From Colwellia ponticola (GTDB lineage: Bacteria > Pseudomonadota > Gammaproteobacteria > Enterobacterales > Alteromonadaceae), in the NCBI RefSeq assembly GCF_005885605.1, contig NZ_SZVP01000016.1:1-64000 (forward strand): a DNA stretch of 64,000 bases. The letters run 5' to 3'. This document shows positions 1-64,000 of this stretch, one piece after another (position 1 is the first letter of the stretch; the number at the start of each line of letters is the position of its first letter). The notes under the pieces were generated by a model. It made no database searches and was not told where the DNA came from. It saw only the letters and a program-made list of their open reading frames with translations. Made by a program: the position numbers and the translations under genes.

Positions 1-101
1 CGAAGGTGAAAGCTACCGTAAAAAACAAGCAATGAAACTAAATTCAAATACCGGCCAAGTTAATTGACGCTGACCGGACAAGTTAGTTGACGTCTGATAC
101 A
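1..101 (+). mobile_element. Right end of an IS21-family insertion sequence
   Basis: A reading frame entering from the left edge ends at 67 and looks like the tail of the IS21 helper ATPase IstB. Directly after it are two imperfect tandem copies of a 23-24 bp unit (51-73 and 74-97), each starting CCGG and containing CAAGTTA(A/G)TTGACG. IS21 elements have such repeated transposase sites in their ends. Read from 101 on the minus strand the sequence starts TGT, as IS21-family termini usually do, so I place the end near 101. The rest lies outside the window. Confidence 0.6.
2..67 (+). CDS. IstB-like transposition helper ATPase, C-terminal end only
   Basis: Only the last 21 residues are in the window. 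They contain EGESYRKKQ, which resembles the G-E-S-Y-R-x-K ending of IS21-family IstB helper ATPases; IstB loads the IstA transposase on DNA. The Walker motifs lie outside the window, so the family call rests on this short tail and the repeated terminal sites that follow it. Whether the element is intact cannot be judged. Confidence 0.5.
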   Translation, partial: EGESYRKKQAMKLNSNTGQVN

Positions 102-949
102 ATGCTGAGGTATGATATCTAAATAGTGAGCTGGCTAAAACAAGCAGTGGGAAGCTAAAGGCAAGCATTTTCCTTCCCCTTATTTGGGCACTTTTATGGA
201 TAATAGCCCTATAAATTAAGTATAACTTTAACCGAGTTCGGGTAATGTGAGACCAAGCTTTGGCTGCAGCCAAAGCCTTTTATACAGTAGCTCGATTAAG
301 CCTAGGCTCCTCTATTGAGAGAGCGGTAACAAGTTAGACTGCTGTATAAAACTCCAAGCATTAAACTCGCTATAAAAACCTATACTGCCTATTTTTTGCC
401 TCATAAACGGCAACGGATAAAGCTTGTTTATTTTTATCAGATAATTTAACACCTTGTGTATGATGTATATATTTTGTGAGCTAATATTTTGGTATTTATA
501 CAACATGCAGATTGGGTTTTATAATCGAACGTTTGACTGAGACGCTATTTCTCATTACGTCAGAGTTTTTGTTGTTTATGTTATGGGAGTTTGCTTTTAA
601 TGATGTAAGTAACATCACTTCAATTGATTAGAATGAGCACCGCGTTTGAGCCGCTCATGCATTTATTAAAGCGAATATCGAATGTCTGCAATTCCCTGTG
701 AGTTCAATTAGTGGATGCAACGCTGTCCTTAATATTGTATACAGTGAATTGCCACCTATTAGGTATACTCACCCTAATCATATTTTTGAAGTCTATGTCA
801 GCAGCACAGATTTTAGTCTCTGCTTAGGTAAAATAACCAATTTATCTTGTGTGACAAATGTTTGCAATTTGCTCATATCCATCTATCAGATTAAACCTCA
901 AGCTATTAACAGCAGATATGAGCTACGACACATTAGAGCGAAAGTTAAT
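102..949. other. Long intergenic stretch between IS end and ligase gene
   Basis: About 850 bases without a gene I can support. Short open frames exist on both strands, but they lack a ribosome binding site and recognisable sequence. The one clear structure is a perfect 20-bp palindrome at 257-276 followed by CTTTT. It could act as a weak plus-strand terminator for the insertion sequence. I see no tRNA and no further ligA fragments here. Confidence 0.5.
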
Positions 950-2887
950 TCACCCTATCAAATTTAGGTACTCTTGCTCTGTGAGAACTTTCACACCTTT
1001 ATCTTTAGCTGCGTTAATTTTTGTCTCTCCAACTTTTTCACCTGTAACTAAGTAGGTAGTTTTACCCGTTACCGATTTGGCAACTTTAGCTCCTAGGGAT
1101 TTAGCATATTTTTCCATATCTCCTCTAGAGCCTTGTTGCATCGAACCTGTAAATACAACAACTGAACCTGTCATTGCAGAAGATGAATTATCTTTCTCTG
1201 ATCCCTTAGGGGTCTCTGCTAAATTAAAACCAAGTTCATAAACTTTAAAGAACTCTTCTTTAATATTTACTAGGCCCTCGACAATAGCTTCGGCACTTAG
1301 CTGAGCAAATCCATCTATTTTAACCATCTCTTCTGCGGTCAGCTCAAATAACTGAGTGATTGAATGGTGTTGAAGAAGCTTTTCACAATTACCACCACCT
1401 AACCTACTAACACCAAAAGCAGATAAGAAACGCCAATCTTCTATTTCAATTTCTCGACTCGCTTTGAGTTGGTCAAATAAGTTTTGAGATGTTTTATCTC
1501 CAAATCCATAACCTGCAAATTGATGTACTTTTATAGAGTAGATTTGATGAATATGTTTAATACCAAAGTTACTTAACTTTTCAATAACCTTAGGCCCAAA
1601 ACCATCATTGTTACCTAATGTTTTGAAAAAGTGGATTAAAGTATTCTCTGTTTGAGCAGGACAGTCACTTTTATTCGGGCAAATGAGGTGATCTGATTCC
1701 CATAACAAGTGAGAATGACAACTTGGACATGAATCTGGTAGTTGAGGCTCAACCTTCTTAATCACTTTCTCAATCTTTGGAATAACTAAGCCACTTCTAA
1801 CAAGCTGTACAACAGCTCCAGGACCGACTCCGTTTGTTTTAACCATATTATAATGATGTACTGTTACTCGGCTTATAGTGGCGCCACTTAGTTTAGTAGG
1901 AACCAATTCAGCAACAGGAGAGATACGCCCTGTTCTGGACGTTTGAGGAATAATATTTAACACTTCAACTTCAGCTGAGTCTTCATTTACTTTAAAAGCG
2001 ATCTGCCATCTGTGATTTTTTCTTGTAGCGCCCATATGCTCTTTTAGAGTTGTATGAGTTGCTTCAAGAATAACGCCATCAATATCAAAATCTACAGCGC
2101 TCCACATTTCTTCTACGATTGTCTCAAAGTTTGAAATGATTTCAGAAAAGTGTGCCGTCTTATTTTTTATTAATGCAAAAGGATAAAAAACACATGCCCC
2201 ATCGTCTATAGCCTTCTGTACATTTTTATCTACTTTTTTTTCTGCGATGATTGCTGCTTGAATGTTTCGTGAATTTTCAAAAATATCACTCAGCACTGTA
2301 TCGAAGTAACTTTTCTTAATGACGATTTCACCGGGCCCTAAGCCTCGTTCACCATTGTCAGCAACTTTTAATCCTCTATCAAAGGCTCTTGTAATATCCT
2401 GCCCCCTGTAGCCATCTCCTCTGGTATACAAAGTTGTTCCATCATCAAATGCCGCATAGCCATCAAGTTTAGGAGTTACTCTTAACTCTATTTCCTCTTC
2501 TGGAATGTTAATCTCTTGCGCCGCCTTCAATATCCTTTTTAACCACTTTTCGATATCTTCTTTTGAATAAGCCTTCTCTGTTGAAAGCATTCTTTGTGGT
2601 AGCTCTACCGTTTTGGCTTCTGCCAGCACTTCAGGTTCAACTTGATTAAGGTATGGATGAAGATGATTTATATCTCTTAACATAGAAATATATAAATCAT
2701 ATTGTTCATCGGTTATGACTTGAACACCTGCTCGATAAAGAGCATTTGATGCTTTTAAAAGTTGAACTAATTTTTCTGAATCTAACTTGGGTTGATTAAA
2801 AAGACTCATTAACTCGTTTGGGTTAATTTCTTTATCGAACTTAATGAGGACTTCTAATTGCTCATTATTTAAATTGACTGTTAACAT
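950..2887 (-). CDS. Divergent NAD-dependent DNA ligase (LigA-like) with BRCT domain
   Basis: NAD-dependent ligases seal nicks in replication and repair. This 645-residue protein keeps the full LigA layout. The Ia NAD-binding region is at about 45-70 (LYR..TDEQYD). The adenylation domain has the nucleotidyl lysine in KLDG (K140), TRGDG at 155-159, IDG at 269-271 and the motif V lysine in WQIAFK (K299). The OB fold ends near GLVIP (366-370). Four cysteines at 387, 390, 403 and 409 form the zinc finger, helix-hairpin-helix repeats follow, and a BRCT domain spans about 573-645. It differs strongly from the canonical LigA fragment just upstream. The Ia His that follows Tyr in E. coli LigA (Y22-H23) is Arg52 here. 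It occupies the ligA position after zipA, so it may be the working replicative ligase. It could instead be a phage-type or second ligase. Confidence 0.88.
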   Translation of the reverse strand: MLTVNLNNEQLEVLIKFDKEINPNELMSLFNQPKLDSEKLVQLLKASNALYRAGVQVITDEQYDLYISMLRDINHLHPYLNQVEPEVLAEAKTVELPQRMLSTEKAYSKEDIEKWLKRILKAAQEINIPEEEIELRVTPKLDGYAAFDDGTTLYTRGDGYRGQDITRAFDRGLKVADNGERGLGPGEIVIKKSYFDTVLSDIFENSRNIQAAIIAEKKVDKNVQKAIDDGACVFYPFALIKNKTAHFSEIISNFETIVEEMWSAVDFDIDGVILEATHTTLKEHMGATRKNHRWQIAFKVNEDSAEVEVLNIIPQTSRTGRISPVAELVPTKLSGATISRVTVHHYNMVKTNGVGPGAVVQLVRSGLVIPKIEKVIKKVEPQLPDSCPSCHSHLLWESDHLICPNKSDCPAQTENTLIHFFKTLGNNDGFGPKVIEKLSNFGIKHIHQIYSIKVHQFAGYGFGDKTSQNLFDQLKASREIEIEDWRFLSAFGVSRLGGGNCEKLLQHHSITQLFELTAEEMVKIDGFAQLSAEAIVEGLVNIKEEFFKVYELGFNLAETPKGSEKDNSSSAMTGSVVVFTGSMQQGSRGDMEKYAKSLGAKVAKSVTGKTTYLVTGEKVGETKINAAKDKGVKVLTEQEYLNLIG

Positions 2888-3020
2888 TTGACGGTTCCTA
2901 TATGAGGTTAAGTAAACGACTTTTACTCCTCATTGGTATTAATTTATTTCGTACTTTAAAGTAACGCTTAATTTAGAGTAGTTTTATTTGTAAGTTCTTT
3001 GTATGCTCACTGACAAGATA

Positions 3021-3376
3021 AACAGAGTTTCGTATGATTCAGGGAAAAATTTTACCATCGCCACGTGTAGCCGCTTGTACTAAAGTAGCTTGCTCCTATC
3101 GTCAACTCACCGCTAAATAAAAAGACATTACCCAATGAGCGCACGGGTTGTTGATGCGTCACTTAAGTAACGATTTTAACGCTTCTCTTCCGACCTTTTG
3201 ACTGGGAGACCCAAGCGTTTTAAGTGCCGGATTGGCTGTTTCTAACTCGATTAGTGCGTTCATTACTCGATCATATTACACATTAGGAATACTGGCAGAT
3301 CTAGTACGTAATATTCATAATTATACTGATTAAATAACTGTTCTATTTGGGTAATTTTTTCTTTGGCGGTAGACAT
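3021..3376 (-). pseudogene. ligA: Decayed 5' fragment of canonical ligA
   Basis: Read on the minus strand from an ATG at 3376, the first 28 residues (MSTAKEKITQIEQL..NQYNYEYYVLD) are a typical LigA start. A one-base loss then shifts the frame, so the first frame stops at 3263. In the next frame a TAA replaces the Glu codon of the conserved EYDR, followed by YDRVMNALIELE and a SPSQKVG block. A further frame holds SLGNVF, matching the family SLDNVF. After a deletion that removed the catalytic KLDG region, LVQAATRGDG reappears at 3054-3083 and a weak TIRN-like remnant (IIRN) at 3027-3038. The rest of ligA is gone. The fragment lies between zipA and the divergent ligase, the normal ligA position. 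Confidence 0.88.
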
Positions 3377-3570
3377 AAAATAATTCACTAAGCGTTAATA
3401 ATAGACAAGCTATTAATAGGTGACATATAAAAAGCTGGAAATAGAAACGGGCAATAGCCCGTTTAATATATAAGATAACAATTATAAAGTAGTTTCTATA
3501 AAGTCAAAATATAAAGTGGAGGCGACATATTAACATTAACTGTGGTGATTACAGGCGTTATTAGCGTTAA

Positions 3571-4686
3571 TTAGTTGGCTAACGCAATGCGACTTTTTCG
3601 ATCAAATTCTCGTATTTTACTTAAGTAGTGTTGCTCGGTTTGTTTAGTCATAATATTACGTTTATCATCGAGAATTTGAGCATTAAACTCTTGTGCTAAT
3701 TGCTTCGCCGCATTAAGCATGTTGTCAAAAACAACTAAAGGCTCTCCTTCATTGGGCAAGGTCATAAATAAAGTAACACCACGAGTAGCAAACGTCTCCA
3801 TAGTATCTAAATCAAATGAGCCTGGATTCATTATATTTGCCAAACTAAAAGTGACTTTGCCGTTGCCAGCACTATCTTCATGGCGATGGAAAATATTCAT
3901 ATCCCCATATTTTAAGCCTAGGGTTAATAAACTAGGTAATAATGCTGCGCCAAGCATTTGTTGATTAGCAGGCATCACAACAGATAAAGCGACCACATCG
4001 GGCTCTGGTTTACTGGTGTTTTTTTCTGCAGCTACAACCTGTGTGCTATTAGATTTATCGAAATCAGTGCCTGTTGGTTCAGATGTTACCGAGGTGCTAT
4101 TAGCTACCGCTTTTTCTGGTACGCTGCTTACTTTGCTACTTGGCGTTTGTGCCGGCTTATGTTGGGTAACAGGTTGTTCGTATAAAGGTTCTATGTAAGC
4201 GCGTTTTTTAGCCGTTGCTGTTAACTCATCACCTAAAGCACCTTGGGAGCTGTGCTTGTCGTTAAACCAGTTTGTTTCAAGAGTACTATCTAACACTGGC
4301 TCTGCACTGTTATCATGTTGTTCAATATCGAGTTTTGCCCTGTGCTTAGTGATATCACTTAATACATCATTTTTGATGAGTATTTGGCTTTTAGAGAGAT
4401 CATCGGGTAATTCAATACCGGTACGTAAAATATGTTCGGCAACAGCCGCATCGTCAAGACTCGATTGCGACTCTTGACTACTTGGTTTCACCTTTACTTG
4501 ACCTACGCCGTCTTGATCAAAGCCATTGCCATCAAAATCTCTAGTAATGGGATCCGATTTATCCTTTGATGTTTTTAACTTATAAGGATTTTTTTGTTTT
4601 CTAATTATCCATAAACCATGAATGAATATTGCAGTAATGACAATGGCACTAAGTATAATTAAGACGTTTCTAAAGTTTTCTTCCAT
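3571..4686 (-). CDS. zipA: Cell division protein ZipA
   Basis: ZipA is a bitopic inner-membrane protein that tethers FtsZ to the membrane at the division site. The 371-residue product has the expected layout: an N-terminal membrane segment at about 8-28 with the bulk in the cytoplasm, a long charged Ser/Pro/Thr-rich linker (about 35-225), and a C-terminal globular FtsZ-binding domain from about 230 (VVALSVVMPANQQMLG to the end). Next to it are divergent cysZ and, downstream, the ligA remnant, the same cysZ-zipA-ligA neighbourhood known from E. coli. No unusual truncation is seen. Confidence 0.95.
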   Translation of the reverse strand: MEENFRNVLIILSAIVITAIFIHGLWIIRKQKNPYKLKTSKDKSDPITRDFDGNGFDQDGVGQVKVKPSSQESQSSLDDAAVAEHILRTGIELPDDLSKSQILIKNDVLSDITKHRAKLDIEQHDNSAEPVLDSTLETNWFNDKHSSQGALGDELTATAKKRAYIEPLYEQPVTQHKPAQTPSSKVSSVPEKAVANSTSVTSEPTGTDFDKSNSTQVVAAEKNTSKPEPDVVALSVVMPANQQMLGAALLPSLLTLGLKYGDMNIFHRHEDSAGNGKVTFSLANIMNPGSFDLDTMETFATRGVTLFMTLPNEGEPLVVFDNMLNAAKQLAQEFNAQILDDKRNIMTKQTEQHYLSKIREFDRKSRIALAN

Positions 4687-4920
4687 TTTCTAGCCTATTT
4701 ACTTTACTGATTGCAAGGGTGCAAGGGACTGGTGTTTTTGTGGTAAAGTGGTCTGCTAAAAACCAACAGTCTCTGTTTTCATGCGACTATCATCGCGATA
4801 TATTAACAGGAAAGACTACCAGAAATGAGCAAGATTTGTAACAAGTTAATGTTTAAAAGCACGAAAAAAACTTTTATACTCTCACGAATAATATCAGTTA
4901 CTTAGGAATACTTTATCGCC

Positions 4921-5682
4921 ATGGAAAAACCCGCTAAACAAGTTAACTATAGTGCTATTAATCACAGTGGTGCTAGCTACTTTATGAAAGGCTTTAGCCT
5001 GATAAGGCGTAAAGGTATACGTCGTTTTGTTTTTATACCTTTAACAATCAATGTTTTATTGTTTAGTTTTGCTTTTTATTATATCTATTTAGAATTATCT
5101 AATTACATGACAAGCATTATGTCATGGCTACCAAGTTGGCTTGATTGGTTAAATGTAGTGTTATGGCCTTTAGCAGTATTAACTATTTTAGTTATTTTCT
5201 CTTTTCTGTTCAGTACTGTAGCGAATTGGCTAGCGGCGCCCTTTAATGGATTGTTATCTGAAAAAATGGAGGCTATTTTATCCGGTCAAAAAGCGCCATC
5301 AGGTGATATGCTAGATATTATTAAAGATATTCCTAGAACGCTTAGTAGAGAGTGGCAAAAGCTAAGTTATTACCTGCCACGTGCAATAGGCTTTTTTATT
5401 CTCTTATGGATTTTACCTGTTATTGGTCAAGTCATTTGGTTTCTTTTTGTTGCCTGGATGATGGCAATACAATACAAAGATTTTCCTTTTGATAATCATA
5501 AAATTCCTTTTGCCCAGATGAAAGCTATACTAAAACAAAATCAAAGTGTTAGTTATAGCTTTGGTATCACAGTAGCACTATTTTCAATGATCCCTATTGT
5601 TAACTTGGTGGTTATGCCAGTTGCTATTTGTGGCGCTACTGCGCTATGGGTTGACTATTATCAAGATAAAGTAGATGTATAG
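4921..5682 (+). CDS. cysZ: Sulfate transporter CysZ
   Basis: CysZ is an inner-membrane protein that imports sulfate for cysteine synthesis. The 253-residue product begins with a soluble stretch containing the family-typical SGASYFMKGF. It has strongly hydrophobic segments at about 38-60, 78-105, 155-180 and 215-245, separated by the amphipathic region that holds the conserved LAAPFNGLLSEK. Length matches the family. It is divergent from zipA, as in enterics. The intergenic region should hold both promoters, but I could not place them with confidence. Confidence 0.93.
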   Translation: MEKPAKQVNYSAINHSGASYFMKGFSLIRRKGIRRFVFIPLTINVLLFSFAFYYIYLELSNYMTSIMSWLPSWLDWLNVVLWPLAVLTILVIFSFLFSTVANWLAAPFNGLLSEKMEAILSGQKAPSGDMLDIIKDIPRTLSREWQKLSYYLPRAIGFFILLWILPVIGQVIWFLFVAWMMAIQYKDFPFDNHKIPFAQMKAILKQNQSVSYSFGITVALFSMIPIVNLVVMPVAICGATALWVDYYQDKVDV

Positions 5683-5759
5683 TCTATTAGTTATTGTAGC
5701 GATAACACCTGCTATAACATACTACATAGCGAAAGTAATCGTAAACGGAAGTGACTAAA

Positions 5760-6212
5760 ATGAAACTAAGACAAACGATTCAATATTTATTATTTAGTAT
5801 GGTAACTATCGGTGTTAGTGCCTGCTCTTCGACACAAAAGGCTGAAGAGCAAACGCCCTTAGTATTAGTCGACCCACCGATAATTGTAGAGCCAGAACAA
5901 GAACAAGAAAGTGTTAGTCCCCCAATAAATAATGGGCTGATTCATCTCCCCGTAGTAGACGATGCGCAAATATTTGCAGAGTTTAGTGATGCATTACCCG
6001 CTATAGTAAATTATTTTACTCGATTAACTGAAGCTGAGATCATAGACTTTTATCAACAAGAGTTTGGCTCTGCTTATTCCCAAGAGCGCAAACGCGATAG
6101 ATTAACGTTAAAATACCAAAAGAATGATGAAAAAATACGCGTGGTAATTTCACCACAAAATAGAAAGCGTCAAGTAGATGTGATGATTGAAAGCAATACT
6201 TTATTACCTTAG
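5760..6212 (+). CDS. Small putative lipoprotein of unknown function
   Basis: I do not recognise a named family. The 150-residue product starts with a lipoprotein signal: basic KLRQ, a hydrophobic stretch, then VSAC with the lipid-acceptor Cys followed by SS, which suggests outer-membrane sorting. A Pro/Glu-rich linker follows, then a compact C-terminal half ending in a basic, beta-rich segment. The ATG at 5760 is preferred over the GTG at 5751 because GGAAG lies 8 bases before it. It follows cysZ by about 80 bases in the same direction and ends just before a strong shared terminator. Confidence 0.7.
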   Translation: MKLRQTIQYLLFSMVTIGVSACSSTQKAEEQTPLVLVDPPIIVEPEQEQESVSPPINNGLIHLPVVDDAQIFAEFSDALPAIVNYFTRLTEAEIIDFYQQEFGSAYSQERKRDRLTLKYQKNDEKIRVVISPQNRKRQVDVMIESNTLLP

Positions 6213-6240
6213 TGTAAAACATTCAAAAGTGATAACAGAC

Positions 6241-6279
6241 AAAAAAGGGCGTAATGTTAAAAACATTACGCCCTTTTAA
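6241..6279. terminator. Bidirectional intrinsic terminator
   Basis: A perfect stem, GGGCGTAATGTT with its complement, is flanked by A and T runs on both sides. It lies between the convergent lipoprotein and aminopeptidase genes and can serve both. Confidence 0.88.
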
Positions 6280-6311
6280 TTGACTATTTCATGACCAAAC
6301 ACATCGCAGTT

Positions 6312-8207
6312 TTATTTCAAAATACTATCAATAGTACCTTGTGCTAAACCATGATAACCAGGTCGTGCTTGTTGATATACCTTAATAGCCCAAGCTTTAC
6401 TGTCTTCGTTTTGAGCAAGCTCTTTATATAAAGGCACAATGAGTTTACGACGGCCAATATTAGTTAAATATTGAGCCATTGCAGGGTAAACGTCTTTGTA
6501 ACCTACACGTACCGACAATAAGTACCAAGCATGAGCAATTTCAGCATTATGGCTATTTGTTAAGTTAAACGCTTTATCTAAATTGACCATACGTTGATAA
6601 GTGGTATCTAGCGGTAAGTTATTAATGAAATGCAACCATTCGTGCAATGTCCATTTCGTTGTAGGTAATTGCGCTAGCGTTAATTCGTTAGCAATAAGTT
6701 GCTTTATTTGCTTATCAATCACAGTAAAAGCATTAGAGGTAGGTTGCGGCGCATAACTTGGCAAACCTGGATTAAAGATCCATTCATTTATTTCACTATC
6801 ACTAACAATATTTGGGTACTTATCGATTAGATTAGCTTTTAAGTAGCTAATAAAGTTATCAGTACCTAAGCTTTGAAATGCATGGCTGTCAAAATAGGCT
6901 AAAACAAACGCATCAAAACGTTCACGACCAAATTTTTCTTCTAGATAAAGTAAAAATAACTGCCCTTTAACATAAGGGACTCCAGAGAACGCATCATCAG
7001 GATCTCGACCTTTTAGATCAATGTAAAGCTGAGTATCACCTGCATCAAGTTCACGCATTTCAGCATTAAGATCTTGTGCGCCTAATGCTTGTTCCATTAC
7101 TGCTCGGTCTCGACCAAAAACAGCTTCCATAATACGGTTTTCAACATAACTGGTAAAACCTTCGTTTAACCATAAATCACGCCAGCTTTCATTGGTAACT
7201 AAATTACCTGACCAGGAATGAGCAAGCTCATGGGCAATTAAGTTAACTAAGCTTTTATCACCGGCAACAACGGTTGGCGTGATAAATGAAAGACGTGGAT
7301 TTTCCATGCCACCAAAAGGAAAGCTCGGTGGCAACATGAGTAAGTCATAACGACCCCAGCGATATTTTCCATACATTTCTTCCGCTTTATCAATCATCGC
7401 TTGCGTATCATCAAATTCAGCAACGGCGGCATCTAAAATGTAAGATTCAGCATAAATGCCAGTTTGGTGACTCATGGCTTTAAACTGCAAATCGCCAACA
7501 CCGATAGCAATTAAATAAGGGGGGATAGCTTGCGGCATTGAAAAGAAGTAATCGCCATCACGAGCAGTACCTGGTTCATTATTGGCACTCATTACCGCTA
7601 ATAAGTCTTTATCGGTTGTTATGCGCGCAGTGTAAGTGACTCGCACGCTTGGTGTATCTTGAATCGGGATCCAAGAACGCGCATGAATAGCTTGGTTTTG
7701 ACTGAATAAGAAAGGTTTCTCTTTACCAGCAGTTTGCTCGGCAGATAACCACTGCAAGCCTGAAGCTTGTTCGGTTGAATGATAATAAACTCGTACTTTT
7801 TCAGCATTAAAGGGGGTGTTGATAGTTAATTTACTACCTAAAACATCATCACGCTTAGCTAAATCATAACTTACTTTTATCCACTGTCCTTGTTTGTTTT
7901 TCGCCATAATGCTGTGAATAACAAGGTCACGCGTATCAAGAATTAAGGGCGCTTTGTGATGAGTTAACCAGTTAAGTGATAACTCAGCAAAACCAGTTAA
8001 TGATTTTTTATCAAAATCAACCTTTAAATCAAGATAGAGATGAGTCGCTTTTACTTGGTCATAATTAGCATACGTTGTCTCATCGGTTAACTTAGCTGTT
8101 TTGTGCTGAGCAGTTAACTGGTGTCCAGTGTTATGTGCCCAAGTAACAGGCGCTACCGATACAGCAAAAGCGCTGAGCAGTAGACAAAGTGTTGAAATGT
8201 TTCTCAT
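6312..8207 (-). CDS. M1-family metallo-aminopeptidase, exported
   Basis: M1 peptidases remove N-terminal residues from peptides using one zinc ion. The 631-residue protein has a Sec-type signal peptide (residues 1-24, ending VTWA). The exopeptidase motif GGMEN is at 299-303. The zinc site HELAH is at 326-330, with the third ligand Glu349 in WLNEGF. The C-terminal part (about 480-631) is helical, like the leukotriene-A4-hydrolase subfamily rather than PepN. A periplasmic location follows from the signal peptide. The gene stands alone, convergent with the lipoprotein gene across a shared terminator. Confidence 0.9.
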
Positions 8208-8406
8208 TCGATTTTATACCTTAAAATTAAATAGTCGTACTTATGATGATTACTCATTACTGATTATTTCTACGGGTTAGTTCTACTGATTGTGGTAAGT
8301 TGAGCACAAATAAAAAGACCTGTAGATTACTGTGAATCAACAGGCCTGTTCAATAGGTTAACTAATATTTATTTAATTTGTTATAGCATTAATAGCAACT
8401 ATTATT

Positions 8407-8440
8407 TACAGCACTTTAATTAAGTCTTTTAAGTGCTGTA
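8407..8440. terminator. Hairpin downstream of motY
   Basis: The inverted repeat TACAGCACTT / AAGTGCTGTA lies 13 bases past the motY stop. It has no clean T run on the minus strand, so it could be a terminator or only an RNA 3' stabiliser. Confidence 0.45.
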
Positions 8441-8452
8441 TTTATAAATAGG

Positions 8453-9349
8453 CTATTGCTTTTGCATTTGAATAACCACTCGTCGGTTTTTCCCTCTACC
8501 AAGGGTTGTGTCATTAGAGGCAATATGACGTTTTTCACCATAACCTTTTGCTTCAATTCGACTTACATCAATACCATTTTGTACAAAATAATCTCTTATT
8601 TTTTCTGCACGTCGCTCAGATAGTTTTAAGTTAGACCAACGGCCACCGTAACTATCTGAATAAGCATCAACCAAGACTAGTTCTAAATCGGGATCTAAGC
8701 TTAAATATTCGCGGATCATTTCAATACGCCTTTGCGATGCTTTAGTAAACTTATCACTGCTTGATTGATAATTAAGCACGGTATAGGAAATATCCTCAAA
8801 GCTGTAATTTAATAAATTACCCACACAACCAACAAAGTCTCGATAGGCCTTTTTAAAACGGGCAGTAGATAGCCCAACCGATATTTTATCTTGTTCGCTA
8901 TACCAGTCATTATAATAAAAGGTTGGGCTCATACCCTGCTCTAATTCATTTAACATAGTCCAAGCGACTTTCTTAGGTAAGCTAGGATTAAACTGCTTAT
9001 GTAATTTCATATTTGCTAAGGTACGTGAACCACTACCGGGTTGCCAATTAGGTGCAACGCTGCGTACTTCAGCTAATGAATAATTATCAGGCAATAACAT
9101 CATATCTAACTCAAATTCCATATTTAACTTGCGATTAGCTTTTGCTGAAAAACGCGCTTCGCCATAACGAGGGATTTGGTGTGACAAGGTACACTGTAGG
9201 CGTGAAGCATTAGAAAGTTGCCAGTTTGAGGTATGAATATCTGCGCTATATTGACGAATTCCCGCTTGAACATCACTGACAGACAAACTAGTCATTAAGC
9301 CAGCTATGACAATAAAATAAGTACTCACTGATAAGACTATTTTTTTCAT
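8453..9349 (-). CDS. motY: Sodium-type flagellar motor protein MotY
   Basis: MotY forms the T ring of polar, sodium-driven flagella and helps hold the PomA/PomB stator. The 298-residue product has a signal peptide (ending DVQAG) and an N-terminal MotY domain that includes LECDIM-type elements matching Vibrio MotY, such as LSHQIPRYGEARFS and LLNYSFEDI. A C-terminal OmpA-like peptidoglycan-binding domain (about 180-298) carries LSERRAEKIRDYF and KNRRVVI. I prefer the ATG at 9349, which gives a normal signal peptide; an upstream TTG at 9364 would add five residues. Stator genes are not in this window. Confidence 0.88.
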   Translation of the reverse strand: MKKIVLSVSTYFIVIAGLMTSLSVSDVQAGIRQYSADIHTSNWQLSNASRLQCTLSHQIPRYGEARFSAKANRKLNMEFELDMMLLPDNYSLAEVRSVAPNWQPGSGSRTLANMKLHKQFNPSLPKKVAWTMLNELEQGMSPTFYYNDWYSEQDKISVGLSTARFKKAYRDFVGCVGNLLNYSFEDISYTVLNYQSSSDKFTKASQRRIEMIREYLSLDPDLELVLVDAYSDSYGGRWSNLKLSERRAEKIRDYFVQNGIDVSRIEAKGYGEKRHIASNDTTLGRGKNRRVVIQMQKQ

Positions 9350-9364
9350 AATATTATTGCACAA

Positions 9365-9748
9365 TATTGATTGATAGCAGTAACAGGACTAATCGCGCTT
9401 ATATATGACGCTTATGTTAACGTTTGCCTGTATAGGATATTTATAGTATCGCCCTAAATTAAAATAACTTTAGCATTTTATCGATGAAATATCGATTTTC
9501 ATCTTGATTATAGGCTTATACCTATTTGATTAAATTTCTTATACGCTCCGATCTCCGCTTAATAACAAGGTAAAGGCTTACATGCGGCGTTATTTATTTT
9601 AACAAGGCCACTACACGGGGTTAGCTCAGTAGGAAAGAATTTAATCGACTTGCTATTATTAACGTATAAGTAACTTTCACTATCGTTTTTAAATAGACTT
9701 TCTGCGATAATCACCGCTATTACTCATCCCTTTATTACTTAGTGACCA
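9365..9748. other. Divergent intergenic region motY-rnt
   Basis: About 380 AT-rich bases that must hold the promoters of motY and rnt. A short inverted repeat, GATGAAA / TTTCATC, is near 9484-9504. A tRNA D-arm-like string near 9618-9633 is not part of a foldable tRNA. Nothing else is recognised. Confidence 0.4.
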
Positions 9749-10465
9749 ATGTCTGACTCCAGTGCTATAGATACCCAGAAAAATCCCCCGCTTACTGCTG
9801 AAAAAATTAACCATGATTTTTCTCAACGATTTCGCGGATATTTCCCCGTTGTTATAGATGTAGAAACAGGTGGTTTTAATGCTCAAACGGACGCGTTACT
9901 TGAGCTTGCCGCATCGGTACTGCATTTAAATGAAGACACGGGTGATTTCTCTATTGATGAAACAATACAATTTAATATTGAGCCGTTTGAAGGTGCTAAC
10001 CTTGAACCTAAAGCGCTAGAGTTTACCGGTATAGACCCAACCAACCCATTACGTGGCGCGGTAGATGAAAGTGAAGCTTTAAAGAAGCTTTTTAAACTGG
10101 TTCGAAAGAAAATGAAAGCAGCGGGTTGTCAACGCGCAATTATTGTTGCTCATAATGCCTCTTTTGATTTAGGCTTTTTAAATGCGGCTACTGAGCGCTG
10201 TAATATAAAACGCAGTCCGTTTCATAGTTTTGTTAGTTTCGATACTACCACGCTTGCTGGTCTTGCTTTAGGGCAAACGGTGTTAGCTAAAGCATGTGTT
10301 GCCGCTAACATAGACTTTAATAATAGCGAGGCTCATAGTGCCTTGTATGATACTGAGAAAACAGCTGAGCTATTTTGTTACATCGTTAATCAATGGCGCT
10401 CTTTGGGTGGTTGGCCGCTAGCTAATACTGAAACAGAAGAAATAATAGAAAGTAATGAAAAGTAG
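9749..10465 (+). CDS. rnt: Ribonuclease T
   Basis: RNase T is a DEDDh 3'-5' exoribonuclease that trims tRNA and other stable RNA 3' ends. The 238-residue product has Exo I as VIDVETGG (Asp37, Glu39), Exo II around [10 protein letters not shown], and Exo III with the catalytic His and Asp in [14 protein letters not shown]. Basic residues used for RNA binding are present ([10 protein letters not shown]). The length is somewhat above the E. coli enzyme because of N- and C-terminal extensions. A terminator follows within about 45 bases. Confidence 0.94.
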
Positions 10466-10506
10466 ATGTAGCAAAACAATCGAATTTCTCGCTATATTTT
10501 AAAGAT

Positions 10507-10537
10507 AAAAAAACCGCTAAATAGCGGTTTTTTTTTA
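10507..10537 (+). terminator. Intrinsic terminator after rnt
   Basis: The stem AACCGCTA / TAGCGGTT is followed by a long T run. The A run on the left makes it usable by the convergent peroxiredoxin gene as well. Confidence 0.88.
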
Positions 10538-10577
10538 TCTTCTAAGTTAAACAGCTAACTTAGATTAATAGCGACAA

Positions 10578-11183
10578 TTATAACTTGTCTGCGTTGTCAC
10601 TAAGGTAAGAAGCAACACCTTCTGGTGATGCAGTCATGCCTTTATCGCCTTTATTCCAACCCGCTGGACAAACTTCGCCGTGGTCTTGGTGGAATTGTAG
10701 TGCGTCAACCATACGTAACATTTCATCTACATCACGACCTAGTGGTAAGTCGTTGATTACTTGATGACGTACATTGCCTTCTTCGTCGATCAAGAATGAA
10801 CCACGAAATGCAACGCCCGCTTCTGGATGCTCAACATCGTATGCTTTACAAATTTCATGTTTAGTGTCAGCAACTAAAGTGTATTGTACTGGACCAATAC
10901 CACCTTGATTTACTGGGGTGTTACGCCATGCGTTATGTGAAAATTGTGAATCGATAGAAACACCAATAACTTCAACGCCACGGTTTTTAAATTCTTCCAT
11001 ACGGTGATCAAAAGCTAAAAGCTCAGATGGACAAACAAAAGTAAAATCTAATGGGTAGAAAAATACTACAGCTTTTTTACCTTTAATTGCTTGGCTTAAT
11101 GTAAAGCTATCTACAATCTCACCGTTACCTAACACTGCTGCTGCTGTGAAATCTGGTGCTTGACGACCAACTAATACGCTCAT
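10578..11183 (-). CDS. 2-Cys peroxiredoxin (AhpC/TSA family)
   Basis: This enzyme reduces hydrogen peroxide and organic hydroperoxides with a redox Cys pair. The 201-residue protein has the peroxidatic Cys51 in DFTFVCPSE and the resolving Cys172 in GEVCPAGW, the typical 2-Cys arrangement. The family Arg lies in VAFRGSFLID. It has no signal peptide, so it is cytoplasmic. It is a separate unit, followed upstream by grxD on the same strand and sodB on the other, giving a small oxidative-stress cluster. Confidence 0.93.
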   Translation of the reverse strand: MSVLVGRQAPDFTAAAVLGNGEIVDSFTLSQAIKGKKAVVFFYPLDFTFVCPSELLAFDHRMEEFKNRGVEVIGVSIDSQFSHNAWRNTPVNQGGIGPVQYTLVADTKHEICKAYDVEHPEAGVAFRGSFLIDEEGNVRHQVINDLPLGRDVDEMLRMVDALQFHQDHGEVCPAGWNKGDKGMTASPEGVASYLSDNADKL

Positions 11184-11302
11184 TTTATGCTCCGTTATCT
11201 ATATTAATATATTAAAAAATTTATTTACCTATCTACATCAATGGTGACAGATATTAAAATATCAATCAGTTAAGTGATATTTATTATACTTTAGCTAATT
11301 TA

Positions 11303-11653
11303 CTATGCTTGTGCTGAACTGTCTTGTGCTGAGGCATTTTTTGCCGCTGCTGCTTTAACCAAGGTTTGTAACTCACCTTGTTGAAACATTTCCATAATAA
11401 TATCACAGCCACCAACTAACTCGCCTTCAACCCAAAGTTGTGGGAAAGTCGGCCAATCAGCGTACTTAGGTAATTCGGCACGAATATCAGGGTTTTGTAA
11501 AATATCAACATAAGCAAATTTTTCTTCACAAGAAATTAATGCTTGTGATGCTTGTGATGAAAAACCACAACTAGGTAATTTAGGAGACCCTTTCATATAT
11601 AGCAAGATTGTATTTTCGCTAATTTGTTCTTTAATGCGTTCAATTGTATCCAT
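11303..11653 (-). CDS. grxD: Monothiol glutaredoxin GrxD
   Basis: GrxD carries and transfers [2Fe-2S] clusters, with BolA-type partners. The 116-residue protein has the monothiol CGFS site at 29-32, a TFPQLWVEGELVGGCDI block that forms the glutathione site, and a poorly conserved Ala-rich C-terminal tail. It has the usual length for the family. It is divergent from sodB across 325 bases. The pairing of an iron-sulfur carrier with iron superoxide dismutase hints at shared iron or redox control, which is inference. Confidence 0.94.
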   Translation of the reverse strand: MDTIERIKEQISENTILLYMKGSPKLPSCGFSSQASQALISCEEKFAYVDILQNPDIRAELPKYADWPTFPQLWVEGELVGGCDIIMEMFQQGELQTLVKAAAAKNASAQDSSAQA

Positions 11654-11978
11654 AGTACCCTCTATTAATTAATGCTTATTCTATTGTGTTGTTCTACTTA
11701 AGCGAAGTACGCTAGCGCCTTGGGCTATCCGTTAGCTATTTCATCTTCTTAACTGTTACATATGGAGATAAAAAATAAATTATCAACTCTTTTTAATACA
11801 ACATAATGGAATAAGTACTATTATCTAAAACAGCTTAACTATTGATTTTAAAATGTATAGCCTTGATAATCAGCTACTCAATACCAATATACAAATAATA
11901 CTTGAGTATTTTACTCAAGTTTATATGAAAAAACACCCATTTTTGGTGAAAATTTACAATTACAACTAGGAGAGCATA
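11654..11978. other. Divergent promoter region grxD-sodB
   Basis: 325 bases holding the promoters of both genes. It includes the inverted repeat at 11900-11920 listed separately. I did not find a convincing Fur box by eye. Confidence 0.4.
11900..11920 (+). promoter_or_regulatory. Perfect inverted repeat upstream of sodB
   Basis: ACTTGAGTA, three T, TACTCAAGT: a 9-bp perfect dyad centred about 69 bases before the sodB start codon. It is either an operator or a hairpin in the 5' leader of the sodB mRNA. Confidence 0.4.
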
Positions 11979-12560
11979 ATGTCAATCGAATTACCTGCAT
12001 TACCTTACGAGCAAAATGCATTAGAACCACATATTTCAGCTGAAACATTATCATTTCATTACGGCAAGCACCACAACACTTACGTGGTAAAACTGAATGG
12101 TTTGATTGGCGGTACAGAATTTGAAAATAAAAGCCTAGAAGAGATTGTTAAAACGTCTTCTGCTGGTATTTTCAACAATGCTGCACAAATCTGGAACCAT
12201 ACTTTTTACTGGAACAGCCTTAGTCCAAACGGTGGCGGTGAGCCAACGGGTGATTTACTAGCCGCTATTAATAGCAGCTTTGGTTCTTTTGCTGAGTTTA
12301 AAGCTAAATTTACAGATAGCGCTATCAATAACTTTGGCTCTAGCTGGACTTGGTTAGTAAAAAATGCTGACGGTAGCTTAGCAATTGTAAATACTTCAAA
12401 TGCAGCAACACCATTAACTGACGAAGGTGTTACACCACTAATTACTGTAGATTTATGGGAACATGCTTACTACATTGATTACCGCAACGTAAGACCTGAT
12501 TACCTTAACGGTTTTTGGGAATTAGCTAACTGGGATTTTGCACAAGCAAACTTTAGCTAA
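11979..12560 (+). CDS. sodB: Iron superoxide dismutase SodB
   Basis: Cytoplasmic SodB converts superoxide to oxygen and hydrogen peroxide. The 193-residue protein has the metal ligands His27, His74, Asp158 and His162 (VDLWEHAYY). Gln70 in NNAAQIWNH marks the iron type rather than the manganese type. Length matches E. coli SodB. The start has a clear AGGAGA ribosome site. It has its own strong terminator, and the hairpin upstream may control it. Confidence 0.97.
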
Positions 12561-12604
12561 TAAAACCCACTCGGTATAATATTAAACCGAGTAAGTTACC
12601 TATA

Positions 12605-12642
12605 AACCTAACAAAGGATAGTATTCTTTGTTAGGTTTTTTT
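12605..12642 (+). terminator. Intrinsic terminator of sodB
   Basis: A 12-bp perfect stem, AACCTAACAAAG with its complement, is followed by seven T. A shorter hairpin, ACTCGGT / ACCGAGT, precedes it at about 12570-12593. Confidence 0.9.
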
Positions 12643-12835
12643 ATGACTACTTTTTAGGAAAAGCGTAACGCATTAGCCATAAAGCCTTTGTGTCGAGGAT
12701 ACAAGATAGAATATAAGATTTTTAGGAGGCGAAAGGTAATTGTTAATAACACGCTAATTCGGATAAGTTTTTCTAATGCGAAAGCTATACTTTTTCTAGC
12801 TTGTCGAGCTAATAAAATCACCTTATTATAACGAG

Positions 12836-13009
12836 GTACTCTGAATTAACCCGATGATTTTGCTCTTTCTCCAGAAGCGCTATCATTAACTAGACTACGC
12901 TGAAATGATAGAATGTTATCTTTTCTCTCTGGCATGTTTTGGGAATTTATCTTCCTTACTTCAACTTATTATTAAAGTTGGCCCGCACTCAGTCTGCGGG
13001 CTTTTTTTT
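12836..13009 (+). ncRNA. Candidate small RNA between sodB and lolE
   Basis: The stretch has its own strong plus-strand terminator (12981-13009: GCCCGCA / TGCGGGC then eight T), although sodB already ends at its own terminator 340 bases earlier and no plus-strand gene lies between. Upstream of the terminator are a hairpin CAACTT / AAGTTG (12962-12980) and a longer one, CTATCATT / AATGATAG (12880-12911), enclosed by CCAGA / TCTGG. A possible promoter is TTGTCG (12801-12806), 17 bases, TATTAT (12824-12829). No open frame is convincing. The 5' end is estimated and function is unknown. Confidence 0.42.
12981..13009 (+). terminator. Intrinsic terminator of the candidate small RNA
   Basis: GCCCGCA / TGCGGGC stem with a 7-base loop and an eight-T tail on the plus strand only. 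It therefore does not serve lolE, which is transcribed the other way. Confidence 0.85.
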
Positions 13010-13076
13010 GCTTTTACTTTCATTAATTAATCGACAAAATTTAGTGTCGGCTATAGTCTCAACCAAGGAGTTAGGG

Positions 13077-14345
13077 CTATAACTGACCTAGCACTTTCGC
13101 AGGTTCTATTTTAGTGGCTCGCCATGCAGGATATAAAGTCGCTAGCAGACTCATTATTAATGCGGTAATAACCGTGGCATAAACATCGCTTACCTGCAGT
13201 ACACTAGGTAAGTAATCTATAAAATACACATCACCAGATAAAAAGGTAATACCCATTAATTGCTCTACCCAACTGATAATAGCGGTAAGGTTTAGCGCTA
13301 AATAAACGCCGCACAAAGCCCCCAACAAACTGCCAACAATACCATTAACCAAGCCCTGCACAATAAAAGCTAACATTATAGTTGTTGAGCTTGCGCCCAT
13401 GGTTTTTAAAATAGCAATGTCGCCTTGCTTTTCATTAACCGCCATAATTAATGTTGAAACAATATTAAAACTAGCCACCGCTATCACTAACACTAAAACA
13501 ATAAACATCACCATACGTACTAATTGAATATCATTAAATAAATGTCCTTGGGTGCGAGTCCAGTTATTAATATAAACGTAGTGATCAAAACTATAGGCGA
13601 CTTGCCGAGCAATTTTAGCGGCTGAAAAAACATCATTAACACTGAGCCGAATGCTTTGTGTTTCGTTGGTTTGATAACCCATAACATCACTAGCTAGCGA
13701 TAAAGGAATATACGCTAATGTCTCATCAATAGTGCCTCCAAACTTAAAAATTCCAACCACTTCAACTTGCTGCGTGATAGGCGCTGAAAATAGTTTTTTT
13801 ACATCATGGCTTTGTTGTGGCGGCGGTAATAATAGCTGTATTTTATCACCAAGCTTTACCGAGAGTTTTTTAGCTACACCACTGCCAATAACAATGGTAG
13901 GTTTACTTAACTTTTGACTAGCTAATCCCTGCCACTTGCCCGCAATAATATAATCACTAATACTGGAGACTTGCTGTTCAAGCTGGGCATCTACGCCACG
14001 CACCTCTACAGCTTTTAGTTTTAAACCTTGTTGTAGCATACCGGTTAATTTAATCACTGGTGCTGCGCTAATAACGTTTGGCTCTGCTTTTAACTTTTGA
14101 ATACTTTGTTGCCAATTTTTTATCGGCTCATTAACACTAATTAGCTCAACATGGGGCACAATAGAGAGCAATTTTTGAGATAACTCTCGCTCAAAGCCGT
14201 TCATCGCGCTCAGCACGACAATAAGCACCGTTACTCCTAAGCCAATACCAATAGTAGATGAAGCGGAAATAAACGCGGAGAAACCATTACCATGTCGACT
14301 ACGCACATAGCGCCAGCCTAAAAAAACACTTAATGGTTTAAACAT
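13077..14345 (-). CDS. lolE: Lipoprotein-releasing system permease LolE
   Basis: LolE is one of two membrane subunits of the LolCDE transporter, which extracts mature lipoproteins from the inner membrane and passes them to LolA. The 422-residue protein has one N-terminal membrane helix (about 20-45, with the family LSAMNGFERELS just after), a large periplasmic domain, and three C-terminal helices in an FtsX-type fold. The LIVVLSAMNGFE signature matches LolE rather than LolC. It is the third gene of the operon and overlaps lolD by 8 bases. Confidence 0.92.
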   Translation of the reverse strand: MFKPLSVFLGWRYVRSRHGNGFSAFISASSTIGIGLGVTVLIVVLSAMNGFERELSQKLLSIVPHVELISVNEPIKNWQQSIQKLKAEPNVISAAPVIKLTGMLQQGLKLKAVEVRGVDAQLEQQVSSISDYIIAGKWQGLASQKLSKPTIVIGSGVAKKLSVKLGDKIQLLLPPPQQSHDVKKLFSAPITQQVEVVGIFKFGGTIDETLAYIPLSLASDVMGYQTNETQSIRLSVNDVFSAAKIARQVAYSFDHYVYINNWTRTQGHLFNDIQLVRMVMFIVLVLVIAVASFNIVSTLIMAVNEKQGDIAILKTMGASSTTIMLAFIVQGLVNGIVGSLLGALCGVYLALNLTAIISWVEQLMGITFLSGDVYFIDYLPSVLQVSDVYATVITALIMSLLATLYPAWRATKIEPAKVLGQL

Positions 14346-15114
14346 CTAGCTTACTACCTAGTACCGAAGAGTCATCACCATAAGTTGCTGTAAAGTGCTG
14401 AGTCGCCTCTCTTTTATCACCTTCGCCACTCTTATCTGCCAAAGGTAACAACTTTCCTTGTACCAATTTAACCTGTCTGTCCATACGGTTAGCTAAAACT
14501 AAATCGTGGGTAACAATAACAAAACTCGTATTCGCGCTTTTATTTAAGCTACGGATCAATTGATAAATTTGCTCTGCAGTATCACTATCTAAATTACCGG
14601 TTGGCTCATCAGCTAAAACCAATGAGGGTTTAGTCACTAAAGCACGGGCAATAGCTACACGTTGGCGCTCGCCCCCTGACAATTGTGAAGGCCGGTAATC
14701 AATTCGATGCGATAGACCCACTTGCGCGAGCATTTCTTTTGCCGCTAATAAAGCTTTTTTAGGTTTTTCTCCTTGGATCATTAATGGCATAGCTACGTTT
14801 TCTTGTGCACTAAACTCCATCATTAAATGATGAAATTGATAAATAAAACCAAGGTGTTGGTTTCTAAATTTCGCTCTTTCTTTATCTGATAATAGATGAA
14901 TATCGACACCATTAATAAGTACTTGCCCAGCCGTAGGTGAATCTAACGCACCGGCAAGATGTAAAAAAGTGCTTTTCCCACAGCCTGAGCTACCCACAAC
15001 AGCGAGTAGCTCACCTTTATCAACACTGAGCTCTAAGCCATTTAATACTTGAGTTTCAAGATTACCTTGTTGGTAAGATTTTGACAGTTCAATACATTGC
15101 AATACTTTACTCAT
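14338..15114 (-). CDS. lolD: Lipoprotein-releasing system ATPase LolD
   Basis: LolD powers lipoprotein release by LolCDE. The 258-residue ABC ATPase has Walker A GSSGCGKST (41-49), a Q-loop in YQFHHLMMEFSA, the LSGGERQR signature, Walker B LVLADEPTGNLDS and an H-loop in VIVTHD. A C-terminal extension of about 25 residues exceeds E. coli LolD. It lies between lolC (12 bases away) and lolE (overlapping), so the three are one transcript. Confidence 0.95.
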   Translation of the reverse strand: MSKVLQCIELSKSYQQGNLETQVLNGLELSVDKGELLAVVGSSGCGKSTFLHLAGALDSPTAGQVLINGVDIHLLSDKERAKFRNQHLGFIYQFHHLMMEFSAQENVAMPLMIQGEKPKKALLAAKEMLAQVGLSHRIDYRPSQLSGGERQRVAIARALVTKPSLVLADEPTGNLDSDTAEQIYQLIRSLNKSANTSFVIVTHDLVLANRMDRQVKLVQGKLLPLADKSGEGDKREATQHFTATYGDDSSVLGSKLDV

Positions 15115-15126
15115 TAACTTATCGCC

Positions 15127-16440
15127 TTATTCATTTCGTAATACCTGTGCTGGCTGAGTAGTAGAAGCTTGGTATGCTGGGTAAAGTGTCGCTAAAAAGC
15201 ACATGACCAATGCTGAGCATATAATTGTAAACACATCGAGTAGCTCAAGCTTTACCGGTAATTTTTGCATACCAAAACCAAATAAATGAACCCCTATTAC
15301 CGACATTATATCGTTCAAATTAAGTGCTAATACCACACCAATGAGTCCACCTAAACTAACACCCCATAAGCCATTAACCATACCTTGGGTAATAAATATT
15401 TTAATGACCTCGGTGCGTGCTAAACCTAATGTTTGCAATATGCCAATTTCTGCCTGCTTTTCAACCACAACCATTACCAAAGCAGAAACAATATTAAAAG
15501 CAGCAACGGCAACAATTAAACTTAGCATTAGCCACATCATATTTTTTTCCATTTTCACCGCAGAAAATAACGCGCCTTGGCTTTGATCCCACGTACTAAA
15601 TTGTGCAGAGTGTGTAGCCGTATTGCTCGTCGCAATATCACTTTGTGTGGTAGAGCTTACGCTCGTATTTTGTAATCGCTCTTGTTGCCTTTGCTCAAGC
15701 GCTTGCACCACGTATTTAGCGTTAAAGGCATCGTCTAAATAAAGGCGTAATTTATCAATACCATCCCCTGTTCGCCTCAATAATTTAGCGCCATAATGGC
15801 TATCAACATAAACCATGGCATCATCAACCTGAGAGCCTATATTAAAAATACCCACAATAGTAAAAACGCGTTGTACTGGAATACGGCCCATTGGCGTAAA
15901 AACACTTTTATTAGGTAAAACTAATCGTACTTCATCTCCTTGAATAACCTGTAAACTATTCGCTAAGGACTGGCCTAAAATAATGCCATAACGCTGCGTT
16001 GAAAGCATGTCAATATTGCCAGAAACCATATGGGTATTGATGATATTACTTTGTTCATATTTTGGCATTATGCCTTGAACTAAGACACCTTGAAGCCCTG
16101 AAGTTGACTGGATCAACGCTTCACTTTCAAGGAAAGGAGTGACTTGTTGTACGTGAGGATGGTTTAGTAATTCGTCTCGCAACGCTAGCCAGCGCTGACT
16201 GGGTAATGTGGTAACGTCTTTATCGATAAAATCACTGACAATAACGTGAGGAACAATACCTAAAATACGTTTTTTTAATTCACCTTCAAAACCATTCATC
16301 ACCGACACAACGGTAATAAGTGATGCCACGCCGAGTAAAATACCTACGGTGGAGAAAAAGGTAATAAATGAAATAAAACCGCTATGGCTTTTACTGCGAC
16401 TATAGCGCAGCCCGATGAAGATACTAATAGGTTGAAACAT
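15127..16440 (-). CDS. lolC: Lipoprotein-releasing system permease LolC
   Basis: LolC is the membrane subunit that recruits LolA to the LolCDE complex. The 437-residue protein has an N-terminal helix followed by VVSVMNGFEGELKK, which matches LolC. The periplasmic domain contains a low-complexity Ser/Thr/Gln insert around residues 255-282, and three membrane helices end the protein. It is first in lolC-lolD-lolE. It is divergent from the PilZ-like gene, so the lol promoter should lie in 16441-16668. Confidence 0.92.
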   Translation of the reverse strand: MFQPISIFIGLRYSRSKSHSGFISFITFFSTVGILLGVASLITVVSVMNGFEGELKKRILGIVPHVIVSDFIDKDVTTLPSQRWLALRDELLNHPHVQQVTPFLESEALIQSTSGLQGVLVQGIMPKYEQSNIINTHMVSGNIDMLSTQRYGIILGQSLANSLQVIQGDEVRLVLPNKSVFTPMGRIPVQRVFTIVGIFNIGSQVDDAMVYVDSHYGAKLLRRTGDGIDKLRLYLDDAFNAKYVVQALEQRQQERLQNTSVSSTTQSDIATSNTATHSAQFSTWDQSQGALFSAVKMEKNMMWLMLSLIVAVAAFNIVSALVMVVVEKQAEIGILQTLGLARTEVIKIFITQGMVNGLWGVSLGGLIGVVLALNLNDIMSVIGVHLFGFGMQKLPVKLELLDVFTIICSALVMCFLATLYPAYQASTTQPAQVLRNE

Positions 16441-16668
16441 TAGGTATTATTATTTTGTCTGGTACTAATTTAGAATATTCGGTAGCATAACACAGTCACT
16501 ATAATTGTCTGTGGTAATCTCAGGTAAATAGTCTCGACTATAATTTTAGTTACGGTTATTTTAGTGATCACTATGATGACCCGTTTTTTTATCGCTACAA
16601 TGACAACATCGTAACTATTGCATACGTAAAATGCATCACTTAAAAAGTTTCTATCTGGAATAACACTC

Positions 16669-17289
16669 ATGAGTTCTCTTTCTCTTGAACAAAAGCTAGC
16701 TCAATACCATGATTTTTTTGCTATTGAACATCAATTCTCAGTAAATATCATGCCTATTGATAACAATGAAGCGCACAGCTTTGATCAGTTTATCGCTAGT
16801 ATACCCATGCCCTTTAAACTAGCGACGGATATGAGCGCGATTGATCAATCAGCATTGCGCTCCTTGCAAAACTTAGGTAGCAGCGCGACTCAATTAGTTA
16901 ATTTTTTAAATCAGCAATCACAAAAAATTGATTTACTTATTGGCTATATTCTTAGTCAACAAGACGAAGTACAACATAGATATAAAGGGTTAGAGTTTGG
17001 TGGTGGTGGTATTAAATTCATTACCGAACAAGCCTTTAAAGTTGGTCAGTTACTTGAAGTTAAAATATTTTTACTGGATAGTCATTGTGCTATGTATTGC
17101 TATGGCGAGGTGGTAGACGTAATATTAACTAATGAACAGTTTGTTCATAAGGTTATTTTTCACTTCATTAGAGAAGAAGACAGGGAGGTGTTAGTACGTA
17201 CTAGCTTACACCAGCAAGCTAAGCAACTACAAAAACTCGCTAAACAACGCGATCAAGAGAGTAAAAGTAATGCCGCGTTAGATAAGTAA
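16669..17289 (+). CDS. PilZ-like domain protein
   Basis: A 206-residue cytoplasmic protein. Its C-terminal half (about 98-190) looks like a PilZ beta barrel: YKGLEFGGGGIKFITE, then FKVGQLLEVKIFL and a GEVVDVI strand. PilZ domains often bind c-di-GMP through RxxxR and (D/N)xSxxG. Here the second motif reads FGGGGIKF and no matching arginine pair stands before it, so binding of the nucleotide is doubtful. The N-terminal half is helical and probably mediates dimer or partner contacts. The lysine/glutamine-rich tail is likely coiled. The role is unknown. Confidence 0.65.
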   Translation: MSSLSLEQKLAQYHDFFAIEHQFSVNIMPIDNNEAHSFDQFIASIPMPFKLATDMSAIDQSALRSLQNLGSSATQLVNFLNQQSQKIDLLIGYILSQQDEVQHRYKGLEFGGGGIKFITEQAFKVGQLLEVKIFLLDSHCAMYCYGEVVDVILTNEQFVHKVIFHFIREEDREVLVRTSLHQQAKQLQKLAKQRDQESKSNAALDK

Positions 17290-17523
17290 GATAAAGTACA
17301 AAAATAACCTCCTCCATCTCTTGTAAGGCTTAACGTCGCTAATCATTTTTACTAGCGTATATACTGTACATAGTAGCTACGCTTAGGCTATCAGCTAGAC
17401 TACTTTTATAAGCAATGATTACCTCAATACAGTAAATAACATAAAAATTTAAAATTTTTCTTTTACTTAACTTTTCCATGACATAAAGTGTCCAGCATTT
17501 AACGACCAATATGACTTAAAGCT

Positions 17524-18123
17524 ATGACAACTATTCAACACTTGTTTGATAATAATAAACAATGGGCAGAACAAACCACCAAAGAAGATCCAAATTTCTT
17601 TAAAAACTTATCAGAGCAACAATCTCCCAAGTATTTATGGATCGGTTGTTCAGATTCGCGTGTACCTGCAAATGAATTATTAGGCATGCAACCAGGCGAG
17701 GTTTTTGTACACCGTAATATTGCTAATCAAGTGATTCATACCGATCTTAATTGCTTATCGGTTATTCAATATGCTGTTGATGTCCTTAAAGTACAGGACA
17801 TTATTGTTTGTGGTCATTATGGCTGTGGTGGTATTGGCGCAGCGCTTGATAATAAAAGTCATGGTTTAATAGATAACTGGTTACGACATATTGAAGATGT
17901 TTACCGTTTTCATAAAGAAGAAATGGATGTGCTTACTGATGAGAAAGAACGTATTAATTTACTATGTGAGCTTAATGTTATAGAGCAAGTAGCCAATATA
18001 TGTAACACCACAACATTGGTTAACGCTTGGAAAAACAAGCAAAATACTACTGTACACGGCGTAGTTTATAATGTGCATGACGGTATTTTAAAAGATTTAA
18101 ATGTATCGACTAATCGTCAATAA
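17524..18123 (+). CDS. can: Beta-class carbonic anhydrase
   Basis: This zinc enzyme interconverts carbon dioxide and bicarbonate, supplying bicarbonate for biosynthesis at low carbon dioxide. The 199-residue protein has zinc ligands Cys42, His98 and Cys101 and the catalytic dyad Asp44-Arg46 in CSDSRVPANELL, at the same positions as in E. coli Can. VCGHYGCGG carries the second half of the site. It stands alone. A hairpin at 18211-18245 lies between it and convergent hppD. Confidence 0.95.
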   Translation: MTTIQHLFDNNKQWAEQTTKEDPNFFKNLSEQQSPKYLWIGCSDSRVPANELLGMQPGEVFVHRNIANQVIHTDLNCLSVIQYAVDVLKVQDIIVCGHYGCGGIGAALDNKSHGLIDNWLRHIEDVYRFHKEEMDVLTDEKERINLLCELNVIEQVANICNTTTLVNAWKNKQNTTVHGVVYNVHDGILKDLNVSTNRQ

Positions 18124-18210
18124 TAACGTGCTTTCTTAACACGGTTAACTTAACACTATTAATGTGTATAGAACAAATAGCTTGACTTTGCTAAGCTAAT
18201 CGACATGATT

Positions 18211-18245
18211 AAAAAGCCAACAAACTAAATAAGTTTATTGGCTTT
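18211..18245. terminator. Bidirectional terminator between can and hppD
   Basis: Stem AAAGCCAACAAACT against AAGTTTATTGGCTTT with one mismatch. A and T runs on either side suit both convergent genes. Confidence 0.75.
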
Positions 18246-18300
18246 AGCTAGCATTGCTTATCATCAACATCGACTTAACTTTAAATCTGTAGTGACACTT

Positions 18301-19395
18301 TTACAAAACACCACGTTCCATTTGATTGAGCTCAATCGATTTAAATAAAGTGGAAAAGTTGCCTTCACCAAAACCTTTATCATCAACGCGCTGGATCATT
18401 TCAATGAAAATAGGTCCAAACAAATTCTTAGTAAATATTTGTAATAAATATGAATTTTCACCTTGGCTATCCACTAATATTTGATGTGCTTTAATACGCT
18501 CTTTATCTTCTTTTACCCAAGGTACGCGATCAAAAATATCATCATAATACTCTGGTACTATATTAAGGGTATCCACAATAGAGCGGTCTAGTTTATCAAG
18601 TGAAGCAACTAAATCATCAGTTATAAATGCTAAATGCTGCACCCCTGGGCCATTATATTCACCAAGGTATTCATCAATTTGATTATTAGTGCTGCCCTTC
18701 CCCTCATTAATTGGAATACAAAATGTGCCACAAGGTGATTGTAATGCGTAAGAAATTAATGCTGTTTTAACACCTTTAATATCAAAGTATCTCACTTCAG
18801 TGAAACCAAATATTGTTTTATAAAAGTTAGCCCACTTATCCATAGTCCCTTGATAAACATTATTCGTTAAATGGTCTACAGCTAAAAAGCCTTTCTCTTC
18901 TGTTAAAACAGGATCAACAATATCTTCAAAATCAATCTCATAAATTAAACCTTTATTAATACCCGTTTTTGAAAAGTCTTCAATAAAATAAATCAAGCTA
19001 TCACCAATCCCAAAAATAGCCGGGTAAGGAAGTTTATTATTTTCGTGCTCAGCAGATCTTGCCCCACGCTTGATCGCTTCATTAAAGGCAAAGTCAGCAT
19101 TCTCAAAGCGCCAGCCCATAGAGCAAATGGCAGGTCCATGACGTTTAGCAAACGCTTTAGAAAAGCCTGACTTCTCGTTATTTACTAAGAAATGAATATC
19201 ATTTTGATTAAAGTATGTTATATCACGCCCTTTCATTTTCTTAGTTTTTGAAAAGCCAAAGCCATAGAAAATTTTTTCCATAAAATCTGAATCTGGCGTA
19301 GCGTATTCGATAAACTCTATCCCACATAATTTTAACGGGTTTTTATTATCAGACTTTTTATTATCAGACTTTTTATTATCAGGTTCAGCGCTCAT
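18301..19395 (-). CDS. hppD: 4-hydroxyphenylpyruvate dioxygenase
   Basis: The enzyme converts 4-hydroxyphenylpyruvate to homogentisate in tyrosine breakdown. The 364-residue protein has two vicinal-oxygen-chelate repeats. The iron ligands are the His in VDHLTNNVY, the His in GVQHLAFITDD and the Glu in GPIFIEMIQR. The C-terminal GFGEGNFSTLFKSIE lid helix is present. The N-terminus has a tandem SDNKK repeat encoded by a 15-base unit repeated almost three times at 19340-19381. No other tyrosine-degradation gene is adjacent. Confidence 0.95.
   Translation of the reverse strand: MSAEPDNKKSDNKKSDNKNPLKLCGIEFIEYATPDSDFMEKIFYGFGFSKTKKMKGRDITYFNQNDIHFLVNNEKSGFSKAFAKRHGPAICSMGWRFENADFAFNEAIKRGARSAEHENNKLPYPAIFGIGDSLIYFIEDFSKTGINKGLIYEIDFEDIVDPVLTEEKGFLAVDHLTNNVYQGTMDKWANFYKTIFGFTEVRYFDIKGVKTALISYALQSPCGTFCIPINEGKGSTNNQIDEYLGEYNGPGVQHLAFITDDLVASLDKLDRSIVDTLNIVPEYYDDIFDRVPWVKEDKERIKAHQILVDSQGENSYLLQIFTKNLFGPIFIEMIQRVDDKGFGEGNFSTLFKSIELNQMERGVL
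19340..19381. repeat. 15-bp tandem repeat in the hppD 5' end
   Basis: The unit TTTTTATTATCAGAC is repeated about 2.8 times and encodes SDNKK units at the protein N-terminus. The repeat length keeps the frame. Confidence 0.85.
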
Positions 19396-20050
19396 GGTAA
19401 TCTCTCTTCATTCAAGATTTATCTGATAACTATTATCAATGGCAAATCAACGAAGCGAAAGAGTGTCGATGACGAGCGCTTAAAAAAGGTTGTAACATAA
19501 GTTGTACAATTATCCCGCGTCAAAAGTAATTGGCCATTAACAAAAGCGACGCTATGGCTGATTGTTAGGTGTACACAAATGTAAACATCTGATCATTAGT
19601 CTCTTTATATTCACGCTATGGGCGTGAGCATTAATTAACATAAGCGTTAGCAATCTGTTGGTTGAACAATAAAGAAATGTATATTACTTCACCTAACGAT
19701 CTAAAAAGTATATTACAACGTATGTACTTAAATATTACACACTAAACATTACTAATAGTTAAGACCAATAGTTAAGTTTCTCATTGCTCCAGCTGTGTTA
19801 AATAAATAATTATAATATTTGTTAGCAAAATCAGTCAGAGCAACTAACCTTAAGATAAAGCAGTACTTTTAGCTTTACTTGCGGTGAACAAATTACGAAC
19901 AAACAGTTACAATTTATTGAACAATGATTAACAATCAACTACTAGCGAGTTATAACTGATTACTATTTTATAAGATGATTTACTGCACATGAGTACTCGC
20001 TTGAACTGATTTTATTTTAATGAAGATATCCTATTTTTTTGGAGGTAGTT
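19396..20050. other. Long divergent region hppD-prkA
   Basis: 655 AT-rich bases without a supported gene. It must hold the hppD promoter at its left and the prkA promoter at its right, possibly with a long leader. A 22-codon frame starting at 19678 has no ribosome site and is not called. I see no clear operator. Confidence 0.4.
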
Positions 20051-21985
20051 ATGAGTATTTTCCAACATTATCAAACACGATACGAACAAGCTCAGCAGGA
20101 AGAGTTTGGCTTACAAGAATTCTTAACTATCTGTAAAGAAGATAATCTAGCTTACGCTAGTGCATCTGAGCGTTTACTTAAAGCCATTGGCGATCCAGAA
20201 ATGGTCGATACCGCCAACGACCCTAGCCTCAGTAGAATATTTTCTAATAGAGTGATTAAGCGTTATCCTGCTTTTGCTGAGTTTTATGGTATGGAAGAAG
20301 CCATAGAGCAAATAGTGTCTTATTTGAAACATGCATCACAAGGATTAGAAGAGCAGAAACAAATCTTATATTTATTAGGACCTGTTGGTGGAGGCAAGTC
20401 GTCAATAGCAGAGAAACTAAAATCGCTCATGCAACAAGAGCCTATTTATGTATTAAGTGCCAATGGTGTGCGTAGTCCAGTTAATGACCATCCATTTTGT
20501 TTGTTTGATGCCCACTCAGACGCCCAGATCCTTAAGGAAGAATATAATATTCCTGAGCGTTATTTAAATAACATCATCTCACCTTGGGCTGCAAAACGCT
20601 TACATGAATTTAAAGGCGATATAGCGCAATTTAAAGTGGTTAAGGTATATCCTTCTATTTTAGATCAGATTGCTATCGCCAAAACAGAGCCAGGTGATGA
20701 TAATAACCAAGATATTTCAGCGCTGGTCGGTAAAGTAGATATAAGACAACTAGAGCATTTTGCGCAAAATGATGCTGATGCTTATAGTTACTCTGGTGCA
20801 TTATGTCGAGCTAACCAAGGTTTAATGGAGTTTGTTGAAATGTTCAAAGCTCCCATTAAAGTGCTGCACCCATTACTAACGGCTACTCAAGAAGGTAACT
20901 ACAACCCAACCGAAGGTCTTTCAGCCTTACCATTTAATGGTATTTTATTGGCTCACTCAAATGAATCTGAGTGGCAAACCTTTAGAAATAACAAGAACAA
21001 CGAAGCATTTTTAGATCGCGTTTATATTGTGAAAGTGCCTTATTGTATGCGTGTCTCTGAAGAGGTGAATATTTATAAAAAACTTCTTGAACACAGCGAA
21101 TTAAAAACCGCTCAGTGTGCACCAGACACGTTAAATATTCTTGCTCAATTTGCTGTCTTATCTCGGTTAAAAGAACCTGAAAATTCAAGTATTTATTCAA
21201 AAATGCGCGTTTACGATGGCGAGACTCTCAAAGATACCGATCCAAAGGCAAAATCTTATCAAGAGTATCGTGACTATGCAGGCGTTGATGAGGGGATGTC
21301 AGGACTGTCTACACGCTTTGCCTTTAAAATTTTATCCCGAGTATTTAACTTCGATAGTGTTGAGGTCGCGGCAAATCCCGTACATTTGTTTTATGTACTA
21401 GAACAACAAATTGAACGAGAACAACTACCTAAAGAATTAACAGAACGCTACCTAGAGTTTATCAAAGGCTACTTAACTCCTGAATATATAGAGTTTATTG
21501 GTAAAGAAATTCAAACAGCTTACTTAGAGTCATACTCTGAGTATGGACAAAATATTTTTGACCGCTATGTGACCTATGCTGATTTTTGGATTCAAGATCA
21601 AGAATATAGAGACGCTGAAACAGGACAGTTATTTGATAGACAATCATTAAATGACGAGTTAGAAAAAATTGAGAAACCCGCAGGTATTAGTAATCCTAAG
21701 GATTTTCGTAATGAAATTGTTAATTTTGTTTTAAGAGCAAAAGCTAATAACAATGGTAAAAACCCCGTTTGGACTAGTTATGAAAAGTTGAGAACAGTTA
21801 TTGAGAAAAAAATGTTCTCTAATACCGAAGATTTATTACCTGTTATTTCTTTTAATGCAAAAACATCAAATGATGATCAGAAAAAACATGATGATTTTGT
21901 ACAACGTATGATGACCAAAGGCTATACCCAAAAACAAGTACGCTTATTATCAGAGTGGTATTTACGGGTTAGAAAGTCTTCTTAA
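20051..21985 (+). CDS. yeaG: PrkA/YeaG-family serine protein kinase
   Basis: PrkA-type proteins couple an AAA+ ATPase to a kinase-like domain and act in stationary-phase and nitrogen-stress responses. The 644-residue product has Walker A GPVGGGKSS near residue 113 and ends with the PrkA C-terminal helical domain. I start at the ATG at 20051, with GGAGG five bases before it; an in-frame TTG at 20039 overlaps that site. It is the first gene of the conserved yeaG-yeaH-ycgB set, with about 55 and 14 bases between genes, so one transcript is likely. Confidence 0.94.
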   Translation: MSIFQHYQTRYEQAQQEEFGLQEFLTICKEDNLAYASASERLLKAIGDPEMVDTANDPSLSRIFSNRVIKRYPAFAEFYGMEEAIEQIVSYLKHASQGLEEQKQILYLLGPVGGGKSSIAEKLKSLMQQEPIYVLSANGVRSPVNDHPFCLFDAHSDAQILKEEYNIPERYLNNIISPWAAKRLHEFKGDIAQFKVVKVYPSILDQIAIAKTEPGDDNNQDISALVGKVDIRQLEHFAQNDADAYSYSGALCRANQGLMEFVEMFKAPIKVLHPLLTATQEGNYNPTEGLSALPFNGILLAHSNESEWQTFRNNKNNEAFLDRVYIVKVPYCMRVSEEVNIYKKLLEHSELKTAQCAPDTLNILAQFAVLSRLKEPENSSIYSKMRVYDGETLKDTDPKAKSYQEYRDYAGVDEGMSGLSTRFAFKILSRVFNFDSVEVAANPVHLFYVLEQQIEREQLPKELTERYLEFIKGYLTPEYIEFIGKEIQTAYLESYSEYGQNIFDRYVTYADFWIQDQEYRDAETGQLFDRQSLNDELEKIEKPAGISNPKDFRNEIVNFVLRAKANNNGKNPVWTSYEKLRTVIEKKMFSNTEDLLPVISFNAKTSNDDQKKHDDFVQRMMTKGYTQKQVRLLSEWYLRVRKSS

Positions 21986-22040
21986 AACGGCACCTCTTAG
22001 GTAATAAATAAGTAGTACCGCACAAGAGAGTGGAGGATAT

Positions 22041-23318
22041 ATGGCCAACTTTATTGATAGACGACTTAACAGTAAAAATAAAAGTACTGTTAATCGTCAG
22101 CGCTTTTTAAGGCGTTATAAGAATCAAATTAAGAAGTCTGTTACTGATGCCGTTAATGAACGTAGCGTAACAGATATTAATTCGGGCGAAAGTATCATTA
22201 TTCCCAAAAAGGACTTGTCCGAACCGACATTTCACCAAGGTGATGGCGGCATAAAAGATAGAGTTCATCCTGGAAATGATCAATTTTCAACTGGTGATAA
22301 AATACCTCGTCAGCCTAAAAAGCAAGGACAAGGTGCTGGTGAAGGTGATGCTAGTGATAACGGTGAAGGTGAAGACGACTTTACTTTTTCAATATCTAAA
22401 GAAGAGTATTTAACACTTCTCTTTGAAGATTTAGAACTACCTAACCTTGAGAAAAATCAATTAGACAAGCTAATTCAATACAAGACAGTGCGCAGTGGTT
22501 TTTGTGCTGAGGGGGTTCCTGCTAATATTGATATTGTCAAATCGCTACAAGGCTCAATTGCCCGTCGTATAGCAATGACATCATCAAAACGCAAACACTT
22601 AAAAGCGCTAGAAGAAGAGCTATTAATATTATCGAATGATAAATACGATAATATTCAACAAAAGCGTCGTTTGATAGCAGAAATTAACGACCTAAAAGAA
22701 AAAATAGCCAAAGTTCCTTTTATTGATACTTTCGATTTACATTTTAGAAACTACGCTAAGCAAGCTGTACCTACCTCTAAAGCCGTTATGTTTTGCTTAA
22801 TGGATGTTTCAGGCTCTATGGATCAAGCGACTAAAGAGATGGCTAAACGTTTTTATATTTTATTATATCTATTTCTTAGTCGTACCTATAGCAATATTGA
22901 TGTCGTCTACATTAGACATCACACTCAAGCTAAAGAGGTTGATGAAGAGGAGTTTTTTTATTCACAAGAAACTGGCGGAACGATTGCTTCAAGTGCGTTA
23001 ACATTAATGAATGACATAATAAGTGAGCGTTATGATGATAATCAGTGGAATATTTATGGTGCTCAAGCATCAGATGGTGACAACTGGGCTGATGACTCAC
23101 CTCGATGTCAGTCTATTTTAGAGCAACATATATTACCTAAGAGTAGATACTTTAGCTATATTGAAATAACCCAGCGCGCTCATCAAACATTATGGCAACA
23201 CTACAAGCATGTAGAAGATTCGCATAGTAATTTCGCCATGCAACACATTAAATCTGTTGCTGATATTTATCCTGTATTTAGAGCACTTTTCAAAAAAAAT
23301 ACACACAATGCTGCTTAA
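22041..23318 (+). CDS. yeaH: YeaH/YhbH family protein (DUF444)
   Basis: Works with the PrkA kinase in an undefined stress pathway. The 425-residue protein has a basic N-terminus ([14 protein letters not shown]), a Gly/Asp-rich linker (about 90-112), and a von Willebrand A-like domain with the metal-site motif DVSGSM at 255-260. The family-typical [12 protein letters not shown] lies just before it. It is the second gene of the three-gene operon, with a GTGGAGG ribosome site. The exact molecular role is not known. Confidence 0.93.
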
Positions 23319-23332
23319 TAAAAGGGTGATTA

Positions 23333-24868
23333 ATGAAACATAATAATGAAGCAATTAAAAACACCAAGGTTACGCCATTAAATGATACTCCTGATTGGAC
23401 GTTTGACTTGCTCAAACAGTATCAACACGAAATAGCCCGAGTAGCGGATTTTTATCGCCTAGATACTTATACTAATCAAATTGAAGTGATAACAGCAGAG
23501 CAAATGATGGATGCCTATGCTAGCGTAGGTATGCCTATTGGTTATAATCATTGGACTTTTGGTAAAAAATTCATTCAAACAGAGCAAAACTATAAACGTG
23601 GTCAAATGGGCTTAGCTTATGAGATTGTTATTAACTCAAGCCCTTGTATATCCTATCTGATGGAAGAGAACACCCTCACTATGCAAGCCTTAGTAATGGC
23701 ACATGCTTGTTATGGACATAATTCTTTTTTTAAAGGCAATTATTTATTTAAATCTTGGACAGATGCTAGCTCCATTATAGATTACTTATTATTTGCAAAA
23801 AATTATATTGCACAATGTGAAGAGAAATATGACATAAGCGACGTTGAAGCGACCTTAGATGCTTGTCACGCTTTAATGAGCCATGGCGTTGATCGTTATA
23901 AAAGACCACAAAAAATATCCTTAGATGAAGAACTAAAAAGGCAGTCTGAGCGCGCTGAATATTTACAATCACAAGTTAATGCGCTTTGGCGCACTGTACC
24001 TAAAAAAGCGCAACTAGATAATGAAGCGAAATACCAATTCCCCTCAGAGCCACAAGAAAACATTTTATATTTTATTGAAAAAAATGCGCCATTATTACAG
24101 CCTTGGCAAAGAGAAATAGTCAGAATTGTACGTAAAATATCTCAGTATTTTTATCCGCAAAAACAAACACAAGTTATGAATGAGGGCTGGGCCTGTTTTT
24201 GGCATTATACTATTTTAAACCATTTATATGATGAGGGTTTAGTGACAGATAAATTTATGCTGGAGTTTTTACATCACCATACTAATGTTGTTGCACAACC
24301 TGAATATAATAGTAAATACTATTCTGGCATTAATCCTTATGCCTTAGGGTTTAATATGTTTATTGATATTAGACGTATTTGTGAGCACCCTACTGAAGAA
24401 GATAAGGAGTACTTCCCTGATATAGCTGGCAGTAACTGGGTAGATACTTTACATTTTGCTATGGAGAACTTTAAAGATGAAAGTTTTATTAGCCAGTATT
24501 TATCACCTAAATTAATCCGTGATTTTAAATTATTTCACATTCATGATGATAGTGATAAAGACTATGTGGAAATTGGTGCTATTCATAATAAGCAAGGCTA
24601 TCAAAAAGTACGTCAGCAGCTCGCTAGTCAATACAACCTGAGCAATATAGAAGTAAACATTCAAGTAATAGATGCTAATATTGATGGCGACAGAGCGTTA
24701 ACGCTAAGATATACCCCGCATAATGGTGTGGCATTGGGGAAATCAAAAAATGAGGTATTAAAACACCTGCATTATTTATGGCAATTTGACGTAAAAATCA
24801 TCCAAGCTACTGAATCAGGTAAAGATAATGTTATCGCTAGTTGCCCACCGCAAACCAAAGACGAGTAA
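23333..24868 (+). CDS. ycgB: SpoVR family protein (YcgB)
   Basis: SpoVR-like proteins occur with PrkA and YeaH across non-sporing bacteria; their function is unresolved. The 511-residue product shows family blocks such as MPIGYNHWTFGKKF, MAHACYGHNSFFKGN and MNEGWACFWHYTILN, whose conserved His and Glu residues suggest a metal site. The C-terminal SpoVR domain is complete. It is the last gene of the operon, 14 bases after yeaH. It is convergent with fadR. Confidence 0.94.
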   Translation: MKHNNEAIKNTKVTPLNDTPDWTFDLLKQYQHEIARVADFYRLDTYTNQIEVITAEQMMDAYASVGMPIGYNHWTFGKKFIQTEQNYKRGQMGLAYEIVINSSPCISYLMEENTLTMQALVMAHACYGHNSFFKGNYLFKSWTDASSIIDYLLFAKNYIAQCEEKYDISDVEATLDACHALMSHGVDRYKRPQKISLDEELKRQSERAEYLQSQVNALWRTVPKKAQLDNEAKYQFPSEPQENILYFIEKNAPLLQPWQREIVRIVRKISQYFYPQKQTQVMNEGWACFWHYTILNHLYDEGLVTDKFMLEFLHHHTNVVAQPEYNSKYYSGINPYALGFNMFIDIRRICEHPTEEDKEYFPDIAGSNWVDTLHFAMENFKDESFISQYLSPKLIRDFKLFHIHDDSDKDYVEIGAIHNKQGYQKVRQQLASQYNLSNIEVNIQVIDANIDGDRALTLRYTPHNGVALGKSKNEVLKHLHYLWQFDVKIIQATESGKDNVIASCPPQTKDE

Positions 24869-24947
24869 CGGATTGTTACTGAGCTTACCTTGACTGCTAA
24901 CTAAAGCGTTAGCAGTCATTTTTTGGGGTATCAAGGTTCAACAAAAA

Positions 24948-25661
24948 CTAGTCTTCAGATAACTCTTTAAATACATCTTCTTTTAACTCAGACCAAAGAA
25001 TACCTGAGTCAATACCATATTTACGAACTGCCAATATAGCACGATCAAATTCATTATTTTGTGCCAAGTCTATTAGTGACTGATAATACGCGCGAGTTAT
25101 TTCACGCCCTTTGGGGTGGCCAAAGTATAAATTACCAATACGAGAATAAAGACCACTCAAACCATTGAGGATCAATAAATAAATAGAGTTACCTGATGCA
25201 ACAACTAAATCTTTATTAAGCTGATAGTCAAACTGAGAAAAAGCCTCGCCAGTATCTTCAATCGTTAAATAACCTTTTAAATTTTCTATCGTTTTTTCTG
25301 GGTTATTTTTAATGGCGCCACGAATATAAATAGCGCTAATATTAGTGCGTGCTGACAGTAAATTATCAACCAAGTCTGGAATACCTTCTTGGTCTAGTTG
25401 TGCTAACGTTTCTAAAATATTTAAGCTGGAGGTTTCCCAGAAATTATTTACTTTAGTCGGCTTACCATGCTGAATGGTTAACCAGCCATCTCGGGCTAAA
25501 CGTTGTAAAACTTCTCTAAGTGTCGTGCGAGTTACACCAATAAGCTCTGATAATTCACGCTCAGCGGGCAATATAGAACCCGGCGGAAAACCACCATTCC
25601 AAATAGACTCAACAATATATTGTTCAGCAAATCCTGCTGGGCTTTTCGCTTTTATAACCAT
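24948..25661 (-). CDS. fadR: Fatty acid metabolism regulator FadR
   Basis: FadR is a GntR-family regulator that represses beta-oxidation and activates unsaturated fatty-acid synthesis until it binds long-chain acyl-CoA. The 237-residue product starts [16 protein letters not shown]. Its winged-helix region has [26 protein letters not shown] split by normal turns, almost identical to E. coli. The C-terminal acyl-CoA domain is more divergent. The ATG at 25661 matches E. coli; the upstream ATG at 25706 would add 15 residues not seen in the family. fadR, an antiporter and dsbB lie together, as in enterics. Confidence 0.95.
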
Positions 25662-26197
25662 TGATCTATTACCTGATAATATTGTGAAGAAGGATGAATT
25701 TCGCAAGAGATTGTACCAGATGTATGCTCATGCACAAGCACCATTAATAATGGGTACATTAAAAATAAATACCGACGGCTAGCTTAATATAAATAAAGAT
25801 GATGGCGAGTATCAACAAAACAACCTAAAATCAACCGCATTTTTGTGTCAATTCGTATGGATTTTGATAGAATTCATGCCGAATAATAATCACTTAACTA
25901 GCATAGATACCAATCAGACTAATTTATTGCTCACTGAAAGAGAATTAAAAAGCTTAAAGACAAAGCATTGGTTGATGAGAATGATTATTCACTTGTCAAA
26001 GTCAATAATGCCGTATGTAAGCTTTGTAGACTCGTCCTGTGGGAGAGCAGTAGCAAACTGTTAACATCACAAAATGTATCACCCATAGCCTGTCTATGCT
26101 GACTATATTTTGTTTGTTCTAATTTGCTACTGAAGCCCTAAGTTGGTCAATATATCAATCCGTTTGGTATAACCTCACAGTCAATTTAGAGAGTAAT
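25662..26197. other. Divergent region fadR-nhaD with a possible broken small ORF
   Basis: About 535 bases holding both promoters. On the plus strand a frame from an ATG at 25876 reads MPNNNHLTSIDTNQ and on to LLTERELKS. After a frame change near 25955 it continues as KDKALVDENDYSLVKVNN and a CKLC motif up to a TGA at 26102. This could be a frameshifted small gene. There is no ribosome site, so I do not call it. Confidence 0.25.
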
Positions 26198-27598
26198 ATG
26201 AAAAAACTTCTATACATTTTACTGGCAATATCAGCGGTACTTTCTCCAAGCATAGCTTTTGCTTCAGAGGCAGCACCTTTAAATATCGATTTAACGAATC
26301 ATTGGATTGGCTATACCGCCATTGCGATATTTGTATTGGCATACTCACTCGTTATTTTAGAAGAACAATTACACCTAAGAAAATCAAAACCTGTATTACT
26401 TGCTGCTGGCCTTATTTGGATTTTAATCGCTGCTTATTATAGTGCCAACGGTATGCCCCACGTTACTGAAGTAGCCATTCGGCATAACTTTCTTGAATAT
26501 ACTGAATTATTCTTTTTCTTATTAGTGGCGATGACTTATATTAATGCGTTATTAGAACGCGATGTATTTGACTCACTGCGAGACTGGTTAATACAAAAAG
26601 GATTTAGTTATAAAGCATTGTTCTGGATAACAGGTATTCTAGCCTTCTTTATTTCACCTATTGCCGATAACTTAACAACGGCATTAATTATGTGTGCGGT
26701 TGTCTTAGCCGTCGGTAAAGATGAACCTAAATTCATTGCTATGAGTTGTGTTAACATAGTAGTAAGTGCAAACGCTGGTGGTGCATTTAGTCCGTTTGGT
26801 GATATTACTACCTTGATGGTTTGGCAAAAAGGCATTGTTGAATTTACCGAGTTTTTCCAGCTATTCTTACCTTCTCTTGTTAATTTCATTATTCCTGCTT
26901 TTATCATGCAATTTTTCTTACCCCATGGTCACCCAGTATCAGATTCAAGTGGTATAACCCCAATAAAGAAAGGTGGTTTAACTATTGTTGGCCTGTTTAT
27001 TTTAACAATTATCACTGCCGTTTGTTTCCATAACTTCCTACATTTACCGCCAGTATTTGGCATGATGTTAGGTTTAGCTTACTTAAAATTCTTCGGTTAT
27101 TATATTCGCCAGACAGGGTTTGGTGAGATTGATCACTCAGACTCTCCAACAAGTCATGTTGTTGAAGATAACTTTGATATTTTTGATAAAATAGCGAAAG
27201 CCGAATGGGATACTTTATTCTTTTTCTATGGTGTTATTCTTGCTGTTGGTGGTTTGGGCTTTTTAGGCTACCTTGGTATGGCGTCAGAATTTATGTACGG
27301 TGAACTTGGGGCAACTAATGCCAATATTTTAGTCGGTATATTATCGGCAATTGTTGATAACATTCCCGTTATGTTTGCAGTATTAACCATGAATCCTGAA
27401 ATGTCTCATACACAGTGGTTATTAGTGACCTTAACGGCAGGTGTTGGTGGTAGTTTATTATCTATCGGCTCTGCTGCCGGTGTTGCTTTAATGGGTCAAG
27501 CAAGAGGTTATTACACCTTCTTTAGTCACCTAAAATGGACTCCAGTAATTTCATTAGGTTATGGTGCCAGTATTTACGTACATTTACTAATAAACTAG
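26198..27598 (+). CDS. nhaD: Na+/H+ antiporter NhaD
   Basis: NhaD exchanges cytoplasmic sodium for protons, suiting a marine cell. The 466-residue protein begins with a signal-like segment (ending AFASEA), then a dozen or so membrane helices. Conserved blocks include ISPIADNLTTALIMCAVVLA, SANAGGAFSPFGDITTLMVW and VDNIPVMFAVLTMNP, with the acidic and polar residues typical of the ion path. It holds the position that nhaB has between fadR and dsbB in E. coli. A terminator follows. Confidence 0.93.
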   Translation: MKKLLYILLAISAVLSPSIAFASEAAPLNIDLTNHWIGYTAIAIFVLAYSLVILEEQLHLRKSKPVLLAAGLIWILIAAYYSANGMPHVTEVAIRHNFLEYTELFFFLLVAMTYINALLERDVFDSLRDWLIQKGFSYKALFWITGILAFFISPIADNLTTALIMCAVVLAVGKDEPKFIAMSCVNIVVSANAGGAFSPFGDITTLMVWQKGIVEFTEFFQLFLPSLVNFIIPAFIMQFFLPHGHPVSDSSGITPIKKGGLTIVGLFILTIITAVCFHNFLHLPPVFGMMLGLAYLKFFGYYIRQTGFGEIDHSDSPTSHVVEDNFDIFDKIAKAEWDTLFFFYGVILAVGGLGFLGYLGMASEFMYGELGATNANILVGILSAIVDNIPVMFAVLTMNPEMSHTQWLLVTLTAGVGGSLLSIGSAAGVALMGQARGYYTFFSHLKWTPVISLGYGASIYVHLLIN

Positions 27599-27676
27599 CT
27601 ATCGTAAACCCTTAACTCATAATGTTCATTTACCATAAAGTAATAATTCATTGGTAATCACATCATGTTATTGTAT

Positions 27677-27707
27677 AAAAGCCTCTTATTCGTTAGAGGC
27701 TTTTTTA
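27677..27707 (+). terminator. Intrinsic terminator between nhaD and dsbB
   Basis: Stem AAAGCCTCT / AGAGGCTTT followed by a T run. It lies inside the longer open frame of dsbB, which shows that the true dsbB start is downstream. Confidence 0.85.
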
Positions 27708-27731
27708 TTGGAAATTTTCAGAGGATTTTTT

Positions 27732-28250
27732 TTGAACTATTTAAGTGATATTACCACCAAGCGCACCCCCTGGTTATTGTTAACCTTGTCGGCATTAGCA
27801 TTAGAGCTATCGGCCTTATATTTCCAGTACATATTAGGTCTAGCACCGTGCATCATGTGTGTGTATCAACGACTGGCCATTTTAAGTATCTTTTTTGCAG
27901 GTGCTATAGGTACTGTTGGACATAATAATTTATTAGCAAGGTTATTCGCTTATGTACTATGGGGAATAGGTGCAATTTGGGGGCTGCTCATAGCATTAGA
28001 GCATGTAGAAATGCAAGAAAATAGTGGGTCACTATTTTTTAGTTGTGAATTTATTCCTAACTTTCCTACTTGGGCGCCATTGCATGAATGGCTACCCTTC
28101 TTATTTGAAGCTACTGGAGATTGTGGTGATATTGCGTGGCAATTTTTCGGCTACAGCATGCCACAATGGATGGTTGTGGTGTATGCATTGTACACAATAG
28201 TCTTTGCCGTGGTATTGATGAACCGTTTAGTCTGTAAAAAGACATTGTAG
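27732..28250 (+). CDS. dsbB: Disulfide bond formation protein DsbB
   Basis: DsbB reoxidises periplasmic DsbA and passes the electrons to quinone. The 172-residue protein has four membrane helices, the first Cys pair in [10 protein letters not shown], and a second pair formed by the Cys in FSCEFIP and in [10 protein letters not shown] use the TTG at 27732, with GAGG about seven bases before it. This gives the family length and aligns the start with E. coli DsbB. Upstream in-frame codons would run through a terminator hairpin. Confidence 0.92.
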
Positions 28251-28288
28251 ACGCTAGGTTTAAGTACTAATTCTAGCCACTCACTTGA

Positions 28289-28328
28289 ATCACTAAGATA
28301 ATAGCCTCGAGATTATTATCTTAGTGAT
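28289..28328. terminator. 15-bp perfect inverted repeat between dsbB and ycgN
   Basis: ATCACTAAGATAATA and its exact complement are separated by 10 bases between two convergent genes. There is no long T run on either side, so it may be a hairpin that protects 3' ends rather than a classic terminator. Confidence 0.5.
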
Positions 28329-28391
28329 GTGATTAACCATATATTTACTCACTTATTTAAGGCTAACAAGAGCGAGTACTCATATTAGTAC

Positions 28392-28913
28392 TTAATCAAT
28401 ATCACTTAATGGCCAAATAACAATGTGATCTTCAAACTGCTCAAGACTAACCTCATTGTCTTTAACAATTTTTCCTCGCACTGACATACCCGCTTTATGC
28501 ATAGCTGATTTTTTGCCTTTATGTAGCAATGGATGCCATGAAGGAATACCGCGCCCTTCTTGTAAGCGGCGGTAAGTACAGCTTGGTGGCATAAAAAATA
28601 CTGCATCAATATTTTCTTGTGTTAAACGCACACAATCAGGCACTAGTGTTGTTCTTTGCTCGTATTTAGAACATTGACAGGTTTTTTCATTTAACAAGTG
28701 ACAAGCAATATTAGAGTAAAAAATTTGCTCACCTTCTTTGATATGATCGGTCGGGAGAAGCTCGGATGCTTCATCGGTAGCTTCATCATCAATAAACTTG
28801 TTTAAACAACATTTAGCACAACCATCACACAATGACTCCCACTCAGCGCGCGTCATTTCTGTTAACGTTTTACTCTGCCAAAAAGGCTGCTTTTCAATTT
28901 TTTCATTAACCAT
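28392..28913 (-). CDS. ycgN: YcgN family cysteine-cluster protein (UPF0260)
   Basis: Function is unknown. The 173-residue protein closely resembles E. coli YcgN: FWQSKTLTEMTRAEWESLCD, then a metal-site-like cysteine cluster CAKCC with further cysteines in CHLLNEKTCQC and PDCVRLT, and WHPLLHKGKKSAMH. The cysteine pattern suggests bound zinc or an iron-sulfur cluster, which is inference. An insert of about 12 residues after the first cluster (EATDEASELLPTDH) distinguishes it from the E. coli protein. The next genes upstream are a lytic transglycosylase and ycgL. Confidence 0.92.
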   Translation of the reverse strand: MVNEKIEKQPFWQSKTLTEMTRAEWESLCDGCAKCCLNKFIDDEATDEASELLPTDHIKEGEQIFYSNIACHLLNEKTCQCSKYEQRTTLVPDCVRLTQENIDAVFFMPPSCTYRRLQEGRGIPSWHPLLHKGKKSAMHKAGMSVRGKIVKDNEVSLEQFEDHIVIWPLSDID

Positions 28914-28983
28914 ATATCACTACTTATTTTACTACTGTTTTGATGACTTCAATGACGAATCCCACCGTTAAAAGGCTAATCAA

Positions 28984-30027
28984 CTACTTTATCGGAGGAA
29001 ACTTAATATGATCAGATAAATGACCGACTGAGCTGACAAAATAATAAGACAAATTCCAATGCATTAAGCTTTTATAATTATCATAAGCAAGGTAAACGCG
29101 ACCATTTTTATCATCAGGCAGCACTAATGCCGCCTTAATATCAACACTGGGTAAATTAGTGCCATCTGAGCGTCTTACCCCCAGCGCTTGCCACTGCGCC
29201 AAGGTTTTTTCTGTTTTAGCCCATGCTTTTAACCAGTTTTGTCGATTACCTGTATTTTTAGGAATAGCTAAATTATAATCAAAATTTTCTGGTAACTTAA
29301 CCTGACGACCCCAGGTAAATTCATCATCCCAACCTACCTTACGTAAGTAATTGGCCATAGAGGCAAAAACATCTGCTTGGTTTTGCCAAATATCTTTTTT
29401 ACCATCACCGTCTCCATCAACAGCATAGCTCAAAAAAGAAGTTGGCATAAATTGATTTTGTCCCATTGCTCCAGCCCATGAACCTTTCATGTTGTCATTG
29501 CTTATATGACCTTCCGCTAAAATAGTCAGGGCTGCCATTAATTGCTTTTTAAAAAAAGTTTCACGGCGTCCTTCATAAGCTAAAGTTGCTAAAGCCGATA
29601 TCACATTATAACCACCAGTGTACTGGCCAAAGTTAGTTTCAAGTCCCCATAAAGCAACAATAAAGCGCGGTTGAACTTGGTATTGTTCTCCTATTTGGTT
29701 TAACAATACTTGATGCTCTTTATACAAGGCTCTCGCTTTATCTACTTTCCATTTAGGTACCCGTTTAGGTAAATAAGTATCAAGTGTTTCTATGTTTTCA
29801 GGCTGACTTCTATCTGCTTTAACGGCACGTTTATGAAAGGTCACCTTAGCAAAACTTTTATTAACTAACGCCTCGCTAAAGCCATTGGCTATTGCTTCCG
29901 TTTTTAAGTTGACTACGTACTCAGCAAAGCCTTCTTCACTCAATGCCCCCTTTGCGGCAGTTGACTGTGACATTATACCAAGCATAATCAACACTGCTAA
30001 GGTGATTATGTTCGTTAAAAGTTTCAT
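28984..30027 (-). CDS. Lytic murein transglycosylase (MltB family)
   Basis: Cleaves peptidoglycan glycan strands with formation of 1,6-anhydromuramic acid. The 347-residue protein has a Sec signal peptide (to about residue 24). The SLT_2 domain has the catalytic Glu in LWGLETNFGQYTG and conserved GSWAGAMGQNQFMPTSF and DGDGDGKKDIWQ. There is no lipobox Cys after the signal, so it is a soluble periplasmic form rather than MltB itself. It is 11 bases downstream of ycgL and likely co-transcribed. Confidence 0.92.
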   Translation of the reverse strand: MKLLTNIITLAVLIMLGIMSQSTAAKGALSEEGFAEYVVNLKTEAIANGFSEALVNKSFAKVTFHKRAVKADRSQPENIETLDTYLPKRVPKWKVDKARALYKEHQVLLNQIGEQYQVQPRFIVALWGLETNFGQYTGGYNVISALATLAYEGRRETFFKKQLMAALTILAEGHISNDNMKGSWAGAMGQNQFMPTSFLSYAVDGDGDGKKDIWQNQADVFASMANYLRKVGWDDEFTWGRQVKLPENFDYNLAIPKNTGNRQNWLKAWAKTEKTLAQWQALGVRRSDGTNLPSVDIKAALVLPDDKNGRVYLAYDNYKSLMHWNLSYYFVSSVGHLSDHIKFPPIK

Positions 30028-30038
30028 TAAGGATCTCC

Positions 30039-30320
30039 TTACTCTTGTTTAGTTTTCATAGCAGCTTTATGCTCTTTTAATAAGTCTTCAGTCGGCGGCG
30101 GTAACTGTAAATAAAAGCCTTCTTCAAGCAGGTTTGTTTTTACTTTTTCTAAATCAGCCATACCTAACTTATCTTTAGTCGCCAAATTAATAATGGTTAC
30201 TAAATTGGGAGTACCAAAAACTTTCATCAATTGTTCTGGAACGCTAGAAAAATCATCTCTTTTTTTAACAAAGAGATATGTTTGTGCTTTTCGAGCACTC
30301 TTATAAATGGCACATAGCAT
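30039..30320 (-). CDS. ycgL: YcgL domain protein
   Basis: A 93-residue protein of the YcgL family, of unknown function. It matches E. coli YcgL through CAIYKSARKAQTYLFV, KRDDFSSVPEQLMKVFG and EEGFYLQLPPP. It is expected to be cytoplasmic. It sits between rnd and the lytic transglycosylase; the ycgL-transglycosylase pair is common in this group. Confidence 0.93.
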   Translation of the reverse strand: MLCAIYKSARKAQTYLFVKKRDDFSSVPEQLMKVFGTPNLVTIINLATKDKLGMADLEKVKTNLLEEGFYLQLPPPTEDLLKEHKAAMKTKQE

Positions 30321-30422
30321 AATGAAAACCTATAGATAGTAAAAAAGAATGTTTTGATAAGCATATAACATACTTATCAAAACATTGAATCTGAGTGGTG
30401 TACTGAGTTGTTGATAACCTTG

Positions 30423-31562
30423 CTATTTGTCACCTTGCTTAGCAAAGTCTAATAGTGATTGACCAAACAATTGCTTACGCCAGCTTGATAACAATTCAAC
30501 TTTATTTTTGCTATTACGCCCGCCGTTTAAGTCAAAATACCAAGTTAAAAATTGATTAATTTGTTTTTTAGAAGCAATATTTTCTATTGCTAAGTCATTT
30601 TTTTTGGCTGTATCCACTAAAAAAGACTTCACTTGTTTAAAGGTTTGTTTGTAACCTGGGTACTCATCTAAACGGATAATCTTTTCTGGGTAAGTACTCT
30701 CATCTGCTTTATCGGCTTGATTTAATACTGCCAGCATTGCTTTACCTTTATGGCGAATATCAAGGGTTTCAACACCTTCAAGTGTTGTCATAGCACTTAC
30801 ACTGTCTGGGTTGCTTTGTGCTAAGGCGAGCAAGGTATTATCTTTTGCGACAAAGCTAACAGGTAAATCACGTTTTTTAGCTTGTTGAAAGCGCCAACTT
30901 GCCAAATATTTTAATAAATTTAGCTGCTTAGGATTTAATCGCCAACTCATTTTAATATTAAGATAAATCTCGTTTTCATTAACAGGGGTAAACTTTTTAT
31001 CAATCATGCTTTGTGTTTCTAACTTTGCATACGTTAAAAAGCCCAGCTCCGTTATTTCAGCTAATAGTGTAGGATAAATAGCAAACAAATGGTCAACATC
31101 CGCACTAGCATACGTTAACTGCTTTTCAGTTAACGGTCTTTTAGTCCAATCGGTACGTGACTCAGATTTATCTAATACAATACCCGTAAAGTGTTCGACC
31201 ATAGCCGCATACCCCATTGATAAACCGTGTCCTAAAAAGGACATCATAATTTGACTATCAATGACATTGACTGGCTTGCACTGCCCTGCGGTTAAAAAAA
31301 CCTCTAAATCTTCAGAGCAAGCATGCAGTACTTTAGTTATATTAGCATCGGTAAGTAACGCCCAAAAAGGACTTAAATCATCAACAGCAAGCGGGTCAAT
31401 AAGCGCTAATTGCTTGCCATCACAAACCTGAAGCAAGCCTAACTTAGCATAGAAAGTGCGCGTTCGAACAAACTCAGTATCTATGGCTAACACATTAGCT
31501 TTAGCTAGTTGCAGGCATAATTGTTCTAAACTGTTTTGATCTTCAATAAGTTGATAATGCAT
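30423..31562 (-). CDS. rnd: Ribonuclease D
   Basis: RNase D trims 3' ends of tRNA precursors. The 379-residue product has the DEDDy exonuclease core: AIDTEFVRTRTF, IDSQIMMSFLGHG and a tyrosine-containing YASADVDHLFAIY. A C-terminal HRDC domain (KRDLPVSFVAKDNTLLALA) and a second helical repeat follow. The ATG at 31562 gives the normal family start MHYQLIED; further upstream codons would overlap rluB. It lies 19 bases after rluB on the same strand. Confidence 0.94.
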   Translation of the reverse strand: MHYQLIEDQNSLEQLCLQLAKANVLAIDTEFVRTRTFYAKLGLLQVCDGKQLALIDPLAVDDLSPFWALLTDANITKVLHACSEDLEVFLTAGQCKPVNVIDSQIMMSFLGHGLSMGYAAMVEHFTGIVLDKSESRTDWTKRPLTEKQLTYASADVDHLFAIYPTLLAEITELGFLTYAKLETQSMIDKKFTPVNENEIYLNIKMSWRLNPKQLNLLKYLASWRFQQAKKRDLPVSFVAKDNTLLALAQSNPDSVSAMTTLEGVETLDIRHKGKAMLAVLNQADKADESTYPEKIIRLDEYPGYKQTFKQVKSFLVDTAKKNDLAIENIASKKQINQFLTWYFDLNGGRNSKNKVELLSSWRKQLFGQSLLDFAKQGDK

Positions 31563-31581
31563 AATGTAAATTCTATTGCGA

Positions 31582-32649
31582 CTATTTGTGACGACGACGA
31601 TTACTTTGTTGATTACGTTGCTGATGTTTTTTAACAGAGCGACGAATTCGACGACTTTTCGCATTATCCATAGCTTTTTCATCAACTTTCACTTTACTGA
31701 CGGCTTCAGAAGGTAAATCAACTAATTGGCGATAGTAATTCACTTCTTTTAACGCTAACTCTCGCCAGCCACCCATAGGTAATTGTCGCTGCATTTCCAT
31801 ATCACCATAACGCACTCTAATTAGGCGACTTACTTGTACATCTTGGCTTTCCCAGAGTCGACGAACCTCGCGATTACGTCCTTCAGATAACACCACATGG
31901 AACCAATGATTTCGGCCTTCACCACCGCGATAAGTTATTTTTTGAAAACGTGCATGGCCATCTTCTAACTTAACCCCTGTACGTAATGTTTGTAACATTG
32001 CTTCGTTAATTTCACCAAAAACGCGTACGGCATATTCACGTTCAACTTTTTTTGATGGATGCATTAATCGATTCGCTAATTCTCCATCAGTAGTAAATAA
32101 CAACATACCGGAAGTATTAATATCTAAACGGCCAACAGCAACCCAACGACCTGTTTCAAGCGGAGGTAGACGATCAAAAACGGTTGCTCTTCCTTCAGGG
32201 TCTTTGCGTGTACACATTTCACCTTCTGGCTTGTTGTACACTAATACTCGACAAATATCTTCGTCTTGCGCAGTTAATTTTACATGATGGCCATCTAAAC
32301 GAATTTGCTCTGTACCGGTTATTCTATCGCCTAAAAAGGCAACTTTCCCGTCAATGCTAACGCGGCCTTCGCTAATCATAGTTTCCATTTCACGACGTGA
32401 ACCTTTACCCGCTCGCGCTAATACTTTTTGTACTTTTTCAGAGTCTTTATGCGTCGCTTTTTGAAAGTTAACCTTTTCTACTTTTTCAGGTTCTTTTTTG
32501 TGATGACCTTTTTTGCCCACCACTTTTTTAGCTGCGTCGCTTTTGCTTAAGCCTTTTTTGGCACTGCCTTTTTTCTCAGTACCACGCGTGCCATATTTTT
32601 TATCAATAGCTTGCTCTTTTCTCGCTTGCTTTTTCTTGTCAACCGTCAT
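31582..32649 (-). CDS. rluB: 23S rRNA pseudouridine synthase RluB
   Basis: RluB makes pseudouridine 2605 in 23S rRNA. The 355-residue protein has a Lys-rich N-terminal extension (about 1-65), an S4 RNA-binding domain ([21 protein letters not shown]), and the RsuA-family catalytic domain with Asp in [19 protein letters not shown] basic, disordered tail ends the protein ([10 protein letters not shown]). Extensions of this kind are usual for RluB and help ribosome contact. It is followed by rnd. Confidence 0.95.
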
Positions 32650-32766
32650 TATTTTTTACTCTGTTACGTCAGTAGCAGCTCCCTAGTAGCTAACTTCTGG
32701 CTCATTTTTCGGTTCAGTTATCTAGCAAACAGCTGTTAAATAAGTACTGCTGTATTATTTTTGCTA

Positions 32767-33387
32767 TTACTGAAATGGAGAAGGGTCACCTTCACCTACG
32801 CGTACTATTTCAATATCGTCATTAGAAAAATCGATAACTGTGGTTGGGTGCTCACCTAAATGACCACCGTTAACAATCAGATCAACCTGATGCTCTAATA
32901 AATCTCGAATTTGTTCAGGATCATACTCTGTCACCTCGTTGCCAGGCATAATCAAACTGGTAGACATTATAGGCTCTGCTAGCTCAGTCAACAAGGCTTG
33001 TGCGATGGTATTATCTGGAATTCTTATGCCGATTGTTTTCTTTTTAGGATTCAACAATCGTTTAGGTACTTCTTTACTGCCTTTGAAAATAAAGGTGTAA
33101 GCACCTGGGGTGTTATTTTTTAATAAACGATAAGCGCTGTTATCTATACGGGTATATTCTGATATTTGTGATAGATCTGTGCATACTAATGTAAAGTTGT
33201 GATCTTTGCTTATATTTCTAATTTGACAGATACGCTCTAATGCTTTTTTATCACCTAAATGACAGCCTAATGCGTAACCTGAATCGGTAGGGTATACAAT
33301 AACCCCACCTTGCTTAATAATGTCTGCCGCTTGCTTCATTAAGCGACCTTGGGGGTTATCTGGGTGTACATAAAAAAACTGACTCAT
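32767..33387 (-). CDS. yciO: YciO, Sua5/YrdC-type protein
   Basis: A 206-residue member of the YrdC/Sua5 fold, whose founding members make threonylcarbamoyl-AMP for tRNA t6A. YciO itself has an unclear role. It matches E. coli YciO closely: MSQFFYVHPDNPQGRL, GGVIVYPTDSGYALGC and KKKTIGIRIPDN. The yciO-rnm pair next to the trp operon repeats the E. coli neighbourhood. Confidence 0.94.
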   Translation of the reverse strand: MSQFFYVHPDNPQGRLMKQAADIIKQGGVIVYPTDSGYALGCHLGDKKALERICQIRNISKDHNFTLVCTDLSQISEYTRIDNSAYRLLKNNTPGAYTFIFKGSKEVPKRLLNPKKKTIGIRIPDNTIAQALLTELAEPIMSTSLIMPGNEVTEYDPEQIRDLLEHQVDLIVNGGHLGEHPTTVIDFSNDDIEIVRVGEGDPSPFQ

Positions 33388-33463
33388 GAGACTTTCCTTT
33401 TTTGTAAAAATTTATTTTTTATAATTAACTTACTGCTCACTTGTATTCATTTTTAGTACCTTG

Positions 33464-34369
33464 TTACTGCCATTGTGCCCAAATAGGTTTCGCGCCCACC
33501 GGCATAGTAAGATTACGACCAATATCACTCCATTTATTAGGATGATGAAAATCAGAGCCCATCGAGGCATATAAATCGTACTCTTGACAATAAGCCAACA
33601 TTTTTTTTCTTTGCTCAAGGTTCATTTGCGGTAGTACAATTTCTAAACCATCGCCAGCAGCTTCACTAAAATCAACAATTAAACGTCGTAACCATTTAGC
33701 AGAAAGATCATACCGGATAGGATGCGCCATTACCGCACTGCCTCCTGCTTGATGTATCGCTTGAACCGCCTCCTCTATACTGCACCAATTAGGTTTTACA
33801 TAAGCGCGCTGGCCTTTTGAGCCTTTTTTGCCAATATACTTATCAAAGGCTTGTTGCATAGTACTAACATGCCCTTGTTGATGCAGCACTTTAGCAAAAT
33901 GAGCCCGAGTAATTGAGCCCTCTCCTGCGAGTTCTTTAGCATCATCATAAATAGTCGTAAAACCACACTTTGCCAGTTTATCTCCCATGGAAATCGCGCG
34001 CTGCTCTCTTGCTGCTTGTTGCCAAGTAATCAGATTTTGTAGATCAACGTTATTTTTATCAATATTTAAACCAACAATATGAATTTCAAAACCTTGCCAT
34101 GCGGTTGATATTTCAATGCCTGAGATTAATCTTAATGGAATTTTTTTATCGTCTATATGCTTTTGCGCTATATCAAGACCAGCGACAGTGTCATGATCAG
34201 TAATCGCTAACACATCAATTTGAAAGTTCGCCGCTCTATCTATCAAGCTTTGCGGCGATAAGCTACCATCTGAACAATGAGTATGACTATGTAAGTCGAT
34301 ACGTTTATGAGCAAAACCTTCGGTTTCTACTATCAAATGTGGGAAATCAGTGGTTGACAGCAACGCCAT
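33464..34369 (-). CDS. rnm: 5'-3' exoribonuclease Rnm (YciV, RNase AM)
   Basis: This PHP-domain enzyme matures the 5' ends of rRNAs and also handles 3',5'-bisnucleotides. The 301-residue protein has the metal-binding motifs RIDLHSHTHCSDG, AITDHDTV, GIEIS, a His in AVMAHPIRY, and GSDFHHPN near the end. The older name trpH reflects its place beside trp, which is preserved here: it is divergent from the trp leader. It lies about 75 bases from yciO. Confidence 0.94.
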   Translation of the reverse strand: MALLSTTDFPHLIVETEGFAHKRIDLHSHTHCSDGSLSPQSLIDRAANFQIDVLAITDHDTVAGLDIAQKHIDDKKIPLRLISGIEISTAWQGFEIHIVGLNIDKNNVDLQNLITWQQAAREQRAISMGDKLAKCGFTTIYDDAKELAGEGSITRAHFAKVLHQQGHVSTMQQAFDKYIGKKGSKGQRAYVKPNWCSIEEAVQAIHQAGGSAVMAHPIRYDLSAKWLRRLIVDFSEAAGDGLEIVLPQMNLEQRKKMLAYCQEYDLYASMGSDFHHPNKWSDIGRNLTMPVGAKPIWAQWQ

Positions 34370-34501
34370 AATAAGGTCTTCTATAGGGGTAAAACTTAGT
34401 GTGATGATAAGTTTACTAATATCATGTAAATAATGATACTTTTTCCGCTATTTCATTTACTATTTTATTGGTAAGCACGGTAACTGTTAATTTGTGTAAG
34501 A

Positions 34502-34532
34502 TTGACTAAAGCTCGTTAGAGTCGGCTAAAAT
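34502..34532 (+). promoter_or_regulatory. Possible trp operon promoter
   Basis: TTGACT at 34502-34507 and TAAAAT at 34527-34532, with a long 19-base spacer, would start RNA about 80 bases before the leader peptide. The spacing is not ideal. I could not recognise a TrpR operator with confidence. Confidence 0.3.
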
Positions 34533-34617
34533 AAGCTACGCAGTTAAGAAGCAAACTCAATAGCGCCAACACTAAGACTAATTAACATATAACTCGTAAA
34601 TTAAAGGCACATCAATA

Positions 34618-34674
34618 ATGAACACAGCAAAGACTAATATTACATTCATTTGGTGGTGGCATAACTCGACATAA
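34618..34674 (+). CDS. trpL: trp operon leader peptide 1
   Basis: An 18-residue peptide, MNTAKTNITFIWWWHNST, with three consecutive Trp codons at 34651-34659. Just past its stop codon is GGGTT (34677-34681), complementary to the AACCC left arm of the terminator at 34726-34730. A ribosome stalled on Trp codons would leave GGGTT free to form an antiterminator; one that reaches the stop would cover it. This is classic transcription attenuation by tryptophan supply. Confidence 0.88.
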   Translation: MNTAKTNITFIWWWHNST

Positions 34675-34722
34675 TTGGGTTGTGATAGTTGCGTGTCTCT
34701 TAAAAAAGAGTAAACATATTTC

Positions 34723-34751
34723 AAAAACCCGCCCTTATCAGCGGGTTTTTC
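34723..34751 (+). terminator. trp attenuator terminator
   Basis: The stem AACCCGC / GCGGGTT with an 8-base loop and a T tail lies 50 bases after the first leader peptide and 110 bases before the second. A small CTCTT / AAGAG hairpin lies between leader and terminator (34697-34710). Confidence 0.9.
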
Positions 34752-34860
34752 TCGTTAAAGCGCGCCACATATTTTAACTTGGTGCCTTAGCAATAAAATC
34801 AACAAGCTAAAGAATAGAAAAATACAATACTCATAAAATTATCTTAATAAAGGATTGACA

Positions 34861-34917
34861 ATGAACAAGACAAAAACATGGTTTATTTGGTGGCTACTGC
34901 CTATTTACGCAGGATGA
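34861..34917 (+). CDS. Second Trp-rich leader peptide upstream of trpE
   Basis: An 18-residue frame, MNKTKTWFIWWLLPIYAG, with three Trp codons and a good ribosome site (AAAGGA, seven bases before ATG). It resembles the first leader (MN..KT, then FIWW) and is probably a duplicate. No terminator hairpin follows it before trpE starts 38 bases later. If translated, it may sense Trp by another route, such as ribosome pausing that affects trpE translation. Confidence 0.6.
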   Translation: MNKTKTWFIWWLLPIYAG

Positions 34918-34955
34918 CAAAGTACCCTTAAATAAACTCTATAGAAGTATTCAAC

Positions 34956-36659
34956 ATGACTAAAATATTATCACCTAGAACCGTATCACCTAATAATTTA
35001 TCTGATAAAAACAGTACTACAACAGCTGTGCATACCATTGAAGATAGTAGTGACTATCAAAATGATCCATTAAGCGTTTACCAATTATTATGTCACCAAA
35101 AACAACATAATCTCTTATTAGAATCAGCCGAAATAGATAAAAAGCATTTGTTAAAAAGCTTATTATTAACCGATGCGGCCGTTAAAATTGTTTGTAATGG
35201 CCACACGGTCACTTTTTCTGCTTTATCTCTTAATGGCGAAAACGCTCTCGATTTTGCCGCAGCTCAACTGCAACCTCATGCTACATTAACTATAGATGAT
35301 GAGGGGAAGTCATTTACGGCAACCTTTAGCGAAGTCGCTACCGACCTTGATGAAAAAACACGCTTAAGTGTTACTAATCCATTACACAGTTTACGCTTAT
35401 TTAATCAACTCACTGATGATAAAAGTCACCCCTTTGCGGTATTTTTAGGCGGCGTTTTTGCTTTTGATTTAATGGCAATCGCTGAGCAGTTACCAGAGGT
35501 TGATGACGGTGATAATACTTGTCCAGACTTTGTTTATTACTTAGCTGAAACGCTAGTGATTATTGACCATGAAAAACAAAGCACTGATATCATAGGTAAT
35601 ATTTTTAATTGCAGTGATACTGAAAAAGCTAAGCAAAGCAAGTTGACGATCACTAACCGTGTGGCACATATCAAAAAAACACTCGCTAGCGCAATAGATG
35701 CTCAGCAAGTATCCCCCTTAAGCCCTTCATTTGCTGATATTACTAATGAACAGGCCTTTAATGAACAACTACAAGTTGATATTAGTGATCAGCGCTTTTG
35801 TGACATTGTTGAGCAACTAAAAGAAAACATTCGCGCTGGCGATATTTTTCAAGTGGTGCCCTCTCGTACCTTTAGCTTACCTTGTTTTGACTCAATCGCT
35901 GCTTACAAGGCACTTAAGCTTAGCAATCCTAGCCCTTACATGTTTTACCTCCAAGATAGTGATTTTTGTATTTTTGGCGCCTCACCAGAATCAGCCTTAA
36001 AGTATCAGGCCAGTAGTCGCCACGTAGAGATTTATCCAATCGCAGGCACGCGCCCGCGAGGCTTCGATCAACAGGGAAATATTGCTTTAGATTTAGACAG
36101 CCGCATTGAATTAGAACTAAGACAAGATAAAAAAGAGTCGGCTGAGCACATTATGCTGGTTGATTTAGCACGAAATGACATTGCGCGTGTTTCACAGCCA
36201 GGTACTCGCTACGTAGCGGAGTTACTAAAAGTTGATCGTTACTCTCATGTTATGCATCTAGTTTCTAGGGTCTGTGGTACCTTACAAACCGATTTAGATG
36301 CATTGCACGCTTATCAAGCCTGCATGAACATGGGCACTCTTTCAGGGGCACCTAAAGTTAAAGCCACCTCACTTATTCGAACGGTAGAAGGCAAAAGACG
36401 CGGTAGTTACGGCGGCGCTGTTGGCTACTTAACCGGCACGGGTGAAATGGATACCTGTATTGTTATTCGCTCAGCTTTTGTTAAAGATAATATGGCGCAA
36501 GTACAAGCTGGTGCCGGCGTAGTTTTTGACTCTGACCCCATCAGTGAAGCCAATGAAACCAGGCAAAAAGCACAAGCAGTAATTAGTGCTATTGTAACGG
36601 CTAATGCTACCGCAAAAACATTAGCTAATTCCCCAGCAAAGGAGCAAGTTCATGACTAA
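34956..36659 (+). CDS. trpE: Anthranilate synthase component I
   Basis: TrpE converts chorismate and ammonia to anthranilate, the first step to tryptophan. The 567-residue protein has the LLLESAEID element that binds feedback-inhibiting tryptophan, and the chorismate-binding core with GDIFQVVPSR, PIAGTRPRG, EHIMLVDLARNDI and GAGVVFDSDP. It is the first structural gene. Its end overlaps trpG by 8 bases, consistent with equal production of the two subunits. It is a little longer than E. coli TrpE. Confidence 0.97.
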   Translation: MTKILSPRTVSPNNLSDKNSTTTAVHTIEDSSDYQNDPLSVYQLLCHQKQHNLLLESAEIDKKHLLKSLLLTDAAVKIVCNGHTVTFSALSLNGENALDFAAAQLQPHATLTIDDEGKSFTATFSEVATDLDEKTRLSVTNPLHSLRLFNQLTDDKSHPFAVFLGGVFAFDLMAIAEQLPEVDDGDNTCPDFVYYLAETLVIIDHEKQSTDIIGNIFNCSDTEKAKQSKLTITNRVAHIKKTLASAIDAQQVSPLSPSFADITNEQAFNEQLQVDISDQRFCDIVEQLKENIRAGDIFQVVPSRTFSLPCFDSIAAYKALKLSNPSPYMFYLQDSDFCIFGASPESALKYQASSRHVEIYPIAGTRPRGFDQQGNIALDLDSRIELELRQDKKESAEHIMLVDLARNDIARVSQPGTRYVAELLKVDRYSHVMHLVSRVCGTLQTDLDALHAYQACMNMGTLSGAPKVKATSLIRTVEGKRRGSYGGAVGYLTGTGEMDTCIVIRSAFVKDNMAQVQAGAGVVFDSDPISEANETRQKAQAVISAIVTANATAKTLANSPAKEQVHD

Positions 36660-37317
36660 ATTATTTATGCTCGATAACCTAGATTCCTTTACTTATAACC
36701 TAGTTGATGAGTTTCAGTGCTTAGGCTTTGAGCCAAGTGTTTATAGAAACACGCTCAGCGCAGATTTTATTTTTGAAAAAATGCTTACCCATACCGAGCA
36801 AACAGCCGAGCCGGTATTACTTGTTTTATCGCCAGGCCCAGGAGAGCCAAGCAACGCTGGTTGCTTAATGGCGCTGATTGAAAAATGTATTGGCCGTATT
36901 CCTATGCTAGGTATTTGTTTAGGTCATCAAGCCTTAATAGAGCATTATGGGGGGAAAGTAGACCGAGCAGAAGAAATTGTTCACGGTAAAGCATCAAGTA
37001 TTACTCATACTGGCTTTGGTCCTTTTGAAGGTATTAAAAGCCCTTTACCCGTTGCCCGTTATCACTCATTAATAGGCACAGATATACCCACAACGTTAGA
37101 GGTTATTGCCGACTATAACGGCATGTGTATGGCTATTAGTAATGACAAGGATGCGGTGTTAGCGTTTCAATTTCATCCTGAGTCAATATTAACCACCTTT
37201 GGTACACCGTTATTATCACAAAGTCTACAGCATCTGCTGGCGTTAGCACCTTCACTTAGTACAAGTCTTAATACTAATCATAGTAATAGCGTTAGTGCTA
37301 ACGTTAGCGGGGAGTAG
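36652..37317 (+). CDS. trpG: Anthranilate synthase component II (glutamine amidotransferase)
   Basis: TrpG supplies ammonia from glutamine to TrpE. The 221-residue class I amidotransferase has the nucleophile Cys89 in LGICLGHQ and the His-Glu pair in FQFHPESI. Here it is a separate gene, whereas in E. coli it is fused to trpD. It overlaps trpE by 8 bases and ends one base before trpD. A Ser/Asn-rich tail of about 20 residues follows the domain. Confidence 0.96.
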   Translation: MTKLFMLDNLDSFTYNLVDEFQCLGFEPSVYRNTLSADFIFEKMLTHTEQTAEPVLLVLSPGPGEPSNAGCLMALIEKCIGRIPMLGICLGHQALIEHYGGKVDRAEEIVHGKASSITHTGFGPFEGIKSPLPVARYHSLIGTDIPTTLEVIADYNGMCMAISNDKDAVLAFQFHPESILTTFGTPLLSQSLQHLLALAPSLSTSLNTNHSNSVSANVSGE

Positions 37318-37318
37318 C

Positions 37319-38473
37319 ATGACAAATTTACACGTAACAAGTTCTTCACCAATGAGTTCATCGACAATGGACAGCTCTGTAATGAATAGCAACAATATAG
37401 ACAAAACTGATATAAAAAATATTTTACCCGCCTTAGTAGACGGTATTGATTTAAAGCAGGCACAAAGTCATGATTTTTTTCAGCAAGTACTGCAAGGTAA
37501 TATAGCGCCAGCGTTAATGGCTAGTGTATTAACAGCACTTAAAATAAAAGGTGAAACACCGGAAGAAATTGCTGGTGCTGCCATCGCTATTCGAGCGGCC
37601 GCTACGCCATTTCCTCAATACGGCAATGATGAAGATGCACCAGGCGAGATTATTGCTGATTGTGTAGGTACTGGTGGTGATGGTGCTAATACGATTAATA
37701 TTTCAACAACAGCGGCTATTCTTGCTGCAGCTTGTGGCTTAAAAATGGCAAAACACGGTAACCGAAGTGTTTCAAGCATGTCTGGCTCTGCTGATTTACT
37801 TGAGGCATTAGGTGTTAACTTATCGATGTCACCTGAGACAGCAAAAGATTGTTTAACGCAAACTAATTTATGCTTTTTATATGCGCCTGCTTATCACTCT
37901 GGCTTTAAACACGCAGCGCCTGTAAGAAAGGCGATGGGCATTCGCACACTATTTAATATTTTAGGACCGCTAGTTAACCCTGCAAAACCGTCGATTATGT
38001 TATTGGGCGTGTACACACCTGAGTTATTAACCCCCATCGCTCAAGCATTACAACTTACGGGTGTTAAACGTGCTTTTGTCGTTCATGGTAGTGGTCTTGA
38101 TGAAATTGCCTTACATGGTAAGACCCAAGTCGTTGAAATTAAGGATGGTCTGTTAATTGAGCGAACTATTGTTCCACAAGACTTTGGCTTAGACAGCTAT
38201 TCTCTTAATGATATTAAAGGCGGTACGCCCAGTGAAAATGCCAATATCATTAAAGACATCTTATCAGGTCAAGGAAAAGAGGCACACAACGCTGCTGTTA
38301 TCATTAACTGCGCCGCATTACTTTATTTACATGATAAGGCTGACTCACTGGCTCAAGCTGCGCAACAAGCTGCTAAAGTGCTCGCTTCAGGTAAAGCCAT
38401 GGTGACATTATCGTCATTAGTAGCACTTTCAAATGAAAATCCTAATACGACAACATACGACAATAAAGGTTGA
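37319..38473 (+). CDS. trpD: Anthranilate phosphoribosyltransferase
   Basis: TrpD joins anthranilate to PRPP. The 384-residue protein has the PRPP-binding GTGGDGANTINIST, the HGNRSVSSMSGSADLLEALG region and the anthranilate site around YHSGFKHAAPVR and GPLVNP. A Ser/Met-rich N-terminal extension of about 35 residues precedes the domain. I use the ATG at 37319, which has GGGGAG just before it; an upstream GTG at 37295 lies within trpG. Confidence 0.95.
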   Translation: MTNLHVTSSSPMSSSTMDSSVMNSNNIDKTDIKNILPALVDGIDLKQAQSHDFFQQVLQGNIAPALMASVLTALKIKGETPEEIAGAAIAIRAAATPFPQYGNDEDAPGEIIADCVGTGGDGANTINISTTAAILAAACGLKMAKHGNRSVSSMSGSADLLEALGVNLSMSPETAKDCLTQTNLCFLYAPAYHSGFKHAAPVRKAMGIRTLFNILGPLVNPAKPSIMLLGVYTPELLTPIAQALQLTGVKRAFVVHGSGLDEIALHGKTQVVEIKDGLLIERTIVPQDFGLDSYSLNDIKGGTPSENANIIKDILSGQGKEAHNAAVIINCAALLYLHDKADSLAQAAQQAAKVLASGKAMVTLSSLVALSNENPNTTTYDNKG

Positions 38474-38481
38474 AAAATAAT

Positions 38482-39963
38482 ATGCACTCAACTATGAATA
38501 CTTCAACGATAAGTACATCAACGCTAACTACTTCGGCAACTAACGCTGAAAAGAATATTTTAGAGCAAATTGTTGATGATAAGCGCATTGAAATCGCCGC
38601 ATTAAAGATAGCTAAACCTTTAACAAGCTTTATTGATGACTTAGTCCCTACCACGAAAGATATGTATGCTGCTTTAACCAAAACAGCGGATAAACCTTAT
38701 GCTGGTTTCATTCTTGAATGTAAAAAAGCATCGCCGTCTAAAGGTTTAATTCGCGCTGATTTTGATGTCAAAGCCATCTGTCAAACCTATGATAAATACG
38801 CCGCGGCTATCTCAGTGCTAACCGATAAAAAATATTTCCAAGGTGATTTTGACTATTTAAAAACCGTGACTCAGTCAGTAAAGTGCCCGGTACTCAATAA
38901 AGACTTCTTTGTTGACAGCTATCAAGTTTACTTGGCCAGACATTATGGCGCTGATGCGGTTTTACTTATGCTGAGTGTGTTGTCCGATGAAGAATATATT
39001 GAGTTATCGGCTGTGGCCAAGCGATATAATTTAGCTGTTTTAACCGAAATATCTACCGAAGAAGAGCGTGACCGAGCTATTAGGCTCAACGCCAAAATGA
39101 TTGGTATCAACAATAGAAACTTACGTGATCTTAGTACTGATATAGCACGTACCTTTGACTACGCACCGACATTACCTGACGATACCATTATTATTTCTGA
39201 ATCGGGCATTACCACCAATGCTCAAGTACGAGAATTAGCGCCAGCAGTAGATGGATTTTTAGTGGGCAGTTCGTTGATGGATCCGCAAAACAATCGGTAT
39301 CAAGATATTGATTTAGCCTGTCGAAAACTCATTTATGGTAATAATAAGGTCTGTGGTTTAACGGATAAAAAATATGCTAGTGCTGCCGCTGATGCTGGCG
39401 CACGCTTTGGTGGTCTTATTTTTGCTGAGAAGTCACCACGTTATGTTACTAAAGCACAAGCAGCAGACATTATTAAAGCAACACCAAAATTAGAGTACGT
39501 GGGTGTTTTTGTTAACCATGATCGCGCGACAATCATCGATTTAGTAAAGAGCCTTAACTTAAGCGCTGTTCAGCTTCATGGTAGTGAGGATAGCCAGTAT
39601 ATTGAAGCGTTAACCGCTGAACTTAGCGCTAACAATTGTAATTTTTGCCAAGTATGGCATGCCAGCCCTGTAATACAAAGCGCTCCCTTGCTTGCTGCCA
39701 ATGTCAGTCACCATGTACTTGACGGACAAAGCCCTGGCAGTGGTAAAGCATTTGACTGGCAAATATTAGCGTTAAGCGAGCAAAACTTATCAACTAGCTT
39801 TTTAGCCGGTGGCTTAAACAATGACAATATTGCCCAAGCGCTCATACAGTTAACTCATCTAGATTTATTTGGCTTAGACCTAAATTCAGGTGTAGAAGAT
39901 AGCCCTGGCATTAAATCAAGTGAAAAGTTAACACAAATATTTTCGAAAATTAGGAATTATTAA
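38482..39963 (+). CDS. trpCF: Bifunctional indole-3-glycerol-phosphate synthase / PRA isomerase TrpCF
   Basis: One polypeptide catalyses two consecutive steps of tryptophan synthesis. The N-terminal TrpC domain (to about 255) has [24 protein letters not shown] and ISESGI. The C-terminal TrpF domain (from about 260) has [22 protein letters not shown] and [10 protein letters not shown]. The fusion is the enteric arrangement. The ATG at 38482 is chosen; a TTG at 38470 overlaps the trpD stop. The first 25 residues are Thr/Ser-rich and poorly conserved. Confidence 0.94.
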
Positions 39964-39964
39964 C

Positions 39965-41242
39965 ATGTCTGATACAAAACAGAACACTTCTCAAGAGAGC
40001 ATACAAGTGAATAACTCAACTAAACAACGCTTACCCGCCTATTTTGGTGAGTTTGGTGGTATGTATGTTGGTGAATTATTAGTACCTGCACTAGAGCAAT
40101 TAGAGCAAGCTTTTATCGAATCTCAAACCGATGAAGCTTTTTTAACGGAGTTCAATAATTTATTAACAAACTATGCTGGTCGACCAACACCATTAACCCT
40201 GTGTCGTAATATTGTTAAAAACCCTCTCGCTAAAATTTATTTAAAACGTGAAGATTTATTACACGGTGGCGCCCACAAAACTAACCAAGTATTAGGTCAA
40301 GCCTTGCTCGCTAAACGCATGGGTAAGACTGAAATTATTGCTGAAACAGGCGCTGGTCAGCACGGCGTAGCAACTGCCATAGCGTGTTCATTACTAGGTT
40401 TGAAATGTAAAGTTTACATGGGCGCAGTGGATTGTGCGCGACAACAGCCGAATGTTTTTCGTATGAAGTTAATGGGCGCAGAAGTTATTCCTGTCACTGC
40501 GGGCTCAGGCACACTAAAAGACGCCGTCAATGAAGCGCTACGAGACTGGTCTGCTAATTATGAAAAAGCACATTACTTACTCGGTACTGCTGCCGGGCCT
40601 CACCCTTTTCCAACTATCGTACGTGAATTTCAAAAAATGATTGGTGAAGAAGCTAAAGCACAGCTTTATAAAGAAGAAGGTCGCTTACCTGATTACGTTA
40701 TTGCCTGTGTTGGTGGTGGTTCAAATGCTATTGGTATGTTCAACGACTTCATTAAAGAAGAAGGCGTAAAGCTTATTGGCGTTGAAGCGGGTGGTAAAGG
40801 TATTGATACTAGCCAACACGGCGCTACGCTTGTAGCAGGCACCAAGGGCATGCTACATGGTAACTACACCTATATTATGCAAGATAAATCGGGGCAAATT
40901 GAAGAGTCTTATTCTGTTTCAGCGGGTCTTGATTACCCTGCTGTTGGTCCGCAACATGCCTTTTTAAAAGATACTAACCGCGCACAATATGTGCCCATTA
41001 ATGACGATGAAGCTTTAGCAGCATTTCAAGCATTAGCCTTAAATGAAGGTATAATCCCTGCGCTTGAGTCATCACACGCGCTTGCTCAAGCACTAAAAAT
41101 GGCCGAATCTGCTACCCAAGAAACTATTTATTTAGTCAACCTTTCTGGTCGTGGTGATAAAGATTTAGCCCATGTACACGCTATTCTTTCCCCAGAAGAC
41201 GCCTTATCAACTAACAACGTTAAACACAGAGGAGAGGCATAA
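39965..41242 (+). CDS. trpB: Tryptophan synthase beta subunit
   Basis: TrpB joins indole and serine with PLP. The 425-residue protein has the PLP lysine Lys105 in GGAHKTNQ, the active-site Glu in ETGAGQHG, and the phosphate-binding [10 protein letters not shown]. This is the standard TrpB1 type. An extra 20 residues at the N-terminus precede the usual [10 protein letters not shown]. It starts one base after trpCF ends and overlaps trpA through TAATG, so the two are translationally coupled. Confidence 0.97.
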
Positions 41243-42090
41243 TGTCAAACTCAACTATTGCACAAGCAGGTGCGCGTTATCAAACATCTTTCGCTGCTTT
41301 AACAGCAAAAAATGAAGGGGCTTTTATCCCTTTTGTCATGATAGGCGATCCTAATGCTGAGCAATCATTTGCCGTAATAAAAAGTTTAATTGATGCCGGC
41401 GCAGATGCATTAGAGTTAGGCATTCCTTTTTCTGATCCCAGTGCTGATGGCTTAACTATTCAACATGCCGCGCTACGCGCTTTAAAAGCTGGCGTTAACA
41501 CCGATACTTGTGTTGATATATTACAGCAAGTGCGCGCCTATGCCCCGCACATCCCCATTGGTTTATTACTTTATGGCAACTTAGTTTTTGCTCGTGGTAT
41601 TGATACTTTTTATCAAAATATGAGTGACGCTGGCGTCGACTCGGTTCTAATAGCCGATATCCCTTTAAGAGAAAGTGAGCCCTTTCGTCAAGCGGCATTA
41701 AAATACGGCATTGCCCCTATTTTTATTGCGCCACCTAATGCCAGTGATGAAACATTACGTAGCGTAGCGTCATATTCTCGTGGCTATACTTATGTATTAA
41801 GTCGCACCGGCGTAACCGGCGTAGATAGTGCTAAAAGTCCACAAGACACAGTGGCTAACACGGCAAATACCTTAATTGAACGTTTAACACAATATCATGC
41901 CGCACCACCCGTTTTAGGCTTTGGTATTTCAACACCACAGCAAGTGAAAGATGCACTTAACGCTGGTGCATTAGGGGCCATTAGTGGCTCTGCTGTTGTT
42001 AAAATTATTGAAGATAACCTAGCTGACCATAATAAAATGCTCAGCGACTTAACCTGCTTTGTTGGTGAGATGAAAGCGGCAACCAAATAA
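41242..42090 (+). CDS. trpA: Tryptophan synthase alpha subunit
   Basis: TrpA cleaves indole-3-glycerol phosphate and channels indole to TrpB. The 282-residue TIM barrel has the catalytic Glu in [11 protein letters not shown] and Asp in SDPSADG, the active loop RTGVTGVDS, and the phosphate site GFGISTP. It is the last gene of the operon, overlapping trpB by one base, and is followed by a terminator. Confidence 0.96.
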
Positions 42091-42120
42091 GGCGTGGTTT
42101 TATACTGACCATGAGTAAGC

Positions 42121-42149
42121 AAAAGGGGCAACTATACTGCTCCTTTTTT
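42121..42149 (+). terminator. Intrinsic terminator of the trp operon
   Basis: AAAAGGGGCA pairs with TGCTCCTTTT (one G-U pair) around a 7-base loop, and a T run follows. It lies 30 bases after the trpA stop. Confidence 0.75.
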
Positions 42150-42193
42150 GTGAGCTTTTTATATTTTGAGCTCTGAAAATAAAGTGTCAGATA

Positions 42194-42835
42194 TAAAAAA
42201 TGCGACTCATTGAGTCGCATTTCTATAACTAGCTTATACGGTGCATCCTGCACACATACTTAATGCTCTCATCTCTTCCCTGAACAACTATCCCTAGCAT
42301 TTCCTTTATATCCGTTATGAGCCCATTCATATGCTCACTTAATCCTTTTAGGTAACGATTAGCTTCCCTGTCTATCATCCATAATAGTGTATTCCTGACT
42401 TTGGTTTTCCTCACCAAGCCGCATCCCTGTTTATTATCCCTAGTGGCATCCTACCACTTAGCTTTATCCTTAAAGCCTCCTTGTTAAACCTTTTTTAAGT
42501 AATACCTTAATACTATTTAAAAATAAAACATCCTGCTTTAGGTTTTAGCGTCTAGCTGTTATTAAAGTACATATCCTTTTGCACTTTCTTCGATACCTTT
42601 ACTCAGTACCTTATTTAGTACAAGTATCCTTACCTGCCTCTTCCATGAATAGCATCCATACCTCAAGCTTTATACATCCACTGTAACTAACGCTTGCTAA
42701 GTTATTATTACCGTCCTCGGTAAATCCTACTGTTACTAAATATCCTTTAAGTAACTATTATGTCCTTATGTGCACAAAAAAATATGCTGAAGCGTCCTGC
42801 CTCTTGTCTTCCTAACATTATTAATAATACGCTAA
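42194..42835 (-). ncRNA. CsrB/Rsm-family CsrA-titrating RNA (candidate)
   Basis: CsrB-type RNAs bind many copies of the regulator CsrA through GGA motifs in hairpin loops and so relieve its control of mRNAs. Read on the minus strand, 42241-42815 holds 27 GGA triplets; the plus strand holds none. Several sit in loops of short perfect hairpins: 42241-42253 (GTGCA stem), 42461-42476 (GCTTTA stem, AGGA loop), 42708-42723 (TTACCG stem, AGGA loop), 42442-42458, 42732-42755 and 42401-42417. A strong minus-strand terminator ends it, and a GacA-type palindrome lies upstream. At about 640 bases it is longer than E. coli CsrB (about 370). No protein frame fits. The 5' end is estimated from a possible -10 TATAAG (42842-42847) and -35 TTGTTT (42866-42871). 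Confidence 0.85.
42195..42222 (-). terminator. Terminator of the CsrB-like RNA
   Basis: On the minus strand AAATGCGACTCA pairs with TGAGTCGCATTT and runs into six T. The other strand has a poorer T run, so the direction is minus. Confidence 0.9.
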
Positions 42836-42841
42836 ATATCT

Positions 42842-42871
42842 CTTATAGGGTCTTGTTACCAGTCAAAACAA
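42842..42871 (-). promoter_or_regulatory. Possible promoter of the CsrB-like RNA
   Basis: On the minus strand TTGTTT (42866-42871), an 18-base spacer and TATAAG (42842-42847). An overlapping TTGACT at 42861-42866 is an alternative -35 element, but then the -10 would be poor. Confidence 0.4.
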
Positions 42872-42982
42872 TAATGTAAATAGAATGTAACTTGGTGTTT
42901 TTTTTATTTGCTGTTATTAATCAATAGGTTATTTTTATAATTCACATAACAAGCTTATAAATGCCAATATATCTCACAGCAA

Positions 42983-43000
42983 TGTAAGACATGTCTTACA
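42983..43000. promoter_or_regulatory. GacA/UvrY-type upstream activating palindrome
   Basis: TGTAAGACATGTCTTACA is a perfect 18-bp palindrome and fits the known GacA/UvrY/VarA site TGTAAG-N6-CTTACA, which activates csrB/rsm RNA genes from a distance. It lies about 155 bases upstream of the estimated RNA start, a spacing like that in rsmZ and csrB promoters, and 28 bases past the stop of the upstream GGDEF-EAL gene. Confidence 0.85.
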
Positions 43001-43028
43001 AAAAAAATAGCATTTAGCTAGTTCTGCT

Positions 43029-46000
43029 TTATTGCCATGTTCTGGTTACCTCACTCATCTCATCAAACGCTAATTCAAAATCAACTAAAATAGCCTGTGT
43101 AGTGTGCAAATCCCCCTGTTGATAGTGTGACTTTATAGCATGGGCAATTGAATGAACTTTATGATGAACTTGTTCTAATCGTTCAATACCTTCCCTTGCA
43201 AAAAGTTGCTTTGTTTTTTCACGTGCTATCCAATTACCACAGTGACAATAATGACTATCAATAATAGGCCAATATGTAACACCATCAGATCCCTCTGATA
43301 CTTTTTCAGTTAACTTGTCTTTCCATTGTCGACTCAATATTTTAAATATGGCTAAACTATTTTCTTTATTACTACGAGACTTATTGCCACAAAGTAGCCA
43401 GTCTTGGTTAGCAATATAGTGTCGTAACCAGTAACTAAACTCACTAGCAGGCATAGGCGGCGCAACCTCATAGCCTTGCGCTTGTTCGCAGCCCATCATT
43501 AATAACATTAAACCATGATTTTTACTTTCAACACCTTCAGCAATCACATTACGGCTAAATGATTGAGTTAAGGCAATAACGCCCTCAATAATTGAGTAAT
43601 CACTGGGATCATCGAGCATATCCCGAACAAAGCTTCGATCAATTTTAATGGTATCAACGGGTAAACTTCTCAAGTGAGTCAACGATGAGTAGCCAGTACC
43701 AAAGTCATCTAAGGCAAAGCTGACGCCCAAACGCTGTTGGCAGGTTTTAATAATGTCAGTAATAATAGAAATATCGCCTAAAGTCGAGCTTTCCAATATC
43801 TCTAATTGTAAGTATTGACTATCAATAGTGGGATATTTAGTTAAATTATTTTTAAGTACGTCAAAAAACATAGGTGACAATAAATGGTTTGATGAAATAT
43901 TAATACTCATTTGAATAAGGATATTATGCTGCTGCCACTGAGTAAGTTGCTGTAGTGCTTCATTTATAACCCATTCACCAAGCTTGTTTTCTAATGGTGT
44001 ATCATCAATAAAGGGTAAAAAGTCGAGTGGTTGAATCAGCCCTTTATCAGGGTGAAGCCAACGTATTAAGGCTTCAACGCCAAAAACATCACCGGTAGTC
44101 ATATTAACTTTGGGCTGATAATACAGCTCAAACTCATTATTAGCTAACGCCTGTTCAATTTCTTCAAGTTGGCTATTTTTTTGAATAATAAGTTGGTCAT
44201 AATCAGGATTATAAAGCTGAGTACGATGTTTACCTGCCAATTTAGATTGATACATAGCATGGTCAGCATGACGCAATAAAGTGTCAATATCGCTGTTATC
44301 AGAAGGATATAAAGTGACGCCACTAGAAGCGGTAATATTATGTTGAACACCATCAATATCATAAGGTTGTGCTAGTGATTGGTGAATACGATCCATAGTC
44401 ACTTCATATTGTGATGCTGATTTTAGATCATTAAGTAATATGGCAAACTCGTCGCCACCTTGACGTGAAACGGTATCCTCTTCCCTAATGCACTCGGTAA
44501 TTCGCTTTGCAACTTCAATTAACAAACGGTCACCAACATCATGACCATAGTTATCATTGACGGGTTTAAAATCATCTAGATCTAAAAAACAAATAGCGAG
44601 TTGATGACCCGTACGTATACTATGAGCAATAGCATGGTGAAAACGGTCAACAAATAATGCACGGTTAGGTAGTTTAGTCAATACGTCATAATGAGCCATT
44701 AATTTGAGTTGCTCTTGCTGACGTTTTAAATCGGTAATGTCAGAAAAAAGGCAAATATAATGCGTTACTTTACCCTCATCGTTTTTTAATGATGAGATAG
44801 AAAGCAGCTCGGCATAAAGATCGCCTTGCTTTGATTTGTTCCATACTTGACCTTGCCAATGACCTTGCTCCGTAACCGCTTGCCACATTGCTTGATAAAA
44901 GTTAGCACTGTGCTTACCTGATCTTAAAACGTGTGGTGTTTTACCAATCATCTCCTCACGGTTATAACCGGTTATATCACTAAAAGCTGGATTAACATCA
45001 ACGATAACCTGTTCTTCGTTAGTGATCATAATAGCCTCATGAGTATTATTAAAGACCCTAGATGACAGCTGTAGTTTTTCTTCGGCCAACTTTCGTTGAT
45101 TGATTTCTATTCTAAGCGCTGTAGTTGCTTCACTTATTTTCTCTTTAAGCTTACGAGGTCTATCCATAAGAGAATAACAAAGCAGCGCGGCTATTAGACT
45201 ACTAGGTAGAGTTAACCCCCAATACCAAGATGAGTGAAAAAATCCCGCGATATGATTACTTTTTTTTTCAGTAACCGCTATTTGCCATTGTGCATTAGGT
45301 AATCGTATAGTGCTTTTTGCGATAGGATTTTCAAAAACTGCTGCCTCACCAAAAAAAACATCTCCTTGTGCGCCTAAACCATCCTTACCTCGTATAGCTA
45401 GGTTAAAATCTTTCATTAAATTAACAACTAATGTATCTTCTAATAAGGATTTAATATCAATTAATACCGTAGCAAATCCCCAAAAATTTGCTTGTTGGTC
45501 ATTAATCCCAGGAAAAAAAATAGGTCGCCTTGCCGTAATAGCCTGCCCTCCCTGGATCAAATCCATTGGTCCTATAATAAGATAGCTATTATCTTGAATA
45601 GCTTTTAAAGCCAATTGACGACGTCTAGGATCGGTAAGTAAATTGTGTCCTATGACTTGTTTATTAAATTCAACATCCGTGACATAAGTCACAATACCGT
45701 CTGGAGCTAGTTGAAGGCTGACAATACCTGTTAAATCATTTAAAAGTAATGAAGTGAAATTATTAAAGTCTTCAACTGAAAATGTTTTATGGGTGTAAAC
45801 AAAAGCACGTAAACTACTTGTTAAGTTTAAGCGAACTTCCATTGAAGAAGAGATAACACCGGCAATATCGTTAATTCTTTTTTCTGCCGTAGTGCTACGT
45901 GATTGTAAAGCAGACTTTAATTCAACGTGATAGAGCCAAAAAGCCACAAAAAAAATCAATGAGAAACAGCATAAAGCGCTAATTAATGGCAGAGCATGTA

Positions 46001-46076
46001 AACCAAAAAAGCGCTTTTGCTTTTTGCTTTTACACTGGTTAACTGCATTGTTATTTTTTTTAGCTTGCATATTCAT
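43029..46076 (-). CDS. CHASE-PAS-GGDEF-EAL signalling protein with C-terminal CZB-like domain
   Basis: A 1015-residue membrane sensor that probably makes or degrades c-di-GMP. In order: membrane helix (about 30-50), periplasmic CHASE-type sensor (about 75-275), second helix (about 283-305), PAS domain (about 340-455, NPAFSDITGYNREEMIG), GGDEF domain with an intact RQGGDEFAIL, and an EAL domain with GVEALIRWLHP and DDFGTGYSSL. Both catalytic signatures look intact. The last 110 residues resemble a CZB zinc-binding domain (HYCHCGNWI, then VHHKVHSIAHA), although the first His usually expected before its Trp appears to be Ser. The gene lies directly upstream of the CsrB-like RNA on the same strand. 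Confidence 0.9.
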   Translation of the reverse strand: MNMQAKKNNNAVNQCKSKKQKRFFGLHALPLISALCCFSLIFFVAFWLYHVELKSALQSRSTTAEKRINDIAGVISSSMEVRLNLTSSLRAFVYTHKTFSVEDFNNFTSLLLNDLTGIVSLQLAPDGIVTYVTDVEFNKQVIGHNLLTDPRRRQLALKAIQDNSYLIIGPMDLIQGGQAITARRPIFFPGINDQQANFWGFATVLIDIKSLLEDTLVVNLMKDFNLAIRGKDGLGAQGDVFFGEAAVFENPIAKSTIRLPNAQWQIAVTEKKSNHIAGFFHSSWYWGLTLPSSLIAALLCYSLMDRPRKLKEKISEATTALRIEINQRKLAEEKLQLSSRVFNNTHEAIMITNEEQVIVDVNPAFSDITGYNREEMIGKTPHVLRSGKHSANFYQAMWQAVTEQGHWQGQVWNKSKQGDLYAELLSISSLKNDEGKVTHYICLFSDITDLKRQQEQLKLMAHYDVLTKLPNRALFVDRFHHAIAHSIRTGHQLAICFLDLDDFKPVNDNYGHDVGDRLLIEVAKRITECIREEDTVSRQGGDEFAILLNDLKSASQYEVTMDRIHQSLAQPYDIDGVQHNITASSGVTLYPSDNSDIDTLLRHADHAMYQSKLAGKHRTQLYNPDYDQLIIQKNSQLEEIEQALANNEFELYYQPKVNMTTGDVFGVEALIRWLHPDKGLIQPLDFLPFIDDTPLENKLGEWVINEALQQLTQWQQHNILIQMSINISSNHLLSPMFFDVLKNNLTKYPTIDSQYLQLEILESSTLGDISIITDIIKTCQQRLGVSFALDDFGTGYSSLTHLRSLPVDTIKIDRSFVRDMLDDPSDYSIIEGVIALTQSFSRNVIAEGVESKNHGLMLLMMGCEQAQGYEVAPPMPASEFSYWLRHYIANQDWLLCGNKSRSNKENSLAIFKILSRQWKDKLTEKVSEGSDGVTYWPIIDSHYCHCGNWIAREKTKQLFAREGIERLEQVHHKVHSIAHAIKSHYQQGDLHTTQAILVDFELAFDEMSEVTRTWQ

Positions 46077-46522
46077 CCTTAAGTAACTTAATAGTGAATA
46101 TATTTTTTAATGGTTACCCTAAACAAGTGAATAGAGCATCAAAGATCCATTTATGCTTAATTTGTTACTATGAATAATTCCCCTCTAAAAAGCAAATTAG
46201 TCATTTAATAACATTGATGAGCGATGTTAGTTACCGTAATGTTAACGCTATTTTTATGCTTAGCTTTAATTAATTTTATAAAGAAGCGTTAACTAAAGTT
46301 AATTAGTTTAGCTGGTTTAGCTGTATTAACTATGTTGTCAGCATAGTTAATTTTAGCAGTAAAAGAGAAGCCGCGTTTTACCCTGAAAGGATTAATAGTG
46401 AACACAGCAACTAATGTAAAGTTGCTTTGCTAAAGTAGATGGGAATAAATACAATCGAGACTTATCTACTCAGTTATGACTTATTTATAGCCATTAAATG
46501 CATGCTAATTGTGGTAATGTTA
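46077..46522. other. Intergenic region with a 10-bp inverted repeat
   Basis: 446 AT-rich bases upstream of the GGDEF-EAL gene and downstream of a DUF3192 gene. A perfect dyad, ATTAACTATG / CATAGTTAAT, spans 46325-46351, and a smaller AGCAACT / AGTTGCT hairpin lies near 46407. An 11-codon GTG frame at 46399 is not convincing. No gene is supported. Confidence 0.4.
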
Positions 46523-46915
46523 TTATTTTGAATAGTCCTCACCATTACCTGTTTCAGCTAATTTACCGTTAATAAACTGTAAAAACGTACACTCATCTTT
46601 AGTCGTTAAACCATCTTTATGTTTGCGTTGCGTTCGATAATATAAAACACGTATGGTGTTTTCTGCTTCAGCATACGTTTCAGAAAAATCAGCCACACCG
46701 AGTTGCTCTTGTGTATCGATAAAAGAAGTACCCAATTGTATTTGCGCTATTTTTTTACGATTTTTATAAGCTCTGTCTTCACTATCACTCACAAAGCCAT
46801 TCTCTATGCCATCATCATTTATTTTAATAACACACCCAGATAATGTCATTGCTAATGGCGTTACAATCAGTAAAGCGATCATCGTCTTTTTAATCGTTAA
46901 TTTTTTCATGGTCAA
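46523..46915 (-). CDS. DUF3192 lipoprotein
   Basis: A 130-residue member of the DUF3192 family, of unknown function. It has a lipoprotein signal (basic KKLTIKK, hydrophobic core, LSGC lipobox with Cys at about 28) followed by DD. The conserved C-terminal part reads VLYYRTQRKHKDGLTTKDEC, then TFLQFINGKLAETG. It starts either at the first Met or at the third residue. A second family member without a lipobox lies at 53463-53858. It is transcribed alone. Confidence 0.85.
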   Translation of the reverse strand: MTMKKLTIKKTMIALLIVTPLAMTLSGCVIKINDDGIENGFVSDSEDRAYKNRKKIAQIQLGTSFIDTQEQLGVADFSETYAEAENTIRVLYYRTQRKHKDGLTTKDECTFLQFINGKLAETGNGEDYSK

Positions 46916-47101
46916 TCTTCCTTAGCTGTACAATGTAATTGTTATAAAAAGTAATCTTTTTCATAACAGCAAAAAACTAGCCATAATCATAAGTCATTGA
47001 AAAATAAACAACTTAAAAAGCAGAGAGAGGAATTACAAGACATCGTTAGTGATATTGGCTAAAATATAGTTAAATTAATTAACATTATAATAGTAACTAA
47101 A

Positions 47102-47479
47102 ATGACAATTACCGATGAAATTTTAATCTGCGCCAATCAATTAGCCAACACAGGCAAAAAGCCAACCGTTGCCTTAGTTAAAGCAAAATTAACGCAAAAA
47201 GTGCCATTAGCCACGTTAATTACTACACTTAAAAATTGGCAACATCAGCCAGATTTTATCGCCTCTGATACCCCTGATACGGCCGTTAACGAAGGTCAGG
47301 CTATAAAAGACAGCGCAGTGTTACTTCAGCCTGTACTTAATGCTTTACTTGCCAATAATAGTGTAATAGAAAAAATGATTCAGCAATCACTAACCGCTGA
47401 GTTAATCACGATAAAAAATGAGCTCAGCGAAATAAAGTCATTGGTACATAGCTTAACCGAGCAACTTGCTAAGCAATAA
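47102..47479 (+). CDS. Small helical protein, KfrA-like N-terminus
   Basis: I do not assign a function. The 125-residue protein begins with a segment that resembles a KfrA-type DNA-binding helix-turn-helix (ANQLANTGKKPTVALVKAKL, then LATLITTLKNWQ). It ends in a long amphipathic helix (about 85-125), likely a coiled coil. It is convergent with syd, 22 bases away. A role in DNA binding is inference only. Confidence 0.7.
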   Translation: MTITDEILICANQLANTGKKPTVALVKAKLTQKVPLATLITTLKNWQHQPDFIASDTPDTAVNEGQAIKDSAVLLQPVLNALLANNSVIEKMIQQSLTAELITIKNELSEIKSLVHSLTEQLAKQ

Positions 47480-47500
47480 TTCAACTTTATCATACGCTCA

Positions 47501-48100
47501 TTAGTTAGCGCTCATTAAGCAGTATGGTGTTAATTGACTAATAAAATCAACAAGTGAATCGCTGAGTTTTTTATGCGGTTTACAGCCTACTTGTTCAACC
47601 CAAACCTCACCGCTATGGTTATCAACCGAAATAATCATATCTTCTTCATCGGTTACCGCAAAAAAAACCGTTTCAGCTTGCTTGAGCCGTTGCTTCATTA
47701 AAATATGGCCAATGATGTTCTCTTGTAAACGTGCAAAGTCATCTTTATTCCAAGCAAAAAGCAGTGATAACTGTCCCTCATCACAACTAGCTTCAATATC
47801 ACCACTAAATATAGTAGTAAAATAGGTTTTAATATCTGGGTGTAACTCCAGGTTTAATGCCGACTCAACATTGGCAAAAGACAATTCTTCGTCATTAGTC
47901 TTGGTTAATAAGTCTGGCGTTATAGCCACTGGCTGCCAATAATAGTGATGCTCATCGTGTTGACCTTGTTCACAAGGTGATAGCCACTGCTTATCATGCT
48001 CTGTTGTAGGTAGGTGTCCAACTTGTGCAATATACTGCTGGCTATAGTTGTTACTAAAGGTTAAAAGCATTTGCGTTAAAGTTTTATTTGTAGCTGTCAT
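47501..48100 (-). CDS. syd: SecY-interacting protein Syd
   Basis: Syd binds SecY on the cytoplasmic face and is thought to check translocon quality. The 199-residue protein shows Syd blocks: WLSPCEQGQ, YYWQPVA, ELHPDIKTYFTTIFSGD, LLFAWNKDDFARLQENIIGH and VDNHSGEVWVEQVG. Length is close to E. coli Syd. It is divergent from queF, the same arrangement as in E. coli. Confidence 0.93.
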   Translation of the reverse strand: MTATNKTLTQMLLTFSNNYSQQYIAQVGHLPTTEHDKQWLSPCEQGQHDEHHYYWQPVAITPDLLTKTNDEELSFANVESALNLELHPDIKTYFTTIFSGDIEASCDEGQLSLLFAWNKDDFARLQENIIGHILMKQRLKQAETVFFAVTDEEDMIISVDNHSGEVWVEQVGCKPHKKLSDSLVDFISQLTPYCLMSAN

Positions 48101-48153
48101 ATAAAGAAAAATCCTTTAAAATAGCAAGATACTAGCTCACTACTGAAAAAATT

Positions 48154-49014
48154 ATGGCCAATTATCAAAATGCGACTGAACTCAGTAATTTAACACTGGG
48201 TAAAAACACACAATATTGCAGCGAATATACCGCAGATTTGCTACAAGGAGTACCTAGAAGTTTAAATAGGGACGACTTAGCGCTAAATCAAAGTAACTTA
48301 CCTTTTCTTGGTGAAGATGTTTGGTATGGCTATGAGCTTTCTTGGCTCAATGAGAAAGGTAAGCCAGTCGTTGCCGTCGCTGAATTTCGTTTTGCTTGCA
48401 CCAGTGAAAATATTGTTGAGTCAAAGTCGTTTAAACTGTATTTAAATAGCTTTAATCAAACTCGCTTTAACAGTGTAAAAGAAGTAGAAGAGCTGTTAAT
48501 TAAAGACCTGTCTGCCATCGTGGGTTCTCCAGCAAGGGTAAGTTTATTTGGTGTAGATCACTGCCCCGCTTTAGAGCTTGTTAAAAGTAACGATAAGCAT
48601 ATTTGTATTGATGGGGAAGATATTAGCATTGAGAATTATGAATATAACTCACAATTACTCGCTACCGCACAAAACAAAAAAGAAGACACGGTTATTGAAG
48701 AGCACTTAGTGAGCCATTTATTAAAATCTAATTGTTTAATTACCAATCAGCCCGACTGGGCAAGTGTCTACATTCATTATCGTGGCAAAGCGATAGATCA
48801 TGGGACATTGTTGAAGTACTTGATCTCTTTTCGCCAGCATAATGAATTTCATGAACAATGCGTTGAAAGAATTTACTGCGACTTACAGCAACTTTGTCAG
48901 CTCGATGAATTAACCATCTTCGCCCGCTACACCAGACGCGGTGGCTTAGATATTAATCCATTTAGAAGTAGTCATATTGAACAAGCTCCGTTTGCTAGAA
49001 CATTGCGTCAGTAA
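48154..49014 (+). CDS. queF: 7-cyano-7-deazaguanine reductase QueF
   Basis: QueF reduces preQ0 to preQ1 with NADPH in queuosine synthesis for tRNA. The 286-residue protein is the long, two-domain type. It has the substrate motif ESKSFKLY (89-96), the covalent Cys194 in LKSNCLITNQPDWAS, and the end motif RYTRRGGLDINPFRS. Other queuosine genes are not nearby. It is divergent from syd with 53 bases between them. Confidence 0.96.
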   Translation: MANYQNATELSNLTLGKNTQYCSEYTADLLQGVPRSLNRDDLALNQSNLPFLGEDVWYGYELSWLNEKGKPVVAVAEFRFACTSENIVESKSFKLYLNSFNQTRFNSVKEVEELLIKDLSAIVGSPARVSLFGVDHCPALELVKSNDKHICIDGEDISIENYEYNSQLLATAQNKKEDTVIEEHLVSHLLKSNCLITNQPDWASVYIHYRGKAIDHGTLLKYLISFRQHNEFHEQCVERIYCDLQQLCQLDELTIFARYTRRGGLDINPFRSSHIEQAPFARTLRQ

Positions 49015-49491
49015 CTTATCGCAAATTTTTAATACACAAAAGATGCCTAAGCTTACTTACTATGTTTGGGCGTTTTTATTAATAGATTTACTGGATTCAT
49101 TTTTGCGAAAAATAGACTCCGTCTAGCCTTACAATTTTTTCTGAGAATTGGCCTTCACTAGGTATAATTCTGAACTTGTTTATAGGTAATTCTACCCTAA
49201 TATTATCTTCATAGCGTATGAATACTATATAGAGTCCGCATGAAACCATACATAGAACAATAAAAGTTAAATAAATTTATATCTATCACTGATAAATAAC
49301 GTTTTTATGTTATAAATTGTCTTATACTAAGAAAAATAAAAATGGTAAAGGCGTTATCTAGATAATTAGCAAAATAAAAAGAGCGCGTTAACAAATCACT
49401 CGTTTTTATTCTCTCACTTTTTATTGACATATTTTTATTACCAGACTTTTTATTAACAGATGATGTTATAGCTTAAGGATTAATAGGTTTT
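49015..49491. other. Intergenic region queF to diguanylate cyclase
   Basis: 477 AT-rich bases. It contains the small minus-strand frame at 49097-49249 listed separately and a weak hairpin near 49045-49075 that may end queF. The right part should hold the promoter of the GGDEF gene, but I could not place it. Confidence 0.4.
49097..49249 (-). CDS. Small putative membrane protein or gene remnant
   Basis: A 50-residue frame that reads like real protein. It opens with a hydrophobic segment (VSCGLYIVFI), then a charged, beta-rich part, EDNIRVELPINKFRIIPSEG, then QFSEKIVRLDGVYFSQK before a TGA. The open frame extends 13 codons further upstream and stays hydrophobic (IYLTFIVLC), but no good start codon or ribosome site is seen there. 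It may be a small inner-membrane protein or the 3' end of a longer decayed gene. The family is not recognised. Confidence 0.4.
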   Translation of the reverse strand: MVSCGLYIVFIRYEDNIRVELPINKFRIIPSEGQFSEKIVRLDGVYFSQK

Positions 49492-51138
49492 ATGAATGAT
49501 AGTTCTGTGGCCCAAAAGCAACTAGAGGCCCTAAAAAGAAAGCTTGATAACGCTATCGAGTCTCGTAGTTCATTAGAAGATAGCTTTACTGTGCAATCTA
49601 CACTGCTCATTCAATTTATTAGTAAGCTATCGCTTATTTCTAAAGGTATAGACCTAGAGTTAGACAATCGTTTAGCGCAATTAAGAACCTTATTCACTAA
49701 ATCAGCGCCCTTTACAGAGATAGAAGAAAAAGTCACTGCTATTACTAAGTTATTACAACAACATAGTGTCACCAATCAACAAAAGATCGCTCAGGTACAC
49801 CAGCAATTTACCCAGTCAGGCGAAAGTTTACAAAAAATAAAGGGCTTACCTGATAATTTACGCAGGGATTTACGCCAATTATTGCAAGAAACAAAAGACA
49901 GTAAAGATGTATTAGTACAATACATGCCTTTACTGGGTCAGTTGTTAAGTTTTTATCAGCAAGCATTAACAGCAAAGCAAACACCTAAAATACAAGGTCT
50001 ATTGCAAACGCCACCCGCTATGACAAAGCAAGATAAGTCGTCAAACGATCAGTCAACGGAACTGCTAACTAAAACAGCGAGCACAGCAGGTGCAATAATA
50101 TTTGATAGTAATATCATTGAAAAAATATCAGTATCGTTAAATTCATTACCCTTATCTAAAGAGCATACTAATGATTTATTGGTCATTAAAAGAAAGCTAA
50201 TCGCGGGACAATCAAATGATGAAATACTTCATCATTTAGTAGAAATATTTGATGTTATTGTCGCTGATTTTAAAAATGAAAAAAACAGCGCTGAACGTTT
50301 TTTAACGAGCTTGAGTGCAACATTAAGCACAGTTCAAGGTACAGTAAAAGAAACAATTGCGGCACAACAAGATTCTGAACTGATTCATAAAAAGATTAAT
50401 CATAAGTTACATAATCAATTAGCAGATATGAACACTAGTGTTGAAAAAGCGCTATCCTTAAATCAAGTAAAAGACGACATTAACGAGAAGCTGCAATTTA
50501 TTGTCAGTACGTTAGAGCAAAAAACAAAATTTGAACAACAAAATCATAATAATTTAGTTGGTAAACTCAATAACATGTCTACAAAAGTTCAATTACTTGA
50601 GCAACAAAGTAAAGTATTTGAAGAAAAACTTGCTGATCAAGAAAGAAAGAGTATGCAAGATGCGCTAACCAAACTCGCTAATAGAGCCGCTTTTGATGAC
50701 TACTTTGCTAAATCCCTAGTTAGCTTTCACCGCAAGGTTTTTCCACTAGCTATTGTAGTGATCGATATTGATGACTTTAAAAAAATTAACGATACCTACG
50801 GCCATGCTGCTGGTGATAAAACATTACAAGTCATAGCCAATTCACTGGTAAAAAATGTTAGTAAAGACGCTTTTGTAAGCCGTTATGGCGGCGAAGAGTT
50901 TGTCTTAATTTATTCAACCACCGAACAAGAAGCATTAATAGCCGAACTGAACTTGCTGAATAACTATGTGGCTCGTTTACCCTTTAAGTTTAAGAATAAT
51001 AGAGTGAGCATAACGCTATCAATTGGCGCTACGCATATCAAGCATGATGATAATATTCACCTCGCTTTTGAGCGCGCTGACCAAGCAATGTACACAGCTA
51101 AAAAACAAGGCAAGAACCAAGTCGTTTATACACAATAA
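49492..51138 (+). CDS. Diguanylate cyclase with long coiled-coil N-terminus
   Basis: Makes c-di-GMP from GTP. The 548-residue protein has no membrane segment. Residues 1-385 are mostly helical with coiled-coil stretches (LEDSFTVQSTLL, LEQQSKVFEEKLADQE), probably for dimerisation or partner binding. The GGDEF domain occupies about 390-548 with DIDDFKKINDTYGHAAGD and active-site GGEEF in SRYGGEEFVLIY. The product-inhibition RxxD site appears absent (VSKD at that position). The input signal is unknown. Confidence 0.9.
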   Translation: MNDSSVAQKQLEALKRKLDNAIESRSSLEDSFTVQSTLLIQFISKLSLISKGIDLELDNRLAQLRTLFTKSAPFTEIEEKVTAITKLLQQHSVTNQQKIAQVHQQFTQSGESLQKIKGLPDNLRRDLRQLLQETKDSKDVLVQYMPLLGQLLSFYQQALTAKQTPKIQGLLQTPPAMTKQDKSSNDQSTELLTKTASTAGAIIFDSNIIEKISVSLNSLPLSKEHTNDLLVIKRKLIAGQSNDEILHHLVEIFDVIVADFKNEKNSAERFLTSLSATLSTVQGTVKETIAAQQDSELIHKKINHKLHNQLADMNTSVEKALSLNQVKDDINEKLQFIVSTLEQKTKFEQQNHNNLVGKLNNMSTKVQLLEQQSKVFEEKLADQERKSMQDALTKLANRAAFDDYFAKSLVSFHRKVFPLAIVVIDIDDFKKINDTYGHAAGDKTLQVIANSLVKNVSKDAFVSRYGGEEFVLIYSTTEQEALIAELNLLNNYVARLPFKFKNNRVSITLSIGATHIKHDDNIHLAFERADQAMYTAKKQGKNQVVYTQ

Positions 51139-51247
51139 TCACTAAATCAACTCTTGTGCAAGCGCTTGTTGAATCAGTGCTTTTCACGCATCAAAATTTA
51201 TTGTACTCGTCCCCATATATAGATATATAGCATAAAAGGAGTAAGTT

Positions 51248-52594
51248 ATGCATATCCAAATAAACCCCGTTGGCAACATGAATCTACTATCACAGTCTGA
51301 AGTAGATCAGTTACAACACTCTGTTAGTAGTGCATTATATAATCTTTACCGTAGTTGCTCTCTTGCCGTACTTAATGCCGGCTCAAACACTGATGATGCA
51401 GAAGCAATTCATCAACAATACCACTCGTTTGAAATACACGTATTAAGACGCGAGCGTGGCGTTAAACTCGATTTGATAAACCCACCAACAGATGCCTTTG
51501 TCGATGATAAAATTATTCGAGGGATCCGAGAGCATCTTTCAGCGGTATTACGCGATATTTTATTTATGCATAGCCGCTATAAAACGATGCCAACCTCGTC
51601 ACAAGGTATAACCGACGCGACCTTTGATATATTAAGAAACGCTAATATTATTTTACCTGAAACAGAGCCTAATTTAGTAACATGTTGGGGCGGTCATTCA
51701 ATCAGTCATGATGAATACAAATATACTAAGGCGGTAGGTTATCAGCTAGGTTTACGCGGTTTTAATATCTGTACGGGTTGTGGTCCTGGGGCGATGAAAG
51801 GCCCAATGAAAGGCGCAACTATTGGTCATGCTAAACAGCGTATTAAAGATGGCCGCTATATTGGTTTAACAGAGCCTAGTATCATTGCCGCAGAGCCTCC
51901 AAACCCAATCGTGAATGAACTGGTGATAATGCCAGACATTGAAAAGCGCTTAGAGGCTTTTGTGCGTATATCACATGGTATTATTATTTTCCCTGGCGGA
52001 GCGGGCACTGCTGAGGAGTTACTTTATATTCTGGGTATTTTACTGCACGAAAAAAATGCGGTTCAACACTTCCCTATAATTCTTACTGGTCCAGCTAATG
52101 CGATTGAATACTTTAATGAAATAGATGCTTTTATTGGTGCTACGCTAGGAAAAAAAGCGCAATCGTTATATAAAATAGTGGTTGATGACCCGGTGAAAGT
52201 TGCTCAATTGATGAAGAGCGATCTTGATCAAGTACTTGCGCACAGAAAATCAACAGGCGATGCTTTTCATTTTAACTGGTCACTTGTGATCGCTGAGGAT
52301 TTTCAACACCCTTTCGAACCATCACATGATAATATGGCTAACTTAAATATCAGCCATGAACTCCCTACCGCTGAACTTGCCGCTAATTTACGCCGCGTTT
52401 TTTCAGGTATAGTCGCTGGTAATGTCAAGTATAGCGGTATTAAAGCAATACGTGAATTTGGCCCTTTTCATATTTCTGGAGATAAAAAAATCATGGCATT
52501 AATGGATAAACTACTGGCTTCATTTGTAAGTCAACATCGCATGAAGTTGCCTGGGAATAAGTATATTCCTTGTTATAAAGTAATAGAGCATTAA
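51248..52594 (+). CDS. ppnN: Nucleotide 5'-monophosphate nucleosidase PpnN (YgdH)
   Basis: PpnN cleaves purine and pyrimidine monophosphates to base and ribose 5-phosphate and is stimulated by (p)ppGpp in E. coli. The 448-residue protein has the Rossmann-like LOG domain with [14 protein letters not shown] and [12 protein letters not shown], flanked by the family N- and C-terminal domains. It has the usual length. xni starts two bases after its stop, so the two are co-transcribed, as in other gammaproteobacteria. Confidence 0.94.
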
Positions 52595-52596
52595 CA

Positions 52597-53460
52597 TTGA
52601 GCGCTCACTTACTACTTATTGATGCGCTGAATCTAATACGTCGTGTATATGCAGTGCAAGAACGTCCTTTTATGCAAATAAAACGACAAGATAATGATGA
52701 GTTATCAGCGAGCACCCAAGCCCAAGTACTTTTTAATACCCAAAACAATTGTGTCAACGCGTTAATAAAGATCCTCGGTCAGCATAAACCAACGCATGCG
52801 CTAGCCGTATTTGATAGTCAACAACCTTGCTGGCGCTATCAATTGTTTGAAGGGTATAAACAAGGCAGAAAAAAGATGCCTGAACACCTAGCTGATAAAT
52901 TAGTCGACATACAAGATGCCTTTATGGAACAAGGTGTTGACTCGTTAACCTCTGATGAAGATGAAGCAGATGATCTTATTGCTACCTTAGCAGTAAAAAT
53001 GGCGCTTCATGGTCAAAAAGTCACTATTATCTCTACTGACAAAGGCTTTCTCTCATTACTTCGCCCTAACATTCATATTTATGATTACTTTAGTCGTCGT
53101 TACTTGGACGAAGCATATGTACAAAATAAATTTAATGTAAAGTCTGCTCAACTCATAGATTTCTGGACATTAACTGGCGATAATACCAATAAAATTGAAG
53201 GTGTTAGTGGTATTGGCCAGGTCAATGCAGCTAAATTACTTAATCAATATGGCTCATTAAAAGCAATACTTAGCGCGACAGATTTAAAAACGTCTATTAA
53301 AAACAAGCTACATGAAAGCTTAACGCAAATGAATTTAGCAACAACCTTATTAACCTTAAAACAAGATATCCCTTTAGGCTTTAATTTGAAGGATATTCGC
53401 TTCACAGCAACCGCTCAAAATCATGACAATATCATTGCTATTAATACGCAAAGACGCTAA
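52597..53460 (+). CDS. xni: Flap endonuclease-like protein Xni
   Basis: Xni (ygdG) is a stand-alone relative of the 5' nuclease domain of DNA polymerase I, acting on flap DNA. The 287-residue protein has LLLIDALNLIRRVYA, the acidic cluster SDEDEADDLIATLA, STDKGF, and the helix-hairpin-helix GVSGIGQVNAAKLL. It starts at TTG (52597), two bases after ppnN ends. It is longer than the E. coli protein by about 35 residues, mainly insertions near residue 40 and at the end. Confidence 0.92.
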   Translation: MSAHLLLIDALNLIRRVYAVQERPFMQIKRQDNDELSASTQAQVLFNTQNNCVNALIKILGQHKPTHALAVFDSQQPCWRYQLFEGYKQGRKKMPEHLADKLVDIQDAFMEQGVDSLTSDEDEADDLIATLAVKMALHGQKVTIISTDKGFLSLLRPNIHIYDYFSRRYLDEAYVQNKFNVKSAQLIDFWTLTGDNTNKIEGVSGIGQVNAAKLLNQYGSLKAILSATDLKTSIKNKLHESLTQMNLATTLLTLKQDIPLGFNLKDIRFTATAQNHDNIIAINTQRR

Positions 53461-53462
53461 CT

Positions 53463-53858
53463 ATGAATAATAAAGTAATCATCAAAGTACTATTAGCGCT
53501 ACTTTTTTATGGCTTTTTTGTTGCGCTAGTGGTTATTTTTTATGATGACAGCCCTGATAAAATGACATGGAATGATAGAGAAGCTTATAATCGCCAATTT
53601 ATTGCAAAAATAAAAATAGACACATTTACTTTTGAAAAGGCACTATCTCATTTGGGTAGCCCCGATATAACCGAAGCGATAACGATAGATAACATAAATT
53701 ATCAAGTGATGTTTTACCGCACCCAGCATGTAAAATCAGATGGCATTACTACACAAGATGAGTGTACTTTTTTATTCTTTATTAACGGTATGCTCAAAGA
53801 AATTGGCTTAGGTAATAATTATCCTAAGCAATGGGGTATTATTACTCACCATCATTAA
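53463..53858 (+). CDS. DUF3192 family protein, membrane-anchored form
   Basis: A 131-residue relative of the DUF3192 lipoprotein at 46523-46915, sharing the end block VMFYRTQHVKSDGITTQDEC, then TFLFFINGMLKEIG. Instead of a lipobox it has an N-terminal membrane helix (about 6-26). Function is unknown. It starts two bases after xni and is probably the third gene of ppnN-xni-DUF3192. Confidence 0.85.
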   Translation: MNNKVIIKVLLALLFYGFFVALVVIFYDDSPDKMTWNDREAYNRQFIAKIKIDTFTFEKALSHLGSPDITEAITIDNINYQVMFYRTQHVKSDGITTQDECTFLFFINGMLKEIGLGNNYPKQWGIITHHH

Positions 53859-53880
53859 CACAGCTTAGCAAGCGCGGCAA

Positions 53881-54090
53881 TTATAGACTAAAGTCAGATT
53901 GATACTCACTCAGTAACTCTCTACTATCATCTGTAAAATTATAAGTAGAGGCACTTGTCGCTGCTATATTAATAAGGTTCAAGCTCGCATAGATAGGGTT
54001 GCCATGATATAAAGCACACCAAAATAAAGTACTGGCTTTAATCGCTAGACTTTACTGGAAAATATTTTTCTTACTATGCGTTACAGGCAT
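53881..54090 (-). pseudogene. Possible small gene broken by one stop codon
   Basis: On the minus strand an ATG at 54090 opens MPVTHSKKNIFQ, then a TAA, then 56 further open codons: SLAIKASTLFWCALYHGNPI, then YASLNLINIAATSAS and TDDSRELLSEYQ up to a TAA at 53881. One substitution in the internal stop would restore a 69-residue frame. There is no strong ribosome site and no recognised family, so chance cannot be excluded. It fills most of the gap between the DUF3192 and isocitrate dehydrogenase genes; the rest holds nothing I recognise. Confidence 0.3.
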
Positions 54091-54178
54091 ATCGTCGTTA
54101 AAGAAGTACAACATTAACTGACGATGTATTATTTTACAGTAATACTTCAAAGTATTATGACATAACAAGGTGAACTTA

Positions 54179-55186
54179 ATGACTAAACAAACCATCACGG
54201 TAATTCCTGGCGACGGTATCGGTCCGAGCATTATTGATGCAACTATTCAGGTGTTAGATAAAGCAGGCTGTAATTTTGCCTATGAATATGCAGATGCGGG
54301 TTTAACCGCTTTAGAAAAACATGGCGAGTTGGTACCAGAAGAAACAATTAAGCTAATTGAAAAAAACAGAATCACCTTAAAAGGCCCGTTAACAACACCC
54401 GTTGGCGAAGGCTTTACCTCAATCAACGTCACCTTACGTAAACAATTTAAACTGTACGCCAACCTACGTCCGGTATTATCGTTTAAAGGCACTAAAGCGC
54501 GTTATGAAAATATTGATATTCTCACCGTACGCGAGAATACCCAAGGTATGTATTCAGGTGCAGGTCAAACAACATCTGAAGACGGTACCGAAGCGCACGC
54601 CATGAGTATTGTTACACGTGAAGGCGCTGAAAAAATATTAACCTTTGCTTACGAAACAGCAAAAAAAGAAGGCCGTAAAAAAGTAACCGCTGTTCATAAA
54701 GCGAATATTTTAAAATCAACATCGGGTTTATTCTTAAAAGTAGCACGAGAAGTAGCATTACGTTACCCTGAAATTGAGTCAACAGAGATGATTGTTGATA
54801 ATTGCTGTATGCAGTTAGTGATGAACCCTGAGCAATTTGACGTGATTGTAACCACTAACCTTTTTGGTGATATTCTATCTGACTTATGTGCTGGTTTAGT
54901 GGGCGGCCTTGGTATGGCACCAGGCGCAAATATTGGCGATGATTGTGCAATTTTTGAAGCAGTACATGGCAGTGCTCCAGATATTGCAGGTAAAAACCTT
55001 GCTAACCCAACTTCTGTTATTCTGGCTGCTATTCAAATGCTTGAATACCTAGATATGGGTGATAAAGCCGAAAAAATTAGAGCGGCTATTACTGATGTTA
55101 TTGCCACAGGTGATAGAACTACTGGTGATTTAGGCGGTACTCATGGTACTACCGACTTTACTCAAGCAGTACTTGAGAGACTATAA
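54179..55186 (+). CDS. Isocitrate dehydrogenase, NAD-type
   Basis: Oxidatively decarboxylates isocitrate to 2-oxoglutarate. The 335-residue protein belongs to the short isocitrate/isopropylmalate dehydrogenase group: VIPGDGIGPSI, the substrate loop TSINVTLRKQF, RENTQGMYSG, the catalytic Lys in VHKANILK, and metal-binding Asp in FGDILSDLCAGL. It is much shorter than E. coli Icd and resembles NAD-dependent, mitochondrial-type enzymes; coenzyme use is inferred. I use the ATG at 54179, with AAGGTG eight bases upstream, not the GTG at 54170. Confidence 0.88.
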   Translation: MTKQTITVIPGDGIGPSIIDATIQVLDKAGCNFAYEYADAGLTALEKHGELVPEETIKLIEKNRITLKGPLTTPVGEGFTSINVTLRKQFKLYANLRPVLSFKGTKARYENIDILTVRENTQGMYSGAGQTTSEDGTEAHAMSIVTREGAEKILTFAYETAKKEGRKKVTAVHKANILKSTSGLFLKVAREVALRYPEIESTEMIVDNCCMQLVMNPEQFDVIVTTNLFGDILSDLCAGLVGGLGMAPGANIGDDCAIFEAVHGSAPDIAGKNLANPTSVILAAIQMLEYLDMGDKAEKIRAAITDVIATGDRTTGDLGGTHGTTDFTQAVLERL

Positions 55187-55226
55187 ACGTTAAAAACTTA
55201 TCGTTGTGAAGATCAGCTTATACAGA

Positions 55227-55267
55227 AAAGGCCGTTAAGTTTATTCATAACTTAACGGCCTTTTTAT
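55227..55267 (+). terminator. Intrinsic terminator after isocitrate dehydrogenase
   Basis: A 14-bp stem, AAGGCCGTTAAG with its complement, and T run, with an A run on the left. It can also serve rlmM, which converges on it. Confidence 0.88.
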
Positions 55268-55335
55268 TTTGTTTATTGAGTCAATAATTTATTAAAGTAA
55301 CAGTCTATTAGGTAACGACACCCTAATTTAACTTA

Positions 55336-56445
55336 TTATGACTCTTTATTGCTAAGTGGCGCTGGTGATAATAAACGTGCGTGCACCGTCACTTCTTCAC
55401 GATCATAGTAAAGGTGTTTTGCATACAGTTCATATCTCACGTTATGTAAAGCAAAAGCATCTTTGATTGCTTGTAAATCATTGTTAACTTGCTGATAACG
55501 CCCTTTCATTGGTAGCTTTAAGTTAAACATCGCTTCTTTACAATGACCATGTAATAACCACTCGCTCATCAGCTTAGCAACACGTTGTGGCTTTTCTATC
55601 ATATCGCACACTAACCAATGAACATTTTGCTTCATAGGTTTGTATTTAAAACCATCCATCATCTTATGCTTTACTTGCCCTGTTTCCATTAGGGATTCAG
55701 CCATTGGACCGTTATCTATTGCCGTTACCATCATACCACGGCGTACTAATTGATAAGTCCAACCGCCAGGAGCAGAGCCTAAATCAACCGCATTCATGCC
55801 CGATGTTAAACGTTCATCCCATTCCTCTCGCGGGATAAAGTGTAAAAAGGCTTCATCTAGCTTCAGTGTTGAGCGACTGGGTGATGCGCTGGGGAATTTT
55901 AATCGAGGAATCCCCATCACATGAGGTGAACTATTACGTGCTAATGAAAAGCCTAAAATGACTTCTTGTCCGCTGAGAAATAACGCATGTAAAATAGCGC
56001 CTTCAGGATCATCTGCTGAATTATTAGCTTTCTGGGTAAGCACTTTGTTCTTGCGCAACGCTTGACGTAAAGGGACAGATAACTTTCGACAAAACTTACT
56101 TAACGACTTGCCATCATTATCATCAGCCATTTCCATACGTAAATCGCTGTATTGCCAATCATTACCTAATACTTCAGTAATAGCTTCAACTCGATTGTAA
56201 TCTGGCAAGTCTATTTTATCCGTTACCGTGACAAACCACTGGCGAGCAAAAACAAGTCGCTTAAGCGGCAATTTATTCATTAAGGCTTCACCATGTTCGC
56301 TGACATGTAAGTGAAAAAAAACTAACCCTTGGTTTTTCTTTAGCTCTAAATAGCCATACATTTCGTTCCAAGCAGCTTTTTCTTGGATTTCTGCACCACA
56401 CTCTTTTTCAAAGCCAGGTCGACAGAATAATACAATGGAGGTCAT
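55336..56445 (-). CDS. rlmM: 23S rRNA 2'-O-methyltransferase RlmM
   Basis: RlmM methylates C2498 of 23S rRNA using S-adenosylmethionine. The 369-residue protein has an N-terminal THUMP-like domain and a Rossmann methyltransferase domain with the cofactor site NAVDLGSAPGGWTYQLVRRG and VHWLVCDMIEKP, and catalytic Lys residues in FNLKLPMKGRY. Length matches E. coli RlmM. Together with ygdD and gcvA it keeps the enteric gene order. Confidence 0.95.
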   Translation of the reverse strand: MTSIVLFCRPGFEKECGAEIQEKAAWNEMYGYLELKKNQGLVFFHLHVSEHGEALMNKLPLKRLVFARQWFVTVTDKIDLPDYNRVEAITEVLGNDWQYSDLRMEMADDNDGKSLSKFCRKLSVPLRQALRKNKVLTQKANNSADDPEGAILHALFLSGQEVILGFSLARNSSPHVMGIPRLKFPSASPSRSTLKLDEAFLHFIPREEWDERLTSGMNAVDLGSAPGGWTYQLVRRGMMVTAIDNGPMAESLMETGQVKHKMMDGFKYKPMKQNVHWLVCDMIEKPQRVAKLMSEWLLHGHCKEAMFNLKLPMKGRYQQVNNDLQAIKDAFALHNVRYELYAKHLYYDREEVTVHARLLSPAPLSNKES

Positions 56446-56569
56446 ATGTTGTTTTACCTTTTCTAGCTAACGCCATCCTTTAATAAGATATGAACGTCAG
56501 CGTATTAACACGATAACAGTGCCATTAAAAACAGTGCGTTTAAAACAATGTTATTTAAAAGCCGTATCG

Positions 56570-56998
56570 TTAAAAATTATTTTTACCTTCTACCGCTAGC
56601 AACAGCCATGCAAATGCAAAAGCAATGCCACCAAAAGGTGTTAACTTGCCAATAACGGCCAGTTCAAAAAAAGACTTAATATATATTGTGCCGCAAAAGC
56701 ATAGAATACCCATGACAAAGGCAATACTTGCCGCAATTAATACCGTAGAAGGCTTAGTAGTTTTCAACCAAACTAAAGTAGCTAATAACGCAAGCGTATG
56801 AATAAATTGATATTGTAACGCTGTTGCTAAACTAGATTGCACAGTAATAGGCAATGCTTGACCACCATGGGCGAGCCAAGCGCCGAATAGTACAGAAAAA
56901 CAGCCACTGATACCAACAATAATCATCATAGTGTTAAGTAAAATAGACTGCACAGCTGATTTTATATGTTGAGGTTTATTGTTCTGTGTAGAATTCAT
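56570..56998 (-). CDS. ygdD: DUF423 membrane protein YgdD
   Basis: A 142-residue inner-membrane protein with four predicted helices (about 20-42, 60-80, 85-108, 115-138) and family features such as FGAWLAHGG, LQYQFIHTLALL and TPFGGIAFAFAWL. The function of DUF423 proteins is unknown. It lies between the hydrolase gene and rlmM on the same strand. Confidence 0.9.
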   Translation of the reverse strand: MNSTQNNKPQHIKSAVQSILLNTMMIIVGISGCFSVLFGAWLAHGGQALPITVQSSLATALQYQFIHTLALLATLVWLKTTKPSTVLIAASIAFVMGILCFCGTIYIKSFFELAVIGKLTPFGGIAFAFAWLLLAVEGKNNF

Positions 56999-57049
56999 CG
57001 TGTTTTCTCATGTTAAATGCTCTAATTAGTGACTTGTTATCTCTGCTTC

Positions 57050-57757
57050 TCAATGATTAACAGCCAATGAGTCAATAAAACAAACTATTTCTGTAACAGC
57101 TCTTTTCATATGTGCAGAGTAAGTAAAACCAGATTTAACCCTTGGTTTAAAGCTATGATCGCCGTCTTCTAAAAAAAAACATTGGCAGTGTTTTGGCAGT
57201 TGATACTCGCTAATTTCAGCTTTATTGCCTAGAGTATCACGATCACCTTGAACAATTAACACCGGCTTTTTAGCATCAAATAAAGGTTCAAGCCGATGTT
57301 TTTCTGGTTTTTTCGTTGGATGAAAAGGATAACCTAAACAAAAAACTGCAGAAATTTTAGTTAGCACGTTAGCGGGTAACAAGGTAGCATCGGCAACTAA
57401 CATGGCCGCAACGCGAGACCCCATCGACTTACCACCAATAAATAAAGGTAAGTCTGTATCTAAGTGCTCAATAACATAATGAATAATAGTTTGATAACAC
57501 GTTAATAGTTTAGGCATTCTATCAGGAGGGTATTTTTTACCTGTTAATCCCCTTTTATCCATAAAAGGGAAATTAAAACGTATAACATTAATATCCGATT
57601 CATTAAGTTGTCGTGATATTTCATTCATAAACTCATGCGACATATTAGCGCCCGCGCCATGGGCAAAGATAACCTGTGCTTTAGCATTCGCTACCCTATT
57701 AACTAATACACTAATGTCAGTGCCTTCTTCACCGATAATTTTTTCTTCTAAAGTCAT
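57050..57757 (-). CDS. Alpha/beta hydrolase (dienelactone-hydrolase-like)
   Basis: A 235-residue soluble protein with an alpha/beta hydrolase fold. It has the oxyanion region FAHGAGANMSHEF, the nucleophile Ser in GGKSMGSRVAA, Asp in VQGDRDTLGN and His in EDGDHSFKP. This matches the family of predicted KANL3/Tex30-type hydrolases; the substrate is unknown. The ATG at 57757 overlaps the gcvA stop (TAATG), so translation is coupled to gcvA. A longer frame from 57817 would lie inside gcvA. Confidence 0.85.
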   Translation of the reverse strand: MTLEEKIIGEEGTDISVLVNRVANAKAQVIFAHGAGANMSHEFMNEISRQLNESDINVIRFNFPFMDKRGLTGKKYPPDRMPKLLTCYQTIIHYVIEHLDTDLPLFIGGKSMGSRVAAMLVADATLLPANVLTKISAVFCLGYPFHPTKKPEKHRLEPLFDAKKPVLIVQGDRDTLGNKAEISEYQLPKHCQCFFLEDGDHSFKPRVKSGFTYSAHMKRAVTEIVCFIDSLAVNH

Positions 57758-58704
57758 TAATTTAATTGTCCATCTGTAATTTGTTCTTGCTCCGCACCAA
57801 CCATTGCTAGCATCCACTCTCTAAAAGCGATAATTTTACCAATATCTTTTTGATTTTCACGACAAACAATAAAATACGCGTTATTACTCACTAAAACATC
57901 GTTAAAAGGACAAACCAAACGTCCAGAATCAATATCAGGCTTAGCTAAGACACTGTAAGCCAACGCAACACCTTGACCATGTAAAGCCGCTTGCAAAACC
58001 ATGGTTGAATGACTAAAAATAGGCCCATGATTAACATTGGCGCCTTTAACCCCGACTTGTTTAAACCAACGCTTCCAGTCTTTACGTGAGGTATCATGCA
58101 GTAGCGTATGCTCAGACAAATCGGCCAATGATAGTAACGGTGGTTTACCGTTAGCGGCATTTTCTTGTAGTAATAAGGGGGAGCAAACGGGAATTAAGTA
58201 TTCGGTATGTAACTTATCCGCATGAATATTTGGCCAACGACCTCGTCCATAATAAATGGCAATATCGACATCTTCAGTAAGAAAATTTTCCGCTTGGTCG
58301 ACTGCTTTGATCCTAACATCAATATCCTGATGTAACGAACTAAAGGTGGTCAACCTTGGCACAAGCCATTGAATAGCAAAGCTAGCTTGTGAACTCACCG
58401 TTATCGCCCCCTTAGCTCCTCTTGCGAGCAGACGCTCAGTGGCATCATGTAGTGAGGTGAAAATATCCTTAATATCTAAATAATACGACTGCCCGTCTTC
58501 GGTCAGTAATAACGAGCGATTTTTTCGCATAAATAATTTAATGCCTAAATGCTCTTCTAATAATTTTATTTGATGACTTATTGCCGCTTGTGTAACAAAA
58601 AGCTCTGCTGCTGCTCGGGTAAAACTAAGCTGCCTTGCCGATGCTTCAAATGCTCTCAAGGCATTTAGTGGTGGTAGTCTTTTAGCCAAAATACGCCTTA
58701 ACAT
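57757..58704 (-). CDS. gcvA: Glycine cleavage regulator GcvA
   Basis: GcvA is a LysR-type regulator of glycine cleavage genes and, in enterics, of the small RNA gcvB. The 315-residue protein matches E. coli GcvA: KRLPPLNALRAFEASARQLS, winged-helix core TQAAISHQIKLLE, NRSLLLTEDGQSYYLDIK and GRLVCPFNDVLVSNNA. The frame opens at ATG 58704, but TTG at 58689 has AAGG six bases upstream and aligns with the E. coli start, so it may be the real one. The gene overlaps the downstream hydrolase gene. Confidence 0.95.
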   Translation of the reverse strand: MLRRILAKRLPPLNALRAFEASARQLSFTRAAAELFVTQAAISHQIKLLEEHLGIKLFMRKNRSLLLTEDGQSYYLDIKDIFTSLHDATERLLARGAKGAITVSSQASFAIQWLVPRLTTFSSLHQDIDVRIKAVDQAENFLTEDVDIAIYYGRGRWPNIHADKLHTEYLIPVCSPLLLQENAANGKPPLLSLADLSEHTLLHDTSRKDWKRWFKQVGVKGANVNHGPIFSHSTMVLQAALHGQGVALAYSVLAKPDIDSGRLVCPFNDVLVSNNAYFIVCRENQKDIGKIIAFREWMLAMVGAEQEQITDGQLN

Positions 58705-58839
58705 GTTTAATAAAATGCAAAATATGCGGTTATTCTCTGCATAAAAACCCTTAAACTAAGCATAACAATTAATCATTAGTTATTCTAATGAATAGCATTA
58801 ATTTAAGTCGGTTTTATTTTTTATCAACTGGGGTAGTAT

Positions 58840-58926
58840 GCGCGCTGTAGATGAAGGACATCATCTCAATGTTTTATGTAATCAAAGTATAGCTTATGTT
58901 CCCAACCCATAAGCTATCGCTTTTTT
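58840..58926 (+). ncRNA. Candidate small RNA divergent from gcvA
   Basis: A compact, orphan transcript-like unit: hairpin AGATGA / TCATCT (58849-58866), an AU-rich single-stranded stretch suited to Hfq, and a strong terminator with a 10-bp perfect stem, ATAGCTTATG / CATAAGCTAT, and six T (58889-58926). No plus-strand gene precedes it; gcvA is divergent. The place is that of gcvB in enterics, but the GU-rich gcvB signature is missing. A possible -10 is TAGTAT (58834-58839) with a poor -35. It could instead be a 5' leader with premature termination for the gene at 59004. Confidence 0.42.
58889..58926 (+). terminator. Intrinsic terminator upstream of the 59004 gene
   Basis: A perfect 10-bp stem, loop TTCCCAACC, then CGC and six T on the plus strand. 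It lies 78 bases before the next start codon. Confidence 0.85.
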
Positions 58927-59003
58927 AAAAGTAAAACCAGCATGAGAAAAGGTCCTAATACATCTATATGAAATTAATTTAGAGAATATTTAGGACAAAT
59001 AAC

Positions 59004-59291
59004 ATGAAGCATTGCATTAAAAAAACGCACTTACTTATAACACTATTAGCCTGCTCTTTATTGAGTACTTCGGCAATATCTGCTGTACCTAAAGCCGTAC
59101 TTGTTAAAGTAGATCCGGTTAACCCTGGGCAATTTATTGATATTGCTCATAACCATTTAAAGACATCTTTAGTCACAGCTAACATATTATTTATAAAACC
59201 ATCAACAGACAGCACTATTGTTGAACAAAAGAAATTGGCTAATAAAAATAAGCCTATGACCTTAACGAATAACAGCGTAGTTGCTCAATAA
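59004..59291 (+). CDS. Small exported protein of unknown function
   Basis: Not recognised. The 95-residue product has a clear Sec signal (KKTHLLITLLACSLLS, cleavage likely after AISA) and leaves a mature part of about 67 residues with no cysteine, so it is not a lipoprotein at that site. The C-terminus is Lys/Asn-rich. It is preceded by a terminator-bearing leader region and followed by a strong terminator, so it is a single-gene unit. Confidence 0.65.
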   Translation: MKHCIKKTHLLITLLACSLLSTSAISAVPKAVLVKVDPVNPGQFIDIAHNHLKTSLVTANILFIKPSTDSTIVEQKKLANKNKPMTLTNNSVVAQ

Positions 59292-59375
59292 CCCGCTTGA
59301 GTTGTGCGGTATCAGTAAGCGACAACTATTGCTTAATCAACATGATAATGATCCGATCTAAATAAGGTTAAAGCT

Positions 59376-59403
59376 AAAAAAGGTGTCCTCAGACACCTTT
59401 TTA
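59376..59403. terminator. Bidirectional intrinsic terminator
   Basis: AAAAAAGGTGTC / GACACCTTTTT with a four-base loop lies between the convergent small exported protein gene and kdsA. Confidence 0.88.
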
Positions 59404-59445
59404 TTACCTCAGTAAATAGAACAACGCTAAACGCAAGTGACGAAG

Positions 59446-60309
<864 letters not shown>

Positions 60310-60359
60310 TTAAAAAAATATGTTTATTTTCAGCTCTATTGCAAAAAAACTATTACTCT

Positions 60360-61622
60360 CTAGCTACCGATGATACGTAATAGTTGACCACACATCCAAG
60401 CCATGTAAGTACCTAGAGCATAGCCTAATACCGCCAGCAAAACACCGACAGGTGCTAATGACGGATGAAATGCCGAAGCAATGACAGGCGCAGAAGCTGC
60501 GCCACCAATATTAGCTTTACTACCTACGGCTAAATAAAAAATAGGGGCTTTAATCAACCGACCAACAGCAAACAATAAAATAACGTGTATTGCCATCCAA
60601 ATTAAGCCAATAACTACGTACTTAGGTGCTTGTGCTATTTGAGTAATATCCATATGCAAGCCTATGGTAGCGACTAAAATATATAAAAAACTACTGCCTA
60701 CTTTTGAGGCTCCAACAGACTCAAGTTGTCTCGCTTTGGTAAAAGATAAGCTCAAGCCAATAGTGGTCACTAAAACGATGATCCAAAATAATTTACTGTG
60801 TAAACTAAATTTTTTCAGTTCAGGAAAATTTTGTTGGAAAAAAGGCACGAGTAAATCAGCAGCAAAATGAGCCAAACCTGCTGCACCAAAGGCAATGGCG
60901 ATAATCAACATAAAGTCTTTTAGATCTGGTGTGCGTTTATGCGCTTTTTCAAACGATTCAACATCAGCAATAAGTTTATCAATTGCCGAAGTATCTGCGC
61001 CACTTTTAGCATCAATCGCTTTATGGTTCGCGGCAATATATAACAAACATGCCATCCAAAGGTTAGCCACTACAATATCAACGGTAACCATAATGGTAAA
61101 TATTTTACCATCGGCCAGATAAATCTCTTTCATCGCTAGCATATTAGCGCCGCCGCCAATCCAACTACCAGCCAAAGCCGCCATACCACGCCAAACCGCT
61201 TCAGGACCACTAACACCAATAAGTTCAGGCCAAATAACAGAAACAATGAGTAACGCAATAGGTCCGCCAATAACCACACCAACGGTACCTGTTAGAAACA
61301 TAATAATGGCTTTACTGCCAAGCCCTGCAATGGCTTTTATATCAATGCTTAGCGTTAACAGTACTAAACAAGCTGGTAACAAAAAGTATTTTGCGACGTC
61401 GTCAACTTGGCTAAATTGCGCGCTAACGATGCCAAAGGTATTTAATAAAGAAGGTAGTAAATAACACATTAATAATGCCGGGACGTATTTATAAAATGTC
61501 CGACACACATTATTTTTACTATTAGACGTATAAAAAACAAAACCAAGAATAAGCGCTAAAAGGCCTAAGACGACCGCGTCATTGGTAATAAGTGGTGCAG
61601 CTATAACAATATTTTCTTGCAT
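60360..61622 (-). CDS. DUF819 family membrane protein
   Basis: A 420-residue inner-membrane protein of the DUF819 family (related to YjcL), likely a transporter of unknown substrate. About eleven hydrophobic helices are visible, with conserved GSWIGGGANMLAMKE and AVGSKANIGGAASAPVIASA, internally repeated Gly-rich loops that suggest a two-fold repeat. A cytoplasmic loop with KAHKRTPDLKD lies mid-protein. It lies between sirB1 and kdsA, about 70 bases from kdsA, on the same strand. Confidence 0.88.
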   Translation of the reverse strand: MQENIVIAAPLITNDAVVLGLLALILGFVFYTSNSKNNVCRTFYKYVPALLMCYLLPSLLNTFGIVSAQFSQVDDVAKYFLLPACLVLLTLSIDIKAIAGLGSKAIIMFLTGTVGVVIGGPIALLIVSVIWPELIGVSGPEAVWRGMAALAGSWIGGGANMLAMKEIYLADGKIFTIMVTVDIVVANLWMACLLYIAANHKAIDAKSGADTSAIDKLIADVESFEKAHKRTPDLKDFMLIIAIAFGAAGLAHFAADLLVPFFQQNFPELKKFSLHSKLFWIIVLVTTIGLSLSFTKARQLESVGASKVGSSFLYILVATIGLHMDITQIAQAPKYVVIGLIWMAIHVILLFAVGRLIKAPIFYLAVGSKANIGGAASAPVIASAFHPSLAPVGVLLAVLGYALGTYMAWMCGQLLRIIGS

Positions 61623-61706
61623 CAGGTTACCTTTTTTTATTTTTTATCTTTTATCTTTTATCATAACGCTTAATAGCTTTTATCACTTTATAGAAGCTAA
61701 TTAACA

Positions 61707-62528
61707 TTAATGTAATACGTTATTATCAATATCTATTTGTTCAAGCTGAATTTTTAATATTTGTGCGGCAGGATCTTTCGGGCACTGCTCTACAAAGTAG
61801 CGATAATCATCTACCGCGACTTTAAAGCAATCAAGTTGGTGTAGTAAAAAACCACGATCTCTACGTTGTAATGGATCGTCCGGGGTAAGCGACAAGATAA
61901 TATCAACACAAGTCAGCGCTTTATCAAACGCTTGCTCATGAATCAAAATATTCTTCAGGGCCGATAGGTGTTCAACAAGTGCAACATTATCATCAATCGT
62001 TTGTAACCCTTGCTCACTGGGATCACCCTCTAGTTCATCTAAGCGTATGTCTAGTTCAGTCCAATCAAGTGACTCCCCAGTAACGGGATCAAAAATAATC
62101 GCGTACTGTTCATCACAGCATAAGCGCAACATAATTTTAGTAGGAATAAAGAGTAAATCTGTATCAAAACCGCAAGCAGTAATTATTTCTGCGACCAATG
62201 CTGCTTTGATAATAGGTGACATAGCTCGCTGATTTAAGCCTATCGCTACTTTATACGCTGAAATAGGCCAATGGGTCTGATAGCTATCAATAAACAAGTG
62301 CTGAAAATACAATTCATTAAGCAGCACCTCCGCTTTTTCTAATGGCGACTCAATTTCATTAATCATGGCTGCACATTGACTGATAATGACTTCTAAACTA
62401 TCTAAAGAGGTATCAACTTTCTCATTCACTTGCACGCCATCGGCGAAAATATGTTCTTCAATTAAGATAAGCTTTTGCAGCAAATCTTTATCGACTGACT
62501 TTAATTCTGATAAAAATAATTCATTCAT
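61707..62528 (-). CDS. sirB1: SirB1 family protein
   Basis: A 273-residue protein with an N-terminal transglutaminase-like domain of the SirB1 type (LEKAEVLLNELYFQHLF, WPISAYKVAIGLNQRAMSP) and C-terminal TPR-like helices (VEHLSALKNILIHEQAFDKA, CPKDPAAQILKIQLEQID). Sequence is divergent from E. coli SirB1; the catalytic Cys expected near the domain start is not evident, so enzymatic activity is doubtful. It is next to sirB2 on the same strand. Confidence 0.88.
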   Translation of the reverse strand: MNELFLSELKSVDKDLLQKLILIEEHIFADGVQVNEKVDTSLDSLEVIISQCAAMINEIESPLEKAEVLLNELYFQHLFIDSYQTHWPISAYKVAIGLNQRAMSPIIKAALVAEIITACGFDTDLLFIPTKIMLRLCCDEQYAIIFDPVTGESLDWTELDIRLDELEGDPSEQGLQTIDDNVALVEHLSALKNILIHEQAFDKALTCVDIILSLTPDDPLQRRDRGFLLHQLDCFKVAVDDYRYFVEQCPKDPAAQILKIQLEQIDIDNNVLH

Positions 62529-62589
62529 AACGAGTTAGTTAATTAATCCCATCTATTGTATGTTTAACTAATAAAAACAGTTGCTCTGT

Positions 62590-62955
62590 CTAAACAAACA
62601 GTATTGCTTCACGGGTCATGGCTAAGCGTATTACCAACATAACCCAGCCCATAGCGCCTAAATAGCCGAGGATTTGCATTGGCTTATTACGGGCTAATTT
62701 TAAGGTGTAGTAACCGGTAAAAATATAAGCAAATAATGCTAATATTTTTTCCGCTAACCATAGCTGCTCTATTGGATTTATACTCAGTTTTACTGCCAGA
62801 ACAACACCTATGATAAGCAAAAAAGTATCTATCACATGAGGACTGATTTTTAACCATTTAGCGTCAAGTTTTTTTGAAGCGATAAAAGTTAAAATAAAGC
62901 GATAGGTGAATAAAGCAATACTCAGTACCGCAAGCGTTATATGTAAATGTTTCAA
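62590..62955 (-). CDS. sirB2: SirB2 family membrane protein
   Basis: A 121-residue inner-membrane protein with four helices and the SirB2 pattern: KHLHITLAVLSIALFTYRF, KISPHVIDTFLLIIGV and GYYTLKLARNKPMQILGYLG. Function is unknown. It lies between prmC (about 210 bases upstream) and sirB1 (61 bases downstream), the order found across gammaproteobacteria. An inverted repeat, ATCATTGG / CCAATGAT, at 62974-62999 just upstream may be part of its promoter. Confidence 0.92.
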   Translation of the reverse strand: MKHLHITLAVLSIALFTYRFILTFIASKKLDAKWLKISPHVIDTFLLIIGVVLAVKLSINPIEQLWLAEKILALFAYIFTGYYTLKLARNKPMQILGYLGAMGWVMLVIRLAMTREAILFV

Positions 62956-63164
62956 CGTTATTCCTTTGTATTAATCATTGGGGTAAATAAGCCAATGATG
63001 AGTTAAATTTTTTGCCTAGTGTAACGACTTTACCTAAAAAAAGCTGTAGCGATTTTAGCCTATTAAACGTTATAAAGTATTGTTACTGTAAAGGGATTCT
63101 TTCACTACACTACCTTTGACAAATGACCTTTTGCGAGGGTAGCTTTTGTGAAGGGAGCTCTAGC

Positions 63165-64000
63165 TTAGTTAGCTATTTTGTAGGTAGCCCAGGTAATACG
63201 ATCATGACCATTAAAGTCTTTGACTGTTTGTGCATTAGCATAACCTAAAGTGGTTAACAGTTTTCGTACCCCTTCAGCTTGCTCAAAGCCATGTTCAAAA
63301 AAAAGTGCGCCTTGGCTACTGAGAAAGCCTCTGGCTTGTTGTGCTATATGTTTAATATCACCAAAACCTTGCTCATCGGCAACTAAGGCTGATTCAGGTT
63401 CATAACGTACATCGCCTTCATGTAAGTGTTTATCTAACACATCGATATAAGGTGGATTGGAGACAATAACATCATAAGTACGCTCATTAACCGCACTAAA
63501 CCAATTACTGTGAAAAATATTGACCTGACTTAACCCTAAGTCAACAGCGTTTTGCTTCGCTAATGCTACGGCATCATGGCTAAAATCAACCGCGTCAATT
63601 GTCCAGTGTGGCTGCTCTGATGCCAACGCTAAGGCAATAGCGCCAGTGCCTGTACCAAGGTCTAAGCAATGTAAGGTGTTATGTTGAGCAAAATGCTCGA
63701 GTACTAACTCAACTAACACTTCAGTGTCTGGACGTGGAATAAGCGTTGCTGGTGAAACCCGAAACGGCAATGACCAAAACTCTTGTACCCCAACAATATA
63801 AGCAATAGGCTCGCCAGCTATACGTCTTTGTAATAAGTCGAGGTAATGTTGAACGTTTGTTTTAGGTAACGTTTTTTCAGGCCAAGTTAAGAGGTAGCTG
63901 CGCGCCTTATCAAGCACAAATCCCAACAGGATTTGTGCATCAAGCTTAGCACTATCTGAACGCTGAGCTAATTGCTGCTGACCATAGTTTATTAAGCCTG
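63165..64000 (-). CDS. prmC: Release factor glutamine methyltransferase PrmC, 5' end outside window
   Basis: PrmC (HemK) methylates the Gln of the GGQ motif in peptide release factors. The frame stays open to the right edge, reading GLINYGQQQLAQRSD, then SAKLDAQILLGFVLDKARSY, so the true start lies beyond 64000; about the first 10 residues are missing. The visible part has the helical N-terminal domain, ATLIPRPDTEVLVE, the cofactor site CLDLGTGTGAIALALA and the catalytic NPPY in VIVSNPPYID. The usual partner prfA would be further right. Confidence 0.95.
   Translation of the reverse strand, partial: GLINYGQQQLAQRSDSAKLDAQILLGFVLDKARSYLLTWPEKTLPKTNVQHYLDLLQRRIAGEPIAYIVGVQEFWSLPFRVSPATLIPRPDTEVLVELVLEHFAQHNTLHCLDLGTGTGAIALALASEQPHWTIDAVDFSHDAVALAKQNAVDLGLSQVNIFHSNWFSAVNERTYDVIVSNPPYIDVLDKHLHEGDVRYEPESALVADEQGFGDIKHIAQQARGFLSSQGALFFEHGFEQAEGVRKLLTTLGYANAQTVKDFNGHDRITWATYKIAN

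Follow-up and report, generated by a model that had tools for sequence, protein, structure and literature searches.

Can a gap rich in GGA triplets, lying beside a GGDEF-EAL gene in Colwellia ponticola, be the gene of a regulatory RNA, and is such an RNA as unusual as its length at first implies? For the 64-kb stretch of DNA that was analysed here (hereafter the window), an earlier note had proposed a CsrB/Rsm-type RNA at this place, and the proposal gains support from the promoter anatomy, the GGA hairpins, the terminator, the conservation across the genus, and a genome that also encodes CsrA, UvrY and BarA. Judged by these features, the locus is very probably a csrB gene for a CsrB-type, CsrA-titrating RNA. 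In model species it is established that CsrB RNAs control how much CsrA is free, and thereby switch the cell among growth, motility and biofilm programmes.

The GGA-rich stretch

An exact recount of the minus strand at 42241-42815 agrees with the 27 GGA triplets claimed before, against none on the plus strand; the many AGGA and AGGGA motifs that had been mentioned amount to 17 and 5, respectively. The accompanying expectation of 6-7 GGA was understated: the strand contains 26% G and 37% A (63% purine), and its own composition gives 14.2. The excess nevertheless lies beyond shuffling of the stretch, the top GGA count being 22 in 2000 dinucleotide and 26 in 2000 mononucleotide shuffles. Segments of 575 nt, taken from both strands of the 64 kb, contain 3.0 GGA on average (sd 2.3), and the runner-up place reaches 11. 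The description of the gap as free of open reading frames is right in substance, except that a 62-aa ORF with a TTG start lies inside the stretch (42229-42417, minus) and a 70-aa ORF with a GTG start (42041-42253, minus) overlaps its end.

Promoter region and the upstream gene

The GacA-type site claimed to lie upstream is found as a perfect palindrome, TGTAAGACATGTCTTACA (TGTAAGN6CTTACA, 42983-43000, minus), a putative UvrY/GacA box identified by pattern match, and a genome scan with the slightly looser pattern TGTRAGANATNTCNYACR returned this box as the only place with zero mismatches. Alignment of the genus promoters places a conserved second UvrY-like half-site, GTGAGATATATTGGCAT, at 42961-42977 (minus) and a -10-like hexamer, TATTAT, in conserved position at 42824-42829 (minus). 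Between them lies an IHF-like site, TAACCTATTGATT (42919-42931, minus), matching exactly YAANNNNTTGATW, which we take to be the IHF consensus for this site and for the genus promoters. A clear -35 element is absent upstream of the predicted RNA start (about 42817, minus), where a consensus promoter scan listed no sigma-70 promoter.

Fifty promoter rows of the genus, picked by a box with at most two mismatches, align in the box, a half-site like TGTGAGATAT 4 bases on, the IHF-like site and the -10-like hexamer; TATTAT or TAATAT stands directly before the RNA in most of them. Under the presumed IHF consensus, a site with at most one mismatch occurs in 36 of 48 genus promoters (shuffles, 200 rounds: mean 16.5, maximum 25) and an exact one in 8 of 48 (mean 1.3, maximum 5). 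Box and RNA start stand 182-187 nt apart in 47 of 48 genes, and 176 nt apart in the remaining one, within the limits set by seeking the 5' start motif 120-240 nt from the box.

The GGDEF-EAL gene (43029-46076, minus) lies on the same strand as the RNA and ends at 43029, and the consensus scan listed no terminator before the RNA, as would suit a different reading, in which the GGA stretch belongs mostly to the 3' untranslated region of the GGDEF-EAL mRNA and serves there as a CsrA-binding end, in place of a free small RNA. Among 44 loci, some of which are cut by contig ends, a GGDEF-EAL gene stands beside the RNA in the window only, with merely weak matches (26-37%) in three others, whereas the box, its spacing and the 5' motif are retained in other contexts; we regard this explanation as very improbable in comparison with a csrB gene of its own. 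The GGDEF-EAL protein contains a PAS domain, and its best NCBIfam match, below cut-off, is the phosphodiesterase DibA. It was also considered as a CsrD and rejected (109.5 bits against a cut-off of 663; not a conserved neighbour among the 44 loci). No protein of the genome exceeds the 663-bit CsrD cut-off (best score 124.5), and turnover of the RNA may therefore differ from that in E. coli. The window's genome does encode CsrA (67 aa), BarA and a UvrY whose gene directly precedes uvrC, all above cut-off.

The predicted RNA

With a 5' end placed by a conserved motif, the predicted CsrB-type RNA extends over about 624 nt (42194-42817, minus) and carries the 27 GGA. It would begin with hairpin 1 (UGUU-AGGAA-GACA, 42805-42817, minus), which is conserved among the genus copies, and hairpin 2 (GAGGC-AGGAC-GCUUC, 42789-42803, minus), with compensatory stem changes among relatives; another eleven hairpins with GGA loops and stems of five or more pairs follow at 42241-42750 (minus). 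At the other end, the element AAGCUAG (42229-42235, minus), which all 48 genus copies possess and 14 of 56 family segments have close to their end, stands just 5' of an intrinsic terminator, whose 13-pair stem-loop and T run (42198-42222, minus) accord with the strong minus-strand terminator claimed earlier, and which the consensus terminator scan did not list. A terminal stem-loop with T run occurs in 48 of 48 genus genes, the terminator having been a selection criterion.

The claim that at least five GGA sit in hairpin loops is exceeded, since 12 of the 27 lie in loops whose stems have five or more consecutive standard pairs; in 500 controls, in which the GGAs were fixed and the other bases permuted, the mean was 3.5 and the maximum 9. 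The margin is thinner for stems of at least four pairs (16 GGA against a control mean of 8.0 and a maximum of 16, n=500). The fold of the window RNA has a z-score of -3.3, from only 20 shuffles.

The 5' end is exactly TGTCAGGAAGACA in 33 of 48 complete genes and a close variant in the remainder, this motif having itself been part of the gene-finding criteria. The loop of hairpin 1 contains GGA in 47 of 48 genus copies. Hairpin 2 is present in 46 of 48, its loop carrying GGA in 19 of the 46, the window included, and AGGGG in 24. Covariation was assessed in 26 distinct rows of 29 nt, being all distinct rows of the 46 copies; L099 and the second gene of L104, without hairpin 2, were omitted, which favours structure. 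In this set both-sided changes occur in three of the five pairs of hairpin 2, and hairpin 1 has one-sided changes only. Taken together, the two hairpins have 98.3% of cells paired; in shuffles the figure is 94.7%, and sliding lowers it to 56% or less. Their covariation score lies above 500 of 500 shuffles; their number of pair types is no better than in shuffles, 115 of 500 reaching the real value.

A run of seven T follows hairpin 2 in the window RNA (42764-42803, minus), was listed as terminator-like by the consensus scan and might cause early termination in the window strain; a run of six or more at nt 26-60 is found in the window alone among the 48 genus copies.

Conservation in the genus and Rfam scores

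At least part of a csrB-type gene was found in all 39 genus genomes. A DNA search with the window found relatives in 38 of them, in a few a part only; the genome that it missed (G215, locus L187) has a csrB gene with box, 5' motif and 21 GGA. Forty-eight genes qualified as complete by having box, 5' motif and terminator; that they share these features is therefore partly due to selection. Outside the 48 stand genes cut by contig ends (the second gene of L072 with L073; L087 with L088; L094), L083, for which no standard terminator was found, and L187, which was found later. The complete genes measure 307-1185 nt (median about 534 nt) and carry 15-68 GGA each (median 27); length and GGA count are closely correlated (r = 0.97), with a density near 5 per 100 nt (range 4.2-6.1). 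It follows that the RNA, which had been called unusually long, is long against the 356-position Rfam model and not so within its genus.

The GGA sites are kept in the relatives, with 1366 in sense and 4 in antisense over the 48 genes, and 536 of them lie in hairpin loops with stems of at least five pairs (control mean 167, maximum 199, n=50). These counts bear on two further explanations. The locus could be the messenger of a small protein, namely the 62-aa ORF at 42229-42417, with the GGA enrichment incidental; such an ORF exists, and sense ORFs of at least 40 aa occur in 16 of the 48 homologous RNAs, but one of at least 60 aa is found in the window only and a conserved frame was not seen, and the excess of GGA in hairpin loops over the control likewise speaks against a messenger. 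We rejected a coding function, to which we give next to no credence. Neither do we see any appreciable chance of a functionless purine-rich intergenic stretch, which could draw on the 63% purine of the strand, with about 14 of its 27 GGA expected from composition, and on the likewise frequent AGG (1254) and AAG (1215) of the 48 genes. Against it stand the 1366 GGA, where GAG amounts to 439 and composition predicts 636 GGA, as well as the conserved promoter and terminator and the relatives throughout the genus sample; an artefact of composition was rejected by the shuffles, the permutations with fixed GGA and the comparison of GGA with GAG.

The RNA, it had been suggested, might escape existing models, which proved correct. 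Rfam RF00018 (CsrB) matches 42192-42558 on the minus strand with 31.1 bits (E 2.6e-6), short of the gathering score of 71; at E <= 0.001 the window locus is the sole match genome-wide. Over the family, 54 of 196 genomes match at E <= 0.001 and none of the 196 lies above the cut-off, in a search with stricter filters that missed the window locus itself; annotation relying on RF00018 would therefore miss the regulator. For ten related loci, no Rfam family reaches its gathering score.

Other UvrY-type boxes of the genus were inspected in eight regions. One of these is the csrB gene of G215 (L187), and the other seven were found to lack a box properly spaced from a GGA cluster of the csrB type. 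Paired UvrY-like boxes, with starts 22 bp apart, occur in G198, G211 and G217 (L182 2308-2347, L183 2369-2408, L189 2199-2238); a csrB-like GGA cluster at the right distance is absent there, and the pairs are perhaps another UvrY target. A box TGTAAGAAAGGTCTTACA stands directly before a 407-aa ORF in G135 (L184 2243-2260) and is found in identical form in G208 and G209.

Two genes or one enlarged gene

Two csrB genes are present in at least 14 of the 39 genus genomes. They lie side by side in eight loci, with the box of gene 2 located 107-354 nt past gene 1, and 9.3 kb apart in one locus. In a UvrC tree of 37 genomes (without G199 and G206, both counted as outside the clade), the window falls within a clade of 20 that has support of 100/99. 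The two-gene genomes of this clade (n=13 countable) have 46-80 GGA in total (median 62), and genomes outside the clade with one gene found (n=19) have 15-28 (median 21); G203, G212 and G217, whose genes are cut by contig ends, were left out of these totals. Clade members with one gene found are the window (27 GGA), C. piezophila (36), TT2012 (53) and C. marinimaniae MTCD1 (68).

TT2012 and MTCD1 are both hadal piezophiles, and their gene contains an internal tandem module of 147 nt, in 3.3 copies in the former and 4.6 in the latter. The arrays lie between one promoter and one terminator, and within the RNA neither a box at three or fewer mismatches nor an extra terminator candidate was found. 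The flank upstream of the box matches the gene 1 flank of two-gene relatives, and the first 290 nt of the RNA best match gene 2, the promoter and the 3' part being ambiguous. A history in which gene 1 was lost by recombination and gene 2 grew later would fit these sequences, which do not prove it. The window and C. piezophila, each with one gene and no enlargement, speak against such compensation.

Both enlarged genes, and largely also the repeat survey and the two-gene pattern, come from draft assemblies, and a second copy missed in these may be the cause of one-gene counts. Short-read assembly collapses repeats more often than it invents them. Extra csrA copies were considered as a possible partner of the larger sponges: TT2012 and MTCD1 have two strong csrA matches each, which genomes with csrB genes of ordinary size also have, and G201 has a single one. 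More than one strong CsrA match per genome is found in G196, G211, G212, G135, G198, G205 and G209, and no strong match in G214, at 94% completeness. According to PMC7542103, the two hadal strains belong to separate species (ANI about 95%) and came from depths of 9161 and 10,918 m; a link of the enlarged genes with pressure is confounded by shared descent.

Tandem modules in other genera

Internal tandem repeats (period of at least 20, span of at least 75 nt) were found in 9 of 55 family segments outside the genus, against 0 of 110 flanks and 0 of 165 shuffles; within the window's own genus such repeats occur in 3 of 48 genes, against 0 of 144 shuffles. It should be noted that the family segments were drawn from RF00018 matches and are not a random sample, that the 55 correspond to 52 distinct ones (L021/L259, L024/L257 and L030/L258 being counted twice), and that the survey skipped L016, of the same genus, and dropped 3 of 58 segments with fewer than 12 GGA. 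Five of the nine serve here as support. Three species of one genus have units of 50 nt (6 copies), 50 nt (6 copies) and 51 nt (3.8 copies); a second genus has one of 26 nt (5.8 copies at 93% match), and a third has a weaker one of 44 nt (3.1 copies at 79% match). The 50-nt unit consists of two AGGA hairpins with a single-stranded GGA between them, and two relatives in the genus of the 50/51-nt units are without the repeat. A further module, of 86 nt, occurs in a sister lineage. Among the TRF hits, L020 and L028 are weak, and the repeats of L254 and L248 may not belong to csrB; none of the four counts as support. In L254 (G139), hairpin repeats of 111 nt with GGA (2.2 copies, 99% match) accompany a weak RF00018 match, and they may belong to another element.

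Proposed function

What can be read from the DNA itself are the sites and their spacing, the hairpins with the covariation of one of the two at the 5' end, the conservation, and the genes for CsrA, UvrY and BarA. Phosphorylated UvrY, with BarA as its partner, would bind the palindrome, some 175 bp before the start, IHF would bend the DNA between box and promoter, and a promoter without a good -35 would fire. The resulting RNA of about 624 nt would fold into a string of short hairpins with GGA in the loops and single-stranded GGA between them, and CsrA dimers would bind to these sites and be drawn off their mRNA targets until the RNA is degraded.

The RNA of the genus can be called elastic, in that its length varies at a near-constant density of GGA behind a retained promoter and between a retained 5' end and terminator. 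In kind the window RNA is familiar, if long; what deserves notice is that internal amplification recurs, which suggests that titration capacity can be adjusted. Tentatively, and as a possibility against which we would lean slightly, we propose an evolvable dial in this and related genera: the number of CsrA sites per RNA would be set by tandem gain and loss of GGA-hairpin modules (147, 86, 50-51, 44 and 26 nt), selection would act on the total dose of sites, and a lineage losing one of two csrB genes would have made up for the lost capacity through growth of the other to 53-68 sites and 1.0-1.2 kb. Natural RNAs with 15-68 GGA behind the same promoter layout would permit a direct test of titration against site number and of dose conservation, made practical by cultured psychrophiles and by the closed genome that Colwellia marinimaniae MT41 has according to PMC7542103.

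Comparison with known systems

In the open-access literature, most subscription papers lying outside it, we found no description of a Colwellia csrB or of internal csrB module amplification. A paper from 2006 reportedly predicted CsrA-regulating RNAs and may list Colwellia. Among the open-access matches listed, no title or opening of an abstract dealt with internal repeats in CsrB, and the accessible part of PMC2330054 likewise did not; that of PMC10516948, on Colwellia, treats csrA expression only. Related RNAs with expression or functional data are those of Alteromonas, Pseudoalteromonas and Shewanella (PMC5864184, PMC11882849, PMC9927453, PMC3171408), and the comparisons below refer to the accessible text of the papers cited.

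E. coli CsrB (RF00018) shares the GGA hairpins and a UvrY inverted repeat near -183 (PMC4682653). Its promoter has much the same layout as that of the window: the inverted repeat is centred at -183/-182, a half-site follows 5 bp downstream, and a putative IHF site precedes the promoter (PMC4682653). The E. coli RNA carries 22 GGA (PMC11882849) and its Rfam model has 356 positions, against about 624 nt and 27 GGA in the window and up to 1185 nt with 68 GGA among its genus relatives. Aln1a-c of Alteromonas macleodii, whose expression was the highest in that data set, are likewise GGA-rich CsrA-type RNAs from a related marine genus, but they are three short RNAs out of a 404-bp region (PMC5864184). 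Pf1-Pf3 of Pseudoalteromonas fuliginea are CsrB-type RNAs as well; Pf1 has a GacA-like box and, depending on the paper, 25 or 21 GGA (PMC11882849; PMC9927453), and Pf1 and Pf2 differ in that for them no sequence match outside Pseudoalteromonas is reported (PMC11882849).

In Vibrio tasmaniensis (csrB1-4), duplication of csrB increases the copy number; this is duplication of the whole gene, and the accessible text does not mention internal module amplification (PMC6262261). Shewanella oneidensis has neighbouring csrB genes, CsrB1 and CsrB2, which are UvrY-dependent and possess TGTAAGN6CTTACA boxes as in the window; they differ in their predicted size of 420 and 421 bp, in the transposase gene between them and, as far as the accessible text goes, in that an internal tandem module is not mentioned (PMC3171408).
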